Source: a bacterium (GTDB lineage Bacteria; Myxococcota; UBA727; JAUIJE01). Taken from it: 64,000 bases of DNA. Each line of letters begins with the position of its first letter. The stretch's first letter is position 1. Positions 1-64,000 of the stretch are shown here, one piece after another. The stretch is from contig JAUIJE010000002.1 of the NCBI GenBank assembly GCA_030431455.1, forward strand, positions 443,294-507,293, read 5' to 3'. The notes below the pieces were generated by a model that saw nothing but the letters and a program-made list of their open reading frames with translations, ran no database searches and had not been told where the DNA came from. The translations under genes and the position numbers were made by a program.

Positions 1-1140
1 CTCGCCCTGGTCCGGGTCGGTCTCGCCCACGATGAGCTTGAGCAGGGTGGACTTGCCCGCGCCGTTTTTGCCCATGATGCACCAGCGCTCGCCCCGGCGA
101 ATGAGCAGGTCGAGCCCGTCGTAGATCACCCGGTCGCCGTAGCGTTTTTGCAGGCCGAGGATGCGCACCACCTCGTCGCCGGAGCGGGGCGGGGCCCGAA
201 ACGAAAACGACTGGGCCTCGCGCCGCTTGGGCGGGGCCATGGTGTCGATCTTCTCGAGCTTTTTGACCCGGGACTGGACTTGGGCGGCGTGGCTGGCCCG
301 GGCCTTGAAGCGCTCGATGAACGCTTTCTCTTTGGCCAGCATCGCCTGGTGTCGCGCGTATTGGGCCTCGACCTGGGCGGCCTGGATCGCGCGTTGCTGT
401 TCATAAAAGTCGTAGTTGCCGGAGAAGTCGTTGAGCTCGCCCCCGTCGAGCTCCACGATGCGCGTGACCATACGATTCAAAAACTCACGGTCGTGGGACG
501 TGATGATGAGCGCGCCCTCGTACGCCTTCAAAAACTGCTCAAGCCAAATGATGCTCTCGATGTCGAGGTGGTTGGTGGGCTCATCGAGGAGCAACAGGTC
601 CGGCCGCATCAACAAGATCTTGGCCAGCGCCACCCGCATCTTCCACCCGCCGGAGAGCGCGCCCACGTCCTGGTCGAGGACCGCGGGGTCGAAGCTCAAC
701 CCCGCGAGGATGTCCCGGGCCCGCGCGTCGAGGGCATAGCCGCCGAGCTCCTCGAAGCGGGTCTGCACCACCCCGAAGCGCTCGACCAACTTCTCGAGCT
801 CGTCCGCCTTGTCCGGGTCGGCGAGGTCGCGCTCCAGGGCCGCGAGCTCGGCCTGCGCGGCCGAGACTTCCCCCGCCCCCGACGTGACCTCCTGGACCAC
901 GGTCTTGCCCGCCATCTCGCCCACGTTCTGATCGAAGTAGCCGATGGTGACCCCGCGATCGACCACCACCTGGCCCCCGTCGGTCTCTTCCTCGCCGACG
1001 ATGAGCCGAAAGATGGTCGACTTGCCCGCGCCGTTGGGACCCACGAGCCCCACCCGCTCGCCCGCGTTCACCCCCATGGACGCATCCACAAACAGAATCT
1101 GGCGGCCGTGTTGCTTGGAGACCTTTTCGAGACGAAGCAT
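1..1140 (-). CDS. ABC-F family ATP-binding protein (3' end outside the window)
   Basis: Reading leftwards from an ATG at 1140 gives 380 residues without a stop up to the window edge. The first nucleotide-binding domain has Walker A GPNGAGKST near residue 37, the signature LSGGWKMRVALAK and Walker B LLLLDEPTNHLD. A charged interdomain linker follows, and a second Walker A GKNGAGKST lies close to the edge. There are two ATPase domains and no membrane segments, as in ABC-F proteins, which act on the ribosome (translation factors or antibiotic protection) rather than in transport. The subfamily (EttA, Uup or YheS type) cannot be fixed because the C-terminus is missing. It is separated from the ArsR operon upstream by a terminator. 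Confidence 0.93.
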   Translation of the reverse strand, partial: MLRLEKVSKQHGRQILFVDASMGVNAGERVGLVGPNGAGKSTIFRLIVGEEETDGGQVVVDRGVTIGYFDQNVGEMAGKTVVQEVTSGAGEVSAAQAELAALERDLADPDKADELEKLVERFGVVQTRFEELGGYALDARARDILAGLSFDPAVLDQDVGALSGGWKMRVALAKILLMRPDLLLLDEPTNHLDIESIIWLEQFLKAYEGALIITSHDREFLNRMVTRIVELDGGELNDFSGNYDFYEQQRAIQAAQVEAQYARHQAMLAKEKAFIERFKARASHAAQVQSRVKKLEKIDTMAPPKRREAQSFSFRAPPRSGDEVVRILGLQKRYGDRVIYDGLDLLIRRGERWCIMGKNGAGKSTLLKLIVGETDPDQGE

Positions 1141-1158
1141 GGCCCGGTCCTAGCCGAG

Positions 1159-1195
1159 AAAAAGCCCCCGCGCCACCGACCTCGCGCGCGGGGGC
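1159..1195 (-). terminator. Rho-independent terminator of the SRPBCC-ArsR operon
   Basis: A perfect 10-bp inverted repeat (GCCCCCGCGC at 1164-1173 and GCGCGGGGGC at 1186-1195) encloses a 12-nt loop. On the minus strand it is followed by five T (positions 1163-1159). It lies 20 bases behind the ArsR stop and ahead of the ABC-F start. Confidence 0.75.
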
Positions 1196-1215
1196 GCGTG
1201 CAGCTTCATTGTGAG

Positions 1216-1548
1216 CTACACCGGGCGCTCCGCTTCCTCGTCGAGCAGGGCCCGCAGCCGGTCCACCCGCGCGTCCCACTCCGCGGAGATCTGGGCCAGG
1301 TACTGCTGGGCGTCGGCCATGCGCTCGGCGCGCACCGCCCACACCATCTCGCGGCCCCGGCGTTCGCTCCGGGCCAGGCCCGCGTCGTCGAGCACGCGCA
1401 GGTGTTTGCGCACCGCCTGGCGGCTCATGGCCGTGCCCGTGGTGAGGGCGTGGATCGACTGCGGCCCGTCCTGCGACAGGCGCGCCACCAACCGCAGCCG
1501 GGTCTCGTCGCCCAGGGCGGAAAACAGGTCGGCGGCTTCGGCGAACAT
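1216..1548 (-). CDS. ArsR-family winged-helix regulator
   Basis: 110 residues, typical of ArsR/SmtB repressors. The order is LFSALGDETRLRLVARL (helix 1-2 signature), the recognition region MSRQAVRKHLRVLDDAGLA and the wing ERRGREMVWAV. No cysteine pair is visible, so it is probably not a metal sensor; it resembles the SdpR-like group that is co-transcribed with SRPBCC proteins. The ATG at 1548 overlaps the stop of the upstream SRPBCC gene (TGATG), so the two are translationally coupled. Two identical inverted repeats upstream of the operon are its probable autoregulatory sites. Confidence 0.92.
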   Translation of the reverse strand: MFAEAADLFSALGDETRLRLVARLSQDGPQSIHALTTGTAMSRQAVRKHLRVLDDAGLARSERRGREMVWAVRAERMADAQQYLAQISAEWDARVDRLRALLDEEAERPV

Positions 1549-2036
1549 CACGCCCCCCGGGCCAAGAACTTGGCGATGAGGACAAGCTGCGCGGCCCAGC
1601 CCCCGTCGTTGTCGGCGAAGGCTTGGGCCCGGCGGTCGAGCGGAATCTGGGCAAAGCCGGACTCGACGATGGTCAACTCGGTGTGCGCGTCGTCCACCGC
1701 GCGCAGGGTAAACGTCACCAGCGTGGTCGGGTCGCCCGGCTTGACCTCGGCCGCGCCGGGGGTCCAGCGGAAGGCGAGGGTGGTGGGCGCGTCCACCGTG
1801 ACCACATCGAGGGGAAAGCGCATGCCCGCGAAAGGCTCCTGCGACTTGGCGACCTGCGCGTCGACCTGGGTGGGCTGAATCGACGCCCACACCCGCGCCC
1901 CGGCCACAAACGGCCCCTCGACCGCGGCGCCAAACCACGCGCCGAACTTTGCCGCGTCGCTGAGCGCGGCCCAGACCTTGTCCTGGGGCGCGTCGAGCAC
2001 GGTCTGTTTGCGGATCTCATCGGGCACGTGGTTCAT
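1548..2036 (-). CDS. SRPBCC/AHSA1-like domain protein
   Basis: 162 residues of the START/Bet v 1-like fold. The N-terminal strand (TVLDAPQDKVWAALSD), the middle segment with FAFRW-type strands and the C-terminal helix GGWAAQLVLIAKFL are the AHSA1 (activator of Hsp90 ATPase homologue 1-like) layout. Such proteins bind small hydrophobic ligands; the ligand here is unknown. An upstream TTG would add two residues, but the ATG at 2036 has AGGAGG six bases before it and is preferred. First gene of an operon with the ArsR regulator. Confidence 0.88.
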   Translation of the reverse strand: MNHVPDEIRKQTVLDAPQDKVWAALSDAAKFGAWFGAAVEGPFVAGARVWASIQPTQVDAQVAKSQEPFAGMRFPLDVVTVDAPTTLAFRWTPGAAEVKPGDPTTLVTFTLRAVDDAHTELTIVESGFAQIPLDRRAQAFADNDGGWAAQLVLIAKFLARGA

Positions 2037-2057
2037 GTGCAACCTCCTGGTTGCACA
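2036..2057. promoter_or_regulatory. Proximal operator overlapping the SRPBCC start
   Basis: Perfect 9-bp inverted repeat TGTGCAACC-TCCT-GGTTGCACA. The ribosome-binding site AGGAGG of the SRPBCC gene lies in its spacer and inner arm, so a bound repressor would cover the start region and the transcript could fold over the ribosome-binding site. Probable ArsR site. Confidence 0.7.
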
Positions 2058-2078
2058 ATACCGGCCCCGCTCAAAAGG

Positions 2079-2094
2079 GCAACCAAAAGGTTGC
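2079..2094. promoter_or_regulatory. Distal operator, same half-sites
   Basis: GCAACC-AAAA-GGTTGC. The 6-bp half-sites and 4-bp spacer match the core of the proximal site; the two centres are 40 bp apart, nearly four helical turns. It sits directly behind the stop of the next gene (2097), so the promoter of the ArsR operon must lie between or over these sites. Confidence 0.65.
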
Positions 2095-2096
2095 GG

Positions 2097-2729
2097 TTAT
2101 TCGGCGCGGGCGGGGGCGCGGACCTCCGAGCTCACCGCCGCCGAACCCCCGGCCCCCGCGGCGGCCAAATCCAGCCGCGGGGCGGGCGCGAGGTCGTCGA
2201 GGATGGGCATCACGATCATCTGGCTGGCGAGACCGAGCAGCGAAAACGCCAAGAGGCCGATGGTGCCGTACACCACCCCGTACATCACCAAGCTGCTCGA
2301 CATCGAGATGAACGCCCCCGCCGCCATCGGCCCGATGAACGAGCCGAGCAGCAGGCGCGCCACCGCCAGGCCCACCACCGCCGAGGAGCGGTCCTGGGCC
2401 CCCTCGATGCGCGCGGTCTCCTGGGCCAGGCGGTACAACACCACGACTTCGACGATGGCGCCCACCATGGGGACAAAGGTGGCGATGGCGAGCTTGTGCA
2501 CCTGGCTCTCCGACGGGCCGGCGATGTCGGCCACCGCGCTCTGCACAGATCGCGCGAACCGATAGTAGGCGACGGGGATGAGCAGCACGCTCAACGACCC
2601 CACGAAGCTCCCGATCAGCCCCACGTCGCCCATCACGGTGAGGGGCACGACCAGGGCGCCGAGCACCCCGATGATGAGCAGGAACAGTTGGCGGCGACGG
2701 ACCCGGCGGGCGTTGGCTTGAGCGCTCAT
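2097..2729 (-). CDS. Predicted polytopic membrane protein of unknown function
   Basis: 210 residues with a basic N-terminus (ARRVRRRQ) and about five hydrophobic segments: roughly residues 15-35, 38-56, 80-100, 120-145 and 148-172. A soluble Ala/Pro-rich tail follows. The motif-free loops do not suggest a transporter family. It ends two bases before the distal ArsR operator, and there is no sign that it belongs to that operon. Family not recognised. Confidence 0.75.
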   Translation of the reverse strand: MSAQANARRVRRRQLFLLIIGVLGALVVPLTVMGDVGLIGSFVGSLSVLLIPVAYYRFARSVQSAVADIAGPSESQVHKLAIATFVPMVGAIVEVVVLYRLAQETARIEGAQDRSSAVVGLAVARLLLGSFIGPMAAGAFISMSSSLVMYGVVYGTIGLLAFSLLGLASQMIVMPILDDLAPAPRLDLAAAGAGGSAAVSSEVRAPARAE

Positions 2730-2873
2730 GCGCCCATCCTAACCAACCGGGCGCGGTCGATGCGTGCCCGGCCGCACGGGCCCCGCCCGACGCGCCCACG
2801 CTTTGATCCGGTGGGCTGCGCGCCCTCGGGTTTGACGCTAGGTTGGCGACTCTTTCACCCCGGGGGTTTTGCC

Positions 2874-3758
2874 ATGTCACAGTTTTCGTTTTCGTCCACC
2901 GCAGAAGAAGTCACCGCCGGCGTCGACCTGTCCGGCCAGACCATCGTGATCACCGGCGTCAACAGTGGCATTGGCCAAGAGAGCGCCCGCGTGCTCGGCA
3001 GCCGGGGCGCGTACATCGTCGGTCTCGCCCGCACCGCGGACAAAGCCAACCAGGCCCTGTCCGCGCTGGGCGTCGAGGGCACCGGCGTCGCCTGCGACCT
3101 GAGCGAGCCCGCCACCGTGCGGGCCGCGGTGGAGAGCGTGCGCGGCCTCAAGCGCCCCCTCGACGTCATCTTGTGCAACGCGGGCATCATGGCGCTCCCC
3201 GAGCGGCAGGAAAAGCACGGGCTCGAGCTGCAGTTTTTGACCAACCACATGGGGCACTTCTTGCTCGTCACCGGCTTGCTCGACCAGCTCACCGACGCGG
3301 GCCGGGTGGTGGTGGTGAGCAGTGCGGCCTACCGCATGGCCCCCGAGGAAGGCATCGTGTTCGATGACCTCGACGGCAAAAAGACCTACGCGGGCTGGCG
3401 GCAGTATGGCCAGTCCAAGCTCGCCAACCTGTTGTTCGCCAAAGAGCTCCACCGCCGCTTCCAGGGCACGGGCAAGATGGCGGTGGCCCTGCACCCCGGG
3501 GTGATCAAGACCAACCTCGGCCGGCACGACCAAGCCGGGGTGGACAAGATCTTCGCGGACATGGACCCCGCGGCGGTGAAGTCCATTCCCCAAGGGGCCG
3601 CGACCCAATGTCTCTTGGCCGCGCGCCCCGACGTGCAGAACGCGGGGGGCCAGTACTGGGCCGATTGCCAGCCGGCCGAGGTCAAGGGCCCCGCCCTCGA
3701 CGACGGGTTGGCCAAGAAGCTCTGGGAGACCAGCGAAGCCCTCGCGGCCAAGCTCTGA
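2874..3758 (+). CDS. Short-chain dehydrogenase/reductase, WWOX/retinol-dehydrogenase-like
   Basis: 294 residues with the Rossmann motif TGVNSGIG near residue 26, the cofactor-supporting motif NAGIM and the catalytic YGQSK; a serine pair (VVSSAAYR) precedes the Tyr. The long insert and the sequence NHMGHFLLVTGLL are typical of retinol-dehydrogenase/WW-domain-oxidoreductase-like SDRs using NAD(P). Substrate unknown. The ATG at 2874 is chosen because the homologous region begins right after it; only a G-run (GGGGG) serves as ribosome-binding site. Monocistronic. Confidence 0.92.
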   Translation: MSQFSFSSTAEEVTAGVDLSGQTIVITGVNSGIGQESARVLGSRGAYIVGLARTADKANQALSALGVEGTGVACDLSEPATVRAAVESVRGLKRPLDVILCNAGIMALPERQEKHGLELQFLTNHMGHFLLVTGLLDQLTDAGRVVVVSSAAYRMAPEEGIVFDDLDGKKTYAGWRQYGQSKLANLLFAKELHRRFQGTGKMAVALHPGVIKTNLGRHDQAGVDKIFADMDPAAVKSIPQGAATQCLLAARPDVQNAGGQYWADCQPAEVKGPALDDGLAKKLWETSEALAAKL

Positions 3759-3926
3759 TCCACGGGGCGCCGGGGTTGCGATCTGAAGACCGCAACGCGG
3801 ACAGCCGTGTCCCACCCTCAAAAGTCTGAGGACCGCCGCGCGGCCTGTCCGCGCGGCCTTGGCGTTGGTCTTGGCTTTGCAATGCAGGCCTGCAGCGGGC
3901 ACAACCCGACGAGCAGGAGAATCGCG

Positions 3927-4496
3927 ATGCGCAATGTCAATGCATATTTGGGGGTGTGGGCCTTGGTCATCGGGGGCGCGGCCTGCGACCCCCTGCCCGC
4001 GTGGGAGCAGACCAGCGACTACCCGTTGACGCTGGGCACCGGCTGGGACGAGTACGAGACCTACGACGAGCTCGGGGAGCTGCCGATGATGCGCGGCTTC
4101 CAAGGCGGGCAACACTTCAATGTGTCGCTCCGGGCCACCGACATCGACGCCGGGGTCGAACACACCTGCATCATGTGGGCGGTCGATCCCGATGCCGCCG
4201 ACGAGCACACCGCGCTGATCGAGCCGGTGACCGAGCCCTGCGAGTTCGTCACCGCCGATGAAGTGTTCTACGGCTCGCAGCCGGACGACCTCGACCCGGA
4301 CATGGTGTTTTTGCCCTACCTGCGGCTGGTGGTGGAGTCGCCCAGCGACGTGCTCGACCGCACCGTCGAGCTCCGGGTCCAGATCGAGTCCGGCGACGGG
4401 CGCGTCGGCCGGGCCTGGGCCCAACAGCCGGTGGTGTGGGGGCCAGACCCCGAGGACTACGACGACGAAGGCGAACCGGAGCCCGCTGCCCTGTAG
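3927..4496 (+). CDS. Predicted lipoprotein, unknown function
   Basis: 189 residues. The N-terminus MRNVNAYLGVWALVIGGAAC is a lipoprotein signal with lipobox GAAC (Cys20), so the protein is probably exported and lipid-anchored. The mature part is acidic, with many Asp/Glu and a DDEGEPEP tail, and two further Cys (HTCIM, EPCEF) could form a disulphide. The ATG at 3927 has an AGGAGA box seven bases ahead; longer readings add an unlikely Arg-rich extension. No family recognised. Confidence 0.75.
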   Translation: MRNVNAYLGVWALVIGGAACDPLPAWEQTSDYPLTLGTGWDEYETYDELGELPMMRGFQGGQHFNVSLRATDIDAGVEHTCIMWAVDPDAADEHTALIEPVTEPCEFVTADEVFYGSQPDDLDPDMVFLPYLRLVVESPSDVLDRTVELRVQIESGDGRVGRAWAQQPVVWGPDPEDYDDEGEPEPAAL

Positions 4497-4539
4497 GCGC
4501 AAAGGTTTGCGCAAAGTGAGCCCCCGGGCCGGGACGGAA

Positions 4540-4575
4540 ATCGCATAAATACTTAGAAAATAAGGGGAATATGTC
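4540..4575 (+). promoter_or_regulatory. AT-rich promoter-like patch
   Basis: An A/T-rich island (GCATAAATACTTAGAAAATA) stands out in roughly 70% GC surroundings about 60-90 bases ahead of the next gene. The TAAATA and TAGAAAAT strings could serve as -10 elements. No clear -35 was found, so this is only a candidate. Confidence 0.35.
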
Positions 4576-4635
4576 TGGCATGGCCCATGGACAGTCATGG
4601 CGCGTGCGGCCACATGGCCCGCGAAGGAGACGACC

Positions 4636-5343
4636 ATGATGAGCTGGACCCTGCCTGTGTTGTGCGCCCTGGTCGCGTCGGGACCGGGGCAAAGAGCCCC
4701 GGCTCCGGCCGCCGCCGCGGTGGGCGCGGTGATGGACGATGATGAGACCGAGGCCGAACCCGACGCGCCCGACGACGAGGGGTCGATCACCGACCTCGGG
4801 CTGACCGCGGGCACGACGATGGCCTTCGGCGCGGCGGGGGCGATCTTGGGCACCGCGACCGCGACCGGGCTCTTGCTCGGCGCGTTCGCGTTGGGGGGCG
4901 TGCCCGACCCGGCCAGCAACGACATCCCGGTGCTGTTGATCGTGGCCCTGCCTCTGATGACCGTGGCCGGTCTGGCCACGCCCGGGGTCGGGGCCGCGGT
5001 GGGCGCGGTGGTGGGCACCTTGCTCGGCGGTGGCGGGCCCTTGGACCTGACGTTGCGCCCCATCGCCGCCTACCTCGGGGCGGTGGTCGGGCTTTTGGTG
5101 TGCGCGCTGCCGAGCTGGTGGGTGTGCGGCGCGCCGGTGATGGTGGCGGGTCTGTTTGTGCTCCCCGACTTGCTCCCGGCGTTTCTGGGGGCGGCGATCG
5201 GGGGGGCGGCGTGCGTGGCCGGGACCGGGAGCGCGGCGGTGGCGGGGGCCGCGGCCGCGGGCACGGGGTGGGCGCTCCGGCAAAGCGATCTCGGGCCCAC
5301 CGGGAGCGAGGCCGGCGCCGCGTCGGACGTGCAGAGACATTGA
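4636..5343 (+). CDS. Ala/Gly-rich membrane protein, unknown function
   Basis: 235 residues beginning with a signal-like segment (WTLPVLCALVASG). An acidic stretch (MDDDETEAEPDAPDDE) follows, then about five Gly/Ala-rich hydrophobic segments between residues 55 and 205, separated by very short loops. AAGGAG lies nine bases before the ATG. The small-residue-rich helices resemble glycine-zipper membrane proteins. Family not recognised. Confidence 0.7.
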   Translation: MMSWTLPVLCALVASGPGQRAPAPAAAAVGAVMDDDETEAEPDAPDDEGSITDLGLTAGTTMAFGAAGAILGTATATGLLLGAFALGGVPDPASNDIPVLLIVALPLMTVAGLATPGVGAAVGAVVGTLLGGGGPLDLTLRPIAAYLGAVVGLLVCALPSWWVCGAPVMVAGLFVLPDLLPAFLGAAIGGAACVAGTGSAAVAGAAAAGTGWALRQSDLGPTGSEAGAASDVQRH

Positions 5344-5359
5344 GGGGGCGGGACCGGGC

Positions 5360-6424
5360 CTACTCGGGCCGCTCCTCTTCGATCTCCGCGGTCTCGGCCT
5401 CGGACTGTCGCATCCGGCCGTTGCGCACCCCGATGTGCACCACCGCGAGGCCGGGCAACACCGTGGGGGCCATGGCCTTGCCGATGATGTGGCCGGTCCA
5501 TTTGCTGCGCAGCTCTTTGCGGCGGTTGTTGAGCGGATCGGTGATCACCCCGAGGAGATCGCCGGCGTTGACGTCGGCGCCGACGGGCACGATGAGCTCC
5601 AGAATGCCCCCGTGCTCGGCCCGGACCCAATGTGTCTCCAAGAACACCTGCGTCTGTTGTGGCTCGAGGTTGGATTGCCGCATGCCGAGCAGCTGCATCA
5701 CCCGCCAGGTGCCGGCCACGCCCTCGGCGACGTGCTCGGGCTGAAAACGCATCGCTTCGCCAGACTCGAACAGGATGGTGGGGATGTTGGAGTCGGTGAG
5801 CGCGCGGCGCATCGTGCCCCGCTGTCCACGGTTGTGCACCAGCACCCGCGCGCCAAACCCGTGGGCGAGCCGCATCACCTCCCGGCGGCTGAGGTCCCCG
5901 CGCACCTGGGGCAGGTTGGATCGGTGCAACGAGCCGGTGTGGTAGTCGATGGCATACGAGCAGTGCCGCAGCACGTCGGTCCACATCTTGTGGGCGATGC
6001 GGGAGGCGGTCGAGCCCCGGGGCGAGCCGGGGAAGTAGCGGTTGAGATCGCGGCGGTCGGGCAGGTAGCGGGACTGCGCCCAGAACCCGAGCAGGTTGAC
6101 GATGGGGATGCCGATGACGGTGCCGCGGATGTCCTCGGGTTTGAGATCTTCGAGCAGCTGGCGCACCACCCCGACCCCGTTGAGCTCGTCGCCGTGCACG
6201 CCCGCGATCAGACACAACGTGGGGCCTGGTCCTTCGCCGCGCACGACGGAGAGCGGCACTTTGACCGTGGTCCCGGAGTAGCTTTGGGACACCACCAGGG
6301 TGATGTCCTTGCGTTCGCCGGGTTGGACCTCGGTCTCGCCGATGGTGAGCGGGTTGGCCCGGGCCGCGCCGTGTCCGAGGAGGAACACCACCGCCACCGC
6401 ACAGGTCATTCGATAAATCCGCAT
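5360..6424 (-). CDS. Exported succinylglutamate desuccinylase/aspartoacylase-family protein
   Basis: 354 residues with an N-terminal signal peptide ending near ARANP (residue 24). The M14-like core shows GVHGDELNG (HxxE zinc ligands, about residues 73-78), the second-ligand region YAIDYHTGS and a later catalytic-type Glu in FESGE. The C-terminal third has the lipoyl-like beta-barrel typical of this family (VPVGADVNAGDLLGVITDP). Zinc-dependent amide hydrolase, probably periplasmic. It is divergent from the 7TM/ATP-grasp operon with only 46 bases between the starts; such hydrolases recur beside that gene set. Confidence 0.88.
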   Translation of the reverse strand: MRIYRMTCAVAVVFLLGHGAARANPLTIGETEVQPGERKDITLVVSQSYSGTTVKVPLSVVRGEGPGPTLCLIAGVHGDELNGVGVVRQLLEDLKPEDIRGTVIGIPIVNLLGFWAQSRYLPDRRDLNRYFPGSPRGSTASRIAHKMWTDVLRHCSYAIDYHTGSLHRSNLPQVRGDLSRREVMRLAHGFGARVLVHNRGQRGTMRRALTDSNIPTILFESGEAMRFQPEHVAEGVAGTWRVMQLLGMRQSNLEPQQTQVFLETHWVRAEHGGILELIVPVGADVNAGDLLGVITDPLNNRRKELRSKWTGHIIGKAMAPTVLPGLAVVHIGVRNGRMRQSEAETAEIEEERPE

Positions 6425-6470
6425 TGAGAAATGCGCGCGCTTGAGGGACAAAGCAGGCCTCGTTGTCGTC

Positions 6471-8144
6471 ATGACCGAAGAACTGTCCTCGCCGGTTGAC
6501 CGTTCCTCTGCCCCCGCCCGCAAAGGTGGTGCCCCGCGGGGGTTGCGGCGTTGGAAGACGTTCTCTCCCGGGGTGCTGTGGATCGGTTTGCTGCTCATCG
6601 TCATCGGGGGCGGCATCTGCTTTTGGAAAGTAGCGTTGTTGGAGATGCCTGTCGCGCCTTCGGACCCGGTGGGGTTTTGGAGCGTGGAGGCCGAGATCAC
6701 CGCCCGCGGCCAGGGCAAGCGGGGCAGCGTGCGGCTGAGCTTGCCCCCGTCGGTGGAGGGCCAGCGGATCTACGATGAGAGTTTCGCCGCGGACCGGTTG
6801 CCGTTTTCCATTCGGCGCGAGGGCAAGCTGCGCACCGCGGTGTGGACGGGCACGTTGGAGGGCACCCACCGCATCGTGGCCCGGTTCCGGGTGCAGTTGG
6901 CGGAGGTCGACACCCCCATCAACGAGCAGGCCCCCACCGAGGTCCCGAAAAGGATCGCCGAGGAGTACGCCGCGGCCTCGGCGGAGTTCCCGTCCGCGGC
7001 CGAGGAGGTCGACGCGGTCCTGACCCGGCTGCGGATCGAACGCGACGGGAGCGCGGCCTCGTTGCGGGCGCTCGCGGCGTTTGTCGTCGAGGAGGTCAAC
7101 CTCGCGCCCTCCGCGGGCGACGACGCGCTGCTCACGCTCACCGGGCGCGAGGGCAGTGAGCTGGGCAAAGCCACCCTCCTGGTCACGTTGTTGCGGGCGG
7201 TAAAGATCCCCGCGCGGGTGGTGCAAGGGCTTTGGCTCCAGGACAAAAAAGACCCCGAGCCCCGGTCCTGGGTCGACGCCTACGTGGGCGGCAGCTGGGT
7301 CACGCTCTCGACCGGCGGCGACTTTTTTGCCCAGCGCCCCATGGACCTGGTGGTGTTGCGCTACGGGGTCGCCCCGGTGCTGGAGTCGAGCGGGGTCGAG
7401 GCGGCCAGCCTCCAGTACGTGTCGCTCAAAGAGCGGCTCAACCCGCAAGAGCGCGCCGCGGTGATGCTCCCCGCGAGCAACATCTTCGCCGCGGTCTCGC
7501 TGTACCGCTTGCCACTGCAGGCGCAGTCGGTGTTGCAGTTGCTGTTGCTGTTCCCCCTCGGGGGGTTGGTGTTGGCCTTTTTCCGCAACGTGGTGGGGGT
7601 GCAGACCTACGGGACGTTCATGCCCGTGCTGCTCGCCTTCGCGCTCCGCGGCAGTGGCATTGGTACGGGGTTGATCCTGGTGGCGCTGGTGCTGTTCATC
7701 GGCGCGCTCGGGCGCGTGTTCCTCGAGCGGCTGCGCCTGATGATCGTGCCCCGGCTCGCGATCATGTTGTGCGTGGTGGTGCTGTGCGTGACCGGCCTGG
7801 CCCTGGTGGGGTTTGGCTCGGGGCAGCATGACCTCTACGCGGGCTTGTTGTTCCCGCTGGTGATCCTGACCATGCTGATCGAACGGTTCAGCGTGACCAT
7901 GGTCGAAGAAGGGCCGCGCTCGGCGGCCAAGGGCGCGGCCACCACCACCTTGGTGGCGGTGTCGATCCACCCGGTGATGACATCGACGTTCTTGGGTCAC
8001 GTGTTCTTTGGGTTCCCCGAGCTCATCCTCTGCGTCATCGGCGTGCTCGTGATCATCGGTGGCTACACCGGGTACCGGCTCAGCGACCTGTGGCGCTTCC
8101 GGGCCCTCGTGGGCGAACAGGTCAAAAAGGGCGTGACCCGATGA
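6471..8144 (+). CDS. Inactive-transglutaminase 7TM membrane protein (Transglut_i_TM / 7TM_transglut)
   Basis: 557 residues. One membrane helix lies near residues 40-60 and is followed by an extracytoplasmic transglutaminase-like domain to about residue 330, in which the strand LLRAVKIPARVVQGLWL is kept but the usual catalytic Cys is absent. About seven membrane helices occupy residues 345-535, including YGTFMPVLLAFALRGSG, a stretch typical of the 7TM_transglut family. The start at 6471 is chosen over an upstream TTG; no strong ribosome-binding site is visible. The stop overlaps the ATP-grasp start (ATGA), so the two are coupled. The role is probably to anchor or recognise a modified peptide at the membrane. 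Confidence 0.85.
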   Translation: MTEELSSPVDRSSAPARKGGAPRGLRRWKTFSPGVLWIGLLLIVIGGGICFWKVALLEMPVAPSDPVGFWSVEAEITARGQGKRGSVRLSLPPSVEGQRIYDESFAADRLPFSIRREGKLRTAVWTGTLEGTHRIVARFRVQLAEVDTPINEQAPTEVPKRIAEEYAAASAEFPSAAEEVDAVLTRLRIERDGSAASLRALAAFVVEEVNLAPSAGDDALLTLTGREGSELGKATLLVTLLRAVKIPARVVQGLWLQDKKDPEPRSWVDAYVGGSWVTLSTGGDFFAQRPMDLVVLRYGVAPVLESSGVEAASLQYVSLKERLNPQERAAVMLPASNIFAAVSLYRLPLQAQSVLQLLLLFPLGGLVLAFFRNVVGVQTYGTFMPVLLAFALRGSGIGTGLILVALVLFIGALGRVFLERLRLMIVPRLAIMLCVVVLCVTGLALVGFGSGQHDLYAGLLFPLVILTMLIERFSVTMVEEGPRSAAKGAATTTLVAVSIHPVMTSTFLGHVFFGFPELILCVIGVLVIIGGYTGYRLSDLWRFRALVGEQVKKGVTR

Positions 8145-9073
8145 CCACCCCGTGGCGGGCGCTGCGCGAGGCCGGCATCCTCGGCATCAACCAGCGCAAC
8201 CTCGACGTCATCATCCCCGAGAACGACCGGCGCTTGTACCCGTTGGTCGACGACAAGCTCCAGACCAAGCGCATGTGCATCGAGGCCGGCATCCCCGTGC
8301 CCCGGCTGGTGGCGGTGGCCGAACACCACTTCGAGACCAGCGCCCTCGTCGAGGCGGTGCTGGAGATGGACAGCTTCGCGCTCAAACCGTCACGAGGCGC
8401 CGGCGGCAATGGCATTGTGGTGGTGCGCCGGCGCGAGGGGGACAACTTCGTCCGCGCCGGGGGCGACGTGATCAGCGGCGCCGACCTGCGCTACCACGCG
8501 TCGGGCATCATCGCCGGGCTGTACTCGTTGGGGGGCGGTCTCGACGCGGCCATGGTCGAGGAGGCCTTGGTGGTGCACCCCACCTTGCGCACCATCAGCT
8601 CGGACGGCGTGCCCGACCTGCGGGTGATCGTGTTCCGGGGGGTGCCGGTGATGGCGATGATGCGCTTGCCCACCCACCAATCGCGGGGCCGGGCCAACCT
8701 CCACCAGGGGGCGATGGGGGTGGGCATCGACCTGCGCACGGGGCGCACCAGCCACGCGGTGCTCGCGGGCCGGCCCGCCACCCATCACCCCGACAGCGAC
8801 GAGCCGGTGGTCGACGTGGAGCTGCCTGATTTTGACACCACCCTGCGCATCGCCACCAACGCGGCCAGCCGCACCGGTCTGGGCTACGTGGGCGCGGACG
8901 TGGTGGTGGACAAAAACCGCGGCGCGGTCATCCTCGAGCTCAACGCCCGGCCGGGGTTGCAGATCCAAATCGCCAACCGCATGGGTTTGTTGGGGCGCAT
9001 TCAGCGCGTGGAAGCGGAGGACCCGTCGACGATGAGCTTTGACGAACGCGTGGCCCTCGGGAGGTCGCTGTGA
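8141..9073 (+). CDS. RimK-like ATP-grasp ligase (alpha-L-glutamate-ligase-like)
   Basis: 310 residues, soluble. The ATP-grasp fold shows the nucleotide-binding lysine and Gly-rich loop FALKPSRGAGGNGIVV (about residues 78-93), the ligand EEALVVHP and the magnesium-binding ELNARPGLQIQ near residue 268. The opening IPENDRRLYPLVDDKL is characteristic of the RimK-related ligase always found beside inactive-transglutaminase 7TM proteins. It predicts ATP-dependent ligation of a carboxylate to an amine; acceptor unknown. ATGA overlap with the gene before and GTGA overlap with the gene after. Confidence 0.9.
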   Translation: MTTPWRALREAGILGINQRNLDVIIPENDRRLYPLVDDKLQTKRMCIEAGIPVPRLVAVAEHHFETSALVEAVLEMDSFALKPSRGAGGNGIVVVRRREGDNFVRAGGDVISGADLRYHASGIIAGLYSLGGGLDAAMVEEALVVHPTLRTISSDGVPDLRVIVFRGVPVMAMMRLPTHQSRGRANLHQGAMGVGIDLRTGRTSHAVLAGRPATHHPDSDEPVVDVELPDFDTTLRIATNAASRTGLGYVGADVVVDKNRGAVILELNARPGLQIQIANRMGLLGRIQRVEAEDPSTMSFDERVALGRSL

Positions 9074-10392
9074 GCCGTTGGTGGTCGCCCGCGGTGTTCG
9101 GCTTCGCGGTCGCGCTCGGCTGGTCCGGCGCGGTGGCGCCGCCGGCGTCGGCCCAGGTCCCGGCCGAGCCCAGCCCCGCGCCCACCTACGATGCGACCTA
9201 CCGGGCGCGGGTGGTGCCGAGCGAAAAAGCGGTTCACGTCGAGCTCGAAGTGGTCCAGCCGCAGCAGCCCAATGCCTTTGTCATCGAGATCAACTTCCGC
9301 ATCGACCCCGCGCGACAGACCCGGTTCCGGGGGGACGGCGAGGTGGTGGTCGAGGGGGACAGCGCGGTGTGGAAAGTGCCCCGCCAGGGGGGCAAGCTGC
9401 GGTGGGTGTTTTTGATCGAACACCTGCGCAACGACCGCGCCTACGACGCGCGCTCGGCGAGCAACTTCGCGCTGTTCCGGGGCGACGACCTCGTGCCCAC
9501 CGCCCGCGTGCGCACCGAGGGCATGGCCGAGAGCAAGACCCGGCTGGTGTTGCGCACGCCCAAGGGGTGGACGGCGGTGGCCCCGTTCCCCGAGGACAGC
9601 GACGGCAGTTACATTGTGGACCGGCTGGAGCGGCGCTTCGACCGGCCCACGGGCTGGATCATGGTGGGCAAGCTGCTCTTTGTCCGGGCCCCCATCGCGG
9701 GGTGTCGGGTGACGTTCGCGGCCCCGGTGGGCCAACAGGTCCGCCGGTTTGACCAGCTCGCGTTGTTGCGCTGGACCTTGCCGGTGCTGCGCGACCTCCT
9801 CGGGGAGCTGCCCGCGGAGTTGCTCATCGTCGGGGCGGGGGACCCGATGTTCCGCGGGGGGTTGGCCGGGCCCGACTCGGTGTTCTTGCACGCCGACCGC
9901 CCCCTCATCGACAAGGACGGGACCAGCCCGCTGTTGCACGAGATCATGCACGTGGTGACCAACGCCCGGGCGGGGGCGGAGGCGGACTGGATCGTCGAGG
10001 GGTTGGCCGAGCTGTACTCGATCGAGCTGCTCGCCCGGTCCCGCACGATGTCCAAAAGCCGCAAAGAGATTTCGTACAAGCGCCTGGCGAAAAAGGGCAA
10101 GAAGGCCGGCCGCTTGGGGGTGGCGGAGTCGAGCGGGGCGGTCACCGCCCGGGCGGTGGTGGTGTTGCGCGCGCTCGACACCGAAATCCGCGAACGCTCC
10201 GCGGGCAAGGCCTCGCTCGACGACGTGGTCGTGGCCCTGTCCCGGGCCAACATCGAGCTCACGGTGGAGGGCTTTCAGCAGATCGCCCAATCGAGCACGG
10301 GCGTGGACTTGGCCCCCTTTTTCAAGGCCTTGGCCCAAGAAGAGGCCCGGCGCCCGGCCAAGACCAAGAAGAAAAAGACCTCGCGCCGCTGA
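9070..10392 (+). CDS. Exported HExxH (gluzincin-type) metallopeptidase
   Basis: 440 residues from a GTG overlapping the previous stop. A signal peptide ends near SAQVP (residue 29). The N-terminal beta-rich half (to about 200) is followed by a catalytic domain with HEIMH (His290, Glu291, His294) and a downstream glutamate in WIVEGLAEL (Glu310), the zinc arrangement of gluzincins (peptidase-MA-like). The C-terminus is Lys/Arg-rich (TKKKKTSRR). The operon link to the ATP-grasp gene suggests it trims or recognises the product of that pathway in the periplasm. This is inference. Confidence 0.82.
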   Translation: MSRWWSPAVFGFAVALGWSGAVAPPASAQVPAEPSPAPTYDATYRARVVPSEKAVHVELEVVQPQQPNAFVIEINFRIDPARQTRFRGDGEVVVEGDSAVWKVPRQGGKLRWVFLIEHLRNDRAYDARSASNFALFRGDDLVPTARVRTEGMAESKTRLVLRTPKGWTAVAPFPEDSDGSYIVDRLERRFDRPTGWIMVGKLLFVRAPIAGCRVTFAAPVGQQVRRFDQLALLRWTLPVLRDLLGELPAELLIVGAGDPMFRGGLAGPDSVFLHADRPLIDKDGTSPLLHEIMHVVTNARAGAEADWIVEGLAELYSIELLARSRTMSKSRKEISYKRLAKKGKKAGRLGVAESSGAVTARAVVVLRALDTEIRERSAGKASLDDVVVALSRANIELTVEGFQQIAQSSTGVDLAPFFKALAQEEARRPAKTKKKKTSRR

Positions 10393-10474
10393 CCCGATCC
10401 CTGCTCCAAAAACGCGCCGAGCGGGCTACACCCCTTGTCACACTCTCTCGCGGCCTGCGTGCCCGGAGGTCCCC

Positions 10475-10933
10475 ATGGTCAAGCTCAGCTCCGCCCAAAA
10501 AGCCACCACCCGCGCGGCCCGCAAAGCGTTCGCCACCGGGCAGCTCACCCGCTCGCAGTTCGACAACATCACCGACGGCAAGGTCAGCGCCTCCGACCTC
10601 AAGCTCGCGGGCAAGATGTCCGACAAGGCCCAGCAGCTTTTGTCCACCCTCGGGGGCCTCGGCGCCACCCGCAGCGAAGAAAAGCTCGCCGAGCGCCGGC
10701 TCGACATCGCCAACGCGCTGTACGAGGCGATCGACGACCAGCTCGACGCGCAAGCCACCGACACCAGCCGGCCGTCCACCTCGAGCGGCAAAGGCTCGTC
10801 GTCCTCGTCCTCCTCCTCGAGCGGCCGCACCTCGTCGGGCAAAGGCTCGACCCGGCCCGCGCCCGCCCCGCGTCCGTCGCGCCCCACCCGCACGTCGGGC
10901 GGCAAAGGCGTGTCCCGCCCCCGCGGCAAGTAA
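10475..10933 (+). CDS. Small basic protein with Ser-rich low-complexity tail
   Basis: 152 residues. About 85 residues look helical and charged (VKLSSAQKATTRAARKAF to about LYEAIDDQL), followed by a Ser/Gly/Arg/Pro-rich disordered tail with recurring SGKGS and RPSRP units. GGAGG lies six bases before the ATG. No membrane segment or export signal. It is four bases ahead of the NAD synthetase gene and probably co-transcribed. Function unknown; the tail could bind nucleic acid or be a phosphorylation target, but nothing shows it. Confidence 0.75.
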   Translation: MVKLSSAQKATTRAARKAFATGQLTRSQFDNITDGKVSASDLKLAGKMSDKAQQLLSTLGGLGATRSEEKLAERRLDIANALYEAIDDQLDAQATDTSRPSTSSGKGSSSSSSSSSGRTSSGKGSTRPAPAPRPSRPTRTSGGKGVSRPRGK

Positions 10934-10936
10934 GCC

Positions 10937-11896
10937 ATGGTTCGCGCGTTGCGCGACCGGGCGGCCGACTTGCGCCGCTCGTTCGAGGCCGTGCACGCGG
11001 TCGAGGACCGCTGGTACGCGCGGCAACCGCCGTACGACCCCGACGAAACCTTGGACCTGATGGCCGCCTGGGTGCGCGCGCAGCTCGCGCGCATCGGCGC
11101 AGAAAAGCTCGTCATCGGGGTGAGCGGCGGGGTGGACTCCTCGTTGGCCTTGGTGGTCTCGGCCTTGGCCGCCCCCGGCGATGTCATCGCCTACCTCTTG
11201 CCTTCTGACAGCGACCCGGCCGACGCCGACGACGGGCGCGCGTTGTGCGCGCTCTATGACGTGGCCGTGCGCGAGGTCGACCTCGGCGCGCCGGTGCAGG
11301 CGACCTTGCGGGCGCTCGGCGACGACGACCCCGCGCCGCTTCTGCGCGGCAACCTCGCGTCCCGGCTGCGCACCGCGGTGCTCTACCACGAGGCCGCGCG
11401 CCACGGCGCGCTGGTCATGGGCACCGGCGACCTCGACGAAGCCTACATCGGCTATTCATGCAAAGGCGCGGCCGCCGACCTGCACCCCATCACCGGCCTG
11501 CACAAAGACGAGGTCCGCGCCGTGCTGCACGCGGCCCTGGCGCCAAAAGACCCCGCCCTGGCCGAACGCCTCGCCGGCCGGCCCGCCTCACCGGGGTACT
11601 GGCCCGGCCAAGACGCCGAACAAGAGCTCGGCCTTCGCTATGCACAGATCGGCGCGGCCCTGGACGTGATCTTGGACAGCTGCGTCATCGAGCAAGAGGG
11701 CGTGGTCCCGCGCGAATCCACCCTCGATGTGCGCATCGCGTTGGCCCGCCACGGCGTGAGCGAGGCCGAGCTGCTCGCGGTGACCGCGCTGGTCGAGCGC
11801 GGCTACCACAAAGCCTTCGCCTCTCCTGCCTTGCACCGTCCCGAACGCTTGGACAACGACCAAGCCCCCCTGTCCCCCGATCCCGAGGAGTCCTGA
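10937..11896 (+). CDS. nadE: NAD(+) synthetase, ammonia-dependent type
   Basis: 319 residues without a glutaminase domain. The P-loop pyrophosphatase motif SGGVDSSLAL (about residue 60) and the family block GTGDLDEAYIGYSCKGAAADLHPI with LHKDEVR match NadE, which amidates nicotinic acid adenine dinucleotide using ATP. An N-terminal extension of about 35 residues precedes the usual start of the family. TGATG overlap with the next gene indicates coupling. A different substrate within the N-type ATP pyrophosphatases cannot be excluded, since the usual Asn of GTxNxSE is Asp here. Confidence 0.85.
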   Translation: MVRALRDRAADLRRSFEAVHAVEDRWYARQPPYDPDETLDLMAAWVRAQLARIGAEKLVIGVSGGVDSSLALVVSALAAPGDVIAYLLPSDSDPADADDGRALCALYDVAVREVDLGAPVQATLRALGDDDPAPLLRGNLASRLRTAVLYHEAARHGALVMGTGDLDEAYIGYSCKGAAADLHPITGLHKDEVRAVLHAALAPKDPALAERLAGRPASPGYWPGQDAEQELGLRYAQIGAALDVILDSCVIEQEGVVPRESTLDVRIALARHGVSEAELLAVTALVERGYHKAFASPALHRPERLDNDQAPLSPDPEES

Positions 11897-12330
11897 TGCC
11901 CGCTTCCGACGCCCCCGAGGTCGCCTTGAGCGACACCGTGCAACAACTCGCGGCGGACTTTGTGTTCACCGAGGACGGGCAGTTCTTGATGCCCGACGAC
12001 GTGTACGGCCGCTGGGCGTACGACCTGCAAAAACGCCCCGCGGAAGAGCGCGGCCCCCTCGTGCGGGAGCTGCTCGCGCTCTCGCTCAAGGCGTTCCGCG
12101 AGGGGGGCGAGGCGGCCGAGATCGGCATTTCCCAGCTCTGTTATTTGAGCGGGGTGTTGCTCGTCTCGCCCGAGGTCGCGGCCGAGCTGTTCGGCGCCGC
12201 CGGTCTCGACGTGCGCGCCTACCAGAATGTCACTGGACAGTCCGGGTCCAACCGGCCGGTGGGCCAGGGCGAACGCCCCGCGGGCTCGACGAGCCCCCTC
12301 GGGGCGCGGTTTTCCACCCCCGACGAGTAG
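11896..12330 (+). CDS. Hypothetical protein coupled to nadE
   Basis: 144 residues, acidic and Leu/Ala-rich, mainly helical for the first 110 residues (ELLALSLKAFREGGEAAEIG), then a polar tail. No signal peptide and no membrane span. The ATG overlaps the nadE stop and is preceded by GAGGAG, so it is translated from the same message. The co-occurrence hints at a link with NAD metabolism, but no family was recognised. Confidence 0.75.
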   Translation: MPASDAPEVALSDTVQQLAADFVFTEDGQFLMPDDVYGRWAYDLQKRPAEERGPLVRELLALSLKAFREGGEAAEIGISQLCYLSGVLLVSPEVAAELFGAAGLDVRAYQNVTGQSGSNRPVGQGERPAGSTSPLGARFSTPDE

Positions 12331-12338
12331 CGCCGGTC

Positions 12339-12845
12339 TCAAGTCGGCTTTGCCTTCGTTGGGGGTGAAGGCGCCCGGCCGCTTTCGGGCCGGGCGATGA
12401 GGATGCGCACCGCGCTGTACAACAGGGCATAGCTGGCGAGGCCCAAAACGCTGAGCGAGGTGAGGGCGGGGGCCTGCGAGGCCAAAAGCGCCCGGTGCGC
12501 GGTGAGCAGCGCGACCCCCAGCGCGCCGGCCGCGACCAGACCACGCCCCGCGACGGGGAGCGGCCGGGCGAAAAAACGTTCCCCGGGTCCGGCCCAGCCC
12601 AGCGTCAACCCGGCCACGCCCACGGCCCCGACGAACCAGGTGCGGCAGGCCAGCCACTGGTCGTGCATCGAGGGGATGCCCAGAAACGGCGGGTCTGGGG
12701 GGAGCCCCTCGACGAGCACGTACCAAGCGAGCTCCGGCTCCGCCGGGACCGAGAACCAACGCATCCACATCCACACCACCAGCCCCGGGATCCAGCCCGT
12801 CAGCGCGACGAACACGGCCCGGTGGTGCCGTCCAATCCAACCCAT
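12339..12845 (-). CDS. Small four-helix membrane protein
   Basis: 168 residues with hydrophobic segments near 10-30, 66-85, 95-118 and 125-148, and a polar Pro/Lys tail. AGGAGG lies eight bases before the ATG at 12845, which rules out the longer Arg-rich reading. Convergent with the preceding nadE operon, nine bases apart. No recognised family. Confidence 0.75.
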   Translation of the reverse strand: MGWIGRHHRAVFVALTGWIPGLVVWMWMRWFSVPAEPELAWYVLVEGLPPDPPFLGIPSMHDQWLACRTWFVGAVGVAGLTLGWAGPGERFFARPLPVAGRGLVAAGALGVALLTAHRALLASQAPALTSLSVLGLASYALLYSAVRILIARPESGRAPSPPTKAKPT

Positions 12846-12990
12846 CACAGAGACCTCCTGGGCGCGCCCGGTCCTTCGCAGGGAACGTGCCGCGGGCCGG
12901 TCGCGGCCCACCACGTGTTCTTCGCGCGTCGACGACGCCGTCATGCGCAGGTTGCGCAGCCGCGCGCGCAACCTGCACCCGACCGACGCC

Positions 12991-13941
12991 TCACCAGGTG
13001 ATGCGCATCAGGCTCGGCGACAGCGGCTCGACCAGCCGCCAAAAGGCGCCGTTGCTCACCCAAGCCTCGTTCTCGTCGACCCCGAACACCACGTCCGTGG
13101 GCTGATCGACCCCGTCCCCCCGCGCGGCCAACACCACCCGTTCGCCGTCTTCGCCGACGAGCACGACCTCGTCGTCCTCGAGGGCCGCCCCCAGCAAAGT
13201 CCCGTCCGGGCCAAAACCAAAATCGTCGACCACGCCCACGTCGGGGTAGGTCTCTTCGCGCTCGCCGGCCGAGCCGTCGGCCAAGATCGGCAACCGCACG
13301 ATCTTGCCGTGCGCGGGCAGGCTCACCGACACCGCGTCCTCCTGCACCGCAATGCCATTGGCCCCGTAGCTGGCCGCGCCGTAGCCCCCCGGGTCGGTGG
13401 GCTCGAGCCAGGCCCCTTCCGCCCACCGCACCACCTCGCCCACGTCGGGCCGGACCCGCAAGATCGCGCCCTGGTCGTCGGTGATGAAGAGCAGGCCGTC
13501 CGCCTCGAGGCTGTCCATGCCGTTGAGCCCCGCCCCCGCGGGCAAGGTGACCACGCGGGCCGCGCCGGCGTCGTCGAAGCGCCACACCCCCGCGAAGTCC
13601 TCGTCGTCCGCGCGCACCGCGGCGAAGAGCGTGTCGTCGAGCAAGGCGAGGCCGTTGACCCGGGTCCCGGCGGGCGCGCCGTCGATGACCACCGTGCGCT
13701 CGTCCCCGCCCGCGTCGCGCACATAGAGCGCGGCGGCCTCGTGCAGGCCCACGTAGATGGTGCCGTCGGGGCCGCGCACCACCGCCTCGGGGTGTTCGCC
13801 CGCGGCCGGGTCAAAGGCCCGCACAACCTCGACCTGGGCCGTGCCGGTGGGGGCGCAGGCCGCGGAGAGGGCCACCAACAGGCCGACAGAGCAGGCCAAA
13901 GAACGGCCCAACCGGCCGGAAAATAGACGGAAAACGATCAT
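12991..13941 (-). CDS. SMP-30/gluconolactonase-like beta-propeller lipoprotein
   Basis: 316 residues. A lipoprotein signal (SVGLLVALSAAC, Cys28) is followed by repeating propeller blades with motifs such as PEAVVRGPDGTIYVGL, VNGLALLDDTLFAAV and NGMDSLEADGLLFITDD, the SMP-30/NHL type. The AGGAGG box precedes the ATG at 13941. Possibly a surface-exposed binding or lactonase protein; the metal-binding residues cannot be confirmed by eye. Divergent from a LysR regulator 101 bases away that may control it. Confidence 0.82.
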   Translation of the reverse strand: MIVFRLFSGRLGRSLACSVGLLVALSAACAPTGTAQVEVVRAFDPAAGEHPEAVVRGPDGTIYVGLHEAAALYVRDAGGDERTVVIDGAPAGTRVNGLALLDDTLFAAVRADDEDFAGVWRFDDAGAARVVTLPAGAGLNGMDSLEADGLLFITDDQGAILRVRPDVGEVVRWAEGAWLEPTDPGGYGAASYGANGIAVQEDAVSVSLPAHGKIVRLPILADGSAGEREETYPDVGVVDDFGFGPDGTLLGAALEDDEVVLVGEDGERVVLAARGDGVDQPTDVVFGVDENEAWVSNGAFWRLVEPLSPSLMRITW

Positions 13942-14014
13942 CGAGACCTCCTCAGTGGACATTCACCTTGGCCGGTCCGCGCTGAACGTTCCAACGAATC
14001 TTTATGCTCAACTG

Positions 14015-14033
14015 ATTAGCTAAAGCGATTAAT
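14015..14033 (+). promoter_or_regulatory. Candidate LysR site in the divergent promoter
   Basis: ATTA-N11-TAAT dyad, AT-rich in a GC-rich genome, ending 10 bases before the LysR start and between divergent genes. LysR proteins often bind such short dyads near their own promoter. Candidate only. Confidence 0.35.
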
Positions 14034-14042
14034 GTCCAGGAC

Positions 14043-14912
14043 ATGGCCCTGCCCGAGCTCGCCCAGATGGAGGCCTTCGTGGCCGTGGCCCGCACCCTTC
14101 ACTTCGGGCGCGCGGCCGCCCAGCTGCACATCACCCAGTCCGCGGTCAGCCAGCGCATCCGCGCGCTCGAGGACCACCTCGACGTGGTGTTGTTTGCGCG
14201 CACCCGGCGGGAGGTCCGGCTCTCGCCGGCGGGGGCCGCGTTTTTGCGGCGGGTGGCCCCTTTGCTCGACGACGTGTGGCGGGCGGCCGAGGAAGCCCAG
14301 GGGGCGGCCGCGGGCGCCTCGGGCCGGCTGGTGGTCGGCTACTCGGGGGCGGTCACGGTGACGCCCTTGCTCGACGTGCTCGAGGACGTGCTCGCCGCGC
14401 GGCCGAAGGTCACGCTGGAGCTGCAGCGGTTGCCGCTGCCCGAGCAGCTGCGTGGGCTGCGCGCGGGGGCGATCGATTTGGGTTGCACGTTTTTGCCCGT
14501 GCCGGCCGCCCCCAGCCGCGGCCTGCGCCAGGTCGCGCTGCGCCCCATGCCACTGTATGCCTGGACCGCGTCCGACGACCGGCCGCCGCGCGGTCTCGAC
14601 GAGCTGCGACACCGTCGCTGGGTGTTGCTCTCGGACCGGGCCGAGCCCGGGTTCGCCGATTGGATGCGCGGGGCCACCGGCATCGATCCGGTCGGCGCTC
14701 TCGAGGTGGACGCCCTCGACGCCGCCCTCGACCTCGTGCGCCGGGGTCTGGGGGTGGCGGTGTTGCCGCGGGGCACGTTCGTGCCCGACGGAATCAAGCT
14801 GCATCCGGTGCCGGGGGCGACGGCCCAGCTCACCGCGCTCTCGGCCGAGCACGCGGGCACCGCGGTGCGGGACGCGGCCTGGGACCTGCTCGTCGAGCGC
14901 TGCGCGGCCTGA
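14043..14912 (+). CDS. LysR-family transcriptional regulator
   Basis: 289 residues. The N-terminal winged helix-turn-helix is classical (FVAVARTLHFGRAAAQLHITQSAVSQRIRALE), followed by a linker helix and a substrate-binding domain starting with GRLVVGYSG. Typical LysR length. It is divergent from the propeller lipoprotein gene and convergent with the dus gene. Effector unknown. Confidence 0.93.
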   Translation: MALPELAQMEAFVAVARTLHFGRAAAQLHITQSAVSQRIRALEDHLDVVLFARTRREVRLSPAGAAFLRRVAPLLDDVWRAAEEAQGAAAGASGRLVVGYSGAVTVTPLLDVLEDVLAARPKVTLELQRLPLPEQLRGLRAGAIDLGCTFLPVPAAPSRGLRQVALRPMPLYAWTASDDRPPRGLDELRHRRWVLLSDRAEPGFADWMRGATGIDPVGALEVDALDAALDLVRRGLGVAVLPRGTFVPDGIKLHPVPGATAQLTALSAEHAGTAVRDAAWDLLVERCAA

Positions 14913-14915
14913 CCC

Positions 14916-15866
14916 TCAGCCCAAAAGCCGGGCCCGGGCATCGTGCACCCGGCGCGCCTTCTTCACGCCCTTGAGCCACTTCTGTTGGTCTTCGTCGTCG
15001 ATGTGGGCGAGCACCTCACGCAGCTTGGCGAGGATTTGGGCGTCACCGTGAAAAATCTGGGCATAGCCGTCGAGCAGCAGGGACAAATACGCCGCGAGCA
15101 TCGCCCGGCGCTCGTCCCCGGTGGGGCGCTCTTTGGACAACGTGCCGCGCACCCGCTCGAACAGCCAGGGGTCTCTGACCGCGCCCCGCCCGAGCATGAG
15201 CCCCGCCGCAGAGGTGGTGGCGAGCACCCGCTCGGCCTCGGGGGCATCGCGCACATCGCCGTTGGCGATGACCGCGAAGGGCACGCTCTTCACAATTTCT
15301 GCCACCAACGCGTGGTCCGCGCGGCCCTTGTATTTTTGCGCCACCGTGCGCGGGTGCACGATGAGAAAGTCGATGCCCGCGTCCGCGAACGCGGGCAGCA
15401 CCGCGAACAGTTCGCGGGGATCGTCGAGCCCGGCCCGGGTCTTGACCGACAGGGTCCCGGGCACGATCTCCCGCAGGGCCGAGAGCATCGGGGCCACCGT
15501 GTCCGGGTGGCGAAACATGCCGCCCCCCGCGAGCACCGAGGTCATGCGCCCCCAGGGGCAGCCCATGTTCACGTTGATGTGCGTGACCCCGCGATCGACC
15601 AGGTCGCGACAGGCCTCGATCACCCCTTCCTCGGCCGCGCCGATGACCTGCACCACCAAGGGCACACCGGGCACGGTGGCGCAGGCCTCGACGAAGTCGC
15701 TGTCGGCGATGACCTTGTCCGCCCCGGGCCGCACCCGCACAAACTCGGTGAACACCACGTCCGGCCGGCCGAGCCCCGCCTGCACCCGGCGGAACATCCG
15801 GTTGGACAGGCCCTGCATGGGGGCGAGCATCAAGGGACATTGGCCGGCGGGCCAGAGGGGGGACAT
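14916..15866 (-). CDS. tRNA-dihydrouridine synthase family protein
   Basis: 316 residues. FMN-dependent TIM barrel with LAPMQGLSNRMFRR at the N-terminus, the catalytic cysteine in NMGCPWGRM (about residue 98), the FMN/tRNA-contact stretch FLIVHPRTVAQKYKG and the IANGDV and GLMLGRGA phosphate-binding loops. Reduces uridines in tRNA using NADPH. The order of motifs fits the DusC-like branch, but the exact position specificity is not certain. The ATG at 15866 is preferred over an upstream GTG. Confidence 0.88.
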   Translation of the reverse strand: MSPLWPAGQCPLMLAPMQGLSNRMFRRVQAGLGRPDVVFTEFVRVRPGADKVIADSDFVEACATVPGVPLVVQVIGAAEEGVIEACRDLVDRGVTHINVNMGCPWGRMTSVLAGGGMFRHPDTVAPMLSALREIVPGTLSVKTRAGLDDPRELFAVLPAFADAGIDFLIVHPRTVAQKYKGRADHALVAEIVKSVPFAVIANGDVRDAPEAERVLATTSAAGLMLGRGAVRDPWLFERVRGTLSKERPTGDERRAMLAAYLSLLLDGYAQIFHGDAQILAKLREVLAHIDDEDQQKWLKGVKKARRVHDARARLLG

Positions 15867-15885
15867 CACCGGGAGCCTACTCCAC

Positions 15886-15911
15886 AAAAAACGCCCCGCA
15901 GGGCGGGGCGT
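15886..15911 (-). terminator. Rho-independent terminator after the RRM gene
   Basis: ACGCCCCGC (15891-15899) pairs perfectly with GCGGGGCGT (15903-15911) around a 3-nt loop. On the minus strand a T-run follows. It separates the RNA-binding-protein transcript from the dus gene. Confidence 0.85.
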
Positions 15912-15947
15912 CTTTCGGCAGCTTCAAGCGCTACTTTCGGTGTTGGA

Positions 15948-16247
15948 TTACCAACGGCCGCGACCACCGCCGCCGCCGCCGCCACCGCCACGACGAGGAC
16001 CGCGCTCTTGCGCCTCGTTGACGTTGACCGCGCGACCATCGATCATCGCACCGTTCATTTCCTTGATCGCGGTTTCGCCCGCTTGGGCGTCCGCGAAGGT
16101 CACAAAACCGAAACCGCGCGAGCGGCCCGTTTCGCGATCGTTGATCACCTTGGCATCGGTCACTTCACCGAACGGCTCAAACGCCGCGCGGAGTTGGTGA
16201 TCGTCGACATTCCAGCTCAACGAGCCGACAAAAAGCTTCTTAGACAT
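15948..16247 (-). CDS. Glycine-rich RRM RNA-binding protein
   Basis: 99 residues: a single RNA-recognition motif with RNP2 LFVGSL and RNP1 RGFGFVTF, followed by a short Arg/Gly tail (GGGGGGGGGRGRW). This is the bacterial RRM-GR type found in cyanobacteria and several proteobacteria, often cold-induced, and thought to act as an RNA chaperone. AAGAG precedes the ATG. Monocistronic with its own terminator. Confidence 0.93.
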   Translation of the reverse strand: MSKKLFVGSLSWNVDDHQLRAAFEPFGEVTDAKVINDRETGRSRGFGFVTFADAQAGETAIKEMNGAMIDGRAVNVNEAQERGPRRGGGGGGGGGRGRW

Positions 16248-16463
16248 CTCTTCTCTTTCGGAAGTTGCCCCCCGCCGCATGCGGGAACCACAACCTCCAT
16301 CAACCCGGTGGAACCCCCACCGTGACCGGGACTTCCGGCCCCCGAAGGCTACCTCGATTGGGCGCGCTGCAAAGGGGGAAACCGCCCCGCGCACGCAAAG
16401 CCTTGTTCCAACGGCCTTTTCCCCCCGCCGGGGAACCAGTAACCATGGGTCAGCGAGGGACGC

Positions 16464-17357
16464 ATGCGCGAGACCACCCGACAAGAATACGCCCGGCGGA
16501 TCCTGTTGGCCCAGCACGCCATCGAGCAGGACCTCGACCAGCCCCCCGCCCCCCGCGCGTTGGCCAAGCAGGTGGCGATGGCCCCGCACCATTTCCACCG
16601 GGTGTTTCGCGGCCAGACCGGCGAGTCGGTGATGCAGTACGCGCGCCGTCTCCGGCTGGAGCGCGCCGCGCGTCGTCTGCGTACGCTATCCACCAGTGAC
16701 ATTCTGCCCATCGCCCTCGAAGCGGGCTATCAATCGCACGAGGCGTTCACCCGGGCGTTCGCGGCCGCGTTCGGCATGCCGCCCTCCAAGGTCAAGGCCG
16801 GCGAGGCTCTTGTGCTCGAGCCGCGCGAATGCCCCGTGCCCCTCGCGCCCCCCGACGAGGTCCGGGTCGAGCGGAAAGAGGCCCGCACCCTGCTGTCCAT
16901 GCGCCACGTCGGGCCGTACGAGGAGGTCCCGTCCTTGTGGGGGGCCCTGCATGGCTACTGGGCCACGGCCAAGTTGTTGCCCGAGGACGCCCCCATCCGC
17001 CAGTACGGCATCGTGCCCGACGACCCCACCGTCACCGACGGGGACAAGCTTCGGTACGACGCGGGCATCGAGGTGCCCGCCGGCCTCGACCCGTCGGCGG
17101 TCGAGGCCCCGGCCGCCCTGACCGAGATCCCCGCCGGGCTCTATGCCATCGCCACCCACCGGGGTAGCTATGCCCAATTGCACGAGCTCTACCTGTCGCT
17201 CATCGGGGCGTGGTTCCCCCAGAGCGGGCACGTGCTCGACCCCGCGCCCACCGTGGAGTGGTACGTCAACAGCCCCCACGACACCGCGGAGGCCGACCTC
17301 GTCACCGAGATCTGGGTGCGCATCGAGGAGCGCGGCTTTCTCACCTCGCCGGCGTGA
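16464..17357 (+). CDS. AraC-type regulator with GyrI-like effector domain
   Basis: 297 residues. The N-terminal AraC DNA-binding domain has two helix-turn-helices (DQPPAPRALAKQVAMAPHHFHRVF and DILPIALEAGYQSHEAFTRAF), and from about residue 125 there is a GyrI-like/SOUL-type effector-binding domain (RTLLSMRHVGPYEEVPSLW, ATHRGSYAQLHELYLSLIGAW). This is the Rob/SbmC-like layout that senses small amphipathic or cationic molecules. The last 17 bases overlap the 3' end of a convergent gene encoding a separate protein of similar type. Confidence 0.9.
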   Translation: MRETTRQEYARRILLAQHAIEQDLDQPPAPRALAKQVAMAPHHFHRVFRGQTGESVMQYARRLRLERAARRLRTLSTSDILPIALEAGYQSHEAFTRAFAAAFGMPPSKVKAGEALVLEPRECPVPLAPPDEVRVERKEARTLLSMRHVGPYEEVPSLWGALHGYWATAKLLPEDAPIRQYGIVPDDPTVTDGDKLRYDAGIEVPAGLDPSAVEAPAALTEIPAGLYAIATHRGSYAQLHELYLSLIGAWFPQSGHVLDPAPTVEWYVNSPHDTAEADLVTEIWVRIEERGFLTSPA

Positions 17358-17784
17358 CCCCGATGTAGAGCGAGACCGTGGCCTCGTCGGGGCTGCCCTC
17401 GTAGCGTTCAAAATCGACGTCAAAGGTGCGCCGGTCCCGCTCCGGCCATTTGGTCCACACGTGTCGCCAAAGCCGGGCCGCGACCTCCGCCCCGGGTCCC
17501 CGGTCCTCGAACACCACGTACTCGCCCGCCGGCAACGTCACCGCGCGCGTGGTCTCGGACGCCGGGGCTTCGGGCTGGCCCACGGTGACGCGGTAGCGGT
17601 TGGCCAGCTTGTCTTGGTAGTCGCTGTACACCCCGTAGCTCGGGGCCGGGGCCGACAATGCGCCTGCTTGGGCGGCCTGGCCCCAGAGCGCGCCGATGGT
17701 CTGCTGCGCGGACGGTTTTTCCACCTCGCCGGACAGGCCGACGACGGTGAGCGGTTGTTCGAGGGTGATGGTCTTGGTTTGCAT
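17341..17784 (-). CDS. GyrI-like small-molecule-binding protein
   Basis: 147 residues. Begins MQTKTITLEQPLTVVGLSGEV and contains AGEYVVFEDRGPG and a C-terminal DFERYEG...VSLYIGV block, the layout of stand-alone GyrI-like/AraC effector-binding proteins. No DNA-binding domain. AAGGAG lies six bases ahead of the ATG. Convergent overlap with the AraC-GyrI regulator suggests the pair responds to a common ligand; the overlap could also allow antisense interplay. Confidence 0.82.
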   Translation of the reverse strand: MQTKTITLEQPLTVVGLSGEVEKPSAQQTIGALWGQAAQAGALSAPAPSYGVYSDYQDKLANRYRVTVGQPEAPASETTRAVTLPAGEYVVFEDRGPGAEVAARLWRHVWTKWPERDRRTFDVDFERYEGSPDEATVSLYIGVTPAR

Positions 17785-17917
17785 GGGATCTCCTTGGTGC
17801 GGAAAAGCCCATCAAGCCAGGTCAGCGCGCCTCGTGTTTGATGGCGGGTGCGTATTTTCGCCGGGCAGGACATGGGGCGGGCGCGTGCTACCGTGATGCG
17901 CGACCGGAGGAGGATTG

Positions 17918-18310
17918 ATGGATGCATTTGACATCTCGCGCACCTTTGTGCGCCTCGACGCCGATGGTGGGGCGAGTTCCTTCGGGGTGACCCGGGAGGT
18001 GTGGTCTGCGGGCGGGGCCGCCAGCACCTACGATCGCGTGATGGGCACCTTTGCGTTCGAGACCGACGAAGATTTGCACCGGGACCAAGCAGAGATGCAT
18101 CCCGCGGGGGACGAAGTGTTGGTGGTGCTCGAGGGTGCGATCACCGTGGTGCTCGAACACGAAAGCGGCCCAGAGCCGGTGCACATCGATGCCGGCCAGG
18201 CCGCGGTGGTGCCGCAGGGACTGTTTCACCATTTGGAAGTGCGCACGCCTGGGCGCCTTCTATTTGTGAACAGCCGCCGCGACATGCAGCATCGCCCGGC
18301 GCAGGGCTAG
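17918..18310 (+). CDS. Cupin-domain protein
   Basis: 130 residues. A double-stranded beta-helix with cupin motif 1 (DEDLHRDQAEMHPAGDEVLVVLEG) and motif 2 (AAVVPQGLFHHLEV). Histidines in both motifs could hold a metal ion. GGAGGAGG precedes the ATG at 17918; a TTG three bases upstream is less likely. Function within the cupins is undetermined. Confidence 0.85.
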   Translation: MDAFDISRTFVRLDADGGASSFGVTREVWSAGGAASTYDRVMGTFAFETDEDLHRDQAEMHPAGDEVLVVLEGAITVVLEHESGPEPVHIDAGQAAVVPQGLFHHLEVRTPGRLLFVNSRRDMQHRPAQG

Positions 18311-18319
18311 AGCACGTCT

Positions 18320-18395
18320 GAGACGAGACGCCCGACCGGGTGCTTGTCGTGGCCTTGGCGAGCGCAATGCATCTTTGGCGTTGGGGTATGCGCCC
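18320..18395 (-). repeat. Dispersed 3'-end repeat, copy C
   Basis: Copy of the roughly 75-bp element also found near 23.9 and 58.0 kb. It runs on the minus strand and begins with the last base of the SDR stop codon (TAG). Stem 1 arms on the minus strand are GGGCGCA and TGCGCTC (18395-18389 and 18366-18360), and a second weaker hairpin ends near 18322. The spacer CTCGCCAAGGCCACGAC is shared with copy A. Confidence 0.75.
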
Positions 18396-19177
18396 TAAGC
18401 GTCCGGGGGCGGGGGCGCGGTGCGGAGGGCGGCCCAGCCCACCAGCGACGACGGGACCAGGCCCGCGAACAAAAACGCCAGGCGGTAGGCCAAGGGAAAG
18501 CGCACCACCGCGGTGTTTTTCTCGATGCCGCGCCACATGATGTGCGCGGCCTGGTCCGCGGTGATGATGAAGGGCATGGGGAACTTGTTCTTGTCCGTCA
18601 TCTCGCTTTTGACAAAGCCGGGCAGGATCAGCGTCACCCCAATGCCTTTGCTTTTCAGGTCGTGCCGCATGCCGCGCACAAAATAGGAAAAGCCAGCCTT
18701 GGTCGCGCCGTAATCAAGCGCCACCGGCAGCGCGATCTCGCCCGCCAGCGACGACACCGCCACCAGCTGGCCCCGGCCCCGGGCCATCATCTTTTGCTGG
18801 GCCGCGAGCAGGGTGGCGATGGCGCCCATGAAGTTGATCTCAAACACGCGCTTGGCGTCCGCGTAGCGGATGCTTGATGCCGTGCGTCCCCCGCCGCCCA
18901 CCCCGGCGTTGGCCACCACCACGTCAAAGCCGCCCACCTCGTCGTCGAGGGCGCCGATGACCTCTTCGAGGTCGTCGGCTTGCTGCACATCCAGCACCAC
19001 CGCGGTGGCTTTGCCCTGTTGTTGCTCGATCTCGTTCACCAGGGCGTCGAGCCGGTCTTTGCGGCGGGCCGCGACCCATACTTGCGCACCGTTTTGGGCA
19101 TAGCGGCGGGCCAGGGACGCGCCAATGCCGCTGGACGCGCCGGTGATGAGAACTTTCTTGGCCGAGGATGTGCTCAT
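18395..19177 (-). CDS. Short-chain dehydrogenase, DltE/YdfG-like
   Basis: 260 residues with Rossmann motif ITGASSGIG (about residue 12), VVANAGVG, catalytic VSSLAG...YGATKAG (Ser/Tyr/Lys), and a hydrophobic C-terminal segment (LAFLFAGLVPSSLVGWAAL) that may touch the membrane. ATG at 19177 chosen because the homologous region starts there. Probably acts on acyl or lipid substrates, by analogy with SDRs that have such tails. Confidence 0.9.
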   Translation of the reverse strand: MSTSSAKKVLITGASSGIGASLARRYAQNGAQVWVAARRKDRLDALVNEIEQQQGKATAVVLDVQQADDLEEVIGALDDEVGGFDVVVANAGVGGGGRTASSIRYADAKRVFEINFMGAIATLLAAQQKMMARGRGQLVAVSSLAGEIALPVALDYGATKAGFSYFVRGMRHDLKSKGIGVTLILPGFVKSEMTDKNKFPMPFIITADQAAHIMWRGIEKNTAVVRFPLAYRLAFLFAGLVPSSLVGWAALRTAPPPPDA

Positions 19178-19226
19178 GGGCGGCATCCTGTCAGCCCCAG
19201 CCGCGGGCGCAACCACGCCGCGCGAA

Positions 19227-19670
19227 TCAATGCACCGTCACCGCGTCCACCCGCTCGTAGAGCGACACGTTGGTGGCGCGTTTGCCGTCTTCGAACACGA
19301 CCTGTTGCAGCACCCGCATGGCCCGCGCGTGTTCGTCGAGTTGGTACTCAGCGATGAGGCGCGGCTTGCCGTCGATGGTGCCGGTGATGGTCAACGCGCG
19401 CGGGGTCGGCGCGTCGATGACGAGGGCGTCGAGCAGCGCCCCCTCGTGCGGCCGCGGCACCCCGTCGGGACTGCCACGCAGGGTCTCGAGGTGGTGGTCG
19501 TCGTCGGCGTCGACAAAGCCGATGGTGAACACGAGCTCGCCGTCTTGCCAGCGGATGGTGGTGCGGCCCGATTGCGGCGGCCGGCCCTGCTCAAAACGAC
19601 ACGCGCCGGGGATGAGGTCCCACGACGCGAGGAAGTTGATGAAGAGGGGCGGGGCAGGCGGGGGCGACAT
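19227..19670 (-). CDS. Hypothetical protein, lipocalin/DUF1579-like in outline
   Basis: 147 residues, soluble and beta-rich, with strands such as GRTTIRWQDGELVFTIGFVDADD and RALTITGTIDGKPRLIAEYQL. Starts at ATG 19670 or the adjoining GTG at 19673. Between an SDR and a DoxX gene, all on the same strand. The barrel-like pattern suggests ligand binding; family not certain. Confidence 0.65.
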   Translation of the reverse strand: MSPPPAPPLFINFLASWDLIPGACRFEQGRPPQSGRTTIRWQDGELVFTIGFVDADDDHHLETLRGSPDGVPRPHEGALLDALVIDAPTPRALTITGTIDGKPRLIAEYQLDEHARAMRVLQQVVFEDGKRATNVSLYERVDAVTVH

Positions 19671-19700
19671 CACGCCCCCACCTTACAAAACCCGGGGCGG

Positions 19701-20084
19701 TCAGCGCCGGGGCAGGATGGGGGCCTTGCGCAGGCGGCCCCAGGCCACGAACGCGGAGAGCGCCCCGAGGATCAGCGCGGGGGCGAAGTGCAGGTCGGCC
19801 ATCAGCAGGTGGGTGCCGACCGCGAGCAGCATGACCAGGGCGAGCAGCGCGCCGGCGAGCGGGGTGAGCCGCGGCTTGATGCGGGTGGCCGCGGGCAGGA
19901 TGAGCCCGACGGCGCCGGCGACCTCGGACAGGCCGATGAAGCGAACGAGGAGGGCGGGCACGTGTTCGACAAAGGCCATGCCGTTTTGCAGCAGCTCATC
20001 GATGGGGGCGGTGAGCTTCATGACGCCGGCGCCAAAAAAGGCGAGGGCGAGAAGGGCTTGCACGATCCACAGGGCGATGTTCAT
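19701..20084 (-). CDS. DoxX-family membrane protein
   Basis: 127 residues and four membrane helices. The N-terminus WIVQALLALAFFGAGVMKL and the second block GLSEVAGAVGLILPA are the DoxX signature. AAAGGAG lies before the ATG at 20084. Members are quinone-pathway or redox-associated membrane proteins; the exact role is unknown. Divergent from a LysR gene that probably regulates it. Confidence 0.88.
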   Translation of the reverse strand: MNIALWIVQALLALAFFGAGVMKLTAPIDELLQNGMAFVEHVPALLVRFIGLSEVAGAVGLILPAATRIKPRLTPLAGALLALVMLLAVGTHLLMADLHFAPALILGALSAFVAWGRLRKAPILPRR

Positions 20085-20179
20085 GACGGTCTCCTTTGTC
20101 TTGTTCGGTCGATTCACCCCCATCATGGCCACTGTGCGCTGGTTGCACTAGATGGAAAGATTGAGCAAGACTGTTGCGC

Positions 20180-21109
20180 ATGGAACACGAATTCGATCTC
20201 AACACCCTGCGCCTGTTTGTGGAAGTGGCTGATTCACAAGGCTTTTCCGCCGCAGCCCGCAAACTCCGGATGCAGCGTTCGTCGGTGAGCCGGGCGGTGG
20301 CCGGGCTCGAAGACCGGCTCGGGGTGCAGCTCTTTTCCCGCACCACCCGGCAGGTGGGCCTGACCTCGGCCGGCACCGCCTTTTATGAACAGGTGGCCCC
20401 GCGGCTGTCGAGCCTGCTGCAGGCGGTGCGCACCATGCCCGAGCTCGAGGCTGAGCCCTCCGGCAAGCTGCGCCTGTCCACCTCCATGGACATTGGGGCA
20501 GTGGCATTGCCGGCGGCCCTGGCCGGATTTTCGCGGCGCTATCCCAAGGTGCAGGTCGAGGTGTTGATCACCAACCGGTTCGTGGACTTGGTGGCCGAAG
20601 GCATCGACGCCACCGTGCGCCCGGGCCCGCGCGACCTCGAGGGGCCCGCCCCGGTGGGGCGCGAAGGCCGACCCCGGTGGGACGCGTCGTTGGCGGTGCA
20701 CCGCTTGCGGGAGATCCGCGGCAATGTTTATGCGTCGCCGACCTATCTCGCCCGCCGCGGCCGGCCGCGCAACCTCGATGAAGCCCAGAGCCACGATTGG
20801 ATCGACGGGCCCGGCCCCCGGGTGTGCCCCCCGGACCCCGCGGTGGTGGTGGACGAGATGTTGTGCGCCCTGGGCTGTTGCCGCGAAGGGTTGGGGCTCG
20901 CTGGCCTGCCCGATTTTGTGGCCCGCGACGACGTACACGCGGGGCGCTTGGTCCCCGTGTTCGAGCCCGAGGAGGCCTGGACCGGCGCGCTCTACTTCAT
21001 GCACCCCAAGGCCGAACGTCTCCCGCGCAAGCTGGTGGCGTTGCGATCGTCGCTGCTGGAGTTTTTTGGGCAGACCTGCCCCGTCGACGAGCCGCCCCTG
21101 CCCACCTAG
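20180..21109 (+). CDS. LysR-family transcriptional regulator
   Basis: 309 residues. Helix-turn-helix FVEVADSQGFSAAARKLRMQRSSVSRAVAGLE, then the effector domain with GKLRLSTSMDIGAVALPAALAGF. The layout is that of the AaeR/DmlR-like group. The ATG at 20180 is better than a TTG two codons earlier. It is divergent from doxX across 95 bases, a common regulator-target arrangement. Confidence 0.93.
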   Translation: MEHEFDLNTLRLFVEVADSQGFSAAARKLRMQRSSVSRAVAGLEDRLGVQLFSRTTRQVGLTSAGTAFYEQVAPRLSSLLQAVRTMPELEAEPSGKLRLSTSMDIGAVALPAALAGFSRRYPKVQVEVLITNRFVDLVAEGIDATVRPGPRDLEGPAPVGREGRPRWDASLAVHRLREIRGNVYASPTYLARRGRPRNLDEAQSHDWIDGPGPRVCPPDPAVVVDEMLCALGCCREGLGLAGLPDFVARDDVHAGRLVPVFEPEEAWTGALYFMHPKAERLPRKLVALRSSLLEFFGQTCPVDEPPLPT

Positions 21110-21112
21110 GCA

Positions 21113-21140
21113 CAAAAAACGCCCCACCTTGCGGTGGGGC
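21113..21140 (-). terminator. Rho-independent terminator of the YVTN/cytochrome gene
   Basis: GCCCCACC (21121-21128) and GGTGGGGC (21133-21140) form a perfect 8-bp stem with a 4-nt loop; on the minus strand six T follow (21119-21114). It lies 33 bases behind the minus-strand gene and may also serve the convergent lysR gene. Confidence 0.85.
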
Positions 21141-21173
21141 GATCGATCCCGTGAACAGGAAGGCGAATGCTGG

Positions 21174-23729
21174 TTATTGGGGAACGTTCGCGGGACAGAT
21201 GCTGTAGGCCGACGGGAACGGGAACGCTGCGGTGTCCTCGTCGATGCTGCGCAAAAACGCAGCCAGGTCGGCGACCTCGGCGCTGTCGAGCCCGAACACC
21301 GCGTTGCCCGCGGTGAGGTGCGCGGTGAACGCCCCGTTGGGGTCGAGCAGCTCCTCGAGGGTCTCGGCCGCCCCGTTGTGCAAATAGGGCGCGCCGAGGT
21401 TGATGCCGAGCAAGGAAGGCACATTGAAGCCGTCCACGCCCTGTGCGTTGCCGCCGTTTTGCCGGATCTCGGCCGCGCCTTGCCCGCTGGGTCCCGCGGC
21501 GTTGAACGTGCCCACGTCGCGGACCACGCAGGTGTGCCGCGCGGGCGGTCCATTGGCATCGTTGGCGAGCACGAACAGTTCGCTGGTGTCGGTGCTGACC
21601 ACGTGGTCGGCCCGCACGCTGCCCACATCGAGCACACCCACGTCGAGCAAGCTGAGCAAGCGCTCGTCGTTGCCCACCCCGCCGACCGGGTCGTAGTAGC
21701 GCTGCGACAAGGTCCAGAGCGGCCCCGCGTGGCAGCTGGTGCAAAGCCCCTCTTCGAACAGCGCGCGGCCGGCGACCGGGTCACCCGACTGGTGCACGCT
21801 TTTGCCCGTGGGGGTGCGCAGCTCGGCGATGTAGGCCTCGATGTCGTCCCAGTCCTCGGGGACGGCCCCGGATTGGGCCGCGGCCCGGGCGCTGCCGAGG
21901 TTGAAGCCGTCGATGGGATCGCCCACCCCGCCGGGGCCCACGAAGTCGATGCGCACCGCGGCGTTGGCGGTTCCATTGGCATTGAGGGCGGCGTCGCTCA
22001 CGATCGCACCGGTGCCGCCGGCCACCCCGCGGGTGTTGAGCTCGAAGTCGTGGACCTCATCGAAGATCGCGGTCCAGTTGAGCACCCGCTGGATCGCCCC
22101 GCCGGCGTTGAAGGTCGCGGAGGTATCCACAGTTTGGCGGGGGCCCGCGGGGAACACCCAGGTCACGTTGTCGGTGGTGCCAAAGGGGTGACAGCCCACG
22201 CACCCCACCCAGCCATTGGTCGACCACCGGGCGAGGCCGGTGTTGAAGAACTTCTGGCCCCGAAGCACCGCGATGTCGTGGGCGGTGGTGGGTTGGGGGG
22301 CGCTGGGCACGTCGCCGGTGGACACCTGGTTGGCGAGGTCGATGACGGTCACGCTGCGGGCGACCTCGTTGATGGTGTAAGCAGTGGCATTGCTGATGGC
22401 GATGCCGGTGGGCGAGGGCTGGGTGGGCAAGAACGACGCCCCGGTGGGGGAGCCGGCCACCGGCGGGTCTTGGTTGAAGTCGAGGCGCAGGACCATGTTG
22501 GACACCAGCGAGGTGATGTACGCGAACTGGGTGCCGTCCACGAACCGAATGTCACTGGGCACCGGCAAGAACCGCTTGGGCGCGGACAGGGGGTCGATCA
22601 GGGCGTTGAGGTTGAACGGGCCCTGCACCAGCTGCGAGGTGTTCACGTCGACGACGTGGAGCAGGCCCTGCAAGTTCTGGTGGAAGTCGGTGGTGCCTTC
22701 AAACGCTTCGGGGGAGGCCCCCACCGAGGTCAGGTAGAGCCGGCCGTTGTTGAGGGTGCAGCCGTACAGCTGGTTGGGGTAGGCGCCGGTCTCTTCGAAG
22801 CCGGGGATGCCGGACTGGTCGAGGGCGGGCAGCGCGTAGTCCTGCAGCTGGTGGGTGGCGGTGTTGATGCGGAAATAGCGGCCTGCGCGGGCATCGTCGG
22901 TGGCCTCGACACCGCCGAGCGCGGGCCGGGCGTAGAAGTCGGTCACGAAGAGCGCTTCATCGCTGTCGTCGGCGTCCGCGTCGTTGGTCATGCACAGGGC
23001 GAAGGGCGCGCCCCCGGTGTGGATGTCCTCGGTCTTGTCATAGCTCGCGGTGTCGATCACGCTCACGGTGCCGTCGGCCCAGTTGCTCACGTAGAGGGTC
23101 GCGCCGGTGGGGGACAGGGCCAGGCGCACGGGCTCTGATCCGACGAGCACGGTGTCGTCCACCGCGGCCGCGGCGCTGTCCGCGTGGGTGATTTTGCTCA
23201 CCGACGAGTCCGCGCGGTTGACCACGTAGAGGGTGGTCGCGTCGGGGGCGAAGATCACCGCGCTGGGTTCGTCGCCCACGGCCACGCGGGCCACTTCGGT
23301 CATGCCCGGGAGGGCAAAAATGGTCACGTCGTCGGTGCCCTTGTTCACCGCCGCGAGCAGGGACCCGTCTCGGTTGGTGGCGATGGGCCCGCCTTGGCTC
23401 GGATTGGTCAGCGGCTCGCCGTCCCCGTCACCATCGCCATCGCCATCGCCATCGCCATCCCCGTCCCCGTCGCCATCGCCATCGCCATCGCCATCTCCGT
23501 CCCCGTCTCCATCACCGTCACCATCGCCATCGCCATCCCCATCGCCGTCTCCGTCTCCGTCCCCGTCTCCGTCTCCATCGCCGTCTCCGTCTCCATCGCC
23601 GTCCCCATCGCCATCCCCGTCTCCGTCTCCGTCTCCATCGCCGGGACCGGTGTCCGCGGGGCACGCGGTGGTGCCGGCCACCGCCAGCGCCAAGCACAAA
23701 AACAACCAGGGCAATCGATGCAATACCAT
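21174..23729 (-). CDS. GD-linker lipoprotein: YVTN beta-propeller fused to di-haem cytochrome c peroxidase/MauG-like domain
   Basis: 851 residues. A lipoprotein signal ([10 protein letters not shown]) is followed by 37 Gly-Asp pairs, then a seven-bladed propeller region ([43 protein letters not shown]). The C-terminal half has two haem-binding motifs, CVGCH (about residue 510) and CTSCH (about residue 694), with a distal Met/His-rich region as in cytochrome c peroxidase/MauG proteins. Probably anchored in the outer membrane, the linker holding the domains away from it. The ATG at 23729 directly precedes the signal; a terminator follows the gene. Confidence 0.85.
23418..23642 (-). repeat. GD-coding hexamer tract, 37 units
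   Basis: 225 bases reading as 37 Gly-Asp pairs plus one Gly. Glycine codons vary (GGC, GGG, GGA, GGT) and aspartate uses GAT and GAC, so the DNA is a degenerate GGNGAY hexamer array rather than a pure microsatellite. Confidence 0.95.
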
Positions 23730-23875
23730 AGGATTCTCCGTTCGTGAGGGTGCGGCCACGTTATCGGTGACCTCGACGGAGCCCCTATGCGGGCCAACAC
23801 TTAACGCGGCGTTTAAGTGTTGGTCATCAAACCCGCCCCCACGAAACCGCATCGCGCGGTGCGCGCCGGGCGCTC

Positions 23876-23953
23876 GTGTCCAGCGACGAGACGCCCGATC
23901 GGACGCCCGTCGGTGCCTGGCGCGCACCGCGTCTTTGATTTTGAGATGCGCGC
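23876..23953 (-). repeat. Dispersed 3'-end repeat, copy B
   Basis: Minus-strand copy starting eight bases behind the stop of the SnoaL-like gene. Stem 1 arms are GCGCGCA and TGCGCGC (23953-23947 and 23926-23920). The second hairpin contains CGTCCGATCGGGCG, and the block GGGCGTCTCGTCGCTGGACAC is shared almost exactly with copy A. Confidence 0.75.
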
Positions 23954-23961
23954 GATGCGCG

Positions 23962-24330
23962 TTAGCCCAAGCCCAACCCGCGCCGGATCTCGGGCGTGTC
24001 TTCGTACACCTGCCACACCGCCACCCGGTCCCCTTCGATCGCCGCGCGCCAAATCGCCGGGCCCGCGAGCGCCGCTTCGGCGCAGGTCGAGTGGCCGGTG
24101 GCGATCGCTTCGCCGTCCCGTTCGATCACGGTCTCGATGTGGTTGAGGTAATCGGGGAAGGCCCCAAAAAACCCCCGCCACGCGCCCTCGGCCGCGGCCC
24201 GTCCCTCGACCGTGCCCCCCGCCGCGTCCACAAAACGGTGGGCGGGGGTCATCAACCGCACCAACGCCTCGAGGTCGCGGCGGTTGATCGCATGGTTGAA
24301 AGCATCGAACAGGGTGCGCGGGGTGGTCAT
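23962..24330 (-). CDS. SnoaL-like (NTF2-fold) protein
   Basis: 122 residues. The opening [22 protein letters not shown], then THRFVDA-type and [25 protein letters not shown] segments are the SnoaL-like polyketide-cyclase/NTF2-like pattern (cone-shaped ligand pocket). It ends with a short conserved [12 protein letters not shown] tail. Enzymatic role uncertain; many such proteins are isomerases or binding proteins. Confidence 0.82.
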
Positions 24331-24473
24331 GCCCCATCGTCGTGCAGGCCCGGGGCCCCGTCAATCGTGGAGAGCGTCACATTCGTGACGCTGTCTCGAT
24401 TTGACAAGCCACCGGTGCAGGCGGCATGCGCCGCTTCGCGGTGGCTACAGTGGGATCGAACCCGGAGCAGGCG

Positions 24474-24857
24474 ATGCGCGTTTGGATCGAACAAGACCCC
24501 ACCCACCTGGTGTGGACCCTCAGAACCTCAGAGTGTGTGCTCAACACCCATGACGACGTGCAGCGCTGGGCCAAGCTGCTCGACCGCGCCCTCGTCACCA
24601 AAGGCGAGGACCGGGTGGTGATCTTCGTCGACCTGGCCGGCATGCACATCGGCAGCCACGTGGCCGCGGCCTACGGCGAAGTCGCCCAGCGGGTGTTCCA
24701 GGACCACGCGGTCGACATCTTCCGCTACGGCCACCCCCAAGGCATGACCGAGTCGGTCATCCACCTGCAAGCGGTGCTGCACCACTTCCCGTCCAACATC
24801 TACGCCGACCGCGCCGCCGCGCTGGCCGCGCTCGCCCACGTGCGCCGGGCGGCCTGA
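24474..24857 (+). CDS. Small protein with STAS/SpoIIAA-like outline
   Basis: 127 residues, alpha/beta. The central strand [13 protein letters not shown] followed by helix [15 protein letters not shown] resembles STAS-like folds that are numerous in myxobacteria. GGAGC precedes the ATG at 24474, which excludes a longer reading. No export signal. It lies just ahead of a GST gene, 43 bases apart. Fold assignment is tentative. Confidence 0.65.
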
Positions 24858-24900
24858 AGACACGCGTGGCCAACCCCGCCCGGCTGCGCTACGGCAGGGC

Positions 24901-25554
24901 ATGGCCATCGTTGTTCACCACCTCGAATACTCTCGTTCTTTGCGCGTGCTCTGGCTCCTCGAGGAGCTGGGCCTGCCGTACGAGATCAAGTCGTACCCGC
25001 GCAACAAAGAGTTCCGGGCCCCGCCGGAGCTGGCGCAGGTACACCCGTTGGGGCGTGCCCCGGTGGTCGAGGTCGACGGCCATGTGCTCGCCGAGTCGGG
25101 CGCGATCTTGGAGTACTTCGTTGAGCGCGAGCAGAAGCTCTGTCCCACCGACGACGAAGAGAAGCTCCAGTACCGCTTCTTTATGCACTACGCCGAGGGC
25201 TCGGCCATGCCCCCGCTCCTGGTGCAGCTCATCGTCAACAAGCTGCGCGAAGCCCCGGTGCCGTTTTTCGTCAAGCCGGTGGTCAAGCAGATCGCGGGGC
25301 AGGTGGAGACGAGCTTCTCTGGCCCGGCCATCCAGTTGCATTTCGGATTCGTCAATGACGTATTGACCGAGCGGCCTTTCTTTGCGGGCCAGACCTTCTC
25401 CGCCGCCGACATCCAAATGATCTATGCCGTGGACGGCGCGTTGATGCGCGGAGGCGGCAAGTGGCCCGCCCTGCAAGCCTGGCGCGACAAGGTCACCGCC
25501 CGTGAGGCCTACCGCCGGGCCGAGGAAAAGGGCGGCCCGTCCATGCCCGGGTAA
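24901..25554 (+). CDS. Glutathione S-transferase family protein
   Basis: 217 residues. The N-terminal thioredoxin-like domain has SRSLRVLWLLEELGLPYEI, the cis-proline turn HPLGRAPVV and ESGAILEYF, which contacts the glutathione gamma-glutamyl group. The all-helical C-terminal domain contains FSAADIQMIYA, the N-capping box of GSTs. A Ser (YSRS) occupies the catalytic position. Substrate unknown. Confidence 0.92.
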   Translation: MAIVVHHLEYSRSLRVLWLLEELGLPYEIKSYPRNKEFRAPPELAQVHPLGRAPVVEVDGHVLAESGAILEYFVEREQKLCPTDDEEKLQYRFFMHYAEGSAMPPLLVQLIVNKLREAPVPFFVKPVVKQIAGQVETSFSGPAIQLHFGFVNDVLTERPFFAGQTFSAADIQMIYAVDGALMRGGGKWPALQAWRDKVTAREAYRRAEEKGGPSMPG

Positions 25555-25606
25555 AGCGCGATCGCGCTCGCGTGGCGGCCGGGGCCCGATCCGGTAGCAT
25601 CGAGAC

Positions 25607-26452
25607 ATGGGGACAAAGACAAGCGTGGCCATGGTCGTGGTCGTCGGCATCGGCGCGGGGCTCGGTTGTTTTCCCGAGGCCGTGCCCACCGATTTGGTCG
25701 ACTTCCGCCGGCTGGAGGTCCGGGCCAACCCGGTGGGCATGGTGGGCCCCCTGGCGGGGACCACGGGGTTGTTTCCGCCCGGCCTGCGCGCGGACTTTTT
25801 TGAACCCCAGCAAGGTGACGGGTGCATGTTGCACCAGGCCTACCGCGGGTTGATCGGGCCGCTGGAGATGCCCCCGTTCGTGTTTCGGGGGTCCGATTGC
25901 GTCGAGCCGATCTTCGCCCCCACGGACAAGGAGGCGTTGCTGCTCGCGCTCCGCCACGAAAACGAGATCGCCTTCTTTCATGAGGGCGAGGTGGACCCGG
26001 TGGTCTCGGTGGCGTTGCCCCCGCTGGTCACAGATTTTGGCCCCGCGGACGTGGCGCTCTTTGAAGACCCCAACCTCACCGTGCCCGTGCCGGTGGTGGT
26101 CGAAGACGGCCAGGTGGTGCTGCCCGAGGCGCCGGTGTGGCTGTCGCTGGGCGTCGTGCCCGACGACGCCTTCGTGACGATTTGGGCATCAGACATCAAC
26201 CGCTTCGAGTCCCCGGACGTCGTCGAGCTCGAGCTGAACGGTGCCGGCAACGCCGTGCGCATCGCCATCGACGACATCTACGAAGACTCGTTGTTTGGCA
26301 CCGAGCGGCCGCGCCGCGCGTCGCTGTTCGAGGTGGACCTGGTCCTGGACCCGGCGGACGACGCGTGTCCCACCCTGGTCGGCGACGTGGCGTGTGTGCT
26401 CGAGGGCATTCACCACGTCGCGCCCCTGAAGGTCCCCGCGCCCCCGCCGTGA
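25607..26452 (+). CDS. Predicted lipoprotein, unknown function
   Basis: 281 residues. The signal region VAMVVVVGIGAGLGC ends in a lipobox-like GLGC (Cys21). The mature part is beta-rich and acidic, with six further Cys (DGCML, SDCVE, DACPT and DVACVLEG among them). A weak purine-rich stretch precedes the ATG. No recognised family; likely envelope protein. Confidence 0.72.
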   Translation: MGTKTSVAMVVVVGIGAGLGCFPEAVPTDLVDFRRLEVRANPVGMVGPLAGTTGLFPPGLRADFFEPQQGDGCMLHQAYRGLIGPLEMPPFVFRGSDCVEPIFAPTDKEALLLALRHENEIAFFHEGEVDPVVSVALPPLVTDFGPADVALFEDPNLTVPVPVVVEDGQVVLPEAPVWLSLGVVPDDAFVTIWASDINRFESPDVVELELNGAGNAVRIAIDDIYEDSLFGTERPRRASLFEVDLVLDPADDACPTLVGDVACVLEGIHHVAPLKVPAPPP

Positions 26453-26533
26453 CGCGGTGACGCGGAGCGCCCCCCCGACCCCTCGGGCCCGGCGCTCCCG
26501 CACCCCCCACCCCCCACCCCTCCGCGGGCCCGC

Positions 26534-26571
26534 GGGGGGCCGTGTCCCCAAGCCAGGAAAAACGGCCCCCC
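26534..26571 (+). terminator. Hairpin after the lipoprotein gene
   Basis: GGGGGGCCGT (26534-26543) pairs with ACGGCCCCCC (26562-26571) around an 18-nt loop. No T-run follows, so it could be a Rho-type or processing hairpin rather than an intrinsic terminator. It separates the lipoprotein from the S33 hydrolase promoter. Confidence 0.45.
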
Positions 26572-26595
26572 AGGCGAGATCTAGCCTTTGTTCTT

Positions 26596-26619
26596 TACAT
26601 ACATTCATGAATGTTTAAT
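26596..26619. promoter_or_regulatory. AcrR-like TetR operator
   Basis: TACATACATT-CATG-AATGTTTAAT, containing a perfect 14-bp palindrome ACATTCATGAATGT at 26601-26614. It has the architecture of the E. coli AcrR site (TACATACATT-N4-AATGTATGTA). It lies upstream of an operon that ends with an AcrR/TtgR-like tetR gene, so it is probably the autoregulatory operator. Confidence 0.65.
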
Positions 26620-26638
26620 TTGGCGGCGAACGTGGCGG

Positions 26639-26746
26639 ATGCGGCACGAACGCTGGAGGTGGCGGATGCGCCACGAACGCTGGAGGTGGCGGATGCGCCA
26701 CGAACGTTGGAGGTGGCGGGTGCGGCACAAACGCTTGTGGTGGTGG
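26639..26746 (+). repeat. 27-bp tandem repeat (four units) over the hydrolase start
   Basis: Units begin at 26639, 26666, 26693 and 26720 with few differences. Each encodes (M/V)RHERWRWR or a variant. Units end in GGAGG followed by TGGCGG and then ATG or GTG, so every repeat adds a ribosome-binding site and start codon. Confidence 0.9.
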
Positions 26747-27817
26747 GGCGGGCTTGTGGTGGCGGGGCTTTTGGCCGGGCCGCTCCTGGTCCGGGCGGCG
26801 CTGCAAGCCCAACGGGCCGAGGCGATGCACATCGCGGCGCCCCCGGGCATCGATGAATCGTCGTTTGTGACCATCGGCGGGGTGCCTCAGTGGATCAACG
26901 TGCGGGGGCACGACCGGCACAAGCCGTTCGTGCTCTACCTCGACGGGGGCCCGGGCAAGCCGTCCACCGCGTGGATGCACCTGCAACAGCTCGAGCTCGA
27001 GCGCCACGTGGTGATGGTCCACTGGGAGCAACGGGGGGCGGGCAAGTCATACTCCAGCGACATTGACCCGGCGACCATGACCATCGAGCGGTTCGTGCAG
27101 GACGGCATCGAGGTCATCGACCACCTGCGGCGCACCTACGGGGTGGAGAAGGTGGTGCTTTTGGGGCATAGCTGGGGCACGCAGCTGGGGGTGCTGATGG
27201 CCCAGCGCGCGCCGGAGAAGGTCGCGGCCTACATCGGGGTCGGCCAAGGGGTGGACATCGAAGAAGGTTGGCGGCGCACCCTCGCCGACATCGAGGCGCA
27301 GGCCCGCGCCGACGACAACCAGGAAGAGCTGGCGCTCATCGCGTCCTGGGGCGAGCCGCTTTCCCCCGACGACGTGGAGGAGCTGTTCTGGTTGATGGTC
27401 TCGCACGGGTGCGAGGTGCATGGCCAGACCGGCTACGGGTGGGTCATGGCCGAGATGCTGGTGTCGCCGATGTACAGCCTGGCCGACCACTGGCGGTGGG
27501 CGCAGGGCAATCGGTTCTCCGTCGAGCACATGCTCGACCAACTCAAAGCCCTCGACCTCCGCGCCCAGGTGCCGCGCCTCGATGTCCCCGTGCACCTTCT
27601 GCACGGCCGCTACGACTGCAACACCCACCACGCGGTGGCGCGGGAATGGTTCGAGGCGCTCGAGGCACCGGCGAAGTCGTTCACGTGGTTTGCGCGGTCT
27701 GCGCACAGCCTGCCCTTCGAGGAGCCCGCGCGGTTCCAGCAGGTGGTGGCCGACCTCGTCGAGGCCCTGCCGGAGGGGGTTGCGAGCCCGCGGTCCGTGC
27801 CGCAGAACGGAGGCTGA
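26666..27817 (+). CDS. S33-family alpha/beta hydrolase (proline-iminopeptidase-like), membrane-anchored
   Basis: 383 residues from the first ATG that has a GGAGG box. Alternatives are ATG 26639 (no such box), ATG 26693 and GTG 26720. A very basic N-terminus (RHERWRWR units) leads into a signal anchor (WGGLVVAGLLAGPLLV). The core shows oxyanion motif DGGPG (usually HGGPG), WEQRGAGKS, nucleophile GHSWG, then HGRYD and a C-terminal catalytic His in RSAHSLPF. Peptidase or esterase on the outer face of the inner membrane. TetR gene follows in the same operon. Confidence 0.87.
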   Translation: MRHERWRWRMRHERWRWRVRHKRLWWWGGLVVAGLLAGPLLVRAALQAQRAEAMHIAAPPGIDESSFVTIGGVPQWINVRGHDRHKPFVLYLDGGPGKPSTAWMHLQQLELERHVVMVHWEQRGAGKSYSSDIDPATMTIERFVQDGIEVIDHLRRTYGVEKVVLLGHSWGTQLGVLMAQRAPEKVAAYIGVGQGVDIEEGWRRTLADIEAQARADDNQEELALIASWGEPLSPDDVEELFWLMVSHGCEVHGQTGYGWVMAEMLVSPMYSLADHWRWAQGNRFSVEHMLDQLKALDLRAQVPRLDVPVHLLHGRYDCNTHHAVAREWFEALEAPAKSFTWFARSAHSLPFEEPARFQQVVADLVEALPEGVASPRSVPQNGG

Positions 27818-27829
27818 GGTGACGACGAG

Positions 27830-28438
27830 TTGCGCCGGACCAAAGAAGAGGCCGAACAGACCCGGGCGCGCATTGCCCAATGTGCTTTACAGGTGTTCGC
27901 CCGGCGCGGGTACGCGGCCACCCGGCTCGAAGAGGTCGCGGACGCAGCGGGGGTGACCCGCGGCGCGGTCTATTTTCACTTTCAGGACAAGGCGGGGCTT
28001 TTCCGCGGCGCCCTCGAAGCGCCCTCGGTGCGGCTGGCCCAAGCGATGGGGGCCGCCCTTTTGCAGGAGGCCCCCGCGGTCGAGCGTTTGGTGGGCTGGT
28101 TTGTGGCCGTGCTCGAGCTCGCCGAGACCGACGACGAGGTGCGGGCCGCGCTCGAGGTGCAATGGCTGCGCACCGAGGTGATCGAGGCCTTTGCCGACGA
28201 CATGGCGGCCAAAAAGACCCGCGCGCGCGATATGGTGAACAGCCTCGCGGCGCTGGTGCGCGGGGGGCAAGACGAAGGCGTGTTCGACCAGGGCGCGGAC
28301 CCGCAGGCCGCGGCCACGGGGTTGGTGTCGCTTCTGTTCGGCCTGTTGCAGGGCTGGCTGCTCGACGAGGACATCCCGCTGGGGGCCCGGGGGCGCGACG
28401 CGGTGCGCATCTATTTGCGGGGCTTGGCCCGCGACTGA
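27830..28438 (+). CDS. TetR-family repressor, AcrR/TtgR-like
   Basis: 202 residues from a TTG at 27830, 12 bases behind the hydrolase stop, with GAGG as ribosome-binding site. The N-terminus RRTKEEAEQTRARIAQCAL and the recognition helix GVTRGAVYFHFQDKAGLF match the AcrR/TtgR clade closely. The C-terminal ligand domain is typical in length. The operator-like site at 26596 resembles AcrR sites, so it probably represses its own operon and is released by a lipophilic ligand. Confidence 0.88.
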   Translation: MRRTKEEAEQTRARIAQCALQVFARRGYAATRLEEVADAAGVTRGAVYFHFQDKAGLFRGALEAPSVRLAQAMGAALLQEAPAVERLVGWFVAVLELAETDDEVRAALEVQWLRTEVIEAFADDMAAKKTRARDMVNSLAALVRGGQDEGVFDQGADPQAAATGLVSLLFGLLQGWLLDEDIPLGARGRDAVRIYLRGLARD

Positions 28439-28448
28439 GCGCCGGCGG

Positions 28449-29444
28449 TCAGCGGACGGTGACGCTCTCCACAGAATCGAGGGGGGTCACGTCGGTGCCG
28501 AGGCCCCCGCCCACGAGCAGGATCTCGTCGTTGTGGGGCACGAGCTGGTGGAAGATGCGCGGGGCTTCGGTGGGCCCGACCGCTTCCCAGTCGTCGCCGG
28601 CGTCGTTGAGCCGGTACAGCATGCTCTCGGCCGCGCTGAAGTAAAGCTCGCCATCCGCGCTGGTGGCGCCGCAGCCAAAGCCCCCGAACAGACCACCCCC
28701 GGGGGGCAACACCGGTCCGCGCGACCAATCGTCCTCGACCGGGTCGTACACCCAAGGCTCAACGGGGAACGCCCCGCTCAACATGCCGCCGAGCACATAC
28801 ACTTTGCCGTCGCGGTGGCCGGCGCAGTGGTCGCGCAGCTGGAAGGGCATGTCGTGCTCCTCCCACTGCAGCGGGGTCTGCTCGAGGTCGAGGGACATCC
28901 AGGTCTCGGAGTAGACCCCGGAGCCAGACTCGCCGTGGAGGGTCCAGCCCCCGACGACGTAGATCACGCCGTCCACCAGGGTGAGGCTGTGGGACGCGCG
29001 GGTGTCGGGCATCGCCGGCAGCGCCTCCCAGCTGTCGGTGTCGCGGTCGTAGCGGGCGAAGTCGTCGAGCGACCAGATCTCGATGGGCTCGTCCGCGGCG
29101 TTCATCGAGGTCATGCCGCCAAGGCGGTACAGCGCGCCGTCGTGCACAAACAGGGAGCCTTGTTGCACGGGTATGCCCGGATCGGTGAGCGCCTCCCACC
29201 GCGCGTCGGGGGTGTCGAGGTCGAGACGAATGAAGCGGGACAACGTGTGCTCGCGCGACTGGTCGTGGGCGCTGCCCACATGCCCGCCGTGCACATAGAG
29301 CTGTCCCTCGAAAACGGCCGCGGCCACCGCGTTGGCGGCCTCGGGAAGCGGCTCGTAGTCCGAGCCGACCTGGTCGGGGTCGATTCCGCACCCGACCCCG
29401 CACAACAAGGTGGCGATCCCCAAAGCCCACGTCCCACGATGCAT
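28449..29444 (-). CDS. Kelch-repeat beta-propeller lipoprotein
   Basis: 331 residues. Lipobox VGC (Cys19) after a short signal. Kelch blades are visible as GG pairs and W spacing: LYVHGGHVG, LYRLGGMTS, IYVVGGWTL, VYVLGGMLS and ILLVGGGLG, with intervening RYDRDTDSWEALPAMP units. Five or six blades form a propeller. AGGAGG precedes the ATG. Secreted and anchored; ligand unknown. Confidence 0.87.
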   Translation of the reverse strand: MHRGTWALGIATLLCGVGCGIDPDQVGSDYEPLPEAANAVAAAVFEGQLYVHGGHVGSAHDQSREHTLSRFIRLDLDTPDARWEALTDPGIPVQQGSLFVHDGALYRLGGMTSMNAADEPIEIWSLDDFARYDRDTDSWEALPAMPDTRASHSLTLVDGVIYVVGGWTLHGESGSGVYSETWMSLDLEQTPLQWEEHDMPFQLRDHCAGHRDGKVYVLGGMLSGAFPVEPWVYDPVEDDWSRGPVLPPGGGLFGGFGCGATSADGELYFSAAESMLYRLNDAGDDWEAVGPTEAPRIFHQLVPHNDEILLVGGGLGTDVTPLDSVESVTVR

Positions 29445-29566
29445 AAAAGCACCTCCTGGTCAGCTCGTGTCAGGTTCGCGGTCGCGTTTCAACCGGGGCG
29501 GTGTGCGCGCGCGCACCGGCCAATGCCTTTGAACCACCCCGGCGTCACCGTCTGGCCCGGGCGCGT

Positions 29567-30940
29567 TCAGGGGCAAAAGGCGCTGTAGCTCCCGAGGTCG
29601 CACGCGAACAGGGCGCCGTTGGAGTGGATGTTGGGGGTGGGGTCGTCCATGGACGTGAGGTTCGGCAGGTTCAGCGTCTGCAAGCTGCCGTTGGTGTAGA
29701 CGCTCAGGCTCTTGAGGTGCTGGACCGAGGGCATCGAGATGCTCTGCAGTTCGGGGTTGGTGTCGACGGACAGCAGCCAGCCGGGCACGTCGACGAGAGA
29801 GGGCACATAGAGCTGGTGCAGGAACGCGTTCTGCTTGATGTAGAAGCGGTATTCGACGGTGTCGAGGGCGCCGATGTCCAAGGTGAGCAGCGCGGGGTTT
29901 TTCGCGATGAGAAAGTCGTAGGCGCTGGTCAAGGCGGGGAGCTGAATCTCCGCGAGGCTGGTGTTGCCCTTGCCGGTGTAGAGCTCGTCATACCCGATGG
30001 CGACCGCGTCGGTCACCGTCTGGAGGGCGGGCAACGACAAGCTCTGGAGCGCGTCGCAGTCGCCGACGGTCAGGTTCGCCAGCGAGGTGAGGTCGTTGAA
30101 GACGACCGCGCCCAATGCGCCGTTCGCGTCGAGCCACAAGTCGTCGAGGGCGGGGAGGTTCGGGGCGCTGATCGCGAGCAGCCCGTCGTTGTCCCGGATG
30201 ACCATGTCGGTGCCCACGCTTTGCAGCGCAGGGAAATCCACCGCCACGATGCCGCTGTTCTCGATGTGAATGCCGCCCCCGACCGCGGTCAGGGCACTCC
30301 AGGTCACGTCGAGCGCCCCGTCGATGCCATAGAACCGGATGTCGCCGCCGATGGACGCGAGGGCGGGAAGCTGGAGCGCGGTGAGCTCGTCGCTGGCGCT
30401 CTCGATCTCCAGATCTCCGCCCAGGGTCTGGAGCGCGGGCAACGACACCGACGTCAGTCCCTCGGCGTCAATCACCAGGTGCCCATCGAGGGCCGTGCAC
30501 CCGGCGATCGCCGCGACGTCGAACGAGTTCGTGATGACGTACGTCCCGGCAAACGCGGCGCACGCGTCTCCATCGCCGTCTCCATCCCCATCGCCATCTC
30601 CATCCCCGTCGCCATCTCCATCTCCATCGCCGTCTCCATCGCCGTCTCCATCTCCATCGCCATCTCCATCGCCGTCGCCATCGCCGCCCACGTCGACACA
30701 GAGGTCGCTGAAACAGCTCAGGCCCACATCGCAGGCCCCGCCCGCGGTGCACGGGCAACCCTCCGCCCCGATGGGGCAATCCCCGTCGCCATCGCCGTCG
30801 CCGTCGCCATCCCCGTCACCGTCGCCATCGCCCTGCGCGTCGGGGCCCGCGTCCTGCCCGCCGTCGTCCTCGCCGCCGGTACAGGACAGACAAAGGGACA
30901 ACGAGCCCACCAAGATCGCCAGCCGCACCGCGCGTTTCAT
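29567..30940 (-). CDS. GD-linker lipoprotein with receptor-L-domain-like repeats
   Basis: 457 residues. Signal MKRAVRLAILVGSLSLCLSC with lipobox (Cys20). Two GD tracts (9 and 20 pairs) flank a small Cys-rich module (CPCTAGGACDVGLSC). The C-terminal 310 residues are about twelve repeats of the pattern LPALQTLGGDLEI, an Ecm33/receptor-L-type right-handed beta-helix. The ATG at 30940 precedes the signal. Possibly adhesive or carbohydrate-binding. DUF1552 and DUF1592 genes lie upstream on the same strand, 73 bases away. Confidence 0.82.
   Translation of the reverse strand: MKRAVRLAILVGSLSLCLSCTGGEDDGGQDAGPDAQGDGDGDGDGDGDGDGDGDCPIGAEGCPCTAGGACDVGLSCFSDLCVDVGGDGDGDGDGDGDGDGDGDGDGDGDGDGDGDGDGDGDGDGDACAAFAGTYVITNSFDVAAIAGCTALDGHLVIDAEGLTSVSLPALQTLGGDLEIESASDELTALQLPALASIGGDIRFYGIDGALDVTWSALTAVGGGIHIENSGIVAVDFPALQSVGTDMVIRDNDGLLAISAPNLPALDDLWLDANGALGAVVFNDLTSLANLTVGDCDALQSLSLPALQTVTDAVAIGYDELYTGKGNTSLAEIQLPALTSAYDFLIAKNPALLTLDIGALDTVEYRFYIKQNAFLHQLYVPSLVDVPGWLLSVDTNPELQSISMPSVQHLKSLSVYTNGSLQTLNLPNLTSMDDPTPNIHSNGALFACDLGSYSAFCP
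30566..30685 (-). repeat. GD-coding tract, 20 units
   Basis: 120 bases encoding 20 Gly-Asp pairs; a second tract of 9 pairs lies at 30779-30832 in the same gene. Codons are mixed. Confidence 0.95.
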
Positions 30941-31013
30941 GACATGCCTCCCTCGGGAGGAAACGAACCAGCCCCCCAGATCGGACAAGCACCCCGCGTC
31001 CGCCGTGGGGCGG

Positions 31014-32567
31014 CTAGGTCAGGCGCGGCAGCGGCCCGGTCATGTCGATGGTGCCGGTGATGTTCGCGTGGGGAACCGACCCCTGCACGCTCTGAACCGT
31101 GCCCATGTGATTTTGTGACAAGCCAAAGGCCTGGAGGATCGACACCAAATAGTGGTTGTAGGGGGTGCCGGTGTATTCGTTGTTGTAGTTGCGGTTCCAG
31201 GGGTTGGGGTTGTTCTGGGCGTACTTGATGTAGCGGCCGGTGTTGAAGTGGCCGCCGACGTTGCCGAGCATGACGGTGTGGTAGTGCTCGTGGCCGTGGT
31301 TGCCGTGGGACATCTCCTTCACCCACAGCACCAGGGTGTTGTCGAGCATGGTGGAGCCGTCGGCCTCGGGGATGGCGTCGAGGCGGTCACAGAGCTGGGC
31401 CACCCACTGGGCCTGCTGCACGTCGAGGGCGGTGTTGGCTTGGGCCGCGGCGGTGTACTCGGGATCGAGCGGCACATCGTAGTCTTGGTTGGGGCCCGAG
31501 TGGTGATCGATGGCGTGGTGCCAGTCCACGGACGTGTCCACCCCGACGAGACTCGAGGGCGCCCACTGCAGGTCGCGAATGGACACCACCCGGGTCAGGT
31601 CACACGAGAACGCGGCCGCGGTGATGTCGAACCAATGGTTGAGGTCCTCGACGAACATCGCCTCGTCGGTGGCGCCCACCGGACCGGGGGCCGGGGGCAA
31701 CTGGCAGCCGAGCACCGGCCCTTGGGCCAGCCCCTGCTGCAGCTCCAGCAATATGGTGCGGTGGGCATCGAGCCGCTGCCGGTCCGCCAACGAGAGCTTG
31801 GGCAACAATGACGCATAGTGGGCGGACACGCGGTTGAACACGTCGTCCTGGGCGAGTTGGCGGGGCGAGGGCATCTCTCCGTCGGGGGTCACGCCCTGGA
31901 AAATGCGGTTGAACGCGACCTGGGGGTCGGCTTCGAAGGGCACCCGGTCCACGCTGGTCTGGCTCGCGTCCGACCAGCGATAGAACGAAGAGTGGAAGGG
32001 ATCGATGGCGTAGCGCCCGCCATAGATGGGCAGGGAGAATGCCAATGGATCGTGGAGGGGGTTTTCCGTGGCCCGGATGTGGTCGGAGATGAGCTGGTCG
32101 ATGGACGGGTGCGATCCGTGGCATTTGACCTCGTCGTACACGTAGGCGCCGTAGGCCCCGGTGAGGCACGCGAGGTGGGCGGAGGCGTGGGCGTCTCCGT
32201 CCTCGTACCGCGACGAGAGGTAGGCGAGGCCCTCGGTGACGATCATCTTCGAGCGGTGGGCGTACAGCGGGGCGAGGGTGGGCGAGAAGTCCTCGAGCGC
32301 GAGTCCGGTGAGGTCAAACTCGAACTCCAAGTCGTCGGGCACCAACTGGTTGGTGGCGTAGTCGTACAGGTCGTACGCGCTCCACGCCGCGGGGGCGCCC
32401 GGGGGCCGCAGGTTGAGGGACCGGCAGTGGGCGCCCCCCGACGAGAACAGCACCACCAGCCGCTTGGGCGGGGTCATGCCCTGGGCCCGCAGCGACAGCG
32501 ACGGCAACATGGCCGAGGCGCCCGCGAGGCCGGCGGCTTGCAAGAATCGACGACGGTTGAATGTCAT
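31014..32567 (-). CDS. Tat-exported DUF1552 protein
   Basis: 517 residues. The N-terminus MTFNRRRFLQAAGLAGASAML is a twin-arginine signal. The body carries the DUF1552 pattern: RLVVLFSSGGAHCRSLNL, SHPSIDQLISDH, HHSGPNQDYDV, and MSHGNHGHEHYHTVMLGN with clustered His (possible metal site). It overlaps the DUF1592 stop by ATGA, so the two are one operon. This pair is common in Planctomycetota and Myxococcota; enzymatic role undetermined, perhaps sulfatase/phosphatase-fold. Confidence 0.9.
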   Translation of the reverse strand: MTFNRRRFLQAAGLAGASAMLPSLSLRAQGMTPPKRLVVLFSSGGAHCRSLNLRPPGAPAAWSAYDLYDYATNQLVPDDLEFEFDLTGLALEDFSPTLAPLYAHRSKMIVTEGLAYLSSRYEDGDAHASAHLACLTGAYGAYVYDEVKCHGSHPSIDQLISDHIRATENPLHDPLAFSLPIYGGRYAIDPFHSSFYRWSDASQTSVDRVPFEADPQVAFNRIFQGVTPDGEMPSPRQLAQDDVFNRVSAHYASLLPKLSLADRQRLDAHRTILLELQQGLAQGPVLGCQLPPAPGPVGATDEAMFVEDLNHWFDITAAAFSCDLTRVVSIRDLQWAPSSLVGVDTSVDWHHAIDHHSGPNQDYDVPLDPEYTAAAQANTALDVQQAQWVAQLCDRLDAIPEADGSTMLDNTLVLWVKEMSHGNHGHEHYHTVMLGNVGGHFNTGRYIKYAQNNPNPWNRNYNNEYTGTPYNHYLVSILQAFGLSQNHMGTVQSVQGSVPHANITGTIDMTGPLPRLT

Positions 32568-34570
32568 GGCTGGCCTCCGCCGAAGCTTTTGTCGAGGGTG
32601 CCGAAGGCGAACTCCGGGTGGGTGGCGATGGCCCGGACCAGGGCCTTCAGGTCGTAGCCGGATTGGGCAAACGGCTGCTTGACCTCCTCGACGAAACACT
32701 CGCCAGAGGCCACGTCGTGGCCCAACGCATATTGTGAAAAGCGGCGGGTCACGCAGGTATGCACCATTTCGCTGTTGACCAAAAAGTCCGCGAGATCGCC
32801 GACCCCACCGAAGGTGTAGGAGGCGAACAGCCCGGAGTCGTCCACGGGCAGGCCGTTGTCGGTGTCGCGCATCGCCCCCAGGGGCCCGTAGCGTTCGAAG
32901 GTGTAGCCCACCGGGTTGATGATGCTGTGGCAGGACGCGCACGAGCCCGACAATGTCAGCGCATCGGTGGCCTGGCGGTTGGTCTGGGTGTCGCCTTGTT
33001 CGACCTCGGCGCCTTCGGCCTCGGGCGGGGGGGCCCCGAGCTCAAAGCACATCAAGCGCTCCAGCACGAACTTCGCGCGTTTGATCGGAGACGGCTCGGT
33101 GGCGTGGCCCCGGCTGGCCAAAAACCCGCCTTGGGTGAGCACCCCGAAACGCGGCTCGGTGTGGGTGACCCGGGACCAGCCCCCCGGGGGGTTGAGCCCG
33201 TAGAGGGGGGCGATGGCGTCGTTGACGAAGGTCTCGTCGGAGGTGAGCACGGTCTGGAGGGTCGCGTCCTCCGCGAGCACGATGTCGCGGATGAAGCGGC
33301 GGCTCTCCTCGATCAGGGATTGTTTGACCGTGTCGTCGAAGCCGCTGTCCGCGGGCTTTTGGGAATAGCGGACGGCCTCGAGGTCGAGCCAGGCCGAGAA
33401 GATGAGGGTGAGCCCGTCCACCGCCCGATCGTCGGCGAGCAATCGGTCGACCTGGGCTTCGAGCCCGGACAGGTTCGACAGTTCGCCCATCTCCGCCGCG
33501 GTCAAGAGCTCGTCGTCCGGGGTGGTGCCCCAGATGAGATAGGACAAGCGGGTGGCGGTCTCGAAGGGGGTCAGGCTGGTGGCGCCCGCGTCCGGGTCCA
33601 GTCCCATTTCGAGCTTGTACAAGAACGCGGGCGACTCGAGCATGGCTTGGAGCGCGATCTCCGCGGAGAGGTCAAAGTCGTCCGCGGTGGGTCCGCTTTC
33701 GAAGAAGGACACGAACAAGTCCTCTTCTTCTGTGGACAGCGGCCGGCGAAACAGCCGCCGTCCCTGTTGCTGGACCCACTGCAGACCGCAGCTCACCCCG
33801 TCGGCGGCGTCGCAGGGCAGGTACGTGGCGAGGTCGGCGGCCACCGCCTGGGCGATGGCCTGGGCGTTGAGGTGGTCGTACTCGGTGACGAGGGTGGACG
33901 GCGACGAGCTGAGCGCCTGGTTGTCGAAGAGGTTGCGCGTCTCGTTGGCCACCACCGCGAGGTTGGGCATGGTCGTCGACGGAAACAGCGCGGCCAGGGT
34001 GCGGGACAGCTCGGCGTTGCTCAGCCGGCGCACCGGGGCCTGCACATCGACGACCACGTCGTCGCAGGTCCGGGCGCCGGGGTCTTCGCACGAGCCCGGG
34101 GCGCGAAAGCGGTTGGTCATCTCGCGCAGGGCGAGCGCCTCGGGGCCGCCGGGCTCGATGACCTCGCCGCCCCCGTGGGGCAACAGGAACGTGGGCTTTT
34201 CGAGGTAGAGCGGGTCGGCCACTTGGTCGGCGAGGCCAAGCGCCTGCAAGGCGCTGAAGTTGGCGTCGAGTCCGGCTTGGTTGTCGCCGGGCTGCAGCAG
34301 CAACCGGGTGTGCCCGGCCGCGCCGCCCTCGGTGTGGCAGGCGACGCACGCGTCGAGCACGGGCTGCACGTCGCTCGCGAAAAACGCGCGATCGGTGACG
34401 CACCCCGGTCCCCCGACGAGGCCGGGCCGCGAGGGGATGACCGTGCCGTCGCCGCCCCCTTCGGGTTCGGGCAGGTCGTCGCCCAGGTTGTTCAGGCCCA
34501 CCAGGACCGTGCACCCGGGGGCGACGGCCAAAAGGGCCCCCCACAAGGCGATGTTGCGGATCTGCTGCAT
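32564..34570 (-). CDS. DUF1592/DUF1588/DUF1585-type lipoprotein with c-type haem motifs
   Basis: 668 residues. Lipobox APGC (Cys19). Order: a cytochrome-like region with CVACH near residue 75, DUF1595/1587-like helices (RRLSNAELSRTLAALFP), DUF1592 (SPAFLYKLEMGLDP, TRLSYLIWGTTPDDELL), DUF1588 with a second haem motif CASCH in SGSCASCHSIINPVGYTFE, and DUF1585 (ALVRAIATHPEF). Domain calls are from family knowledge. It likely passes electrons to or works with the Tat-exported DUF1552 partner encoded downstream. GGGGAG ahead of the ATG. Confidence 0.9.
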   Translation of the reverse strand: MQQIRNIALWGALLAVAPGCTVLVGLNNLGDDLPEPEGGGDGTVIPSRPGLVGGPGCVTDRAFFASDVQPVLDACVACHTEGGAAGHTRLLLQPGDNQAGLDANFSALQALGLADQVADPLYLEKPTFLLPHGGGEVIEPGGPEALALREMTNRFRAPGSCEDPGARTCDDVVVDVQAPVRRLSNAELSRTLAALFPSTTMPNLAVVANETRNLFDNQALSSSPSTLVTEYDHLNAQAIAQAVAADLATYLPCDAADGVSCGLQWVQQQGRRLFRRPLSTEEEDLFVSFFESGPTADDFDLSAEIALQAMLESPAFLYKLEMGLDPDAGATSLTPFETATRLSYLIWGTTPDDELLTAAEMGELSNLSGLEAQVDRLLADDRAVDGLTLIFSAWLDLEAVRYSQKPADSGFDDTVKQSLIEESRRFIRDIVLAEDATLQTVLTSDETFVNDAIAPLYGLNPPGGWSRVTHTEPRFGVLTQGGFLASRGHATEPSPIKRAKFVLERLMCFELGAPPPEAEGAEVEQGDTQTNRQATDALTLSGSCASCHSIINPVGYTFERYGPLGAMRDTDNGLPVDDSGLFASYTFGGVGDLADFLVNSEMVHTCVTRRFSQYALGHDVASGECFVEEVKQPFAQSGYDLKALVRAIATHPEFAFGTLDKSFGGGQP

Positions 34571-34780
34571 GTCTCCCCACCCTGGCGTCGTGGCCGGTGT
34601 GTGCGGGCCGCGACGACCCCTCCAGGGTGGCGGATCGCTGCGGTTTGGCGCAACTTGGGGCGCGGGCGAGACAGCCGGCGCGGCCGGGGCCGTGATGCCA
34701 AATCCCTTGAAAAAACAGATGCTTAAACCGCGCCGCACGGCGCGGGGACCCATGCTCCGGCGCCAACGGTCAACACGCTC

Positions 34781-34875
34781 CCCCCGCCCGCAGGTCGCCG
34801 TCTGCACAGCCGACGTGGACTGCGCTTCGGCCGCGCACAGCCGACGGTGGCGGCGGCTGTGCAGCGATGGGCAAG
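34781..34875. repeat. 95-bp direct repeat, copy 1
   Basis: Nearly identical to 34916-35010 (about four mismatches, offset 135). It contains a hairpin GCACAGCCG (34835-34843) / CGGCTGTGC (34854-34862). The whole 34571-35042 stretch (472 bases) has no convincing gene: the readings within it are Pro/Arg/Ala-rich shadows of the repeats. Confidence 0.85.
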
Positions 34876-34915
34876 GGCGTCGGGGGGCGTGACCGTCGGG
34901 GGGCGGTACCACCGT

Positions 34916-35010
34916 CCCCCGCCCGCAGGTCGCCGCCTGCACAGCCGACGTGGACTGCGCTTCGGCCGTGCACAGCCGACGGTGGCGGCGGCTGTGCGGC
35001 GATGGACAAG
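34916..35010. repeat. 95-bp direct repeat, copy 2
   Basis: Second copy, 135 bases downstream of copy 1. It keeps the same hairpin (34970-34978 / 34989-34997), including a G-to-A-type change outside the stem. Together the pair lies upstream of the DUF1592 gene and could include its promoter or a small structured RNA, but no promoter is recognisable. Confidence 0.85.
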
Positions 35011-35042
35011 ACGGTGGGCAGGCCGCCCCGGGGTCGCCGCGG

Positions 35043-35480
35043 CTAGGCGGCGCCCGCGACCGCGGCGGCGAGCCGGTCCCGCCACGCGTCGAGGTCGGGT
35101 CCGGCCGGGGCCGGATCGCGGGGGCGCCGGGACAAGAACGCGCGGGCGGCGGCGAGCATGGACGACGCGGTCCGCCCCGGGGCGATCACCACAAGCTCGG
35201 CGAAATCAGGCCCGGCGAACAACCGGAGGGTCTCGCCTTGGTCGCTCCGCCCGCCGGCGCACCAGTACAGATCGAGGGGGGCCTCGGTCGCGGCGTCGAC
35301 CACGGCGGTGGGAAAGGGCGTCGGGGGCTCGAGGCCCAAGGCCGCGGCGAGGCGTTGGGCAAACGCGCGCACCGCGTCGGGTTCGGCCACCACGTCGACG
35401 TCACACCGCACGCTCCGGTCCACTGCGCCCCCCTCGGGTCTGGGCGGCCGCACGCAGCCAAGGCCACGCCACAGCCACAT
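35043..35480 (-). CDS. Hypothetical protein
   Basis: 145 residues, Ala/Arg/Asp-rich and soluble, with helices and two strands (LDLYWCAGGRSDQ, LVVIAPGRTASSML). The start is uncertain; the first convincing feature begins around residue 20. It is followed at the left by the 95-bp repeats. Codon use is ordinary for the genome, so it may be real, but no family is recognised. Confidence 0.5.
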   Translation of the reverse strand: MWLWRGLGCVRPPRPEGGAVDRSVRCDVDVVAEPDAVRAFAQRLAAALGLEPPTPFPTAVVDAATEAPLDLYWCAGGRSDQGETLRLFAGPDFAELVVIAPGRTASSMLAAARAFLSRRPRDPAPAGPDLDAWRDRLAAAVAGAA

Positions 35481-35545
35481 TGTGGGGGTGGTGTACGCCC
35501 TGGCGTGGTCGGGGGCAAGCCGCGCCGCTTGGCCAGCGTGGGCGC

Positions 35546-36061
35546 CTATGCCGGCGGCGCGGAGGAGGATTGTGCGGTGATGTCCCAGCGCTCCATCTCC
35601 GCGTCGTCGGGCGGTTCCCAGAAGTCGGAGAAGTCATCGAAGAACGCGGGGGGGACAATTTGGGTATAGGGGCCGGCGTGTTCGTTGCGGCGGGCCACGC
35701 GTTCTCGACGCTCCGCGCGGGGCGCATCGAGGAGGTGCACGGCGAGGGCGCCGAAGGTCACGGCCCGCGCGTAGGCTTCGCGGCGTTCCTCCGCCCCGAC
35801 CAGGCCAAGCTCGAGGATCACGTCGGCCCCGGCCGCGCGCGTCTCCTCCGCGGTGTCCCAGATCAGCGCCCGGCAGCGTTCGCGCCGGGCGAGGTACCAG
35901 GCGATGACGTCGGTGGGCGGCCGTTGGTCCTCGCCAAACAGCCGCACCATCCACGTGTCGAGGTCGAGAAACACCGCTGGCGATCGCCGCTGCAACGCCC
36001 GCCCAAACGTGGTCTTGCCCGCGCCCACGGGGCCGATGAGCAGGTGGGTGGTGCCGGTCAC
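35546..36061 (-). CDS. P-loop ATPase/kinase (zeta-toxin/AAA_33-like)
   Basis: 171 residues from a GTG at 36061. Walker A GPVGAGKTTFG lies near residue 10, followed by VFLDLDTWMVRLFG, ADVILELGLV (Walker B-like), LLDAPRAERRERVARRN (lid Arg residues) and an acidic tail ending DITAQSS. This is the layout of small kinases such as gluconate kinase, chloramphenicol phosphotransferase or AAA_33 proteins. Substrate unknown. A longer TTG reading at 36097 is less likely. Confidence 0.8.
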   Translation of the reverse strand: MTGTTHLLIGPVGAGKTTFGRALQRRSPAVFLDLDTWMVRLFGEDQRPPTDVIAWYLARRERCRALIWDTAEETRAAGADVILELGLVGAEERREAYARAVTFGALAVHLLDAPRAERRERVARRNEHAGPYTQIVPPAFFDDFSDFWEPPDDAEMERWDITAQSSSAPPA

Positions 36062-36120
36062 GGCCGCAGGCTCCCACGGCCGGCCCGGGGTGGGCAACCG
36101 CCGGCGGGGGGCGGCGCCGG

Positions 36121-37872
36121 TCAGCCCGCGTCGACGAGCAACAGCCCCACGGGCATGCCGCGCAACTTGTCCGCGGTGACCGGCCGGCGCTGTTCGCGCA
36201 GGGCCGCGCGGCGGTGATCGCCGAGCAACGGGTGCGCGTCATCGAGCAGCTCGGCCCGGAACGCGCGCGCGTCGGTGCGGTGGCCGGCCGCGTCGGCGGC
36301 GCGCCCGGCCCAGAGCAAGAGCTGTCCGCGCAAGAACCCGGCCGGCTCGTCCTCGAGGGCGTGGGCAAACATGTCGAACCCCACCGCGAGGTCGCCGTCC
36401 GACAATGCCAATGCGCCGGCGACAAACCGGTAACTGGCCACGTCGGGGTCCCCGGCCACGGCCTCGTCGAGGCGGGCCCGGATCTCGCTTCGCGGGGCCT
36501 GACCGGCCTGGCCCACGGCTTGGAAAAAGGCCGCGCGGGCGGCCTGGGCCGGCCCCTGCTCAAACCGCGAGGGGAGCGCGCAGCTGTCGACCGCGTCGTC
36601 GATGCGGTCCGCGGACGCGCCCTGGTCGGCCCAGGCGAAGGGCACCTTGGTCCAGGGGCCGCGGCCGGTGGGGGTCAGCCCGGTGGATACCCAGACACAT
36701 TGTTGGCCGGGATCGATGACCACGCTCTGCACAGTTTCCGGTTGGGCCACGACCCCGCCCGCAGGACGCTCGAGCCCGGTCTCGGGGCAGCGGGTGTCGC
36801 CGAGCACATCGCCGAGGCTGTGCACAGTAAACCCCGCGGTGGCGAGCGCGGCTTCGGCGTGGTGGCGCAGCACTTGATGCCGGGCCCGGCAGTGGTGGGC
36901 GAAGGCGGGCGTGGGCACGACCTCGTCGAGGGCCAACGTGGGGTGATGGTACCGGTTGGTGGTGGCCAAGAACGGCTCGTCCGGCTGCGGCCGGGTCACG
37001 CGCACGTCCTTCGCGGTGGTCTCGACCACCACCGCGCGGCCCTCGGTGGCCGAGGACACGGTGAAGCCCCAGGTCGAGGCCACGGTGCGCTCCTTGATGA
37101 TCGCCACCGCCTCGTCGATGGTGCGGGCCCGGCGGATGACCTCGTGACCGATGTCGACCACGGTCGCGCCGGAATAGGACACATCCCGGTGAAACCGCGT
37201 GTGGGCATCGAGGCACAGGCCCGCCTCGTTGAAGCAGGTCACGCCGGGCACGTCCGCGCCCTTGGCGGTGACAAAGCCGTAGCGCAGCCCGTCGTCGGGG
37301 GTGCAGAACACCACCGTCGGTTGCTGTTCCCAAATGCCAATGCCGGGGAAGTCGAAGTTGCGGGCGTGCAGGAGCTGGCCGTCGCGGGTGGCGCTTCCCC
37401 AGGCCACCAGGCTGGAGCACATCGGGGGCACGACCATGGCCGCGTGGTGCGCGGGGGTCATCAGGCCGAACCGCGCGGCGCTGCCCACGATGTTCTGGAA
37501 GGTGTCCATCACCGCGAGGTACCGCACGCTCTCGGCGGGGGCGCCCACCGCGCGCATGAACGCCTCGGTGCGGGCCACCAAGTGCGCGGGCCGGTGGCGG
37601 TGCAGCCGGGACAAGGCGCGCTCGACAAACGCGGGCACCAGCCGGTTGACCACGCGGTCGCCCGGCCGCGAGGAGAGCGAGGCGTTGATCAACTTGTGCG
37701 GCATGCGCGGATAGAACGCGAGCACGTCGTCGGCCCCACCCGCCTCGCGCACGAGCCCGCCGTGTTGGCGGCCCATCTCGGCCTGGGTGCCGGCGAGCCG
37801 AAACACGGTGAGGGGGGCGTGCGGGCGCACGGGGGAACGGGGAACGGGCTGGGACAATGCCATGGCAGTCAT
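36121..37872 (-). CDS. C45-family acyltransferase/amidohydrolase (Ntn-type) with extra C-terminal domain
   Basis: 583 residues. The C45 (acyl-CoA:6-APA-acyltransferase-like) core runs to about residue 430, with candidate nucleophile Cys152 in PPMCSSLVAWGSATRDGQ and then LLHARNFDFPGIG. Unlike fungal enzymes that self-cleave before the Cys, an unusually long N-terminal part precedes it. The C-terminal 150 residues are helical (TPR-like, LDEAVAGDPDVASYRFVAGAL). AGGAG precedes ATG 37872, which overlaps the TetR stop (ATGA). Probably cleaves or makes an amide under TetR control. Confidence 0.85.
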   Translation of the reverse strand: MTAMALSQPVPRSPVRPHAPLTVFRLAGTQAEMGRQHGGLVREAGGADDVLAFYPRMPHKLINASLSSRPGDRVVNRLVPAFVERALSRLHRHRPAHLVARTEAFMRAVGAPAESVRYLAVMDTFQNIVGSAARFGLMTPAHHAAMVVPPMCSSLVAWGSATRDGQLLHARNFDFPGIGIWEQQPTVVFCTPDDGLRYGFVTAKGADVPGVTCFNEAGLCLDAHTRFHRDVSYSGATVVDIGHEVIRRARTIDEAVAIIKERTVASTWGFTVSSATEGRAVVVETTAKDVRVTRPQPDEPFLATTNRYHHPTLALDEVVPTPAFAHHCRARHQVLRHHAEAALATAGFTVHSLGDVLGDTRCPETGLERPAGGVVAQPETVQSVVIDPGQQCVWVSTGLTPTGRGPWTKVPFAWADQGASADRIDDAVDSCALPSRFEQGPAQAARAAFFQAVGQAGQAPRSEIRARLDEAVAGDPDVASYRFVAGALALSDGDLAVGFDMFAHALEDEPAGFLRGQLLLWAGRAADAAGHRTDARAFRAELLDDAHPLLGDHRRAALREQRRPVTADKLRGMPVGLLLVDAG

Positions 37873-38492
37873 CGGGCGGTCTCCTGGGGCAAACGAAGGG
37901 GGGCGAGCACCGTGCGGCGGACAAGGTCGAGCACGGGGAGGGGGTCGACGTCGGACAGGACCTGGTGGATCATGCCCCCGTCGACGACGATGTGGATGAG
38001 GTCCCAGACCGCGCGCGGGTCACAGGGCGCGACCCGGCCATCGGCGATGGCGAGCTGCAAGGTCTCGATCATCAGCTCCCGGACGGGGGCTTGGTGAGGG
38101 CGGACCATGGCGATGAAGCGGTCGCGCGCGCCTTGGCTGGAGCCGATCCACTGGGTGAGGACCACGATCCAGTCTTCGAGGCCGCGGGCGGCAAAAAACG
38201 CGTGGCTCTCGCGCATGATCGCCTCGAGCAGGTCGATGGGGTGCTCGACGTCGGCCAGCGACCCCGCCACGTGCTGCGCTTCTTCGGCCAGGATGTGGGT
38301 GACGTACAGCTCGAGAATGCCGTCGAGGTCCTTGAAGTAGAAATACAGCGTCGGCCGCTTCATGGAGAGCGCGGCGGCGAGCTCGCTCATGCTCAACGAA
38401 AAGCCCCGCTCCCGCAGCGCGTCCACCGCGGCGAGGGCGATCTCCAAGCGTCGTTCCGGGTTGGGGGGGCGGCCCACGGGGTTTTTCGACAT
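37869..38492 (-). CDS. TetR-family repressor
   Basis: 207 residues. DNA-binding domain FSLSMSELAAALSMKRPTLYFYFKDLDGIL, with an N-terminal basic arm (VGRPPNPERR). The C-terminal half is all helical. Its stop overlaps the C45 start, so regulator and enzyme are one transcript. A perfect TGTCAGG-N13-CCTGACA dyad lies immediately upstream and is the probable operator for autoregulation. Confidence 0.9.
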   Translation of the reverse strand: MSKNPVGRPPNPERRLEIALAAVDALRERGFSLSMSELAAALSMKRPTLYFYFKDLDGILELYVTHILAEEAQHVAGSLADVEHPIDLLEAIMRESHAFFAARGLEDWIVVLTQWIGSSQGARDRFIAMVRPHQAPVRELMIETLQLAIADGRVAPCDPRAVWDLIHIVVDGGMIHQVLSDVDPLPVLDLVRRTVLAPLRLPQETAR

Positions 38493-38494
38493 TC

Positions 38495-38521
38495 TGTCAG
38501 GGAATTACCGATAACCTGACA
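38495..38521. promoter_or_regulatory. TetR operator dyad
   Basis: TGTCAGG at 38495-38501 and CCTGACA at 38515-38521 form a perfect 7-bp inverted repeat with a 13-bp spacer. It begins two bases upstream of the tetR start (38492), so a bound repressor would cover the ribosome-binding region and the promoter. Confidence 0.65.
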
Positions 38522-38591
38522 AAGTGTCAACAAATAACCGCGGCCGCGTCCGGTGGCCAGGCGGCCCCGTGGGCAAAGCGGGCGTGTGGGG

Positions 38592-39089
38592 TCAGCTCAG
38601 GCGGGCGGCGAAGCTGTGGATCATGCGCCGCACGTCTTCGGGATCGCGGCCGGGGTCGATGGCCTGGGTGGCCAGGTGGCCCAGCGCTTGGTCGATGGCC
38701 TCGTCGATGGTGCGGGCCACCGTGAGGGGCAGCGGCGGGTTGTACAGCCACAAGAACGCGGTCAGCACCCCGCGCAGCATCGTCGACTCGACGACGGTGG
38801 ACACGCCCACGCACCAGCGCGCCGACCCTTCGCGGATGGCCGGTTGGTTGATCCAAGTGGCCAGGCGTTTGCGCTGGAACGGATCGGTGAGCGACCCGGC
38901 GTGGTTGTTGACGACCACCAGCGCGTACTGCCGCTCATCGGCCCACAGCCCCCGAACCCATCGGTCCATTTGGGCGACCGCGGCGTCGTCGAAAAACGGC
39001 GGGGGCCGCAACGCCGCCACCGGGAACGCGTCGAGAAAAAAGTCAGCCCCGCCCTGGGGCTCGTCGGGTTGGGGCGCAGGTCGGGTCAT
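38592..39089 (-). CDS. Tandem paralogue 1, unknown function
   Basis: 165 residues. Shares the core of its two neighbours: RWCVGVSTVVESTMLRG, LTAFLWLYNPPLPL and EAIDQALGHL...DPEDVRRM. A longer N-terminal tail is present (DEPQGGADFFLDAFPV). ATG at 39089 overlaps the next stop (ATGA). The pattern resembles a myxobacterial family of roughly 150-residue proteins thought to have a SpoIIAA/STAS-like fold; this is inference. Confidence 0.78.
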   Translation of the reverse strand: MTRPAPQPDEPQGGADFFLDAFPVAALRPPPFFDDAAVAQMDRWVRGLWADERQYALVVVNNHAGSLTDPFQRKRLATWINQPAIREGSARWCVGVSTVVESTMLRGVLTAFLWLYNPPLPLTVARTIDEAIDQALGHLATQAIDPGRDPEDVRRMIHSFAARLS

Positions 39090-39532
39090 CGGCCATACGT
39101 CCGGGTCAACATCGCGCGGACGTCCCCGGGGTTGTGGCCGATGCCCGCGGCCGCGAGCTGGGCAAAACAATAATCGAGCGCGCCGGCCATGTCGCCGACC
39201 ACCTTGTGGGGGGTCACGGGTTTCCACACCCAGAGCAGCGCGGTCAGCGCCCCCCGGGTCAGCGCGCTCTCGACGAGCGTGGCCGAGCCCACGCACCACC
39301 GGCGCGACGCCTCCCGCACATCTTCCCGGTTGGCCCACTCGGTGATGCGGCGCCGCTCGGTGACGTCGGCGGTCGTGCCCGGCTGGCTGCGGTTGATCAT
39401 CGCGTACTGTTGTTGGCGGTCCCACAGCGAATGCATCCAATGATCGAGGCGCGCGATGGCCTCGTCGTCGATGCGCCGGGGCACGGTGTACACGACGACC
39501 GGCAGCGCCTCCTCGTCAAACTCGGGGGACAT
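39086..39532 (-). CDS. Tandem paralogue 2, unknown function
   Basis: 148 residues. Conserved blocks RWCVGSATLVESALTRG, LTALLWVWKPVTP and LDYCFAQLAAAGIGHNPGDVRAML align with paralogues 1 and 3 through the C-terminal 100 residues. N-terminus MSPEFDEEALPVVVYTVP matches paralogue 3. ATG at 39532; no signal, no membrane segment. Translationally coupled with paralogue 1. Confidence 0.8.
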   Translation of the reverse strand: MSPEFDEEALPVVVYTVPRRIDDEAIARLDHWMHSLWDRQQQYAMINRSQPGTTADVTERRRITEWANREDVREASRRWCVGSATLVESALTRGALTALLWVWKPVTPHKVVGDMAGALDYCFAQLAAAGIGHNPGDVRAMLTRTYGR

Positions 39533-39585
39533 TCCCGAATGTTAGACCAGGCCCGGCACGCCGGGGAACGCGCCGCGGCGGGTGA

Positions 39586-40062
39586 TCAAAACGATGCACC
39601 CACCTGGGCCGCCGGATCGAACGCCGCGTGCAGGCGGGCCCGGACGTCGGCCGGGTCTTGGCCGAGCGGCACGTCGTTTGCGCGCAGCTGTTCGAGGCAA
39701 AAATCGATCGCGACGTCGAGGTTGGCCGCGGGCTTGAGCGGCATGGGCGGCTTCCACACCCAGAGCACGGCGGTGAGCGTGCCGCGCATCAGGCCGCTTT
39801 CGATGACGCTGGCGGTGCCGACGCACCAGCGCGCGGTCTGGGCCCGCACCGAGGGCTCGTTGGCCCATTCGGTGAGCCGGCGGCGTTGCACGACGTCGAG
39901 CTGCCGGCCGGGGTTGCTCATGCTGATCAGCGCAAACTGTTTTTCCCGCGCCCACAGTTCGCGGCAAAACGCGTCCAGCCGCAGGACCGCGGCGTCATCG
40001 ACCGTCGGTGGCAGCTGGGTGGCCACGAGCGGGTAGGTATCGGCGTAGAACTCCGGCGCCAT
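39586..40062 (-). CDS. Tandem paralogue 3, unknown function
   Basis: 158 residues starting MAPEFYADTYPLVATQLP. Conserved RWCVGTASVIESGLMRG, LTAVLWVWKPPMPL and IDFCLEQLRANDV...DPADVRARL. The ATG at 40062 aligns with the start of paralogue 2; longer readings add unrelated residues. First gene of the tandem, separated by 53 bases from paralogue 2. An invariant Trp-Cys pair could be structural or redox-active. Confidence 0.8.
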   Translation of the reverse strand: MAPEFYADTYPLVATQLPPTVDDAAVLRLDAFCRELWAREKQFALISMSNPGRQLDVVQRRRLTEWANEPSVRAQTARWCVGTASVIESGLMRGTLTAVLWVWKPPMPLKPAANLDVAIDFCLEQLRANDVPLGQDPADVRARLHAAFDPAAQVGASF

Positions 40063-40190
40063 CGGTTGACAGTAGACCTCCACACGATGTCGACACATAC
40101 CCGTGGGTTCTGCAGCGATCTGGCGCAGCGCAGCGAGGTCTTGCGGGCGGTCCAAGGCTGGTTAACCTCGGCGCAGCAAGGAGCGCGGCG

Positions 40191-41027
40191 ATGAGGGCAC
40201 AGTGGGCGGGGCTGATGTGGGGGGCGATGGTGTGGGCGGCGGTGGCCGGTTGCCCCAATGACCCGGCGGACCCGGTGGCCGACGCGGGCACCGGTGACGG
40301 CGACGGCGATGGGGACGGCGATGGTGACGGGGACGGCGATGGTGATGGTGACGGGGACGGCGATGGTGATGGGGACGGTGATGGTGATGGTGATGGTGAT
40401 GGGGATTGTCCCAACGCGGCGGGCGGCGGTTTGTGGGGGCACGACTTTGACCGGTCGTGCGGCGCCGCGTCCGATTGCGCCACCGTGCCGGTGCAGCGCG
40501 ACTGTTGCGGCACGCAGACTCATTTTGGGGTGGCCAGCGCCGCGGCAGACGCGCTGTCCGGGTGGGCCGCGGGCTGCGCGGTCCATTTTCCCGACTGCGA
40601 CTGCGCGCCCGAGCTCCCCTTCGCCGACGACCTGAGCCAGCCGGCGGGGTTCGGCGACGAGGCGGGGGTGATGTGCTTGAGCGGGCTTTGTGTGTCGACG
40701 TTCGCCGACCCCGGCCCGGCTTGGCCGATGTGTTTTGACGTGGCGGGCGCACAGGCCCACGTCGACCGGTTCTGTTCGGTGGCCGATGACTGCCACATCG
40801 AGCGCGTATACCGCGGGTGTTGTGGCGAGGAGCACGCGTTGGGCGTGAGCGCGGCGGGCGCGCCGGTGGCGCGCTTGTGGTCGGACAGCTGCGACGACCA
40901 GGCCATATGCGACTGCATCCCCGACCACATCGCCGCGGACGATGGCTCCGAGGGCCCGCTGGATGCGACCGGCCTGACCGTGGTGTGCGACCAAAACGTC
41001 TGCACCACGAGCTTCACCGCCAACTGA
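40191..41027 (+). CDS. GD-linker cysteine-rich lipoprotein
   Basis: 278 residues. Lipobox VAGC (Cys22), a 19-pair GD linker at residues 35-72, and a mature part with about twenty Cys in repeated sets (RSCGAASDCATVPVQRDCCG, FCSVADDCHIERVYRGCCG) in two related halves. Disulphide-rich extracellular protein, anchored in the envelope; no known family. GGAGCG precedes the ATG; a longer upstream reading is an artefact. Confidence 0.8.
   Translation: MRAQWAGLMWGAMVWAAVAGCPNDPADPVADAGTGDGDGDGDGDGDGDGDGDGDGDGDGDGDGDGDGDGDGDCPNAAGGGLWGHDFDRSCGAASDCATVPVQRDCCGTQTHFGVASAAADALSGWAAGCAVHFPDCDCAPELPFADDLSQPAGFGDEAGVMCLSGLCVSTFADPGPAWPMCFDVAGAQAHVDRFCSVADDCHIERVYRGCCGEEHALGVSAAGAPVARLWSDSCDDQAICDCIPDHIAADDGSEGPLDATGLTVVCDQNVCTTSFTAN
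40293..40406 (+). repeat. GD-coding tract, 19 units
   Basis: 114 bases encoding 19 Gly-Asp pairs with mixed GGC/GGG/GGT and GAT/GAC codons. Confidence 0.95.
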
Positions 41028-41086
41028 CCGAGCCCCGTCGCGGGTGCGACGACGACGGCACGCGCGAACCGGGTGGAGGCGGCGGG

Positions 41087-42931
41087 CTACAGCTTCAGGA
41101 CGTTCATGCCGCCGGGGTAGAGGTAGCTGGTGGCCGGGGCGTAGCCGTAGGTCATGATCGAAAAGGTGTTGCCGGTGGGGCTCTCGATGACGTGGCTGCC
41201 CACGGTGAGCTCGACCCGGGCCGTGCCCCACCCGGTGCTGCCGATGGGGTTGGCCAAGGTCACCGGCGCCCCGTCGAGGAGGATCTCCGCGTCGATCGGT
41301 CCAGAGACATTGAGCCAGTTGCTGGTGTAGCTGTCCGGGGTGAAGAACACATAGTCGGTGCGCAGCTGGGCCACGGGGATGAGCAGCCCCATGGCGGGAT
41401 CGCCCTCTTGGTTTTCCGTGGGCGGGTTTTCGTACGGCCAGAGCGCGCCGGGCAGCATCTGGGTGATCGACAGCCGCGCCCCGGCCACGGTGGCTTCAAA
41501 ATCTTGGTCGGTCTCGAACTGGAAGACCTCGCCCGCTTGCAAGGTCACGTCCCCGACCACTGGGGGATCGAAGGTGACCACGGTGTCGTCGGCGTCGGCG
41601 AGCAGCCGGTAGACGGCGGTGTCGCGGCCCCCGTCGGTGGGGTGTTCGGGCGCGGTGGCGATGATGCGTTGGCCCCAGGTCTCGAGGGGGAAGAGCATCT
41701 CCTCGTTGTGGTCGCAGTACAGGTTGCCCGCGGGAAACGCGATGCAGGTGTGGCCGCCGAACACCGCGAGGGGTTCTTGGTTGGGGGTGGTGATCATGGT
41801 GCCGGTGGGGTCGGCGTCGAGCCCGTGGCAGACGGTCCCGCCCGCGGCGGTGGCCACACAGTCGGTGTCCACCGCGCCGTCGACGATGCCGAGCACCTGG
41901 AGCACGTCGCCCCGGTCGAGGGTGACGGTGAGCAGCTCGCCGGGGTCGAGGGCGGCGACACCGGAGCCGCTTTGGGTCCGGGTCGACGAGGTCACTTGGA
42001 CCACGGTGCCGTCGACGAGCCCGACCACGGTGAAGAACCCGGGGAAGCGGTCGGCGAGCGCGCTGGGGCTGCCCCAGGCGGGGCCCGAGGAGACCATGTA
42101 GTTGCCGGTGAGCACGTGTTCGGGGAGGAGCAGGCTGGCGTCGTTGGTGAACGACGTAATGTTGCTGAGCTCGAAGTGCACGGGGTTGTATTGGTAGACG
42201 GCGATGGGCACGTCGCTCTCGATTTCGACCCCGGCGCCGTCGACGAGGGTGGATTGGGTGCTCTTGAACACCTCGTTGTCGATGGGCAAGTAGAAGACGT
42301 CGGTGCTGCCGGGTTGGACCACGGTCGAGCCGTAATCGATGCCATTTTTGCTGACGCTGACGCTGGCGGTGGGGTTGTCCGGCGGGTTGCCGATGACCAC
42401 CGCGAAGTCGGTGTCGAACACGGGGTCGAGGAGCGCGTTGTTGGTGGCCACGGCCATGAACCGACAGCCGAGGTTGGACAGGATCAGCTCGGCGAACTCG
42501 CACCGCGGGGTGCACGTCCCGCTGCCGTAACAAATCTCGCTGCCCAGGCAGGGGGCTTCCACGTCGTAGGCCGAGCCCATGTCATTGCACAAAAACCGTT
42601 GCTCATCGTCGCAGGTGGCAGCCCCCGGGGTGCAGAAGGTGTCGCCGTCCCCGTCGCCATCGCCATCGCCATCCCCATCTCCGTCCCCATCTCCATCTCC
42701 ATCGCCGTCTCCGTCCCCATCCCCATCGCCGTCGCCATCGCCATCGCCGTCCCCGGCACAATCGGGGTCGGGGTTGGGGCAGTTGTTGTCGCAGATGCCA
42801 TCGCCGTACAGGCCGCTCTCCTCACAAGGGTCACCGGTGCCGGCATCGGGCGTCACCGTCGGCGGGCTGGGGCAGCCGGCGGCGGCGACGACGAGGAGGG
42901 CCAAGACCAAGCGAAACGTCACGGTGTGCAT
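41087..42931 (-). CDS. GD-linker lipoprotein with IgGFc-binding-like domain
   Basis: 614 residues. Lipobox AAGC (Cys21). An N-terminal Cys-rich stretch (DPCEESGLYGDGICDNNC) precedes a 19-pair GD linker (DNA 42641-42754), then another Cys-rich link (FCTPGAATCDDEQRFLC). The C-terminal 400 residues carry the IgGFc_binding (vWF-type-repeat) pattern: PLAVFGGHTCIAFPAGN, NEEMLFPLETWGQRII and VTLQAGEVFQFETD. Such domains in Myxococcota are probably adhesins. The ATG at 42931 is the start at the signal. Confidence 0.82.
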   Translation of the reverse strand: MHTVTFRLVLALLVVAAAGCPSPPTVTPDAGTGDPCEESGLYGDGICDNNCPNPDPDCAGDGDGDGDGDGDGDGDGDGDGDGDGDGDGDGDGDGDGDTFCTPGAATCDDEQRFLCNDMGSAYDVEAPCLGSEICYGSGTCTPRCEFAELILSNLGCRFMAVATNNALLDPVFDTDFAVVIGNPPDNPTASVSVSKNGIDYGSTVVQPGSTDVFYLPIDNEVFKSTQSTLVDGAGVEIESDVPIAVYQYNPVHFELSNITSFTNDASLLLPEHVLTGNYMVSSGPAWGSPSALADRFPGFFTVVGLVDGTVVQVTSSTRTQSGSGVAALDPGELLTVTLDRGDVLQVLGIVDGAVDTDCVATAAGGTVCHGLDADPTGTMITTPNQEPLAVFGGHTCIAFPAGNLYCDHNEEMLFPLETWGQRIIATAPEHPTDGGRDTAVYRLLADADDTVVTFDPPVVGDVTLQAGEVFQFETDQDFEATVAGARLSITQMLPGALWPYENPPTENQEGDPAMGLLIPVAQLRTDYVFFTPDSYTSNWLNVSGPIDAEILLDGAPVTLANPIGSTGWGTARVELTVGSHVIESPTGNTFSIMTYGYAPATSYLYPGGMNVLKL

Positions 42932-43024
42932 GCCCGGGGTGTAGGGGACCGCAAGGCCGAACAAAAGTGGGGACCGGGGCCCCCGGGGGCTTTCAGCGCC
43001 CCTTCAGCGGGCCGGGCGTGGGCC

Positions 43025-43558
43025 TCAAAACGGCTTGAACACCACGAGCCCGACCACCGCGAACAACACCAGCACAGGCAGCTCGTTGATGACCCGGTAG
43101 AACTTGTGGTCCCGGGTGCGCCGCCCGAGGCGCACCGCGCGCCCGTGGTGGCCGAGCCAGAGGTGGTAGGCGACCAGGCCCGCCACCAGGGTGATCTTGG
43201 CGTGCAGCCAGCCCGCGGTCCGGAAGAACTCGAGGCCGTACTCGACGACGAGCATGGTCCCGAAGCTGACGGTCATGACCAAAAACACCGTGACGAAGCG
43301 GTAGAGCTTTTGCTCCATGATGCAGAAACGTTGGTGTCCACGCTCGTCGTCGGCGTCGACCGCGGCGTGGTACACAAACAGCCGCGGCAGGTAAAAAATC
43401 CCCGCGAACCAAGACACCACCGCGATGATGTGCAGCGTCTTGAACCACAAAAAGCGGTTGTCGCTCAGGCCGTAGATGAGCCCCGCGAAGACCGTGGTGG
43501 CCACCGTGGCCATGATCCAAGGCCGGGCCGCGGGGAGCAGGGGCTCTGACGTCGCCAT
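43025..43558 (-). CDS. hemJ: Protoporphyrinogen oxidase HemJ
   Basis: 177 residues and about four membrane helices. The family core WFKTLHIIAVVSWFAGIFYLPRLFVYH (split here into the blocks LHIIAVVSWFAG and FYLPRLFVYH) and the His-containing GWLHAKITLVAGL are HemJ (UPF0093). It oxidises protoporphyrinogen IX to protoporphyrin IX in haem synthesis, replacing HemG/HemY. ATG at 43558. A short N-terminal extension (about 35 residues) includes an additional hydrophobic segment. Confidence 0.85.
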   Translation of the reverse strand: MATSEPLLPAARPWIMATVATTVFAGLIYGLSDNRFLWFKTLHIIAVVSWFAGIFYLPRLFVYHAAVDADDERGHQRFCIMEQKLYRFVTVFLVMTVSFGTMLVVEYGLEFFRTAGWLHAKITLVAGLVAYHLWLGHHGRAVRLGRRTRDHKFYRVINELPVLVLFAVVGLVVFKPF

Positions 43559-43756
43559 CGCCCTGGGGTAGCAGAGCGGCGATCGCGACGCGACCGGTCG
43601 ATCGCGCCCGCGGCTTTGGCCACCCCGGGCCCGCGATTCGTTTGGGGACCAGGCCCGGCCCCGGCGGGGCCGGCAGATGGCGTATCTCCGCGATCCCCCA
43701 TCCAAAATCGACCCTTGGCTGATAGAAAACCGAACGCCCTCACCTGGAGATCGCCC

Positions 43757-46700
43757 GTGCCGGTGTCCCCCAAGCTCTCGTCGATGGTCAGCCGCGCGCT
43801 GTCCAACAACATCCTCTCCTCCAAGGAGGCCAACCGCATCTACGCGGAGGCCCAAAAGGAGGGCGTGTCCGCCGACGAGGTCAACCACATCGTGCACGCG
43901 CTGGCCGAGGCGCTGGGCGACGGGCTGGAGCTCGACACCGACAACCGCAAAAAGCGCATCAACAACCTCTTGGCCAAGCTCGAGGCCCACCACCCCCTCG
44001 GCCTCGACGAGAGCGCCATCGACCGCCGGCCGGGCGGCGCGGTGAGCTACCTCGACGCCTTGCTGCAAAAGGGCAGCGCGGGGCCGGTGCCCACCGAGCC
44101 GGTGACCCCGGCGGACCCGGCGACCCCCGCGGACCCGGTGACCCCCGCGGACCCGGTGACCCCCGCGGACCCGGTGACCCCCGCGGACCCGGCCACGCCC
44201 GCGGACGGTGGCATCACCCTCGACCTCCAGCGCCCCACCGACCAGATGCGCACCGACATCCTGCGCCAGGTGATGGGCGACTACCTCGAATCCATCGACG
44301 AGCCCGCCACCGACGCGGCGATCAACACCCTGCTCCACGGTCTCGAGGACGGGCTGGGTTACGAAGGCAGCGACGACCTCGCGTTCTTGAAGCACACCAC
44401 CGCCACCGCGTCGCTGGGGGCGTTGCTGCAAGTGGCCCACCGCCTCGCCCCCGCGGACATCGACCGGCTGCTCGGCCTGTACGACAAGGCCCCGGCCCCG
44501 ATGGCCCAAGCCCTCATCCTCGGCGCGCTCGATGCAGCGACATTGAGCCCGGCCCAGGCCGAGCGGCGGGCGGCCTTGGAGGCCCCCGAGCACCAAGCCG
44601 CCTTGCTCGACGAGTGGAACACGGTGGCAAGTGGCAAGAAGACCCTCGGCTACGGGGTCAAGGTCGAGGGCGACCTCCAAATGTTGCTGCTTTCGGGTCT
44701 GGCGTACTGCAAAAAGCCCGAGTCGATGGAGGCCCTGTACGCGGGCATCAACGAGTTCAAAGACCTCAACGGCGGCGGGAGCTGGGACAAGCCCTTCGAC
44801 GCGGATGAGATCTCGCGGCTCTCGACGCTGTTGGCGTCGTATACCCAGGAGCACGACGGGCTCGCCTACGTGTTCGGCACCTGGAAGTCGGACGCGCCCA
44901 AACACAAAGCCAAGGTCACCAACCAGCGCGTGCAAGCGCAGGTCATGCCGCAGCTCGACGGCACCCCGCCGATGCTCGGCGATGTGCCCATCCGCGCCGA
45001 CCAGGTCGACCTCGTCAAGCGCATGGTCGAGGGCGTGGCCGACGACCGCGCCCTGGGCAAACTCAAAAGCGCCCTGCGGGAGGCCGCGTTTGTCACCAAC
45101 CCCTCCGTGCGCGGGTGGAGCGGGCTGCCCACCCCCGAGGGGCCGATGGGCCAGACCGCGCGGGAGTTTTTGGCCCGGTATGGGCAGCGCTTCATCGACG
45201 AGCAGGGCGGCACCGCCGACGGGATGATCGATTTCGACGCGATGGTGTCGACGCTCAAAAAAGAGGGCGAAGCCATTCGCGAGGTGATGCAGCCGCGGCT
45301 GGCGGAGCTGGGCATGGACCCGGCCCGGTTCGCGGGCATCGAGGTGAGCGGTGAGGCCCGCGACACCCTGCGCAGGTTGCTCACCGAGCACACCCGTTCG
45401 CCGATGAGCGTCACCAACATCGAGCTCGCGGTGAAGATGGTCGCGGCCAAGAACGACGGGTCGGTGACCAGCGAGGCCGCGGTGGCGGTGCTCAAGGACA
45501 TTGTCGGCGGCTACATGGCCAACTGGCCTGACTATTCGGTGTTCGACTTCAACAAGCTCGAGCGCATCGCGAAGTTCAAGGTCGAGGGCAAAGACGTCCC
45601 CCTCTGCAGCATCAATGGCAAAGAGGCCAACCTCGCGGAGTTCTACACCAAGGTCGCCGAGGGCGTGACCAATGCCATTGACCGCAACAACGTGCGGCAC
45701 GAGTGGATGGCCCACCGGTGGGGCCACCGCGCGAAGGAGGCGGTGGAGCTGCTCGACGTCATCGCCGAGAAGACCTCCCAGGGGGAGGGTCCCATCGTGG
45801 CCCTGCAGAAGCAGTTTCCGGGGGCCGACATCTCGGTGCAGGCCACCGGCCTCGACGGCGAGCACCAGCAGTTCTTGTTCGTGGTGGAGCAAGACGGGCG
45901 GCGCATGGGGCTGTTCAACCAGGCCAGCGACGGCAACATCCAGCCCTACACCGATTCCCGCCGGGACCCGGTGCTGTTCAGCGCGGCCGTCAATGGCGAC
46001 GGCAGTTTCGACGTGTCCATCGACGACAACATCACCGCGCGCCGCTATCCCCTGCAGACCACCTACGGGGTGGGCGACAGCATCGACGTGCCTTTTGTGG
46101 ACAGCGAAGCGATGGAGGTGCGCACCGAGGGCGAGAAGTTCGATACGCGCTACAAAGTGCTCGAAGGCACGATCCAAGGGTTCGACGCCGACGGCAACTA
46201 CCAGGTGTCGTTCAAGACCCCCCAGGGCGAAGACAAGACCGAGACGTTCACGCTCGACAAGCTGCGCAAATACAACCACCCCCACTTCTTCTCCGAGACC
46301 GGAAGCTACATCCGCGACATGGAGATCAACCTCACCAAGGACCCGGATCTCAAGGCCTTCCTCGAGGGCGCCGACGCGATGATCCAGCGACATTTGCCCA
46401 CGGATGGGTCCATGGCCGACATGTCCCCCCGGGAGATCGCCCGCCGGCAGAAAGCCTGTGTGGACGACATCATGAAATACTGTGACGAGCGGATGAAGTA
46501 TCCGCACGACTCCACCACCGATCCCGGCGACATCCGATACAAGGAGCTCGACAACATGAACCGCTTCCCCATCGGGGAGCTGCTCAAGATCGGCAAAGGC
46601 CAGTGTCGGCACCAATGCATCATCGAGCATCTGCTGCTCCAGCGCGCGGGCATCGACTCGCGTCTGGCCTCCGGGGCGGCCAACACCAGCTCCGGCGACT

Positions 46701-46882
46701 ACCGGGGCCTGCACCTGTGGGTGGAGATCAACCTCGCCAACGACGCGCGCTACCTGTCCGACCAGACCTGGAAGGACGAAGCCATCCCCCTCTGGGACGG
46801 GGCCTACGACGTCGACAAACGCCGGCTGGAGATCCACAACCGCACCGACGACTTCGACCGGTACCACGCGTACACGAGCTGA
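43757..46882 (+). CDS. Large transglutaminase-fold protein without a signal peptide
   Basis: 1041 residues from a GTG at 43757 (GGAG eight bases before). A helical N-terminal domain (to about 105) is followed by a Pro/Asp-rich linker with six VTPADP-type units, then long helical regions. The C-terminal domain has a transglutaminase triad: Cys950 in GQCRHQC, His986 in LHLWVEI, Asp1002 in LSDQTW, spacing 36 and 16, as in cysteine proteases of that fold. No export signal and no homologue recognised for the middle. Possibly a toxin or effector secreted by another route; inference. Confidence 0.78.
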   Translation: MPVSPKLSSMVSRALSNNILSSKEANRIYAEAQKEGVSADEVNHIVHALAEALGDGLELDTDNRKKRINNLLAKLEAHHPLGLDESAIDRRPGGAVSYLDALLQKGSAGPVPTEPVTPADPATPADPVTPADPVTPADPVTPADPATPADGGITLDLQRPTDQMRTDILRQVMGDYLESIDEPATDAAINTLLHGLEDGLGYEGSDDLAFLKHTTATASLGALLQVAHRLAPADIDRLLGLYDKAPAPMAQALILGALDAATLSPAQAERRAALEAPEHQAALLDEWNTVASGKKTLGYGVKVEGDLQMLLLSGLAYCKKPESMEALYAGINEFKDLNGGGSWDKPFDADEISRLSTLLASYTQEHDGLAYVFGTWKSDAPKHKAKVTNQRVQAQVMPQLDGTPPMLGDVPIRADQVDLVKRMVEGVADDRALGKLKSALREAAFVTNPSVRGWSGLPTPEGPMGQTAREFLARYGQRFIDEQGGTADGMIDFDAMVSTLKKEGEAIREVMQPRLAELGMDPARFAGIEVSGEARDTLRRLLTEHTRSPMSVTNIELAVKMVAAKNDGSVTSEAAVAVLKDIVGGYMANWPDYSVFDFNKLERIAKFKVEGKDVPLCSINGKEANLAEFYTKVAEGVTNAIDRNNVRHEWMAHRWGHRAKEAVELLDVIAEKTSQGEGPIVALQKQFPGADISVQATGLDGEHQQFLFVVEQDGRRMGLFNQASDGNIQPYTDSRRDPVLFSAAVNGDGSFDVSIDDNITARRYPLQTTYGVGDSIDVPFVDSEAMEVRTEGEKFDTRYKVLEGTIQGFDADGNYQVSFKTPQGEDKTETFTLDKLRKYNHPHFFSETGSYIRDMEINLTKDPDLKAFLEGADAMIQRHLPTDGSMADMSPREIARRQKACVDDIMKYCDERMKYPHDSTTDPGDIRYKELDNMNRFPIGELLKIGKGQCRHQCIIEHLLLQRAGIDSRLASGAANTSSGDYRGLHLWVEINLANDARYLSDQTWKDEAIPLWDGAYDVDKRRLEIHNRTDDFDRYHAYTS
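44102..44209 (+). repeat. 18-bp tandem repeat coding VTPADP
   Basis: Six units of GTGACCCCCGCGGACCCG or close variants, encoding (V/A)TPADP and forming a proline-rich linker within the large transglutaminase-fold gene. Confidence 0.9.
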
Positions 46883-46889
46883 CCCCGGC

Positions 46890-47477
46890 TCAATCCGGGT
46901 CGAGCTGGGGGAAGTACACGTCGACGTAATCGAGCAGGCGGGGCGTGCCGTCGCAGGGGTTGTTCATCTCGGCCATGCGCCAATATTTTCGGCGCTTGGT
47001 GATGCGGAAGGTGAGCGGGCCGGTGCGGGTGCAGGGCGCGCCGTTCGCAATGTGACTGACACGGGTCACGAGCGTGCCCTCAAAGACGAACGCCCGGGAG
47101 GACACCTCCTTGATCACCCCGTCCAGGGTCAGGTAGTCACCGTTCAGGCGTTGCTCGCCCCGCATCCGGTACAGGCCGTGGTCGTTTTCCACCGTGACCC
47201 GACCAAACGTGTCCCAGCTGATCCACTGCAGCGACAGCGGATGCTCCCCGAGCAGGCGGTCGACGACGATGTGGTCGGCGATGACCGTTTGTGGTCCCGC
47301 GGGCGCGGGCGCGACCGGGGCCTGGTGCGCAGCCGGGGCCGGCGGGACCGGGGCGGGGGGTGGCCCGGGCGGCGCAGGGTCGGCCGCGGCCGGCGGGGGA
47401 CCAGCCCGATCGGCCAAGAGCACCGACGCGGCCCCGATGAGACCGAGCAACAGCATGACCAAGAACGCGCGCATCAT
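46890..47477 (-). CDS. Exported/anchored protein with proline-rich linker
   Basis: 195 residues. N-terminal signal anchor (MMRAFLVMLLLGLIGAASVLL), a Pro/Ala-rich stretch of about 45 residues, and a C-terminal domain of about 120 residues ending VYFPQLDPD. The C-terminal domain contains two Cys pairs possibly linked (GAPCTRTG, NNPCDGTP). No family recognised. It is convergent with the large transglutaminase-fold gene, eight bases apart. No ribosome-binding site is obvious. Confidence 0.7.
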   Translation of the reverse strand: MMRAFLVMLLLGLIGAASVLLADRAGPPPAAADPAPPGPPPAPVPPAPAAHQAPVAPAPAGPQTVIADHIVVDRLLGEHPLSLQWISWDTFGRVTVENDHGLYRMRGEQRLNGDYLTLDGVIKEVSSRAFVFEGTLVTRVSHIANGAPCTRTGPLTFRITKRRKYWRMAEMNNPCDGTPRLLDYVDVYFPQLDPD

Positions 47478-47644
47478 GGGGCGAGCGTAACCCACCAGGT
47501 GGCGTGGCCGACGTGCGCCGCCGGCCTGCCTACATCACCCGACGTGTCGTCGTGTGGAGGTCACAACCGTTCATGCCACCGCGCACCGATCGAGGGCGAT
47601 CTGCCGCTAAACAACGCAGCGCACACGTTTACCCAGGGGGGCCC

Positions 47645-48823
47645 ATGTCCAAAGTCGGCGGCACCAACGTTCAACCCACACGCATCCAGAACCAACAGGC
47701 CACCAGCCAAGCATCCGGCTACCGCCCGGCCCCGTCGCTCGATGCCGCGACCAAGGCGCGGCCCATCGGGCGCGGTCACCAAGGCGAGAGCGTCCAGCAG
47801 ATTCAGCAGCAGCTGCGCGACCAGGGCCTGGACGTGAAGGTGGACGGCAAGTTTGGTCCCGAGACCGAACGCGCGGTGCGGGCTTTTCAACAGCGCGCGG
47901 GCATCCAGGTCGACGGCCTGGTGGGTCCCGAGACCATCGGCGCCCTCCGCGGGGCGGGCAGCGTCGAGAACGCGGGCCAGACCCAGCGGCGCAACGACGC
48001 CCAACGCTGCGTGGGCAACGACCCCATCACCCACGCGCCGCCCAACCCGAACCAGACCGCGCCCGAGGGCGGCGTGCGCGCCGGCGACCTGCAACGCGAC
48101 AACCCCCCCGGCGTGACCGTGCACGGCCCCAGCGGCGAGAACAACGTCGACGCCAACGGCCGCGGCACCGCCCGGGGCGAGGTTGGCCACATCGAGCTCC
48201 CCAACGGCGCGCAGATTCACGGCCCCAACGGCAGCGTCACCGGTGACGGCGAAGGGGGCGTCAGCTTCGAGGGCAACTTGGCCTCGCTGGACAATCCCAA
48301 TGTGCCTGGAGCGAGCGTCCAGGTGGGCCACGTCTCGGGCGAAGACTCCTCCACGTCCAAACGGCTCGAAGGGTCCGTCATCCGCGCCACCACCGGCGAC
48401 GACAACGCGGTCGACGTGAACTCGAAGATCCTCGACGCGGGCGCCGAAGCCACCTTCCGCGCGAGCGAAGATGAGGGCCGCATCGGCGCGGGCTACCGCG
48501 CGAACGTCGCCGAGGTGGGCGTGGGCGTGGGCGAGGTGTCCGACCGCCCCGGCATCGATGACTACCGGGAAGAGGCCCGGGTCTCGGCCGGCGTTCCCTC
48601 TGGGGGGGCGTTCGTCAGCTGGAACGACCGCGACAACGACGGCAAGACCAACTACCGCCTCGACATCGACATCCCCATCCCCGGCACCCCCCTCGGGGTG
48701 GGCTACTCCGTCGAGACCGAGCGGCCGGTGGCCGACGGGCTCGCCACCTTGGGCAAGTTCAACCCCATCACCGCGCCCGCGGCCGGGGTCTACAGCCTGG
48801 GGCGGCACCTCAACTGGTGGTAG
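47645..48823 (+). CDS. Peptidoglycan-binding-domain protein with repetitive beta-rich C-terminus
   Basis: 392 residues. After a polar Gln/Ser/Thr-rich start (VGGTNVQPTRIQNQQATSQ), residues 45-105 are a PG_binding_1 domain: QIQQQLRDQGLDVKVDGKFG and RAVRAFQQRAGIQVDG. From about residue 150, repeated beta-type units rich in Gly/Asn/Asp (IHGPNGSVTGDGEGGVSFEG, AGYRANVAEVGVGVGEV). No signal peptide, like the preceding large protein on the same strand. Possibly a cargo or coat protein acting at the cell wall. Convergent overlap of 14 bases with the next gene. Confidence 0.78.
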   Translation: MSKVGGTNVQPTRIQNQQATSQASGYRPAPSLDAATKARPIGRGHQGESVQQIQQQLRDQGLDVKVDGKFGPETERAVRAFQQRAGIQVDGLVGPETIGALRGAGSVENAGQTQRRNDAQRCVGNDPITHAPPNPNQTAPEGGVRAGDLQRDNPPGVTVHGPSGENNVDANGRGTARGEVGHIELPNGAQIHGPNGSVTGDGEGGVSFEGNLASLDNPNVPGASVQVGHVSGEDSSTSKRLEGSVIRATTGDDNAVDVNSKILDAGAEATFRASEDEGRIGAGYRANVAEVGVGVGEVSDRPGIDDYREEARVSAGVPSGGAFVSWNDRDNDGKTNYRLDIDIPIPGTPLGVGYSVETERPVADGLATLGKFNPITAPAAGVYSLGRHLNWW

Positions 48824-49814
48824 CCGGCAGCATGGTCCGCAGGGCGTGGTCGACGACGAACCGCCCGCGGCACCACGCGTGGCTGTGCGCCGTGCGCGCG
48901 GGGTAGACCCCCATCAACCGCACATGTTGCCCGGCGGCGTTTTGGCCGACCAAGAGCGCGACCTCCCGGTCGCGTTCTTTGGTTTGCACCACCCGGAAAA
49001 CCACCGGACCCACAAATACGCCCCCGTCGGCGGCGGGGAGGTCGCCGGCCACCGCGGTGCCGGGGTCGAGTTGGCCCTTGGCCACGTCGCGGCCGGCGGT
49101 CGTATACAATGTATTTGCATCGACTTGGCGGGCGGAGACGGTCTTGCATGACAGCTCCACCGTGCCGCCGTCGATGGCCCACTTGGTGACCACCCCGCCC
49201 CCGCTGGCGGTGGTCTTCGCCGCGGTCGGCACCTCGTAGGCGGCGGGGCCGTCGAGGCCGTGGGGGGCGTAGTCGTCGACGAAGAAGCGGCCCGGCGCCT
49301 CTTTGAGGGAAAAGGTGCCGAGGATGGTGTGCAACTCCTGGAGCTTGGCCGCGGCCGAACCCCGGGCCGCGGCGAGAAAGACGAATAGGTTCTGGCCGAT
49401 CCGGTGGGCCGCGGTGGTCTGCTCACCGCCCTCGAGGGGGCCGCTGCGGTCTGCGTACCACCCCGCGCCCAAGGGGCCGGCGGCGTAGCGGGGCAGGTCG
49501 GCGCAGGCGAACGCAGCGTCGAGAAAATCCCCGGGCAACGCGTCGAACTGCAGCTCGACGACCTTGAGCTCCACCGCGATGGCGGGGTTGTGGCGGGAGA
49601 GGTGCGCGAGGGACGCGAAGGGCACGTCGGGGTTGGCCGGCATCTTGGGCGGGCCCACCTCCCACCCCGGTGGCCGGTAAAAGGCGAACGAGAACTCCGG
49701 CCGGGCCTCGTTGTCGACGAACGCGGGCTTGTACGCGCGACGCTTGAGCGCTTCGCGATCGCGGTCCTGGATGTCGGGCACGCCCACCCGTTCGCGGCGG
49801 TCGGGGAAGAACAT
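48810..49814 (-). CDS. Hypothetical soluble protein, about 334 residues
   Basis: 334 residues. The N-terminal half (PEFSFAFYRPPGWEV, FLDAAFACADLPRYA) looks like an alpha/beta fold; the second half is beta-rich (TKWAIDGGTVELSCKTV) and ends with AWCRGRFVVDHALRTMLP. It overlaps the 3' end of the convergent peptidoglycan-binding gene by 14 bases, and its start is one base behind the stop of the DUF3592-like gene, so those two are an operon. Function unknown. Confidence 0.75.
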   Translation of the reverse strand: MFFPDRRERVGVPDIQDRDREALKRRAYKPAFVDNEARPEFSFAFYRPPGWEVGPPKMPANPDVPFASLAHLSRHNPAIAVELKVVELQFDALPGDFLDAAFACADLPRYAAGPLGAGWYADRSGPLEGGEQTTAAHRIGQNLFVFLAAARGSAAAKLQELHTILGTFSLKEAPGRFFVDDYAPHGLDGPAAYEVPTAAKTTASGGGVVTKWAIDGGTVELSCKTVSARQVDANTLYTTAGRDVAKGQLDPGTAVAGDLPAADGGVFVGPVVFRVVQTKERDREVALLVGQNAAGQHVRLMGVYPARTAHSHAWCRGRFVVDHALRTMLPATTS

Positions 49815-49815
49815 C

Positions 49816-50277
49816 TCACGTTCCTTTCGATTGCCAGCCGAGCCCCAACAGGGCCAAGCCGATGATCAACAACACCAAGCCGGCCGCGCCCAAAAACAGG
49901 GGAAAGCGGAACGTCGGGCGTTCGAGCAGGATCTCACCGGGGGCCTCGGGGCGCACGAACACCCGCGCCCGGCCGCCCACGGGGTAGTCCCGGGCCTGGA
50001 CCTTCACCCCCATGCGTTTTTCCCCCTGGAGGACCTGTCCGCCCTGCGCAGGAGAGTACGAAAAATGCACCCGGCGCTGCTCGACGTCGCGCCGCGCGCC
50101 CCGCGCCCCCACCACCATGGAGGTCATGACCTTGTCCACGCTGTCGACGCTGGCGTCGACCTCGACCACGCCATCGTCACCACGCCAGAGCCGCAGCCCG
50201 GCGGTGACCACGGCGGCGCCGGCCAGAACCACCAGGACTGCCCCGGTCACCATCAGCATCGTCCCCCCAGGCCGCAC
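49816..50277 (-). CDS. DUF3592-like membrane protein
   Basis: 153 residues with two membrane helices (residues 7-29 and 126-148). The intervening beta-rich loop (RRVHFSYSPAQGGQVLQG, VGGRARVFVRPEAPGE) matches DUF3592. GTG at 50277 has GGAGG five bases ahead; ATG 50259 or GTG 50283 are alternatives. Upstream member of an operon with the 334-residue hypothetical gene. Confidence 0.75.
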   Translation of the reverse strand: MRPGGTMLMVTGAVLVVLAGAAVVTAGLRLWRGDDGVVEVDASVDSVDKVMTSMVVGARGARRDVEQRRVHFSYSPAQGGQVLQGEKRMGVKVQARDYPVGGRARVFVRPEAPGEILLERPTFRFPLFLGAAGLVLLIIGLALLGLGWQSKGT

Positions 50278-50334
50278 CGCCACCTCCGCTCCGGAGCCTA
50301 GCCGGCCTTCGTCGTCAGCGTCGAGCCCCCGACG

Positions 50335-51069
50335 TCAACCGCGCTTGACCCCCACAAAAACCCGCCGTGGGGCCCGGTCGTCGTCGGTCGCTTCGATCTC
50401 GGTGTGGGGCGCAAAGCCGGCCTCACCGAGCAAGCGGTGCCAGGTCTGTTCGTCGAACAAACCGGTCACGTGGGCGTCGTGCACCGTCTGCACGTCCCCC
50501 TCGGCGGTGCGGAACACGAACACGTACTCGGTGCGCACCGCGGTGTCGGTGGGGTCGGGGTCCCAGGTCCATTCCAAAAACCGCACCCCGCGGCCGGTGT
50601 CGTCGGAGGATCCATCGTGATGGGTCGACTCGGCAAAGGTGCCCTTGACGTCATCGGGGGCGAACACCGCGAGGCCCCCCGGGGCCAGATGCGCGGCCGC
50701 GGTGCGGAAGGCCGCGGCGAGGTCGGCCTCGGTGGTCATGTAGTCGATGGCGTCGTGCACAAACACCGCATCGAAGGTGCGGTCGAGGCGCAGGGTGCGC
50801 ATGTCCCCGACCACGTGGGCGCAGCGGGGGTTGAGCGAGCGGGAGAGGTCGAGCATCGCGGGGGAGAGATCGGTGAGGGTCAGGTCGTAGCGCGCCTTCA
50901 GGTAGTGAGCATTGTGTCCCCCCCCGGCCCCGAGCTCGAGCACGGTCTTCACCGGGCCGCGGGACGCGAGCAGCGCGGCGAACCACGCCGCTTCCTCTTG
51001 GTAGTCGGCCACCGGGGAGACCAGGGGCCACCAACCGGCGAACTCAGAGTAGAACCGAGGGCTTGTCAT
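50335..51069 (-). CDS. SAM-dependent methyltransferase
   Basis: 244 residues. Class I fold with motif I VLELGAGGGHNAHYL (about residue 43), acidic residue in LTDLSPAMLDLS, DMRTLRLDRTFDAVFVHDAI and the post-motif APGGLAVFAPDD. Small-molecule methyltransferase of the Methyltransf_25/11 type. Its start lies inside the 3' end of the AraC gene (26-base overlap), so the two are co-expressed. Confidence 0.88.
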   Translation of the reverse strand: MTSPRFYSEFAGWWPLVSPVADYQEEAAWFAALLASRGPVKTVLELGAGGGHNAHYLKARYDLTLTDLSPAMLDLSRSLNPRCAHVVGDMRTLRLDRTFDAVFVHDAIDYMTTEADLAAAFRTAAAHLAPGGLAVFAPDDVKGTFAESTHHDGSSDDTGRGVRFLEWTWDPDPTDTAVRTEYVFVFRTAEGDVQTVHDAHVTGLFDEQTWHRLLGEAGFAPHTEIEATDDDRAPRRVFVGVKRG

Positions 51070-51874
51070 CGGCGGTCTCCGTCGAGGGGGGCGCGGCGTG
51101 GCGCGCGCGGTGGGTGCCGCGCCGAAAGGCCCGCGGGCTTTGGGACAGCAAGAGACCAAAGGCGTGGCAGAACGCGCTTTGGCTGGCAAAGCCGACGTCG
51201 TCGGCGATGTCGCCGATGGGGCGCGCGGTGGTGGCGAGCAGCTCGGTGGCGCGCAGGATGCGGATGGTGCGCAGCGTGGTGCGGAAGGCCTCGCCGCACT
51301 CTTCCGACCAGCGGCGGCTGAGGGTGCGCGGGGCGACGGCGGCGGCGGCGGCGGCGGCGGGCAGGGTGGCGTCGCGCGGGTGCGCCTCGGCGAAGGCCAG
51401 GGCCCGGCCGACCTCGTCGCTGTGGGCGCGGGGCAAGCGCAAGGCCAAGGGCGCGGCGGTGGCGGCGGGGAGCGCGTCGGCCAAGACCACCAGCGCCCGG
51501 TCCCGGGCGGGGCCGGGGGCGCAGGCGGCGGCGTGGGCCAGCAAGTGATGCAACAGGGGGGCGGCGGTGAACACCAGGGGGTGATCGGGCAGCGACCGCA
51601 CCAGCCGAGGCTCGAGGTAGGCGGACAACAATGTTGCTGTTTGGCGGCCGTGGACGGTGGCGCGGTGTACTGCGCCGCCGGGCAGAACGGCCATGCGCGA
51701 GGGGGGAAGCCGCCAGCGACCGGTCTCGTGTTCGAGCTCGAGCACGCCGGCGGCGGCGTAGAGCAGTTGGGTCCGCCGGTGGTGGTGCCAGGGCCCAGGA
51801 CCGTGGTCGAGGGTCTCCTCGAGCACGGTCCCCGAACGGCCGCGCCGGTCCACGGGAAAGGAGCGGGGGGGCAT
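51044..51874 (-). CDS. AraC-family regulator with cupin-like sensor domain
   Basis: 276 residues. N-terminal cupin-like domain (HHHRRTQLLYAAAGVLELE, RMAVLPGGAVHRA), C-terminal HTH (RTLSRRWSEECGEAF and IGDIADDVGFASQSAFCHAF). AraC proteins of this type use the sensor domain to bind a small molecule. Transcribed with the following methyltransferase gene and divergent from a metallo-hydrolase-fold gene. The ATG at 51874 sits six bases behind a GGAGC-type box. Confidence 0.88.
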   Translation of the reverse strand: MPPRSFPVDRRGRSGTVLEETLDHGPGPWHHHRRTQLLYAAAGVLELEHETGRWRLPPSRMAVLPGGAVHRATVHGRQTATLLSAYLEPRLVRSLPDHPLVFTAAPLLHHLLAHAAACAPGPARDRALVVLADALPAATAAPLALRLPRAHSDEVGRALAFAEAHPRDATLPAAAAAAAVAPRTLSRRWSEECGEAFRTTLRTIRILRATELLATTARPIGDIADDVGFASQSAFCHAFGLLLSQSPRAFRRGTHRARHAAPPSTETADDKPSVLL

Positions 51875-51958
51875 GTGGCGTAAAATAACAAAAAATCGAG
51901 TTCTTGTCGAAAGACGCCAGGCCGGGCCGGGCCTAGGTTGGGGGCAAAGGAGGACAAG

Positions 51959-52828
51959 ATGAACACGCAGGGCCTGATCGCAGGGTGTGGGTTGTGGCTT
52001 CTGGCCACGGGGGCGGCCGCGGCGGCGGGGGACGTGGGCCGGTTCGAGAGCGCGCCCTGGGGGTTTTCCACCGCGAGCTACTACATCGAGGGGGACGACG
52101 GGGTGGTGCTCATCGACGCGCAGTTTTTGCCCTCGGCGGCGGAAAAGGCAGTGGCCGTGGCCGAACAAAAGACCGGCAAGCGGGTCACGCACGCGATTGT
52201 GCTGCACGCCAACCCCGACAAGTTCAACGGCACAAAGGTACTGCAGGACCGCGGCATCCGGGTGTTGACCTCGACCCAGGTCGCGGCCGCGATCCCCGCG
52301 GTGCACACAAAACGCAAACGCTGGTTCGCCAAGCGGTACGCCCCCGACTACCCGGCCGAGACCCCCGCCCCCGCGGTGTTCGGCCCGGACACGCGCACCC
52401 TCGAGGTGCACGGGCTGTCGCTGCGCCTGCACGTGCTCGGCCGGGGCACCAGCGAAGCCCACGTGGTGGTCGAGCACGACGGCCACGTCTTTGTCGGCGA
52501 CCTGGTCGCGGCCGGCAGCCACAGCTGGCTCGAGCTCGGCGACCTCGGCGCGTGGCGGGCGCGGCTCGACGAGATCGAAGCGCTCGGTCCGCGCACCGTT
52601 CATCCCGGGCGGGGCCCGAGCGGTCCGGCGCCAGACCTGTTCGAGGCCCAGCGCGCCTATCTCGACCGGGTCGAACGCGAGGTCAAGGCCGCCCGGGCCG
52701 CGGGTCTCGCCCGGGCCGCGGGCATCGAGCGGGTGCGGGCCGCGCTCGTCGCCGCCTACCCCGCGCACCGGTTCGGCGCGTTTTTGCGGGTGGGGTTGCC
52801 CGCGGTGTGGGACCACACCGGACGGTGA
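51959..52828 (+). CDS. Exported metallo-beta-lactamase-fold protein with altered zinc site
   Basis: 289 residues with a signal peptide (residues 1-24, ATGAAAAAGD). The fold is recognisable: FSTASYYIEGDDGVVLIDAQFLP, GTSEAHVVVEHDGHVFVGDLV and RTVHPGRGP. The first metal motif HxHxDH is replaced by HANPDK (His83, Asn85, Asp87, Lys88), so two ligands are lost. Activity, if any, may need one metal or none. AGGAGG precedes the ATG. Similar to exported MBL-fold enzymes of unknown substrate; an antibiotic-resistance role should not be assumed. Confidence 0.8.
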   Translation: MNTQGLIAGCGLWLLATGAAAAAGDVGRFESAPWGFSTASYYIEGDDGVVLIDAQFLPSAAEKAVAVAEQKTGKRVTHAIVLHANPDKFNGTKVLQDRGIRVLTSTQVAAAIPAVHTKRKRWFAKRYAPDYPAETPAPAVFGPDTRTLEVHGLSLRLHVLGRGTSEAHVVVEHDGHVFVGDLVAAGSHSWLELGDLGAWRARLDEIEALGPRTVHPGRGPSGPAPDLFEAQRAYLDRVEREVKAARAAGLARAAGIERVRAALVAAYPAHRFGAFLRVGLPAVWDHTGR

Positions 52829-52897
52829 CCGCGGCGCGGGGCGTGCGCGCCGGGCCTCTGCTATGGTGCGATCGCCTTCGTTCTAGGTGGTCGGTTG

Positions 52898-53599
52898 ATG
52901 CATGTTCTCGACGGTTCGCTCTGGTCGCGCGCGCGGCCGCAGATTCTGGTTCTGGTCTCGATGATGGTGCTGGTCGCGGGGCGGGCGCGGGCCGAGACCC
53001 CGCGGCAGACCGCGAAGGCGGCCTACGCCGAGGGCGCGGCCGCGTACGAAGCGCACGACTACGCGACGGCCAAAACAAAGTTCGAACAAGCCCACGCCGC
53101 CCTTCCCCTCAAGGCGTTCTGGTTCAACATCGCGCAGTGCGAGTACCAGCTTGGCCACTACGCGGCCGCGGCCACCGCCTACGAACGGTACCTCGAAGAC
53201 AATGCCCATGTACCCGACCGGGCCTTGGTGGAGAGCTACCTCGAGGAGGCCAAAGCCCGGGCCGCGCTGTCCGAGACCGAACAAAAAGCCCTCCAGGCGG
53301 CCCAGACCGCCCAGCAGGCCGAACAGCAACGCCTCGCGGCCGAGCGCGCCCAAAAAGAGGTCGAGGCCGCGTTGCAGGCGGCCGAGCGCACCGCCCAACA
53401 GGAGCGGGTGCAACGCGAACAACTCGAGGAGGAGAGCCAATCGCTGTTCAAGCAGTGGTGGTTCTGGAGCGCCATCGCCGGCGGCGCCGCGGTGGTGGCG
53501 GCGGGGGCGGCGGCCACCGCGATGGGGGCGTTCGCGGCGTACGACTTCAACGCCAGCCAAGGGACATTGGGCAGCGAGCAGCTCGGGGGGACCAACTGA
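52898..53599 (+). CDS. Exported TPR/coiled-coil membrane protein
   Basis: 233 residues. A signal peptide (ILVLVSMMVLVAGRARA) precedes TPR units at about residues 44-110 (AAYEAHDYATAKTKFEQAHAALP), then a Gln/Glu/Ala coiled coil (residues 120-185) and a C-terminal membrane helix (WWFWSAIAGGAAVVAAGAA). ATG at 52898 is preferred to a TTG three bases earlier. The stop overlaps the next gene (TGATG). Common myxobacterial arrangement of a TPR protein with a Cys-rich lipoprotein. Confidence 0.82.
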   Translation: MHVLDGSLWSRARPQILVLVSMMVLVAGRARAETPRQTAKAAYAEGAAAYEAHDYATAKTKFEQAHAALPLKAFWFNIAQCEYQLGHYAAAATAYERYLEDNAHVPDRALVESYLEEAKARAALSETEQKALQAAQTAQQAEQQRLAAERAQKEVEAALQAAERTAQQERVQREQLEEESQSLFKQWWFWSAIAGGAAVVAAGAAATAMGAFAAYDFNASQGTLGSEQLGGTN

Positions 53600-56142
53600 T
53601 GGTCACCCGGCTGGCGGCGGGTCTTCTGGGCCTGGTGTGGTTTTGCGGCTGTGGCTTATTCGACCCCCTCGGCAACACCACCCGGTTGATGGTGGTGGTC
53701 GACCCGGGCGACACCGGGGCGGAGCAGATTCAGGTCCGGGTGCTCGGTGACGGCGGCCTGCTCGACGAGAGCGCCCGGGTGCCCGAACAACCCGCGGGGG
53801 CGTTGGCCCCCGAGACCTCCTATACATTGGCCATGCCCGACGATTGGGCAGATCTCGAACTGACCTTCGCGGTGGACGGGTGGCGGGGCGACGACATCGT
53901 GGCCACGGCCCGGCGCGACGACATCACCCTGTCCGCGGGGCGTCTGGTGCGGGAGGCGTTCGCCCTCGGGGCCCCCTGCGGCGATGGCCAGCTCACCGGG
54001 GACGAAGCCTGCGACGACGGCAACACCGACGCGGGAGACGGCTGCGACGCGGGCTGCGCCATCGAGGAGGGCGCGGTGTGCACGACCCCGGGCACGCCCT
54101 GCACCTTCAGCTGTGGCGATGGGTCGTTGCAGGCAGGGGAGGGCTGCGACGACGGCAACGGCGTGGACGCGGACGGGTGCACGGGCTGTGTGCTCGACGA
54201 GGGGTATGTGTGCCCGGTGCCGGGGGCGGCGTGTGAGATCGCGTGCGGCAACGGGGCGGTGGACGGAGACGAAGCGTGCGACGACGGCAACGGGGTTGAC
54301 GCGGACGGGTGCACGGGCTGCGTGCTCGACGAGGGGTATGTGTGCCCGGTGCCGGGGGCGGCGTGTGAGATCGCCTGCGGCAACGGGGCGGTGGACGGGG
54401 ACGAAGCGTGCGACGACGGCAACGGGGTCGACGCAGACGGATGCACGGGCTGTGTGCTCGACGAGGGGTATGTGTGCCCGGTGCCGGGGGCGGCGTGTGA
54501 GGTCGCCTGCGGCAACGGGGCGGTGGACGCAGACGAAGAGTGCGACGACGGCAACATCGCGGACGCGGACGGCTGCAGCGGGGCGTGCGCGATTGAGCCG
54601 GGGTTCACCTGCATCAATGTGCCTGCACCGTCGACGTGTTTTCGGTGCGGTGATGGCTTGCTCGCCGCGGGGCACGAGGCGTGCGACGACGGCAACCTCG
54701 ACAACGATGACGGGTGCAGCGCGGCGTGTGAAATCGAGGACCGGGGGGTGTGCAGGGAAGACACCGAACCCTCGGTGTGCGGCCGGTGCGGCAACGGGGT
54801 CATCGAAGACGCGGTGGACGAAGAATGCGACGACATCGCCGACACCGGGGACTGCGCGATGTGTCGGCTCGCGGTGTGCGGCGATGGGTATGTGAACGCC
54901 TTCGGAAACAATGGAGGGGCACGCGAAACGTGTGACGACGGGCCCGACAACGCGTATTTGGCCACCTGCAGCGACACCTGTGTGGCCGCCACGTGTGGCG
55001 ATGGTCTGGTCCAAGCGGGCGAGGTCTGTGACAGCGCGGGGGCCGAGGGCTGCGGCACCGGATGCTTGGCGGTCAGCCCCGAATACCGCTGTGCGGGCAT
55101 GCCCAGCATCTGCCGCTCGTCGGCCCAGTCCGTCGACGGGTCGGCCTGCGCGGGGGTCCCCGCCGACGTCGGGGGCGTGAACACCTGTCTCAACGATGTG
55201 ATCGCCAACGCCCCGAGCGGGTTTTTTCTCACCGCGGTGTGGCTCGGTCCCGGGGTGTACCACGGGGACGTCGACGTCGACAGGGGCGCGTTGCAGCTGG
55301 TGGGTGAGGTGGACGTCGACGGCACGCCGCTGGCCACCTTGGAAGGCGCCGTCGGCAACGGCACCCCGACGCTGCGGCTGTCGCCCAAGGTGCTCGCCCC
55401 CGTGGGCCTGTACCACGTGAAGGTCACGGGGGCCGGTCCGGGAGAAGCGTTGGTGCACATCGAGAGCAACGTCAGCACGGGGTACATCTCCCCCGCGGAC
55501 ATCGGCCCCAGCGACGGGGTCGGGGTGCGCGTGACCGGGGGCGTCCAGGCGGTGATCCAGCGCAGCACCATTCACGACAACGCCGAGGGCGGGGTTGAGA
55601 TCCTGAGCGACAACGGGTCGCAGCACCAGGTGTTCGTCAATGTGATCCGGGGCAACGGTTCGCCCACGTCGGCGGTGGGCGGGGTGGTGATCGACGGCGG
55701 GGCCAATGTCAATTACAACAGCATCTTCGACAACCAATCCGCGGCGACCCGAACCTTGAACGCGGCCACCGTCGACCTCGGCAGCGGGGTCTACTGCGGG
55801 GCCGGCACCAACTTGGTGGGCAACATCGTATGGGACAACACCGGGGCCACCGCGGTCGAGGTGGACTGTCCCAACATCGCGTTCAGCGTGGTCGAGGGAT
55901 ACGGCGACCTGGTCGTGGCCCGGGGCAGCGAGTACGGCGAAGCCAACGTGGACGTGGACCCGCTCATCGACGCCGATGGCCGACCCGGACCCGGCTCGAT
56001 TTGTCTCGATTACGTGAACGGGTTCGCCACCGCCTTTCACAACCCGAAGTTCTCCGTGCGCAATCTGCCCAAGCCTCACCTGGGCTCGGGCCAGAACGAC
56101 TGCGGGGCCTACGAGTCCGGTTTTTATACCCCCGCCCCGTGA
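53599..56142 (+). CDS. Cys-rich-repeat/right-handed-beta-helix surface protein
   Basis: 847 residues. Signal MVTRLAAGLLGLVWFCGC may be a lipoprotein signal (ambiguous lipobox). After about 130 residues come eight or so Myxococcus cysteine-rich repeats (CGNGAVDGDEACDDGN with CTGCVLDEGYVCPVPG). Three of these are almost identical 132-bp units at 54145-54540. Residues 530-847 are a right-handed parallel beta-helix (IQRSTIHDNAEGGVEIL, NYNSIFDNQ). Surface protein, perhaps an adhesin or polysaccharide-binding protein. Translationally coupled to the TPR gene. Confidence 0.85.
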   Translation: MVTRLAAGLLGLVWFCGCGLFDPLGNTTRLMVVVDPGDTGAEQIQVRVLGDGGLLDESARVPEQPAGALAPETSYTLAMPDDWADLELTFAVDGWRGDDIVATARRDDITLSAGRLVREAFALGAPCGDGQLTGDEACDDGNTDAGDGCDAGCAIEEGAVCTTPGTPCTFSCGDGSLQAGEGCDDGNGVDADGCTGCVLDEGYVCPVPGAACEIACGNGAVDGDEACDDGNGVDADGCTGCVLDEGYVCPVPGAACEIACGNGAVDGDEACDDGNGVDADGCTGCVLDEGYVCPVPGAACEVACGNGAVDADEECDDGNIADADGCSGACAIEPGFTCINVPAPSTCFRCGDGLLAAGHEACDDGNLDNDDGCSAACEIEDRGVCREDTEPSVCGRCGNGVIEDAVDEECDDIADTGDCAMCRLAVCGDGYVNAFGNNGGARETCDDGPDNAYLATCSDTCVAATCGDGLVQAGEVCDSAGAEGCGTGCLAVSPEYRCAGMPSICRSSAQSVDGSACAGVPADVGGVNTCLNDVIANAPSGFFLTAVWLGPGVYHGDVDVDRGALQLVGEVDVDGTPLATLEGAVGNGTPTLRLSPKVLAPVGLYHVKVTGAGPGEALVHIESNVSTGYISPADIGPSDGVGVRVTGGVQAVIQRSTIHDNAEGGVEILSDNGSQHQVFVNVIRGNGSPTSAVGGVVIDGGANVNYNSIFDNQSAATRTLNAATVDLGSGVYCGAGTNLVGNIVWDNTGATAVEVDCPNIAFSVVEGYGDLVVARGSEYGEANVDVDPLIDADGRPGPGSICLDYVNGFATAFHNPKFSVRNLPKPHLGSGQNDCGAYESGFYTPAP
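54145..54540 (+). repeat. Three nearly identical 132-bp units in the Cys-rich gene
   Basis: Units begin at 54145, 54277 and 54409. Each codes 44 residues from CDDGNGVDADGCTGC to AVDGDEA. Differences are few and mostly synonymous (for example GTT to GTC), indicating recent duplication or gene conversion. Confidence 0.9.
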
Positions 56143-56189
56143 GCCTGCGGCCCCGCGCGCCGGGGGGGCGAATCTGATAGCGTGATCCG

Positions 56190-58004
56190 ATGCGACGCGG
56201 GTTGTTGCTCTTGATGACGTTGGTCGTCGGCGGTGGGGTGTGTCCCCTTCCCGACGACGCCCAGTACGGTGCCCCGTGTACCAATGATGCTGCGTGCGGG
56301 GACGACCTCGTGTGCCGCGAAGACCGTTGCGTCCCCAGCGACCCTGGCGACGGCGACGGGGATGGGGATGGCGACGGCGACTGCACCAACGACGCGTCCT
56401 GCAGCGACGGGGATTTCTGCAATGGGGTCGAGCGCTGTGTGGCGGGATCGTGCACGAGCGGTGACGACCCCTGTCCATTGGCGGAGTGCGACGACGCGGT
56501 GGACGCCTGCGTCGAGTGCCTGGCCGACAGCGACTGCGTCGACGAAGACTTCTGCAACGGGGTCGAGGCGTGCAACGCCGGGGCATGTGAGTCGAGCGGC
56601 AACCCCTGCGGCGACGAGAACTGCAACGAAGGCACCGACAGCTGCATTCCGTGCACCGACGACCTGGATTGCCGCGACGGCAAAGTGTGCAACGGCAGCG
56701 AGACTTGTGAAAACGGGGTCTGCGTCCCGGGCACCGGGCCGTGCGAGGCGTTGGGCACGCCCTATTGTGACGAGGACCTCGGTTGCCTCGAGTGTTTGGG
56801 GCAAGCGGACTGCGACAACGGCGATTTCTGCGACGGGGTCGAGCAATGTGACGTCGACGGTGCGTGCACGCAGCCGGACCCGCCGTGCACCGCCCCGCTG
56901 GACGCGTGCGACGAAGCCGCCGACGCGTGCCTGCAGTGCCTCACCGACGCCGACTGCGACAACGGCGATTTCTGTGACGGGGTCGAGGTCTGCAACGGCG
57001 GTCTGTGCGAAGACGGCGAGAGCCCCTGCGTCGACCCGACCCCGGAGTGCATCGAGGCCACCGACACCTGCGTCGAGTGCGACGACAACCTCGACTGCGC
57101 CAACGGTGATTTCTGTGATGGTGAAGAGGCGTGCAACGGGGGCGTGTGCGAAGACCGGCCCGACCCCTGCGCCTCGGGGGACGTCTGCGATGAGGTGGGC
57201 AACGCTTGTGTCGCGTGCTTGGTGGACGGCGATTGTGACAACGGGGACTTCTGCGACGGGGCCGAGACCTGCGTGAACAACAGCTGCCAGATGGGGACCG
57301 ACCCCTGCCTGGGCAACGGGTGCATCGAGTCCATCGATGCCTGTGGCGAGTGCGCCGACGACGGCGACTGCAACGACGGGGCTTTCTGCAATGGCGTGGA
57401 GGTCTGCCAGGAGCAGCCGGGGCCGATGGGGCGCACGTGTGTCACCCAGGACCACCCCAACTGCCCAGATTTCTGCAACGAGGACCTCGATGCGTGCGTG
57501 GAGTGCCTCGCCGATGGCGACTGCCAAAATGGACAGTTCTGCGACGGCATCGAGGTCTGCAGTGGCATGGGCAACTGCCAAGACGGCTTCGACCCGTGCC
57601 CCCCCAACGCCCCGGCGTGCGACGAGGGGGACGATGCTTGCTACGAGTGCATCGACAACGGGGATTGCGGGGGGGCCACGCCCTACTGCCTCAACAACTT
57701 CTGCGTGGAGTGCACCCAGGCGAGCCAATGCAGCAACGGGCAGTTCTGCGACGGCGCCGAGGCCTGCGTGAGCAACGTGTGCACCGGCGGGCAGATGCCC
57801 TGCGCGGGCCTCACCCCGGTGTGCCTCGAGAACAACGACACGTGTGTCGAGTGCGGGGTTGACGCGGACTGTTTCCTCGGCACCTGCCAGAACAACGTGT
57901 GCATCGAGTGCATGACCGACTTCGACTGCTTTGGTGAGCCGGGTTGTTTCGACTGCATCAACAACCAGTGCGAGCCGAACTTCGATCCGCGGACCTGTTT
58001 CTAG
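56190..58004 (+). CDS. Cys-rich lipoprotein with repeated DxDC-FCDG units
   Basis: 604 residues. Signal MRRGLLLLMTLVVGGGVC with lipobox GGVC (Cys18), a short GD linker of 6 pairs (56346-56381), then about ten repeats of DCDNGDFCDGVEVCNGGLC with a C-x2-C spacer, rich in disulphides. This is the Myxococcota EGF-like cysteine-rich pattern. It is followed directly by repeat copy A at its stop codon. Surface protein, possibly adhesive; no enzymatic domain. Confidence 0.85.
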   Translation: MRRGLLLLMTLVVGGGVCPLPDDAQYGAPCTNDAACGDDLVCREDRCVPSDPGDGDGDGDGDGDCTNDASCSDGDFCNGVERCVAGSCTSGDDPCPLAECDDAVDACVECLADSDCVDEDFCNGVEACNAGACESSGNPCGDENCNEGTDSCIPCTDDLDCRDGKVCNGSETCENGVCVPGTGPCEALGTPYCDEDLGCLECLGQADCDNGDFCDGVEQCDVDGACTQPDPPCTAPLDACDEAADACLQCLTDADCDNGDFCDGVEVCNGGLCEDGESPCVDPTPECIEATDTCVECDDNLDCANGDFCDGEEACNGGVCEDRPDPCASGDVCDEVGNACVACLVDGDCDNGDFCDGAETCVNNSCQMGTDPCLGNGCIESIDACGECADDGDCNDGAFCNGVEVCQEQPGPMGRTCVTQDHPNCPDFCNEDLDACVECLADGDCQNGQFCDGIEVCSGMGNCQDGFDPCPPNAPACDEGDDACYECIDNGDCGGATPYCLNNFCVECTQASQCSNGQFCDGAEACVSNVCTGGQMPCAGLTPVCLENNDTCVECGVDADCFLGTCQNNVCIECMTDFDCFGEPGCFDCINNQCEPNFDPRTCF

Positions 58005-58084
58005 AGCGCATCTCAAGATCAAAGATGCGTGCGCTCGCCAAGGCCACGACGAGCGCCCGATGGGGCGTCTCGTCGCTGGACACT
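58004..58084 (+). repeat. Dispersed 3'-end repeat, copy A
   Basis: Plus-strand copy starting with the last base of the Cys-rich gene's stop codon (TAG). Stem 1 arms are GAGCGCA (58004-58010) and TGCGCTC (58030-58036). The second hairpin has outer arms GACGAG (58048-58053) and CTCGTC (58069-58074) and inner arms CGCCC (58054-58058) and GGGCG (58063-58067), with one bulged T. Confidence 0.8.
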
Positions 58085-58141
58085 GTTTTTCACTTTCGAG
58101 CGGGCGTTCGTCCCCCGCCCCGCCCGGGGGCGCTCGTGGGG

Positions 58142-58819
58142 TCAGCCGAGGTCGAGGCGGCGCACTTGGTCGGCGACCAAACGGGCCCAGGCCGCGTACA
58201 CCGCCGGGCCGGGGTGAAAGCCGTCGCGGGCCATGTCCGCCTCCGACAGGGTCAGGACCGCGCGGAGATCGACGAACCCCACGTCGGGGTCTTGGGCCGC
58301 GAGCCCGGCCAAGGCCTCGTGCAGGCGGTCGGCGTAGGCGCCGATCACCGCCCGCAGGGGCCACGGCAGCGCGGGAAAGCGCCCCACCGGGGGCAAGCCA
58401 CCGAGCAGCACGTGACGGACCGCGAACCGGTCGCGCAAAACTGTGAGCAGCTGCCGTTGGTCGGCCAGAAACCGAGACGTGGAGCGCAGCGCGGTGGCGT
58501 CGTTGACCCCGAGGCTGGTCACGGCCAGATCAAAGACCGCGGGCGCGGCGGTGCGCAGCGCGGCCACGCAGTCGGCGGAGGTGTGACCGGTGGTGGCTTC
58601 GAGCCGGTATGTCACTGTACGGTCGGGGGCGAGCAGAGACACGAGCTGGCCGCACAGGGCGTCGGCTTGGGTCTCGGCCCCGACCCCGGCCGCGGCGCTG
58701 TCGCCCACGATGAGCAGGCGCAGGACCGGACCGGTGCCGACGGTGCCGGCCCGGGGACCGGCGGCCTCGGGCAACCGGGGCACGGTCTTTCGCACCCGGC
58801 GGCCTTGGGCGAGCAGCAC
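58142..58819 (-). CDS. SGNH/GDSL-type hydrolase
   Basis: 225 residues from a GTG at 58819. Block I VGDSAAAGVGAETQ (Ser, about residue 41), block III GVNDAT, block V DGFHPGPAVYAAW (Asp-His dyad). The longest reading lacks the hydrophobic start expected for export. A CTG at 58870, overlapping the MAPEG stop as CTGA, would add an LGLATAALAPVLL membrane segment; non-standard start is possible but unproven. Convergent to the Cys-rich gene with repeat A between them. Confidence 0.85.
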   Translation of the reverse strand: MLLAQGRRVRKTVPRLPEAAGPRAGTVGTGPVLRLLIVGDSAAAGVGAETQADALCGQLVSLLAPDRTVTYRLEATTGHTSADCVAALRTAAPAVFDLAVTSLGVNDATALRSTSRFLADQRQLLTVLRDRFAVRHVLLGGLPPVGRFPALPWPLRAVIGAYADRLHEALAGLAAQDPDVGFVDLRAVLTLSEADMARDGFHPGPAVYAAWARLVADQVRRLDLG

Positions 58820-58866
58820 CGGGGCGAGCGCGGCGGTGGCCAGTCCCAGGCGGACCTGGCCCCGGC

Positions 58867-59304
58867 TCAGAACTCGACCCCGGCGAGGCGGGCCCCGAGC
58901 ACGGCCATGAAATAGGCGAGCACCCCGTAGCCGGTGAAGGTGGCGAGGAGGATGCGGCTGGCCACGCCCCGGCCGAGGCGGGGCCCCATCAAAAATGGAT
59001 AGGCAATGCGGGTGGCGACATAGATGGCGCCCCCGACGGTGGCCCAGGTGGGCCCGACGAACACCGCGGTGAGCCAGAGCAGGGCCAAAAAGGGCGGCAT
59101 GTGTTCGAGGGTGTTGCCGATCTTCCGGTCCGCGGCCAGCTGTTCACGATCGGTGTTGAAGTAGCGGTCGTATTTTTCGCCGCGGTCTTGGTATTGCCGC
59201 ACGAGGCGGTTCTTCACGAACAGCAGGTTGATCATCGCGGCGTAGTACACGCCCATGTAGACCAACGTGACGAGGAGCGGGCCGGCATAGTGAGCAGCGT
59301 TCAT
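58867..59304 (-). CDS. MAPEG-family membrane protein
   Basis: 145 residues with four membrane helices. The MAPEG signature is visible: RQYQDRGEKYDRYFNTDRE, then RKIGNTLEHMPPFLALLWL and AIYVATRIAYPFLMG. Family members are glutathione-dependent transferases or related integral membrane enzymes of lipid or xenobiotic metabolism. The next gene downstream on the minus strand encodes the SGNH hydrolase, which suggests a lipid-related pair. Confidence 0.88.
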   Translation of the reverse strand: MNAAHYAGPLLVTLVYMGVYYAAMINLLFVKNRLVRQYQDRGEKYDRYFNTDREQLAADRKIGNTLEHMPPFLALLWLTAVFVGPTWATVGGAIYVATRIAYPFLMGPRLGRGVASRILLATFTGYGVLAYFMAVLGARLAGVEF

Positions 59305-59434
59305 GCGCGCGGTCTAGACCCGGTCGAAGCATCCTGCAAATGCCGGCGCCCCCCCGCCGACGCGGCCCATGGTCTGGTCGCGCGGCGCTGGGGCGAACGC
59401 CCCGGGGGCGATCTGGAGATCCGCGGGAGGCTCG

Positions 59435-60769
59435 TCAGTAGGTGAAGATGCAACGGGTGATGGGGGCGCCCACGTCGGCCTGCACGTACAAGTAATAGTC
59501 CTCGCCCTCGACGAGGGGCAGACCGGTGACGCGCTGGGACGCGCGGGCGGGGCCCTCGGGGTAGGTCAGGCCGCTGGCCATGGGGTCCTGTTCCCAGTTG
59601 ACCTCGAGCAGCCACAATGTGTCTGCAGGGAGGTCGAGGTTGGGCGGGGACAGCGGGTTGTCGGACCCGGGGGTGAGCAGGTACACGTAGCGGGCCTCGC
59701 CCCCGAGCCAGGTGACGGTGCCGTCCCGGTCGATGCCTTCGCCGTTTTCGCAGCGCGCGGGGGTGAAGATCTGTTGCTGGTAAAAGATGGCGGGGATGGG
59801 GTCGTAGTCGACGAAGTCGGCTTCGGTGTAGCCGCGGCGGACGAGCTCTTGCTCGAAGAACGCCTTCATCCGCGCTTGGTCGGTGCTGGGGATGCCCGAG
59901 ATGTCGCGGCCGAAGCCGTTGTTCTGTTCGGCGGGGTAGGCCCCGAGGAGCGAGGAGTCGATCCAACCGGCGCCGATGGCGAGCCCGCTGGGGTAAAAGC
60001 CGTCCGTCCAGATCGGCAGGTCGGAGTCGATCACCCAGTTGCTGCCCCCGTCGGGGCTTTCCGCGTGGCTGTGACAACACACGCACCCGCAGGCCTCGAC
60101 CTGTTCGGTCACCCACGCGAGCTCGGCTTGGTAGGCAGGATCATTGTGCAGGGGGCTGTCCGCGGGGGTCTCGAAGCCGGACTCGTCCACCGGGTAGTAG
60201 CCGCGCTGGCTGCGCACGTCCGCACAGTTGCCGTAGTCGGAGAACCGCTCGCCCTCGGTGGCACACCCCCCGATTTGGTTCCAGGCGCACACTTCTTGTC
60301 CAGCGGCATTGTCCTGGCACATCGGCTCGGGGTTGACGTAAATCAGGTCTTGCTGGAGGTCGCGGTCGGGGGTGCCATCGCACGCGCCCACGGCCAAAAA
60401 CTGGCCCCCGCCGAACACCTCGCAGCCGATCTCGGCGCTGTCGCAGCTCAGATCGCCCCCGGCGGGAAATAACACTTGGTACACGCTCTCGGTGCCGGCA
60501 TCGAACACGCACGCGCCCGCGTTCTCGTCGTAGGTGCAGCCCCCCTCCGCGAACGCGCTGTCGGTTTGGGCTTGGCAGTCTTGCTCGGCGTCGCCCACCG
60601 TCCAGCTCTCGCCGAGGTATTCGCGGCACTCCTCCGCCTCGGAGAACGGATTCATGTACACGCAGTGCGCCACCGCGGTCAGGCCGTCGACGTTGGGGTC
60701 CGGCTTTTCGCCACACGCCCCGAGCGCGGCCAACGTTCCCCCCAGCATCACCACCGACCACCGTGTCAC
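59435..60769 (-). CDS. Cys-rich predicted lipoprotein, possible haem motif
   Basis: 444 residues from a GTG at 60769 with AGGAGG five bases ahead. Signal with lipobox LGAC (Cys19). About 16 Cys, including GCVCCHSHAE (a CxxCH-like element) and ACDG, CAWNQIGGC, YDENAGACV. C-terminal half is beta-rich (VTWLGGEARYVYLLTPG). It may bind haem or metal, but only one CxxCH is seen. Divergent from an epimerase gene with two inverted repeats between. Confidence 0.75.
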   Translation of the reverse strand: MTRWSVVMLGGTLAALGACGEKPDPNVDGLTAVAHCVYMNPFSEAEECREYLGESWTVGDAEQDCQAQTDSAFAEGGCTYDENAGACVFDAGTESVYQVLFPAGGDLSCDSAEIGCEVFGGGQFLAVGACDGTPDRDLQQDLIYVNPEPMCQDNAAGQEVCAWNQIGGCATEGERFSDYGNCADVRSQRGYYPVDESGFETPADSPLHNDPAYQAELAWVTEQVEACGCVCCHSHAESPDGGSNWVIDSDLPIWTDGFYPSGLAIGAGWIDSSLLGAYPAEQNNGFGRDISGIPSTDQARMKAFFEQELVRRGYTEADFVDYDPIPAIFYQQQIFTPARCENGEGIDRDGTVTWLGGEARYVYLLTPGSDNPLSPPNLDLPADTLWLLEVNWEQDPMASGLTYPEGPARASQRVTGLPLVEGEDYYLYVQADVGAPITRCIFTY

Positions 60770-60802
60770 GCCATCCTCCTGGTCTGCGCGGACGCCCCGC
60801 AC

Positions 60803-60819
60803 GCGGCATGAGATGCCGC
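60803..60819. promoter_or_regulatory. Inverted repeat in a divergent promoter
   Basis: GCGGCAT-GAG-ATGCCGC, a perfect 7-bp repeat with a 3-base spacer, 34 bases from the lipoprotein start (60769) and 90 from the epimerase start. Candidate regulator site. Confidence 0.4.
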
Positions 60820-60838
60820 CCGGGTGGGGCGGGTGACA

Positions 60839-60873
60839 GCAGATCCCCGCCGGGGGCGACCACGCTGATCTGC
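60839..60873. promoter_or_regulatory. Second inverted repeat in the same divergent region
   Basis: GCAGATC (60839-60845) and GATCTGC (60867-60873) with 21 bases between. It lies 36 bases ahead of the epimerase start. Possible operator; no regulator gene is adjacent. Confidence 0.35.
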
Positions 60874-60908
60874 GCCACGGCCGCGCCTTCCCGGGCATCC
60901 AACCGCGC

Positions 60909-61898
60909 ATGACCCGAGCGACAACCTTCGTGGCCGGCGCGACCGGTTTTGTCGGCGACCGCCTGGTGCGGCGCCTGGCCGCGGCCGGCCACCGGGTGCG
61001 CGGGGGCTCACGGCACCCCGGCCCCGCCGCCCGCCGGCACCCCGCGTTCGACTGGGTGCACCACGACGCCCAGGACGCGGACAGCACCCGGCGGGCCTTG
61101 CGGGGCGTGCGCACCGCCTACTACCTCGTGCACGGCATGGCCGATGGCGCGGGGTACGCCGCGCGCGAAGCCGACGCCGCGCGCATCTTCGCCCGTGGGG
61201 CCGCGGCCGCGGGCGTGGAGCGCATCATCTACCTCGGGGGGGTGCGGCCCACCGGGCCCTGTTCGGTGCACCTGCAAAGCCGGCTGACCACCGGCGAAAT
61301 CTTGCGCGGCGGTGCGGTGCCCGCCCTCGAGCTGCGCGCGGGCATGATCGTCGGCGCGGGGAGCGCCTCGTGGCGCATCTGCCGCGACGTGGCCACGCGC
61401 CTGCCGGTCATGGTGGTGCCCCCTTGGCTCAAGCACCGTTCGCAACCCGTGGCCATCGACGACGTCATCGTGGCCCTCGTGGCCGCCGCAGACCTCTCGG
61501 GGGATGGGCCCGGGGTGTTCGACCTGCCGGGTCCAGAAACATTGCGGGGGGTGGACGTGCTCCGCCGGGTCGCGCGGGCCTATGGGGTCCAGACCGTGTT
61601 CGTGGATGTGCCCGGCTTGCCCCGCGAGGTGGCCGGCCGCGGCCTCGGGGTGCTCAGTGGGGCCGACCCCGCGCTGTCGCGCGAGCTCGTCGAGGGCCTG
61701 GCCGCCGACCTGGTCGCCACCGAAGAGAGCCTGTGGGCCCACATCGACCACGCGCCGATGTCGTTCGCCGATGCGGTGGCCACCGCCCGGGCCCAAGAAC
61801 AGGCCCCGGGCCTCGGCGCCCTGCTTTTCGAGCGGGCGGTGGGCAAAGCTGCAGCCGCATTGTGGGCGCGTCTGCCCGCTGGGCTGTCGTCGGGCTGA
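60909..61898 (+). CDS. NAD(P)-binding atypical SDR / nucleoside-diphosphate-sugar epimerase-like protein
   Basis: 329 residues. N-terminal FVAGATGFVGDRLVRRL (Rossmann, GxxGxxG), then YYLVHGMADGAGYA and LGGVRPTG. The catalytic YxxxK is absent (SRLTTGEIL is in its place), as in the atypical-5 SDRs that bind NADP but act as oxidoreductases or sensors. Such proteins usually sit beside isoprenoid or lipid genes. Four bases ahead of a phytoene-desaturase-like gene: an operon. Confidence 0.86.
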   Translation: MTRATTFVAGATGFVGDRLVRRLAAAGHRVRGGSRHPGPAARRHPAFDWVHHDAQDADSTRRALRGVRTAYYLVHGMADGAGYAAREADAARIFARGAAAAGVERIIYLGGVRPTGPCSVHLQSRLTTGEILRGGAVPALELRAGMIVGAGSASWRICRDVATRLPVMVVPPWLKHRSQPVAIDDVIVALVAAADLSGDGPGVFDLPGPETLRGVDVLRRVARAYGVQTVFVDVPGLPREVAGRGLGVLSGADPALSRELVEGLAADLVATEESLWAHIDHAPMSFADAVATARAQEQAPGLGALLFERAVGKAAAALWARLPAGLSSG

Positions 61899-61901
61899 GC
61901 G

Positions 61902-63380
61902 ATGGCCGCACCGGGCTTCGACGTGGCGGTGGTGGGCGCGGGCTTTGGCGGCATGGCCGCGGCCCTGGACCTGGCCGAACGCGGGGCGTCGGTGGTCCTG
62001 CTCGAGGCCCTGCGCTACCCCGGCGGGTGCGCGTCCACGTTCGTGCGCGGGGGCGTACGCTACGAAAGCGGGGCCACGCTCTTTTCCGGCCTCGGGCCCG
62101 GCCAGCTGTTCACGTCGTGGATCGAACGCCACCGCCTCGATGTGCGCACCACATTGCTCGACCCGCTCATCGAGCTGCGCGGCGATTTTGCCCCCGTGGT
62201 CATCGGGCAGGACAAGGCCCGGCTGGTGGCTGACCTCGCCGCGGGGGCGGGCCCCGGGGCCGACGGGGTGCGCGGCTTTTTCGCCACCCAAGGGCGGGCG
62301 GCGGACACCCTGTGGGCCCTCTTCGACGACCCCGCGCTGTTGCCGCCCCTCGGGGGCGCGGCCCTCGGCCGGCACCTGCTGCGAAGCCCCGGCTATGCCC
62401 GGTTGCTCCCCTGGATGGGCCAGCCCCTGGGCAAGCTCATCGCCCGCACCGGCCTTGTCGACCGCCGCACCCGCGCCTTTTTGAACGCCACCTGCCAAAT
62501 CACCGTGCAATGCCCCGCCGACGAAGCCGAGGCGCCGTTCGCGATGGCCGCGCTCGACTACCCGTTTCGCGGCACCGGCCACGTCGAGGGCGGCATCGGG
62601 CAGCTCGCCGAAGCCGTGCTCGGGGCGATCGAGGCCACCGGCGGCGAGGTGCGCCGCGCCCGGCGGGTCACGCGCATCGAGGGGGACGGGCCCGGCTATT
62701 CTCTGTTGACCAGCAAAGGCGAGACGGTGCGGGCCCGCGCGGTGGTGGCCAACCTGCTCCCCGCGGCGCTGGCCAAGTGTCTGGCCGAGGAGGCCCCCGG
62801 GCTCGCCCCGAAACGAGCCGCGGTCGAGCGCGGGTGGGGCGCGGCCATGCTCTACCGGGTGGCGCGCGCCCCGGCTTCGGCCCCCCAAGCGGCCCACCAC
62901 CTCGCGCTCATCGACGACGACCAGGCCCCGCTCGACCACGGCAACCACGTGTTCTTGTCCATCAGCGGGGCGGACGAAGACCGCGGGGTGCCGCCCGGTC
63001 ACCGCACCATCACCGCCTCGACCCACGTCGACGCGGCCGGGTGGGCCGGCCTGCCCCCCGGCGAACAAGCCCGGGTGGTCGACGACGTGCACCGCCGGAT
63101 GCGGGCCACCATCGCGCGCCGGGCCCCGGCCTGGGCCGCGGGCACGGTCTCGGAGCTGACCGCGTCGCCGCGCACCTTCGCGCGGTTTGTGGGCCGGCCG
63201 GGGGGCTTTGTCGGGGGCGTGCCCAAACGCGCGTCGCGGGCGCACTACCGCGGGCTGTTCCCGCGCCCGGTGCGGCCGGGCCTGTACATCGTCGGGGACG
63301 CGGTGTTTCCCGGCCAGAGCACCCTCGCGTGCGCGTTGGGGGGCCTCCGCACCGCGGCCCACCTGGCGCACACGCTGTGA
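61902..63380 (+). CDS. FAD-dependent phytoene-desaturase/CrtI-like oxidoreductase
   Basis: 492 residues. FAD-binding VVGAGFGGMAAALDLAERGASVVLLE at the N-terminus (residues 9-34), the TGGCAS-like segment YPGGCASTFVRG, then a central substrate region, and a C-terminal FAD motif GLYIVGDAVFPGQSTLACALGGLRTA. CrtI/CrtN or all-trans-retinol 13,14-reductase family; substrate probably a carotenoid or polyprenyl chain. The downstream stop is 48 bases before a methyltransferase gene; upstream epimerase-like gene forms an operon with it. Confidence 0.9.
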   Translation: MAAPGFDVAVVGAGFGGMAAALDLAERGASVVLLEALRYPGGCASTFVRGGVRYESGATLFSGLGPGQLFTSWIERHRLDVRTTLLDPLIELRGDFAPVVIGQDKARLVADLAAGAGPGADGVRGFFATQGRAADTLWALFDDPALLPPLGGAALGRHLLRSPGYARLLPWMGQPLGKLIARTGLVDRRTRAFLNATCQITVQCPADEAEAPFAMAALDYPFRGTGHVEGGIGQLAEAVLGAIEATGGEVRRARRVTRIEGDGPGYSLLTSKGETVRARAVVANLLPAALAKCLAEEAPGLAPKRAAVERGWGAAMLYRVARAPASAPQAAHHLALIDDDQAPLDHGNHVFLSISGADEDRGVPPGHRTITASTHVDAAGWAGLPPGEQARVVDDVHRRMRATIARRAPAWAAGTVSELTASPRTFARFVGRPGGFVGGVPKRASRAHYRGLFPRPVRPGLYIVGDAVFPGQSTLACALGGLRTAAHLAHTL

Positions 63381-63428
63381 CCGCGGCGCCCGGTTGTGAC
63401 CGGGCCGCGACAGGGGCAGCGTGCGGCC

Positions 63429-64000
63429 ATGACCCACCCCCCCGAAGACGAGCTGGCCGCGACCATGGACTGTGAGCCCACGCTGGTGCCGGTGCTCGAG
63501 CAGCTGTTCACAGATTTGGACGCGCTGTCGTTGCCGGCCGGTGACCTGCTCGCGCTCTATCCCGACGAGGTCCCGGCCCGGGTCTTGGACCTCGGGTGTG
63601 GCAAGGGGGCGCTGGGGCGCGCGCTCGCGGGCCGGGGCGCGGAGGTGCTCGGGGTCGACGGCCACGCGGCGTTTCTGCACGAGGCCGAGGCCCGGGTCAC
63701 GGCCGCGGGCCTGGCCGACCGGTGCCGGTATGTCGCGGGGGACATCCGCACCCCCACCGCCTGGGGCACGGGGTGGCCGGCGGTGTTGTGGCTCGGGCTC
63801 GGCGAACTCATCGGCCCCCTCGACGAGACCCTGGCCGCGCTGCGCCCGGTGTTGGCCGCGGGGGGCGAGGTGGTGCTCGACGACGCCCACCTGCGCGACG
63901 CCGACGAGGGGCTCGCCGACCTCGGGGTCCAGACCGAAGACGAGATGCGCGCCACCATCGACGCGGCCGGCTTCGACCTGGTGACCATGCGGCGGCTGGA
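63429..64000 (+). CDS. SAM-dependent methyltransferase (3' end outside the window)
   Basis: 190 residues visible from ATG 63429. Motif I RVLDLGCGKGALGRAL near residue 52, acidic VLGVDGHAAFLHEAE (about 74), RCRYVAGDIRTPTAW, and the post-motif ALRPVLAAGGEVVLDDAH. Class I small-molecule methyltransferase. The right edge cuts off the C-terminal quarter, so substrate cannot be judged. Confidence 0.85.
   Translation, partial: MTHPPEDELAATMDCEPTLVPVLEQLFTDLDALSLPAGDLLALYPDEVPARVLDLGCGKGALGRALAGRGAEVLGVDGHAAFLHEAEARVTAAGLADRCRYVAGDIRTPTAWGTGWPAVLWLGLGELIGPLDETLAALRPVLAAGGEVVLDDAHLRDADEGLADLGVQTEDEMRATIDAAGFDLVTMRRL

Follow-up and report, generated by a model that had tools for sequence, protein, structure and literature searches.

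When the ribosome-binding site and start codon of a gene are copied head to tail, does the gene gain several working starts, or does a single start go on doing most of the work? The question is raised by a 27-bp tandem repeat at the 5' end of an alpha/beta hydrolase gene in the window, the 64,000-nt stretch of bacterial DNA analyzed here. Coordinates are positions in the window, and its features lie on the + strand (Table 1). The reading favored here, with a probability of roughly 0.6, is that a leader and the first nine codons expanded by three 27-nt units through slippage, that the GTG at 26720 is mostly used, and that the effect is modest at most.

Table 1. Features of the hydrolase locus and of a second array in another genome (window positions unless a different locus is named)
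Feature	Position	Strand	Remarks
AcrR/TetR-type operator-like site	26596..26619	+	TACATACATTCATGAATGTTTAAT; resembles the E. coli acrAB AcrR site
Short leader	26620..26638	+	between operator-like site and first ATG
Alpha/beta hydrolase gene	26639..27817	+	Pfam Hydrolase_4 ("serine aminopeptidase S33"), E 3.8e-16
Unit 1	26639..26665	+	ATG start without GGAGG; MRHERWRWR
Unit 2	26666..26692	+	ATG start, GGAGG-N6; predicted perfect 6-bp hairpin; MRHERWRWR
Unit 3	26693..26719	+	ATG start, GGAGG-N6; predicted perfect 6-bp hairpin; MRHERWRWR
Unit 4	26720..26746	+	GTG start, GGAGG-N6; VRHKRLWWW; proposed original start
Perfect hairpins, units 2 and 3 (predicted)	26659-26674, 26686-26701		GTGGCG-GATG-CGCCAC; start codon in tetraloop
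TetR-family repressor gene	27830..28438	+	TTG start; TetR_N, E 2.8e-15
15-bp x 4.1 array, subtilase gene of G025	L179 1167-1228 = L166 567-628 (G025:C42)		GGAGG-TCACGC-GTG unit, in frame

The array was detected with TRF at 26632-26743 (period 27, 4.1 copies, 90% matches, score 175), and its four near-identical 27-mers are beyond chance. The sequence-only reading had described a repeat that multiplies the Shine–Dalgarno (SD) sequence and start codon in frame, in four units beginning at 26639, 26666, 26693, and 26720. It had placed GGAGG six bases before the last three of these starts, and the whole repeat upstream of a hydrophobic segment preceded by a basic stretch. All of this is borne out. 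Units 1–3 differ pairwise by 1–2 bases at two variable sites, always synonymously, and unit 4 differs from them by 5–7 bases and five residues. The hydrolase frame runs through all four units without a stop. Every added unit raises the charge of the basic stretch ahead of the hydrophobic segment by about +3 (four Arg and one Glu). The leader, CGAACG-TGGCGG, resembles a unit minus the seven bases CTGGAGG and was read by eye as a truncated unit. Because the leader lacks these bases the first ATG is left without an SD; the sequence before ATG 26639 is GGCGGCGAACGTGGCGG, in which GGAGG does not occur.

The base differences also bear on whether the copy number is an assembly error. The genome is in 28 contigs and a search of the assembly for an SSU rRNA gene, with its anti-SD, detected none, so repeat regions may be imperfect. 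However, the differences tell the four units apart, which a collapsed or stuttered single unit would not allow, and an error of this kind is extremely improbable.

The hydrolase has a hydrophobic N-terminal segment followed by its catalytic domain. The catalytic Ser, Asp, and His columns (S151, D299, and H329, numbered from the GTG) are invariant in 10 homologs, and judged by sequence the protein is an S33 alpha/beta hydrolase. Twelve nucleotides after its TGA, in the same reading frame, begins a gene for a TetR-family repressor. The operator-like site on the other side of the array contains a perfect palindrome, ACATTCATGAATGT (26601-26614), of which the assembly holds no second copy even with one mismatch allowed. 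Compared with the E. coli acrAB site for AcrR, TACATACATTTGTGAATGTATGTA (PMC10597343), 26596-26619 has 6 mismatches in 24 positions and is the best match on both strands of the 767-kb contig (next best, 8). With a TetR_N protein encoded alongside and an AcrR-like candidate operator upstream, the hydrolase gene may be under TetR/AcrR-type regulation. The likeness to acrAB/AcrR lies in a TetR-family gene adjoining the target and in the similarity of the putative operator; the difference lies in the target, which is an alpha/beta hydrolase here and an efflux pump there. A scan of 26400-28700 for a consensus sigma-70 promoter found none. TTTACA at 26594 with TTTAAT at 26614 was considered as a promoter and dropped, the two being 14 nt apart.

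The array lies directly downstream of the operator-like site, and its near-palindromic units (GTGGCG-GATG-CGCCAC, an inverted repeat that is perfect in units 2 and 3) could be tandem regulator sites at the level of DNA rather than translation modules. The TetR-type site, however, is a different sequence and lies upstream, and the junction 14-mer GGAGGTGGCGGRTG has three occurrences in the 7.72-Mb assembly, every one of them in the array. A role as a DNA element is very unlikely.

Orthologs give a view of the locus without the repeat. An alignment-query search of genome contigs kept 80 loci, among them L074 from Alphaproteobacteria bacterium MAG NORP194, which holds the nearest ortholog pair found. 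Its hydrolase is 43% identical (tblastn, 1.5e-99), as is its TetR protein (43%, 1.5e-43), which is transcribed divergently from the adjoining hydrolase. A TetR match at E 1e-3 was present in only 2 of 101 loci, the window's own and L074 (flanks of about 1.5–2.5 kb). Between the hydrolase and TetR genes, at 2409-2432, L074 has an operator-like site, TACATACATACAAGAATGTATATA, that is 4–5 mismatches from the AcrR site, and 26596-26619 is the best match to this site too in the 767-kb contig (5 mismatches; next best, 7). AcrR-like putative operators and a TetR–hydrolase pair are common to the window genome and L074, with a different gene orientation, and it is possible that the TetR–hydrolase–operator set was transferred between phyla.

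Downstream of the operator-like site, L074 has an SD and then a single ATG, at 2450. The L074 site ends 17 nt before that ATG, and the corresponding gap in the window measures 19 nt for ATG 26639 and 100 nt for GTG 26720. Counting residues up to the DGGP motif gives 72 for the L074 start and, in the window, 74 for the GTG, 83 for ATG 26693, 92 for ATG 26666, and 101 for ATG 26639 (the last by adding nine). Removing three units (81 nt) matches both L074 distances, and a single initiation region has therefore probably expanded by three units. GTG 26720 is proposed as the original start because the ortholog geometry points there.

Six further orthologs (G126–G131) also favor the GTG. By an ungapped count, all six have an ATG preceded by AGGAGG that is 3 residues upstream of the position equivalent to the GTG, and in the same comparison ATG 26693 lies 9 residues upstream of the GTG. 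The start regions of these six were read by hand; they are apparently among the 8 of 107 homolog loci dropped from the automated scan for an absent motif or absent upstream sequence. From 100 loci, the window's own excluded, 65 homologs have an SD-supported start at 45–125 residues, the most upstream being used where there were several. Their distance to [HD]GGP has a median of 79 and quartiles of 75 and 87, with 27 of them nearest 74, 23 nearest 83, 7 nearest 92, and 8 nearest 101. The median falls between the GTG (74) and ATG 26693 (83), which counts against the GTG as the main start; the wider-family start distance is neutral between the two. A single-sequence protein scan of genome contigs gave 23 candidate stretches and no relatives, and elsewhere in the phylum identity reached 41% at most. 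When the order of G097 was searched for further close orthologs, 1 of 101 genomes had one, G097 itself. L081, a Granulicella homolog, carries a 15-bp x 3.9 repeat (PAQRA) directly behind what looks like its signal peptide, with the SD not repeated.

The gene could instead start at ATG 26639, with the repeats as an evolved basic, Trp-rich N-terminal extension and the internal GGAGG motifs as incidental codons. The frame is open across all units, the differences among units 1–3 are purely synonymous, as coding constraint would give, and the leader from the operator is short, with ATG 26639 at nearly the same distance from it as the L074 start. The last two of these points also count against the GTG as the main start. 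ATG 26639 has no SD, however, and orthologs are without such an extension. The codon score of units 1–3 is poor (-9.3 bits over 27 codons, with -9.3 or less in 1.8% of 1,637 internal windows), although Arg/Trp-rich content alone pulls the score down and the comparison is with internal windows only. A start at ATG 26639 seems quite improbable.

Folding predictions distinguish the starts further. Each start codon is predicted to lie in the loop of a hairpin, GUGGCG-GAUG-CGCCAC, with an energy of -11.7 kcal/mol at starts 2 and 3, where it is perfect, versus -7.3 at starts 1 and 4, which have one mismatch. In 25 folding settings, combining assumed transcript starts and 3' ends, the GTG had the lowest predicted opening cost among the three SD-bearing starts every time (25/25). 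Among all four starts it was lowest in 13 settings and ATG 26639 in 12, the rank of the latter depending on the assumed transcript start. The sequence-only reading had also spoken of several equal starts, and this part is not supported: start 1 lacks GGAGG, starts 2 and 3 are in predicted perfect hairpins, and the GTG is predicted to open cheapest among the GGAGG starts. Translation probably still begins mainly at the GTG, with the upstream ATGs supplying smaller amounts of longer protein. Folding across differing unit numbers showed no clear steady gain; the zero-unit version opens most easily in the predicted series, yet its SD is lost.

In the favored reading, that of one expanded leader, each added unit would bring a whole initiation module in frame (SD, 6-nt spacer, start codon, and nine basic or aromatic codons), so that the mRNA would carry four candidate starts, not one. 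Most product would probably begin at GTG 26720, the counterpart of the original start. The upstream ATGs would yield minor products whose basic stretch is longer by 9, 18, or 27 residues, and ribosomes initiating upstream would unfold the downstream hairpins. Slippage of the usual minisatellite kind, in a lineage rich in repeats, probably created the array and keeps it, and the effect on output would be modest at most. Besides the ortholog geometry and the opening costs, this reading draws on the poor codon score of units 1–3, on the repeat-rich contig, and on an engineered array of which E. coli DH5alpha used the gene-proximal RBS alone (PMC9723656).

The array resembles a minisatellite (VNTR) at a 5' coding end in being an in-frame run of near-identical head-to-tail units (90% matches) whose number could change; it differs in that the unit holds a full initiation module and in being known from one genome. 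Phase-variable CAAT repeats of the lic1A type also lie at a gene start and involve more than one start codon. Those tetranucleotides shift the frame and act as an on/off switch, whereas 27 is a multiple of three and gives no frame switch.

The contig holding the window (C16; 767,511 bases) is repeat-rich, with 278 TRF rows, 230 of them with a period of 9 or more and no fewer than 1.9 copies and 82 with a period of 18 or more and no fewer than 3 copies; the other 27 contigs of the assembly were covered by pattern searches only. A loose filter found 15 chains in this contig in which SD and start are repeated in frame with an open reading frame of at least 80 codons, and this array alone among the 15 has GGAGG before every chain member. 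Another pair carries GGAGG/AGGAG, with a first member that reads just 3 codons, and the remaining chains are mostly low-complexity 18–48-bp linker arrays, one being a 132-bp repeat inside an open reading frame. The array is unusual for its contig in unit content and position. Elsewhere in the window there are long GAC/GAT GGN hexamer arrays that can code for Asp-Gly repeats on one strand (23416-23643, 30565-30842, 40293-40406, and 42642-42764), a 132 bp x 3.3 tandem repeat inside an open reading frame (54145-54582), and a 135 bp x 1.8 tandem repeat (34781-35023).

Pattern searches of the phylum for two SD+start modules, with an exact GGAGG-N6-RTG required, covered 97 and 195 genomes. The counts were often near those of a reversed-pattern control, so the pattern alone says little, and the searches may have missed other arrays. 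Tandem-looking matches were picked by eye among the matches listed, giving 16 places (17 stretches, with the G025 place included twice), and among these only G025 has an in-frame SD+start array where a long gene apparently begins. G112 (L172) had no qualifying TRF row; the duplication is out of frame in G048, G081, and G070; and G032, G083, and the remaining inspected places look internal, out of frame, or short. Separately, three genomes of one genus carry a 23-bp duplication of SD and ATG (L163 301-337, L164 301-337, and L165 391-427, the last as reverse complement). It makes the 8-codon leaders MSSEGGER, MRREGGER, and MRSEGGER, each closed by a TGA that overlaps the start codon (ATG) of a DUF3501 gene (Pfam match on L163); these are candidates for a coupled leader peptide born by duplication.

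The G025 array precedes MSRVAALLVAAAGTANA, which appears to be a subtilase signal peptide (Peptidase_S8, 4.8e-12), and the second unit of the array has GCG in place of GTG. Because the subtilase frame is also open for 140 codons further upstream, its start is placed by way of the signal peptide. Common to the two arrays is that the repeated residues are basic and lie ahead of a hydrophobic stretch.

The same layout has been engineered. Zhang et al. 2022 (PMC9723656) built leaders of 1–6 tandem RBS+start modules, with which the GFP level in Bacillus licheniformis rose by as much as 5-fold and each RBS gave its own protein band; the start codons were required, and SD–SD distances of 15–21 nt were effective among the 12–24 nt tried. 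The array lowered output in E. coli DH5alpha, where the gene-proximal RBS alone was used, and gave two bands in E. coli BL21(DE3), from the nearest and farthest RBS. The authors anticipate that the design will not work in Gram-negative bacteria. Both the engineered leader and the window array place head-to-tail copies of SD and start at the beginning of a single gene, contain hairpins within their units, have GTG or ATG as start codons, and give proteins of stepped length (predicted in the window). The engineered leader is synthetic and was used in Bacillus, Corynebacterium, and E. coli, whereas the window array is natural and from another phylum. The hairpin loop holds the SD in the former and the start codon in the latter, and the SD–SD distance of 27 nt in the window is outside the effective range, into which the 15-nt period of the G025 array does fall. 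Repeated SD and start in frame upstream of one open reading frame are present here, with GGAGG-N6 in 3 of 4 units. No natural counterpart of a tandem RBS+start leader was found in the literature searched, a coverage outside which most subscription journals fall.

These comparisons raise the prospect of a working multi-start leader, in which every SD-bearing start is used and the unit number sets the dose or membrane targeting of the hydrolase, much as the sequence-only reading proposed. The three identical GGAGG-N6 modules, the band-per-RBS behavior and GFP gain of the engineered leaders in B. licheniformis, and the second natural in-frame array before the secreted subtilase of G025 are in keeping with it. 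The period of 27, however, is outside both the distances tried and those effective in the synthetic design (PMC9723656), and in E. coli DH5alpha the proximal RBS alone was used, with a fall in output, and the authors expect no benefit in Gram-negatives. Strong hairpins are predicted at starts 2 and 3, and a scan of 99 homolog start regions, the window's own among them, found a tandem repeat only here and in L081. A working multi-start leader is unlikely. A broader version, which is distinctly doubtful, would be a natural form of the engineered leader: slippage of the whole module would act as a heritable dial, each step adding a start and a charge of +3 ahead of the hydrophobic segment of an exported enzyme, and such a dial would have arisen at least twice in the phylum, in the hydrolase and in the G025 subtilase.

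If its starts are used, the array would be a natural example of a layout otherwise found, in the literature searched, only as a synthetic part. It would also come from a phylum taken to be Gram-negative, where the makers of the synthetic leader foresaw no help (PMC9723656). If the last start alone is used, the locus would be a clean case of harmless expansion between an operator and its gene. With their periods of 27 nt and 15 nt, the two natural arrays make it possible to test directly which of several identical, closely spaced starts a ribosome selects.

Follow-up and report, generated by a model that had tools for sequence, protein, structure and literature searches.

A short repeat behind stop codons in a Myxococcota genome is most likely a MITE-like element with an IS5-type left end

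Why does a two-hairpin repeat stand directly behind stop codons at several places in one bacterial genome? The question is raised by a 64,000-nucleotide stretch of a Myxococcota genome (contig JAUIJE010000002.1; hereafter the window), in which a first, sequence-only reading had noticed three such copies and described them as a mobile or conserved 3'-UTR RNA element. We consider it very probable that the copies belong to a lineage-private family of non-autonomous, MITE-like transposable elements that insert at YTAR, the most likely mover being the transposase of a resident IS5-family insertion sequence (IS) acting in trans. The features of the window on which the argument draws are the following.

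58004-58083, + strand: copy 1, intact (GAGCGC...GGACAC); covariance-model match E 4e-22
58004-58020, + strand: left end of copy 1, with homology to the terminal inverted repeat of the IS5-family IS resident in this genome (family consensus GAGCGCATCTCAAAATC)
58002-58003, no strand: left target TA of copy 1, within the target CTAG at 58001-58004
23876-23953, - strand: copy 2, decayed; covariance-model match E 3e-16
18314-18395, - strand: copy 3, decayed; covariance-model match E 6e-11
18307-18319, - strand: AGACGTGCTCTAG, identical to the final bases of an IS5-type end (GATTTTGAGACGTGCTCTAG), probably an IS-end remnant beside copy 3

All three copies were recovered by a covariance model, each behind a gene of the same orientation as first described, and two of them (at 58004 and 18395) indeed have the G of a TAG stop as their first base. 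For copy 1, the stop of the open reading frame 56190-58004 occupies 58002-58004, so that the first G of the element is the third base of the stop; its right-hand TA has decayed to TG (58084-58085). Copy 2 is located 8 nt behind the TAA (23962-23964) of a gene ending at 23962 on the minus strand, carries a duplicated CGCGCATC(G) at its head, and has a 3-nt deletion in stem 1. Copy 3 is flanked by two convergent genes, 18395-19216 (-) and 17915-18310 (+), with the TAG stops of both at its borders; the CTAG stop of the latter gene falls inside the adjoining AGACGTGCTCTAG, a match so short that it lies below the 3-mismatch full-length search used for IS ends, and which we read as a probable remnant from its sequence. 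The sequence blocks once thought common to all three copies each occur in two of them: copies 1 and 3 share CAAAGATGC and GCTCGCCAAGGCCACGAC, while copies 1 and 2 share GGGCGTCTCGTCGCTGGACAC. A further match in the window, at 61449-61509, was inspected and judged to be due to chance.

The three copies turn out to be a small part of a large family. A search with the 80-nt query found 45 clear dispersed places in the 7.7-Mb genome (reverse-strand hairpin echoes left out), and a covariance model built from 36 copies and run on the whole genome found about 58 places at E<=0.01, rising to 65 at E<=0.1, counts that include a few reverse-strand echoes of the near-palindromic second hairpin over tandem copies. 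The elements are 79-82 nt long and have no coding capacity. Many are decayed, and 25 well-preserved copies show a mean pairwise identity of 92%. Outside this genome, neither 38 relatives nor the 194 other phylum genomes, all from beyond its own genus and family, yielded a convincing copy; the exact core pattern had no match in 85k species genomes or in viral contigs (a scan that left out the own genome), and Rfam gave no match at the gathering threshold. The family is thus private to its lineage, found in one genome among 195 of the phylum. Weak model matches in two genomes (G003 and G006) and partial DNA matches in three phylum genomes cover only the hairpin and were set aside as chance.

The borders of the element are exact. 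The consensus reads YTA|GAGCGCATCTCAAAATCAAAGATGC-GTGCGCTCGCCAGGGCCACGACGAGCGCCCGATCGGGCGTCTCGTCGCTGGACAC|TA(G), the element itself beginning with GAGCGC and ending with GGACAC. Similarity among copies stops at the flanking TA on both sides, and the information content of the flanks drops to background beyond Y-T-A on the left and T-A-G on the right. Left flanks read CTAG in 12 and TTAG in 7 cases (together 19 of 23), and C or T precedes TAG in all 19 left flanks that have TAG. Of 31 right flanks, 14 read CTAG and 7 read CGAG. The TA on both sides presumably represents a target duplication; judged by the TA, it would span 2 bp, and it could span 3 bp. The GA right flank is not accounted for by such a duplication. 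This CGAG flank, with G rather than T after the terminal C, is seen in about a quarter of the copies (L008, L009, L017, L018, L021, L035, L037, and L045), including some inside tandem arrays.

Identical elements also occur in different contexts: two copies (L013 and L014) have the same sequence, and the 200 bp on each side of them are only 33-35% identical. Head-to-tail arrays of three copies on contig C22 and of four on contig C11 are joined at a shared TA or GA. Since the copies of the C11 array have a private deletion in common, this array probably grew by local duplication. Four observations thus support the mobile part of the original description: the copies are many and dispersed, their borders are exact, the same element recurs in different contexts, and one terminal repeat is shared with an IS.

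This IS is present in two copies that are 96% identical.

C16:127435-128419: IS5-family IS, 985 bp, flanked on both sides by CTAG
C28:26323-27307: IS5-family IS, 985 bp, flanked on both sides by CTAG

Its transposase is encoded in two overlapping frames, with DUF4096 (PF13340) in the N-terminal part and DDE_Tnp_1 (PF01609) in the C-terminal part, and matches NCBIfam NF033580. The DDE transposase, the matching terminal inverted repeats, and the CTAG flanks place it in the IS5 family. The same ending, ...GTGCTCTAG, is found in a distant IS (66% identity) from a Sorangiineae MAG. The first 17 nt of the repeat match the two IS ends at 16 and 15 of 17 positions, and both repeat and IS are found at CTAG/YTAG with TA on each side. 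Several copies of the repeat are, moreover, directly followed by IS-type ends at a shared TA or GA. We infer that the IS5 transposase is the likely mover of the repeat. Two smaller elements with IS5-type ends were also observed, a derivative of about 280 bp at C26:65742 and a mini element of about 61 nt at C24:54188 (L083), which has both ends (AGCACGTCTCAAAATCCCCGCGG...CCGCGTTTTGAGATGCGC) and a TA target.

The right end is a different matter. As a noncoding element of less than 300 nt with many dispersed copies, the repeat resembles a MITE, which would be expected to carry IS-matching terminal inverted repeats at both ends. Its right end, GTGTCCAGCGACGAGAC, agrees with the IS5 terminal repeat at only 8 of 17 positions (p = 0.08, uncorrected), and we therefore call the element MITE-like rather than a strict MITE. 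It agrees with an IS630-type end, GTGTGCTGAGTC, at 9 of 17 positions, which is not convincing (p 0.015, uncorrected). Head- and tail-pattern searches returned no larger parent element with both repeat ends, and no source of the right end was found. It is quite improbable that the repeat is a chimera, with a left end from the IS5-family transposon and a right end from another TA-targeting transposon such as the resident IS630-type one; if it were, a single parasite could exploit two transposases that have a common target.

Other elements use the same kind of site. An IS630-type transposon (L142) lies at CTAG at G000 C1:29050-30236, with ends GTGTGCTGAGTC/GACTCAGCACAC and a DDE_3 transposase in a 380-codon open frame; it is the target that completes the TAG stop of this transposase, and at that TAG an IS5-type end follows directly. 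Further repeats starting with TAGAGYRCATCCCAAAACC, some with TTGCATCCGCAGGATGCAACC-like palindromes, occur at L105, L106, L107, and L108 (position 1501) and apparently represent another element family at the same TAG site.

The target also explains why the copies are found behind stop codons. The window contains 13 CTAG sites, as against 181 expected from base composition (about 14-fold rarer) and 43 from a Markov estimate. Four of the 13 are at called stops, eight are intergenic, and one is inside a called gene. The stops next to the elements are accordingly unusual: among 35 gene ends within 12 nt of an element border, 29 are TAG, 4 TAA, and 2 TGA, whereas the stops of the 56 called genes in the window are 13 TAG, 5 TAA, and 38 TGA. 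TAG or TAA thus makes up 33 of 35 border gene ends versus 18 of 56 window genes (p about 1e-9 for TAR versus TGA), with the proviso that these stop counts, and the orientation counts below, are based on heuristic gene calls (open frame plus GC3). Because CTAG is rare overall and seldom inside genes, an element that seeks it lands on TAG and TAA stops, and its choice of YTAR as target accounts for the location of the copies behind stop codons.

The series of events that we propose is as follows. Insertion at YTAR would leave TA on both sides, in the form YTA|G...C|TAR. With YTAR and CTAG scarce in genes, most insertions would fall on TAG or TAA stops. The first G and the last C of the element would then restore a TAG stop both to the left-hand gene and, on the opposite strand, to a convergent right-hand gene, leaving both proteins unchanged. 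In the sequences themselves, the third base of the left TAG belongs to the element, and the right TAG, read on the opposite strand, likewise ends in a G that the element provides, so that neither neighbouring frame has changed its end. Each insertion would also create a new target at its border, which may be how copies and IS ends come to abut at a shared TA. Any effects of the hairpins on transcript 3' ends would be a by-product.

How, then, does a conserved 3'-UTR RNA fare, that is, a signal for processing, stability, or termination under selection on RNA folding? Its attraction lies in the position behind stops, which target choice already explains, and in a strong two-hairpin fold. The hairpins are real as first described: the consensus folds at -39.9 kcal/mol, with z = -4.0 as RNA and -4.4 as DNA. 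No T-run follows the strong hairpin, however, and the orientation relative to genes is not fixed. Counting gene ends no more than 12 nt from a border, 18 sites have a same-strand gene ending at the left border and 17 an opposite-strand (antisense) gene ending at the right border. Selection for a 3'-UTR RNA in one orientation would not give this pattern, and copies in both orientations relative to transcription are what the sequence-only reading itself had named as speaking against its RNA.

The original case for RNA folding was a compensatory change in stem 1, and this dissolves on a larger sample. No pair is changed on both sides in 36 aligned copies, which is below the shuffled mean of 0.6. 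The apparent covariation of window copy 2 comes from its deletion (TGCGCTCGCCAGG to TGCGCGCCAGG) together with the local CGCGCATC(G) duplication and involves no compensating substitution. A 57-row structure-fitted alignment does contain seven pairs with a both-sided change, yet all of the cells concerned come from four rows: the degenerate or misaligned L111, whose right half is unrelated, L125, whose left half is unrelated, and L042, together with window copy 2 itself. The compensatory base-pair changes that mark a structured RNA are thus absent.

Conservation is higher in paired than in unpaired columns (96% versus 89%, p = 0.001), a point in favour of the RNA and one that makes a constraint on the hairpins possible. 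The same pattern is compatible with young copies whose hairpin is conserved, or with a use of the hairpin in transposition, and taken alone is no evidence for an RNA function. The covariance-model search, proposed at the outset, and the 80-nt query together extended the family from three copies to about 45-58 in the genome, and none convincing was found in related genomes. With compensatory changes, copies in relatives, Rfam matches (at gathering thresholds), and a T-run all lacking, and with antisense borders about as frequent as sense ones, we consider a conserved 3'-UTR RNA very unlikely; of the initial description, the mobile half stands and the covarying RNA half does not. The wider lesson is that a target motif coinciding with a stop codon can make a parasite resemble a conserved 3'-UTR RNA. 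In a GC-rich genome, YTAR targets concentrate insertions on TAG and TAA stops, and scans for 3'-UTR RNAs should first exclude such stop-targeting elements.

A milder variant would have the mobile repeat secondarily recruited to block transcription in both directions between convergent genes. Indeed, convergent genes flank 18 of the 40 separate sites, the near-palindromic second hairpin folds on both strands (as its reverse-strand model match shows), and the hairpin columns are conserved. On the other hand, canonical T-runs are absent, many copies are decayed, and convergent placement is expected from target choice plus insertion tolerance, as in the pneumococcal repeats (PMC3049150). We thus regard such recruitment as rather unlikely.

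Within the literature on stop-codon-targeting MITEs, the nearest described case for the MITE-like element favoured here is MITEPsy1 of Pseudomonas syringae, a 100-nt element linked to the IS5-family ISPsy2 that targets CTAG or YTAA and moves in vivo (PMC3189936). Both are short, lack genes, have ends related to an IS5-family IS, and insert at a CTAG-type target; the outermost bases of the two MITEPsy1 ends differ, which we count as a further likeness. MITEPsy1, however, has 18-nt terminal repeats on both sides, a 4-nt duplication, and six copies in that genome (PMC3189936), whereas here only the left end matches the IS, the flanks share only TA, and some 45 or more copies lie mostly at stops.

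Also near are the pneumococcal BOX, RUP, and SPRITE repeats, which, like IS, are enriched between convergent genes, a placement attributed to insertion tolerance; trans-mobilisation by resident IS transposases has been proposed for RUP and BOX, and RUP is linked to an IS630-type IS (PMC3049150). They share with the present family a short, structured, dispersed nature and the convergent-gene placement, but differ in sequence, and here the target motif is itself the stop codon.

Multi-copy hairpins at gene ends are also known as REP/REPIN and PATE palindromes, moved by Y1 transposases (IS200/IS605 or RAYT). Two hairpins, ends without matching inverted repeats, and insertion beside a fixed short motif recall that type, but Y1_Tnp (PF01797), which was detected in control genomes, is absent from this one (with about 3% missing from the assembly). 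Moreover, the left end is an IS5 terminal repeat, and this and the TA on both sides indicate a DDE (IS5) transposase. A Y1-moved palindrome is accordingly disfavoured and extremely unlikely.

Two further kinds of repeat were observed in the window, both of them coding. Tandem repeats at 53998-54754 and 56367-57870 consist of cysteine-rich units of about 132 nt and about 135-144 nt, which we take to be reminiscent of the myxobacterial cysteine-rich repeat. Low-complexity GACGGCGATGGN tracts encode DGDGDG linkers in several separate genes (23369-23690, 30502-30853, 40274-40421, and 42589-42781).
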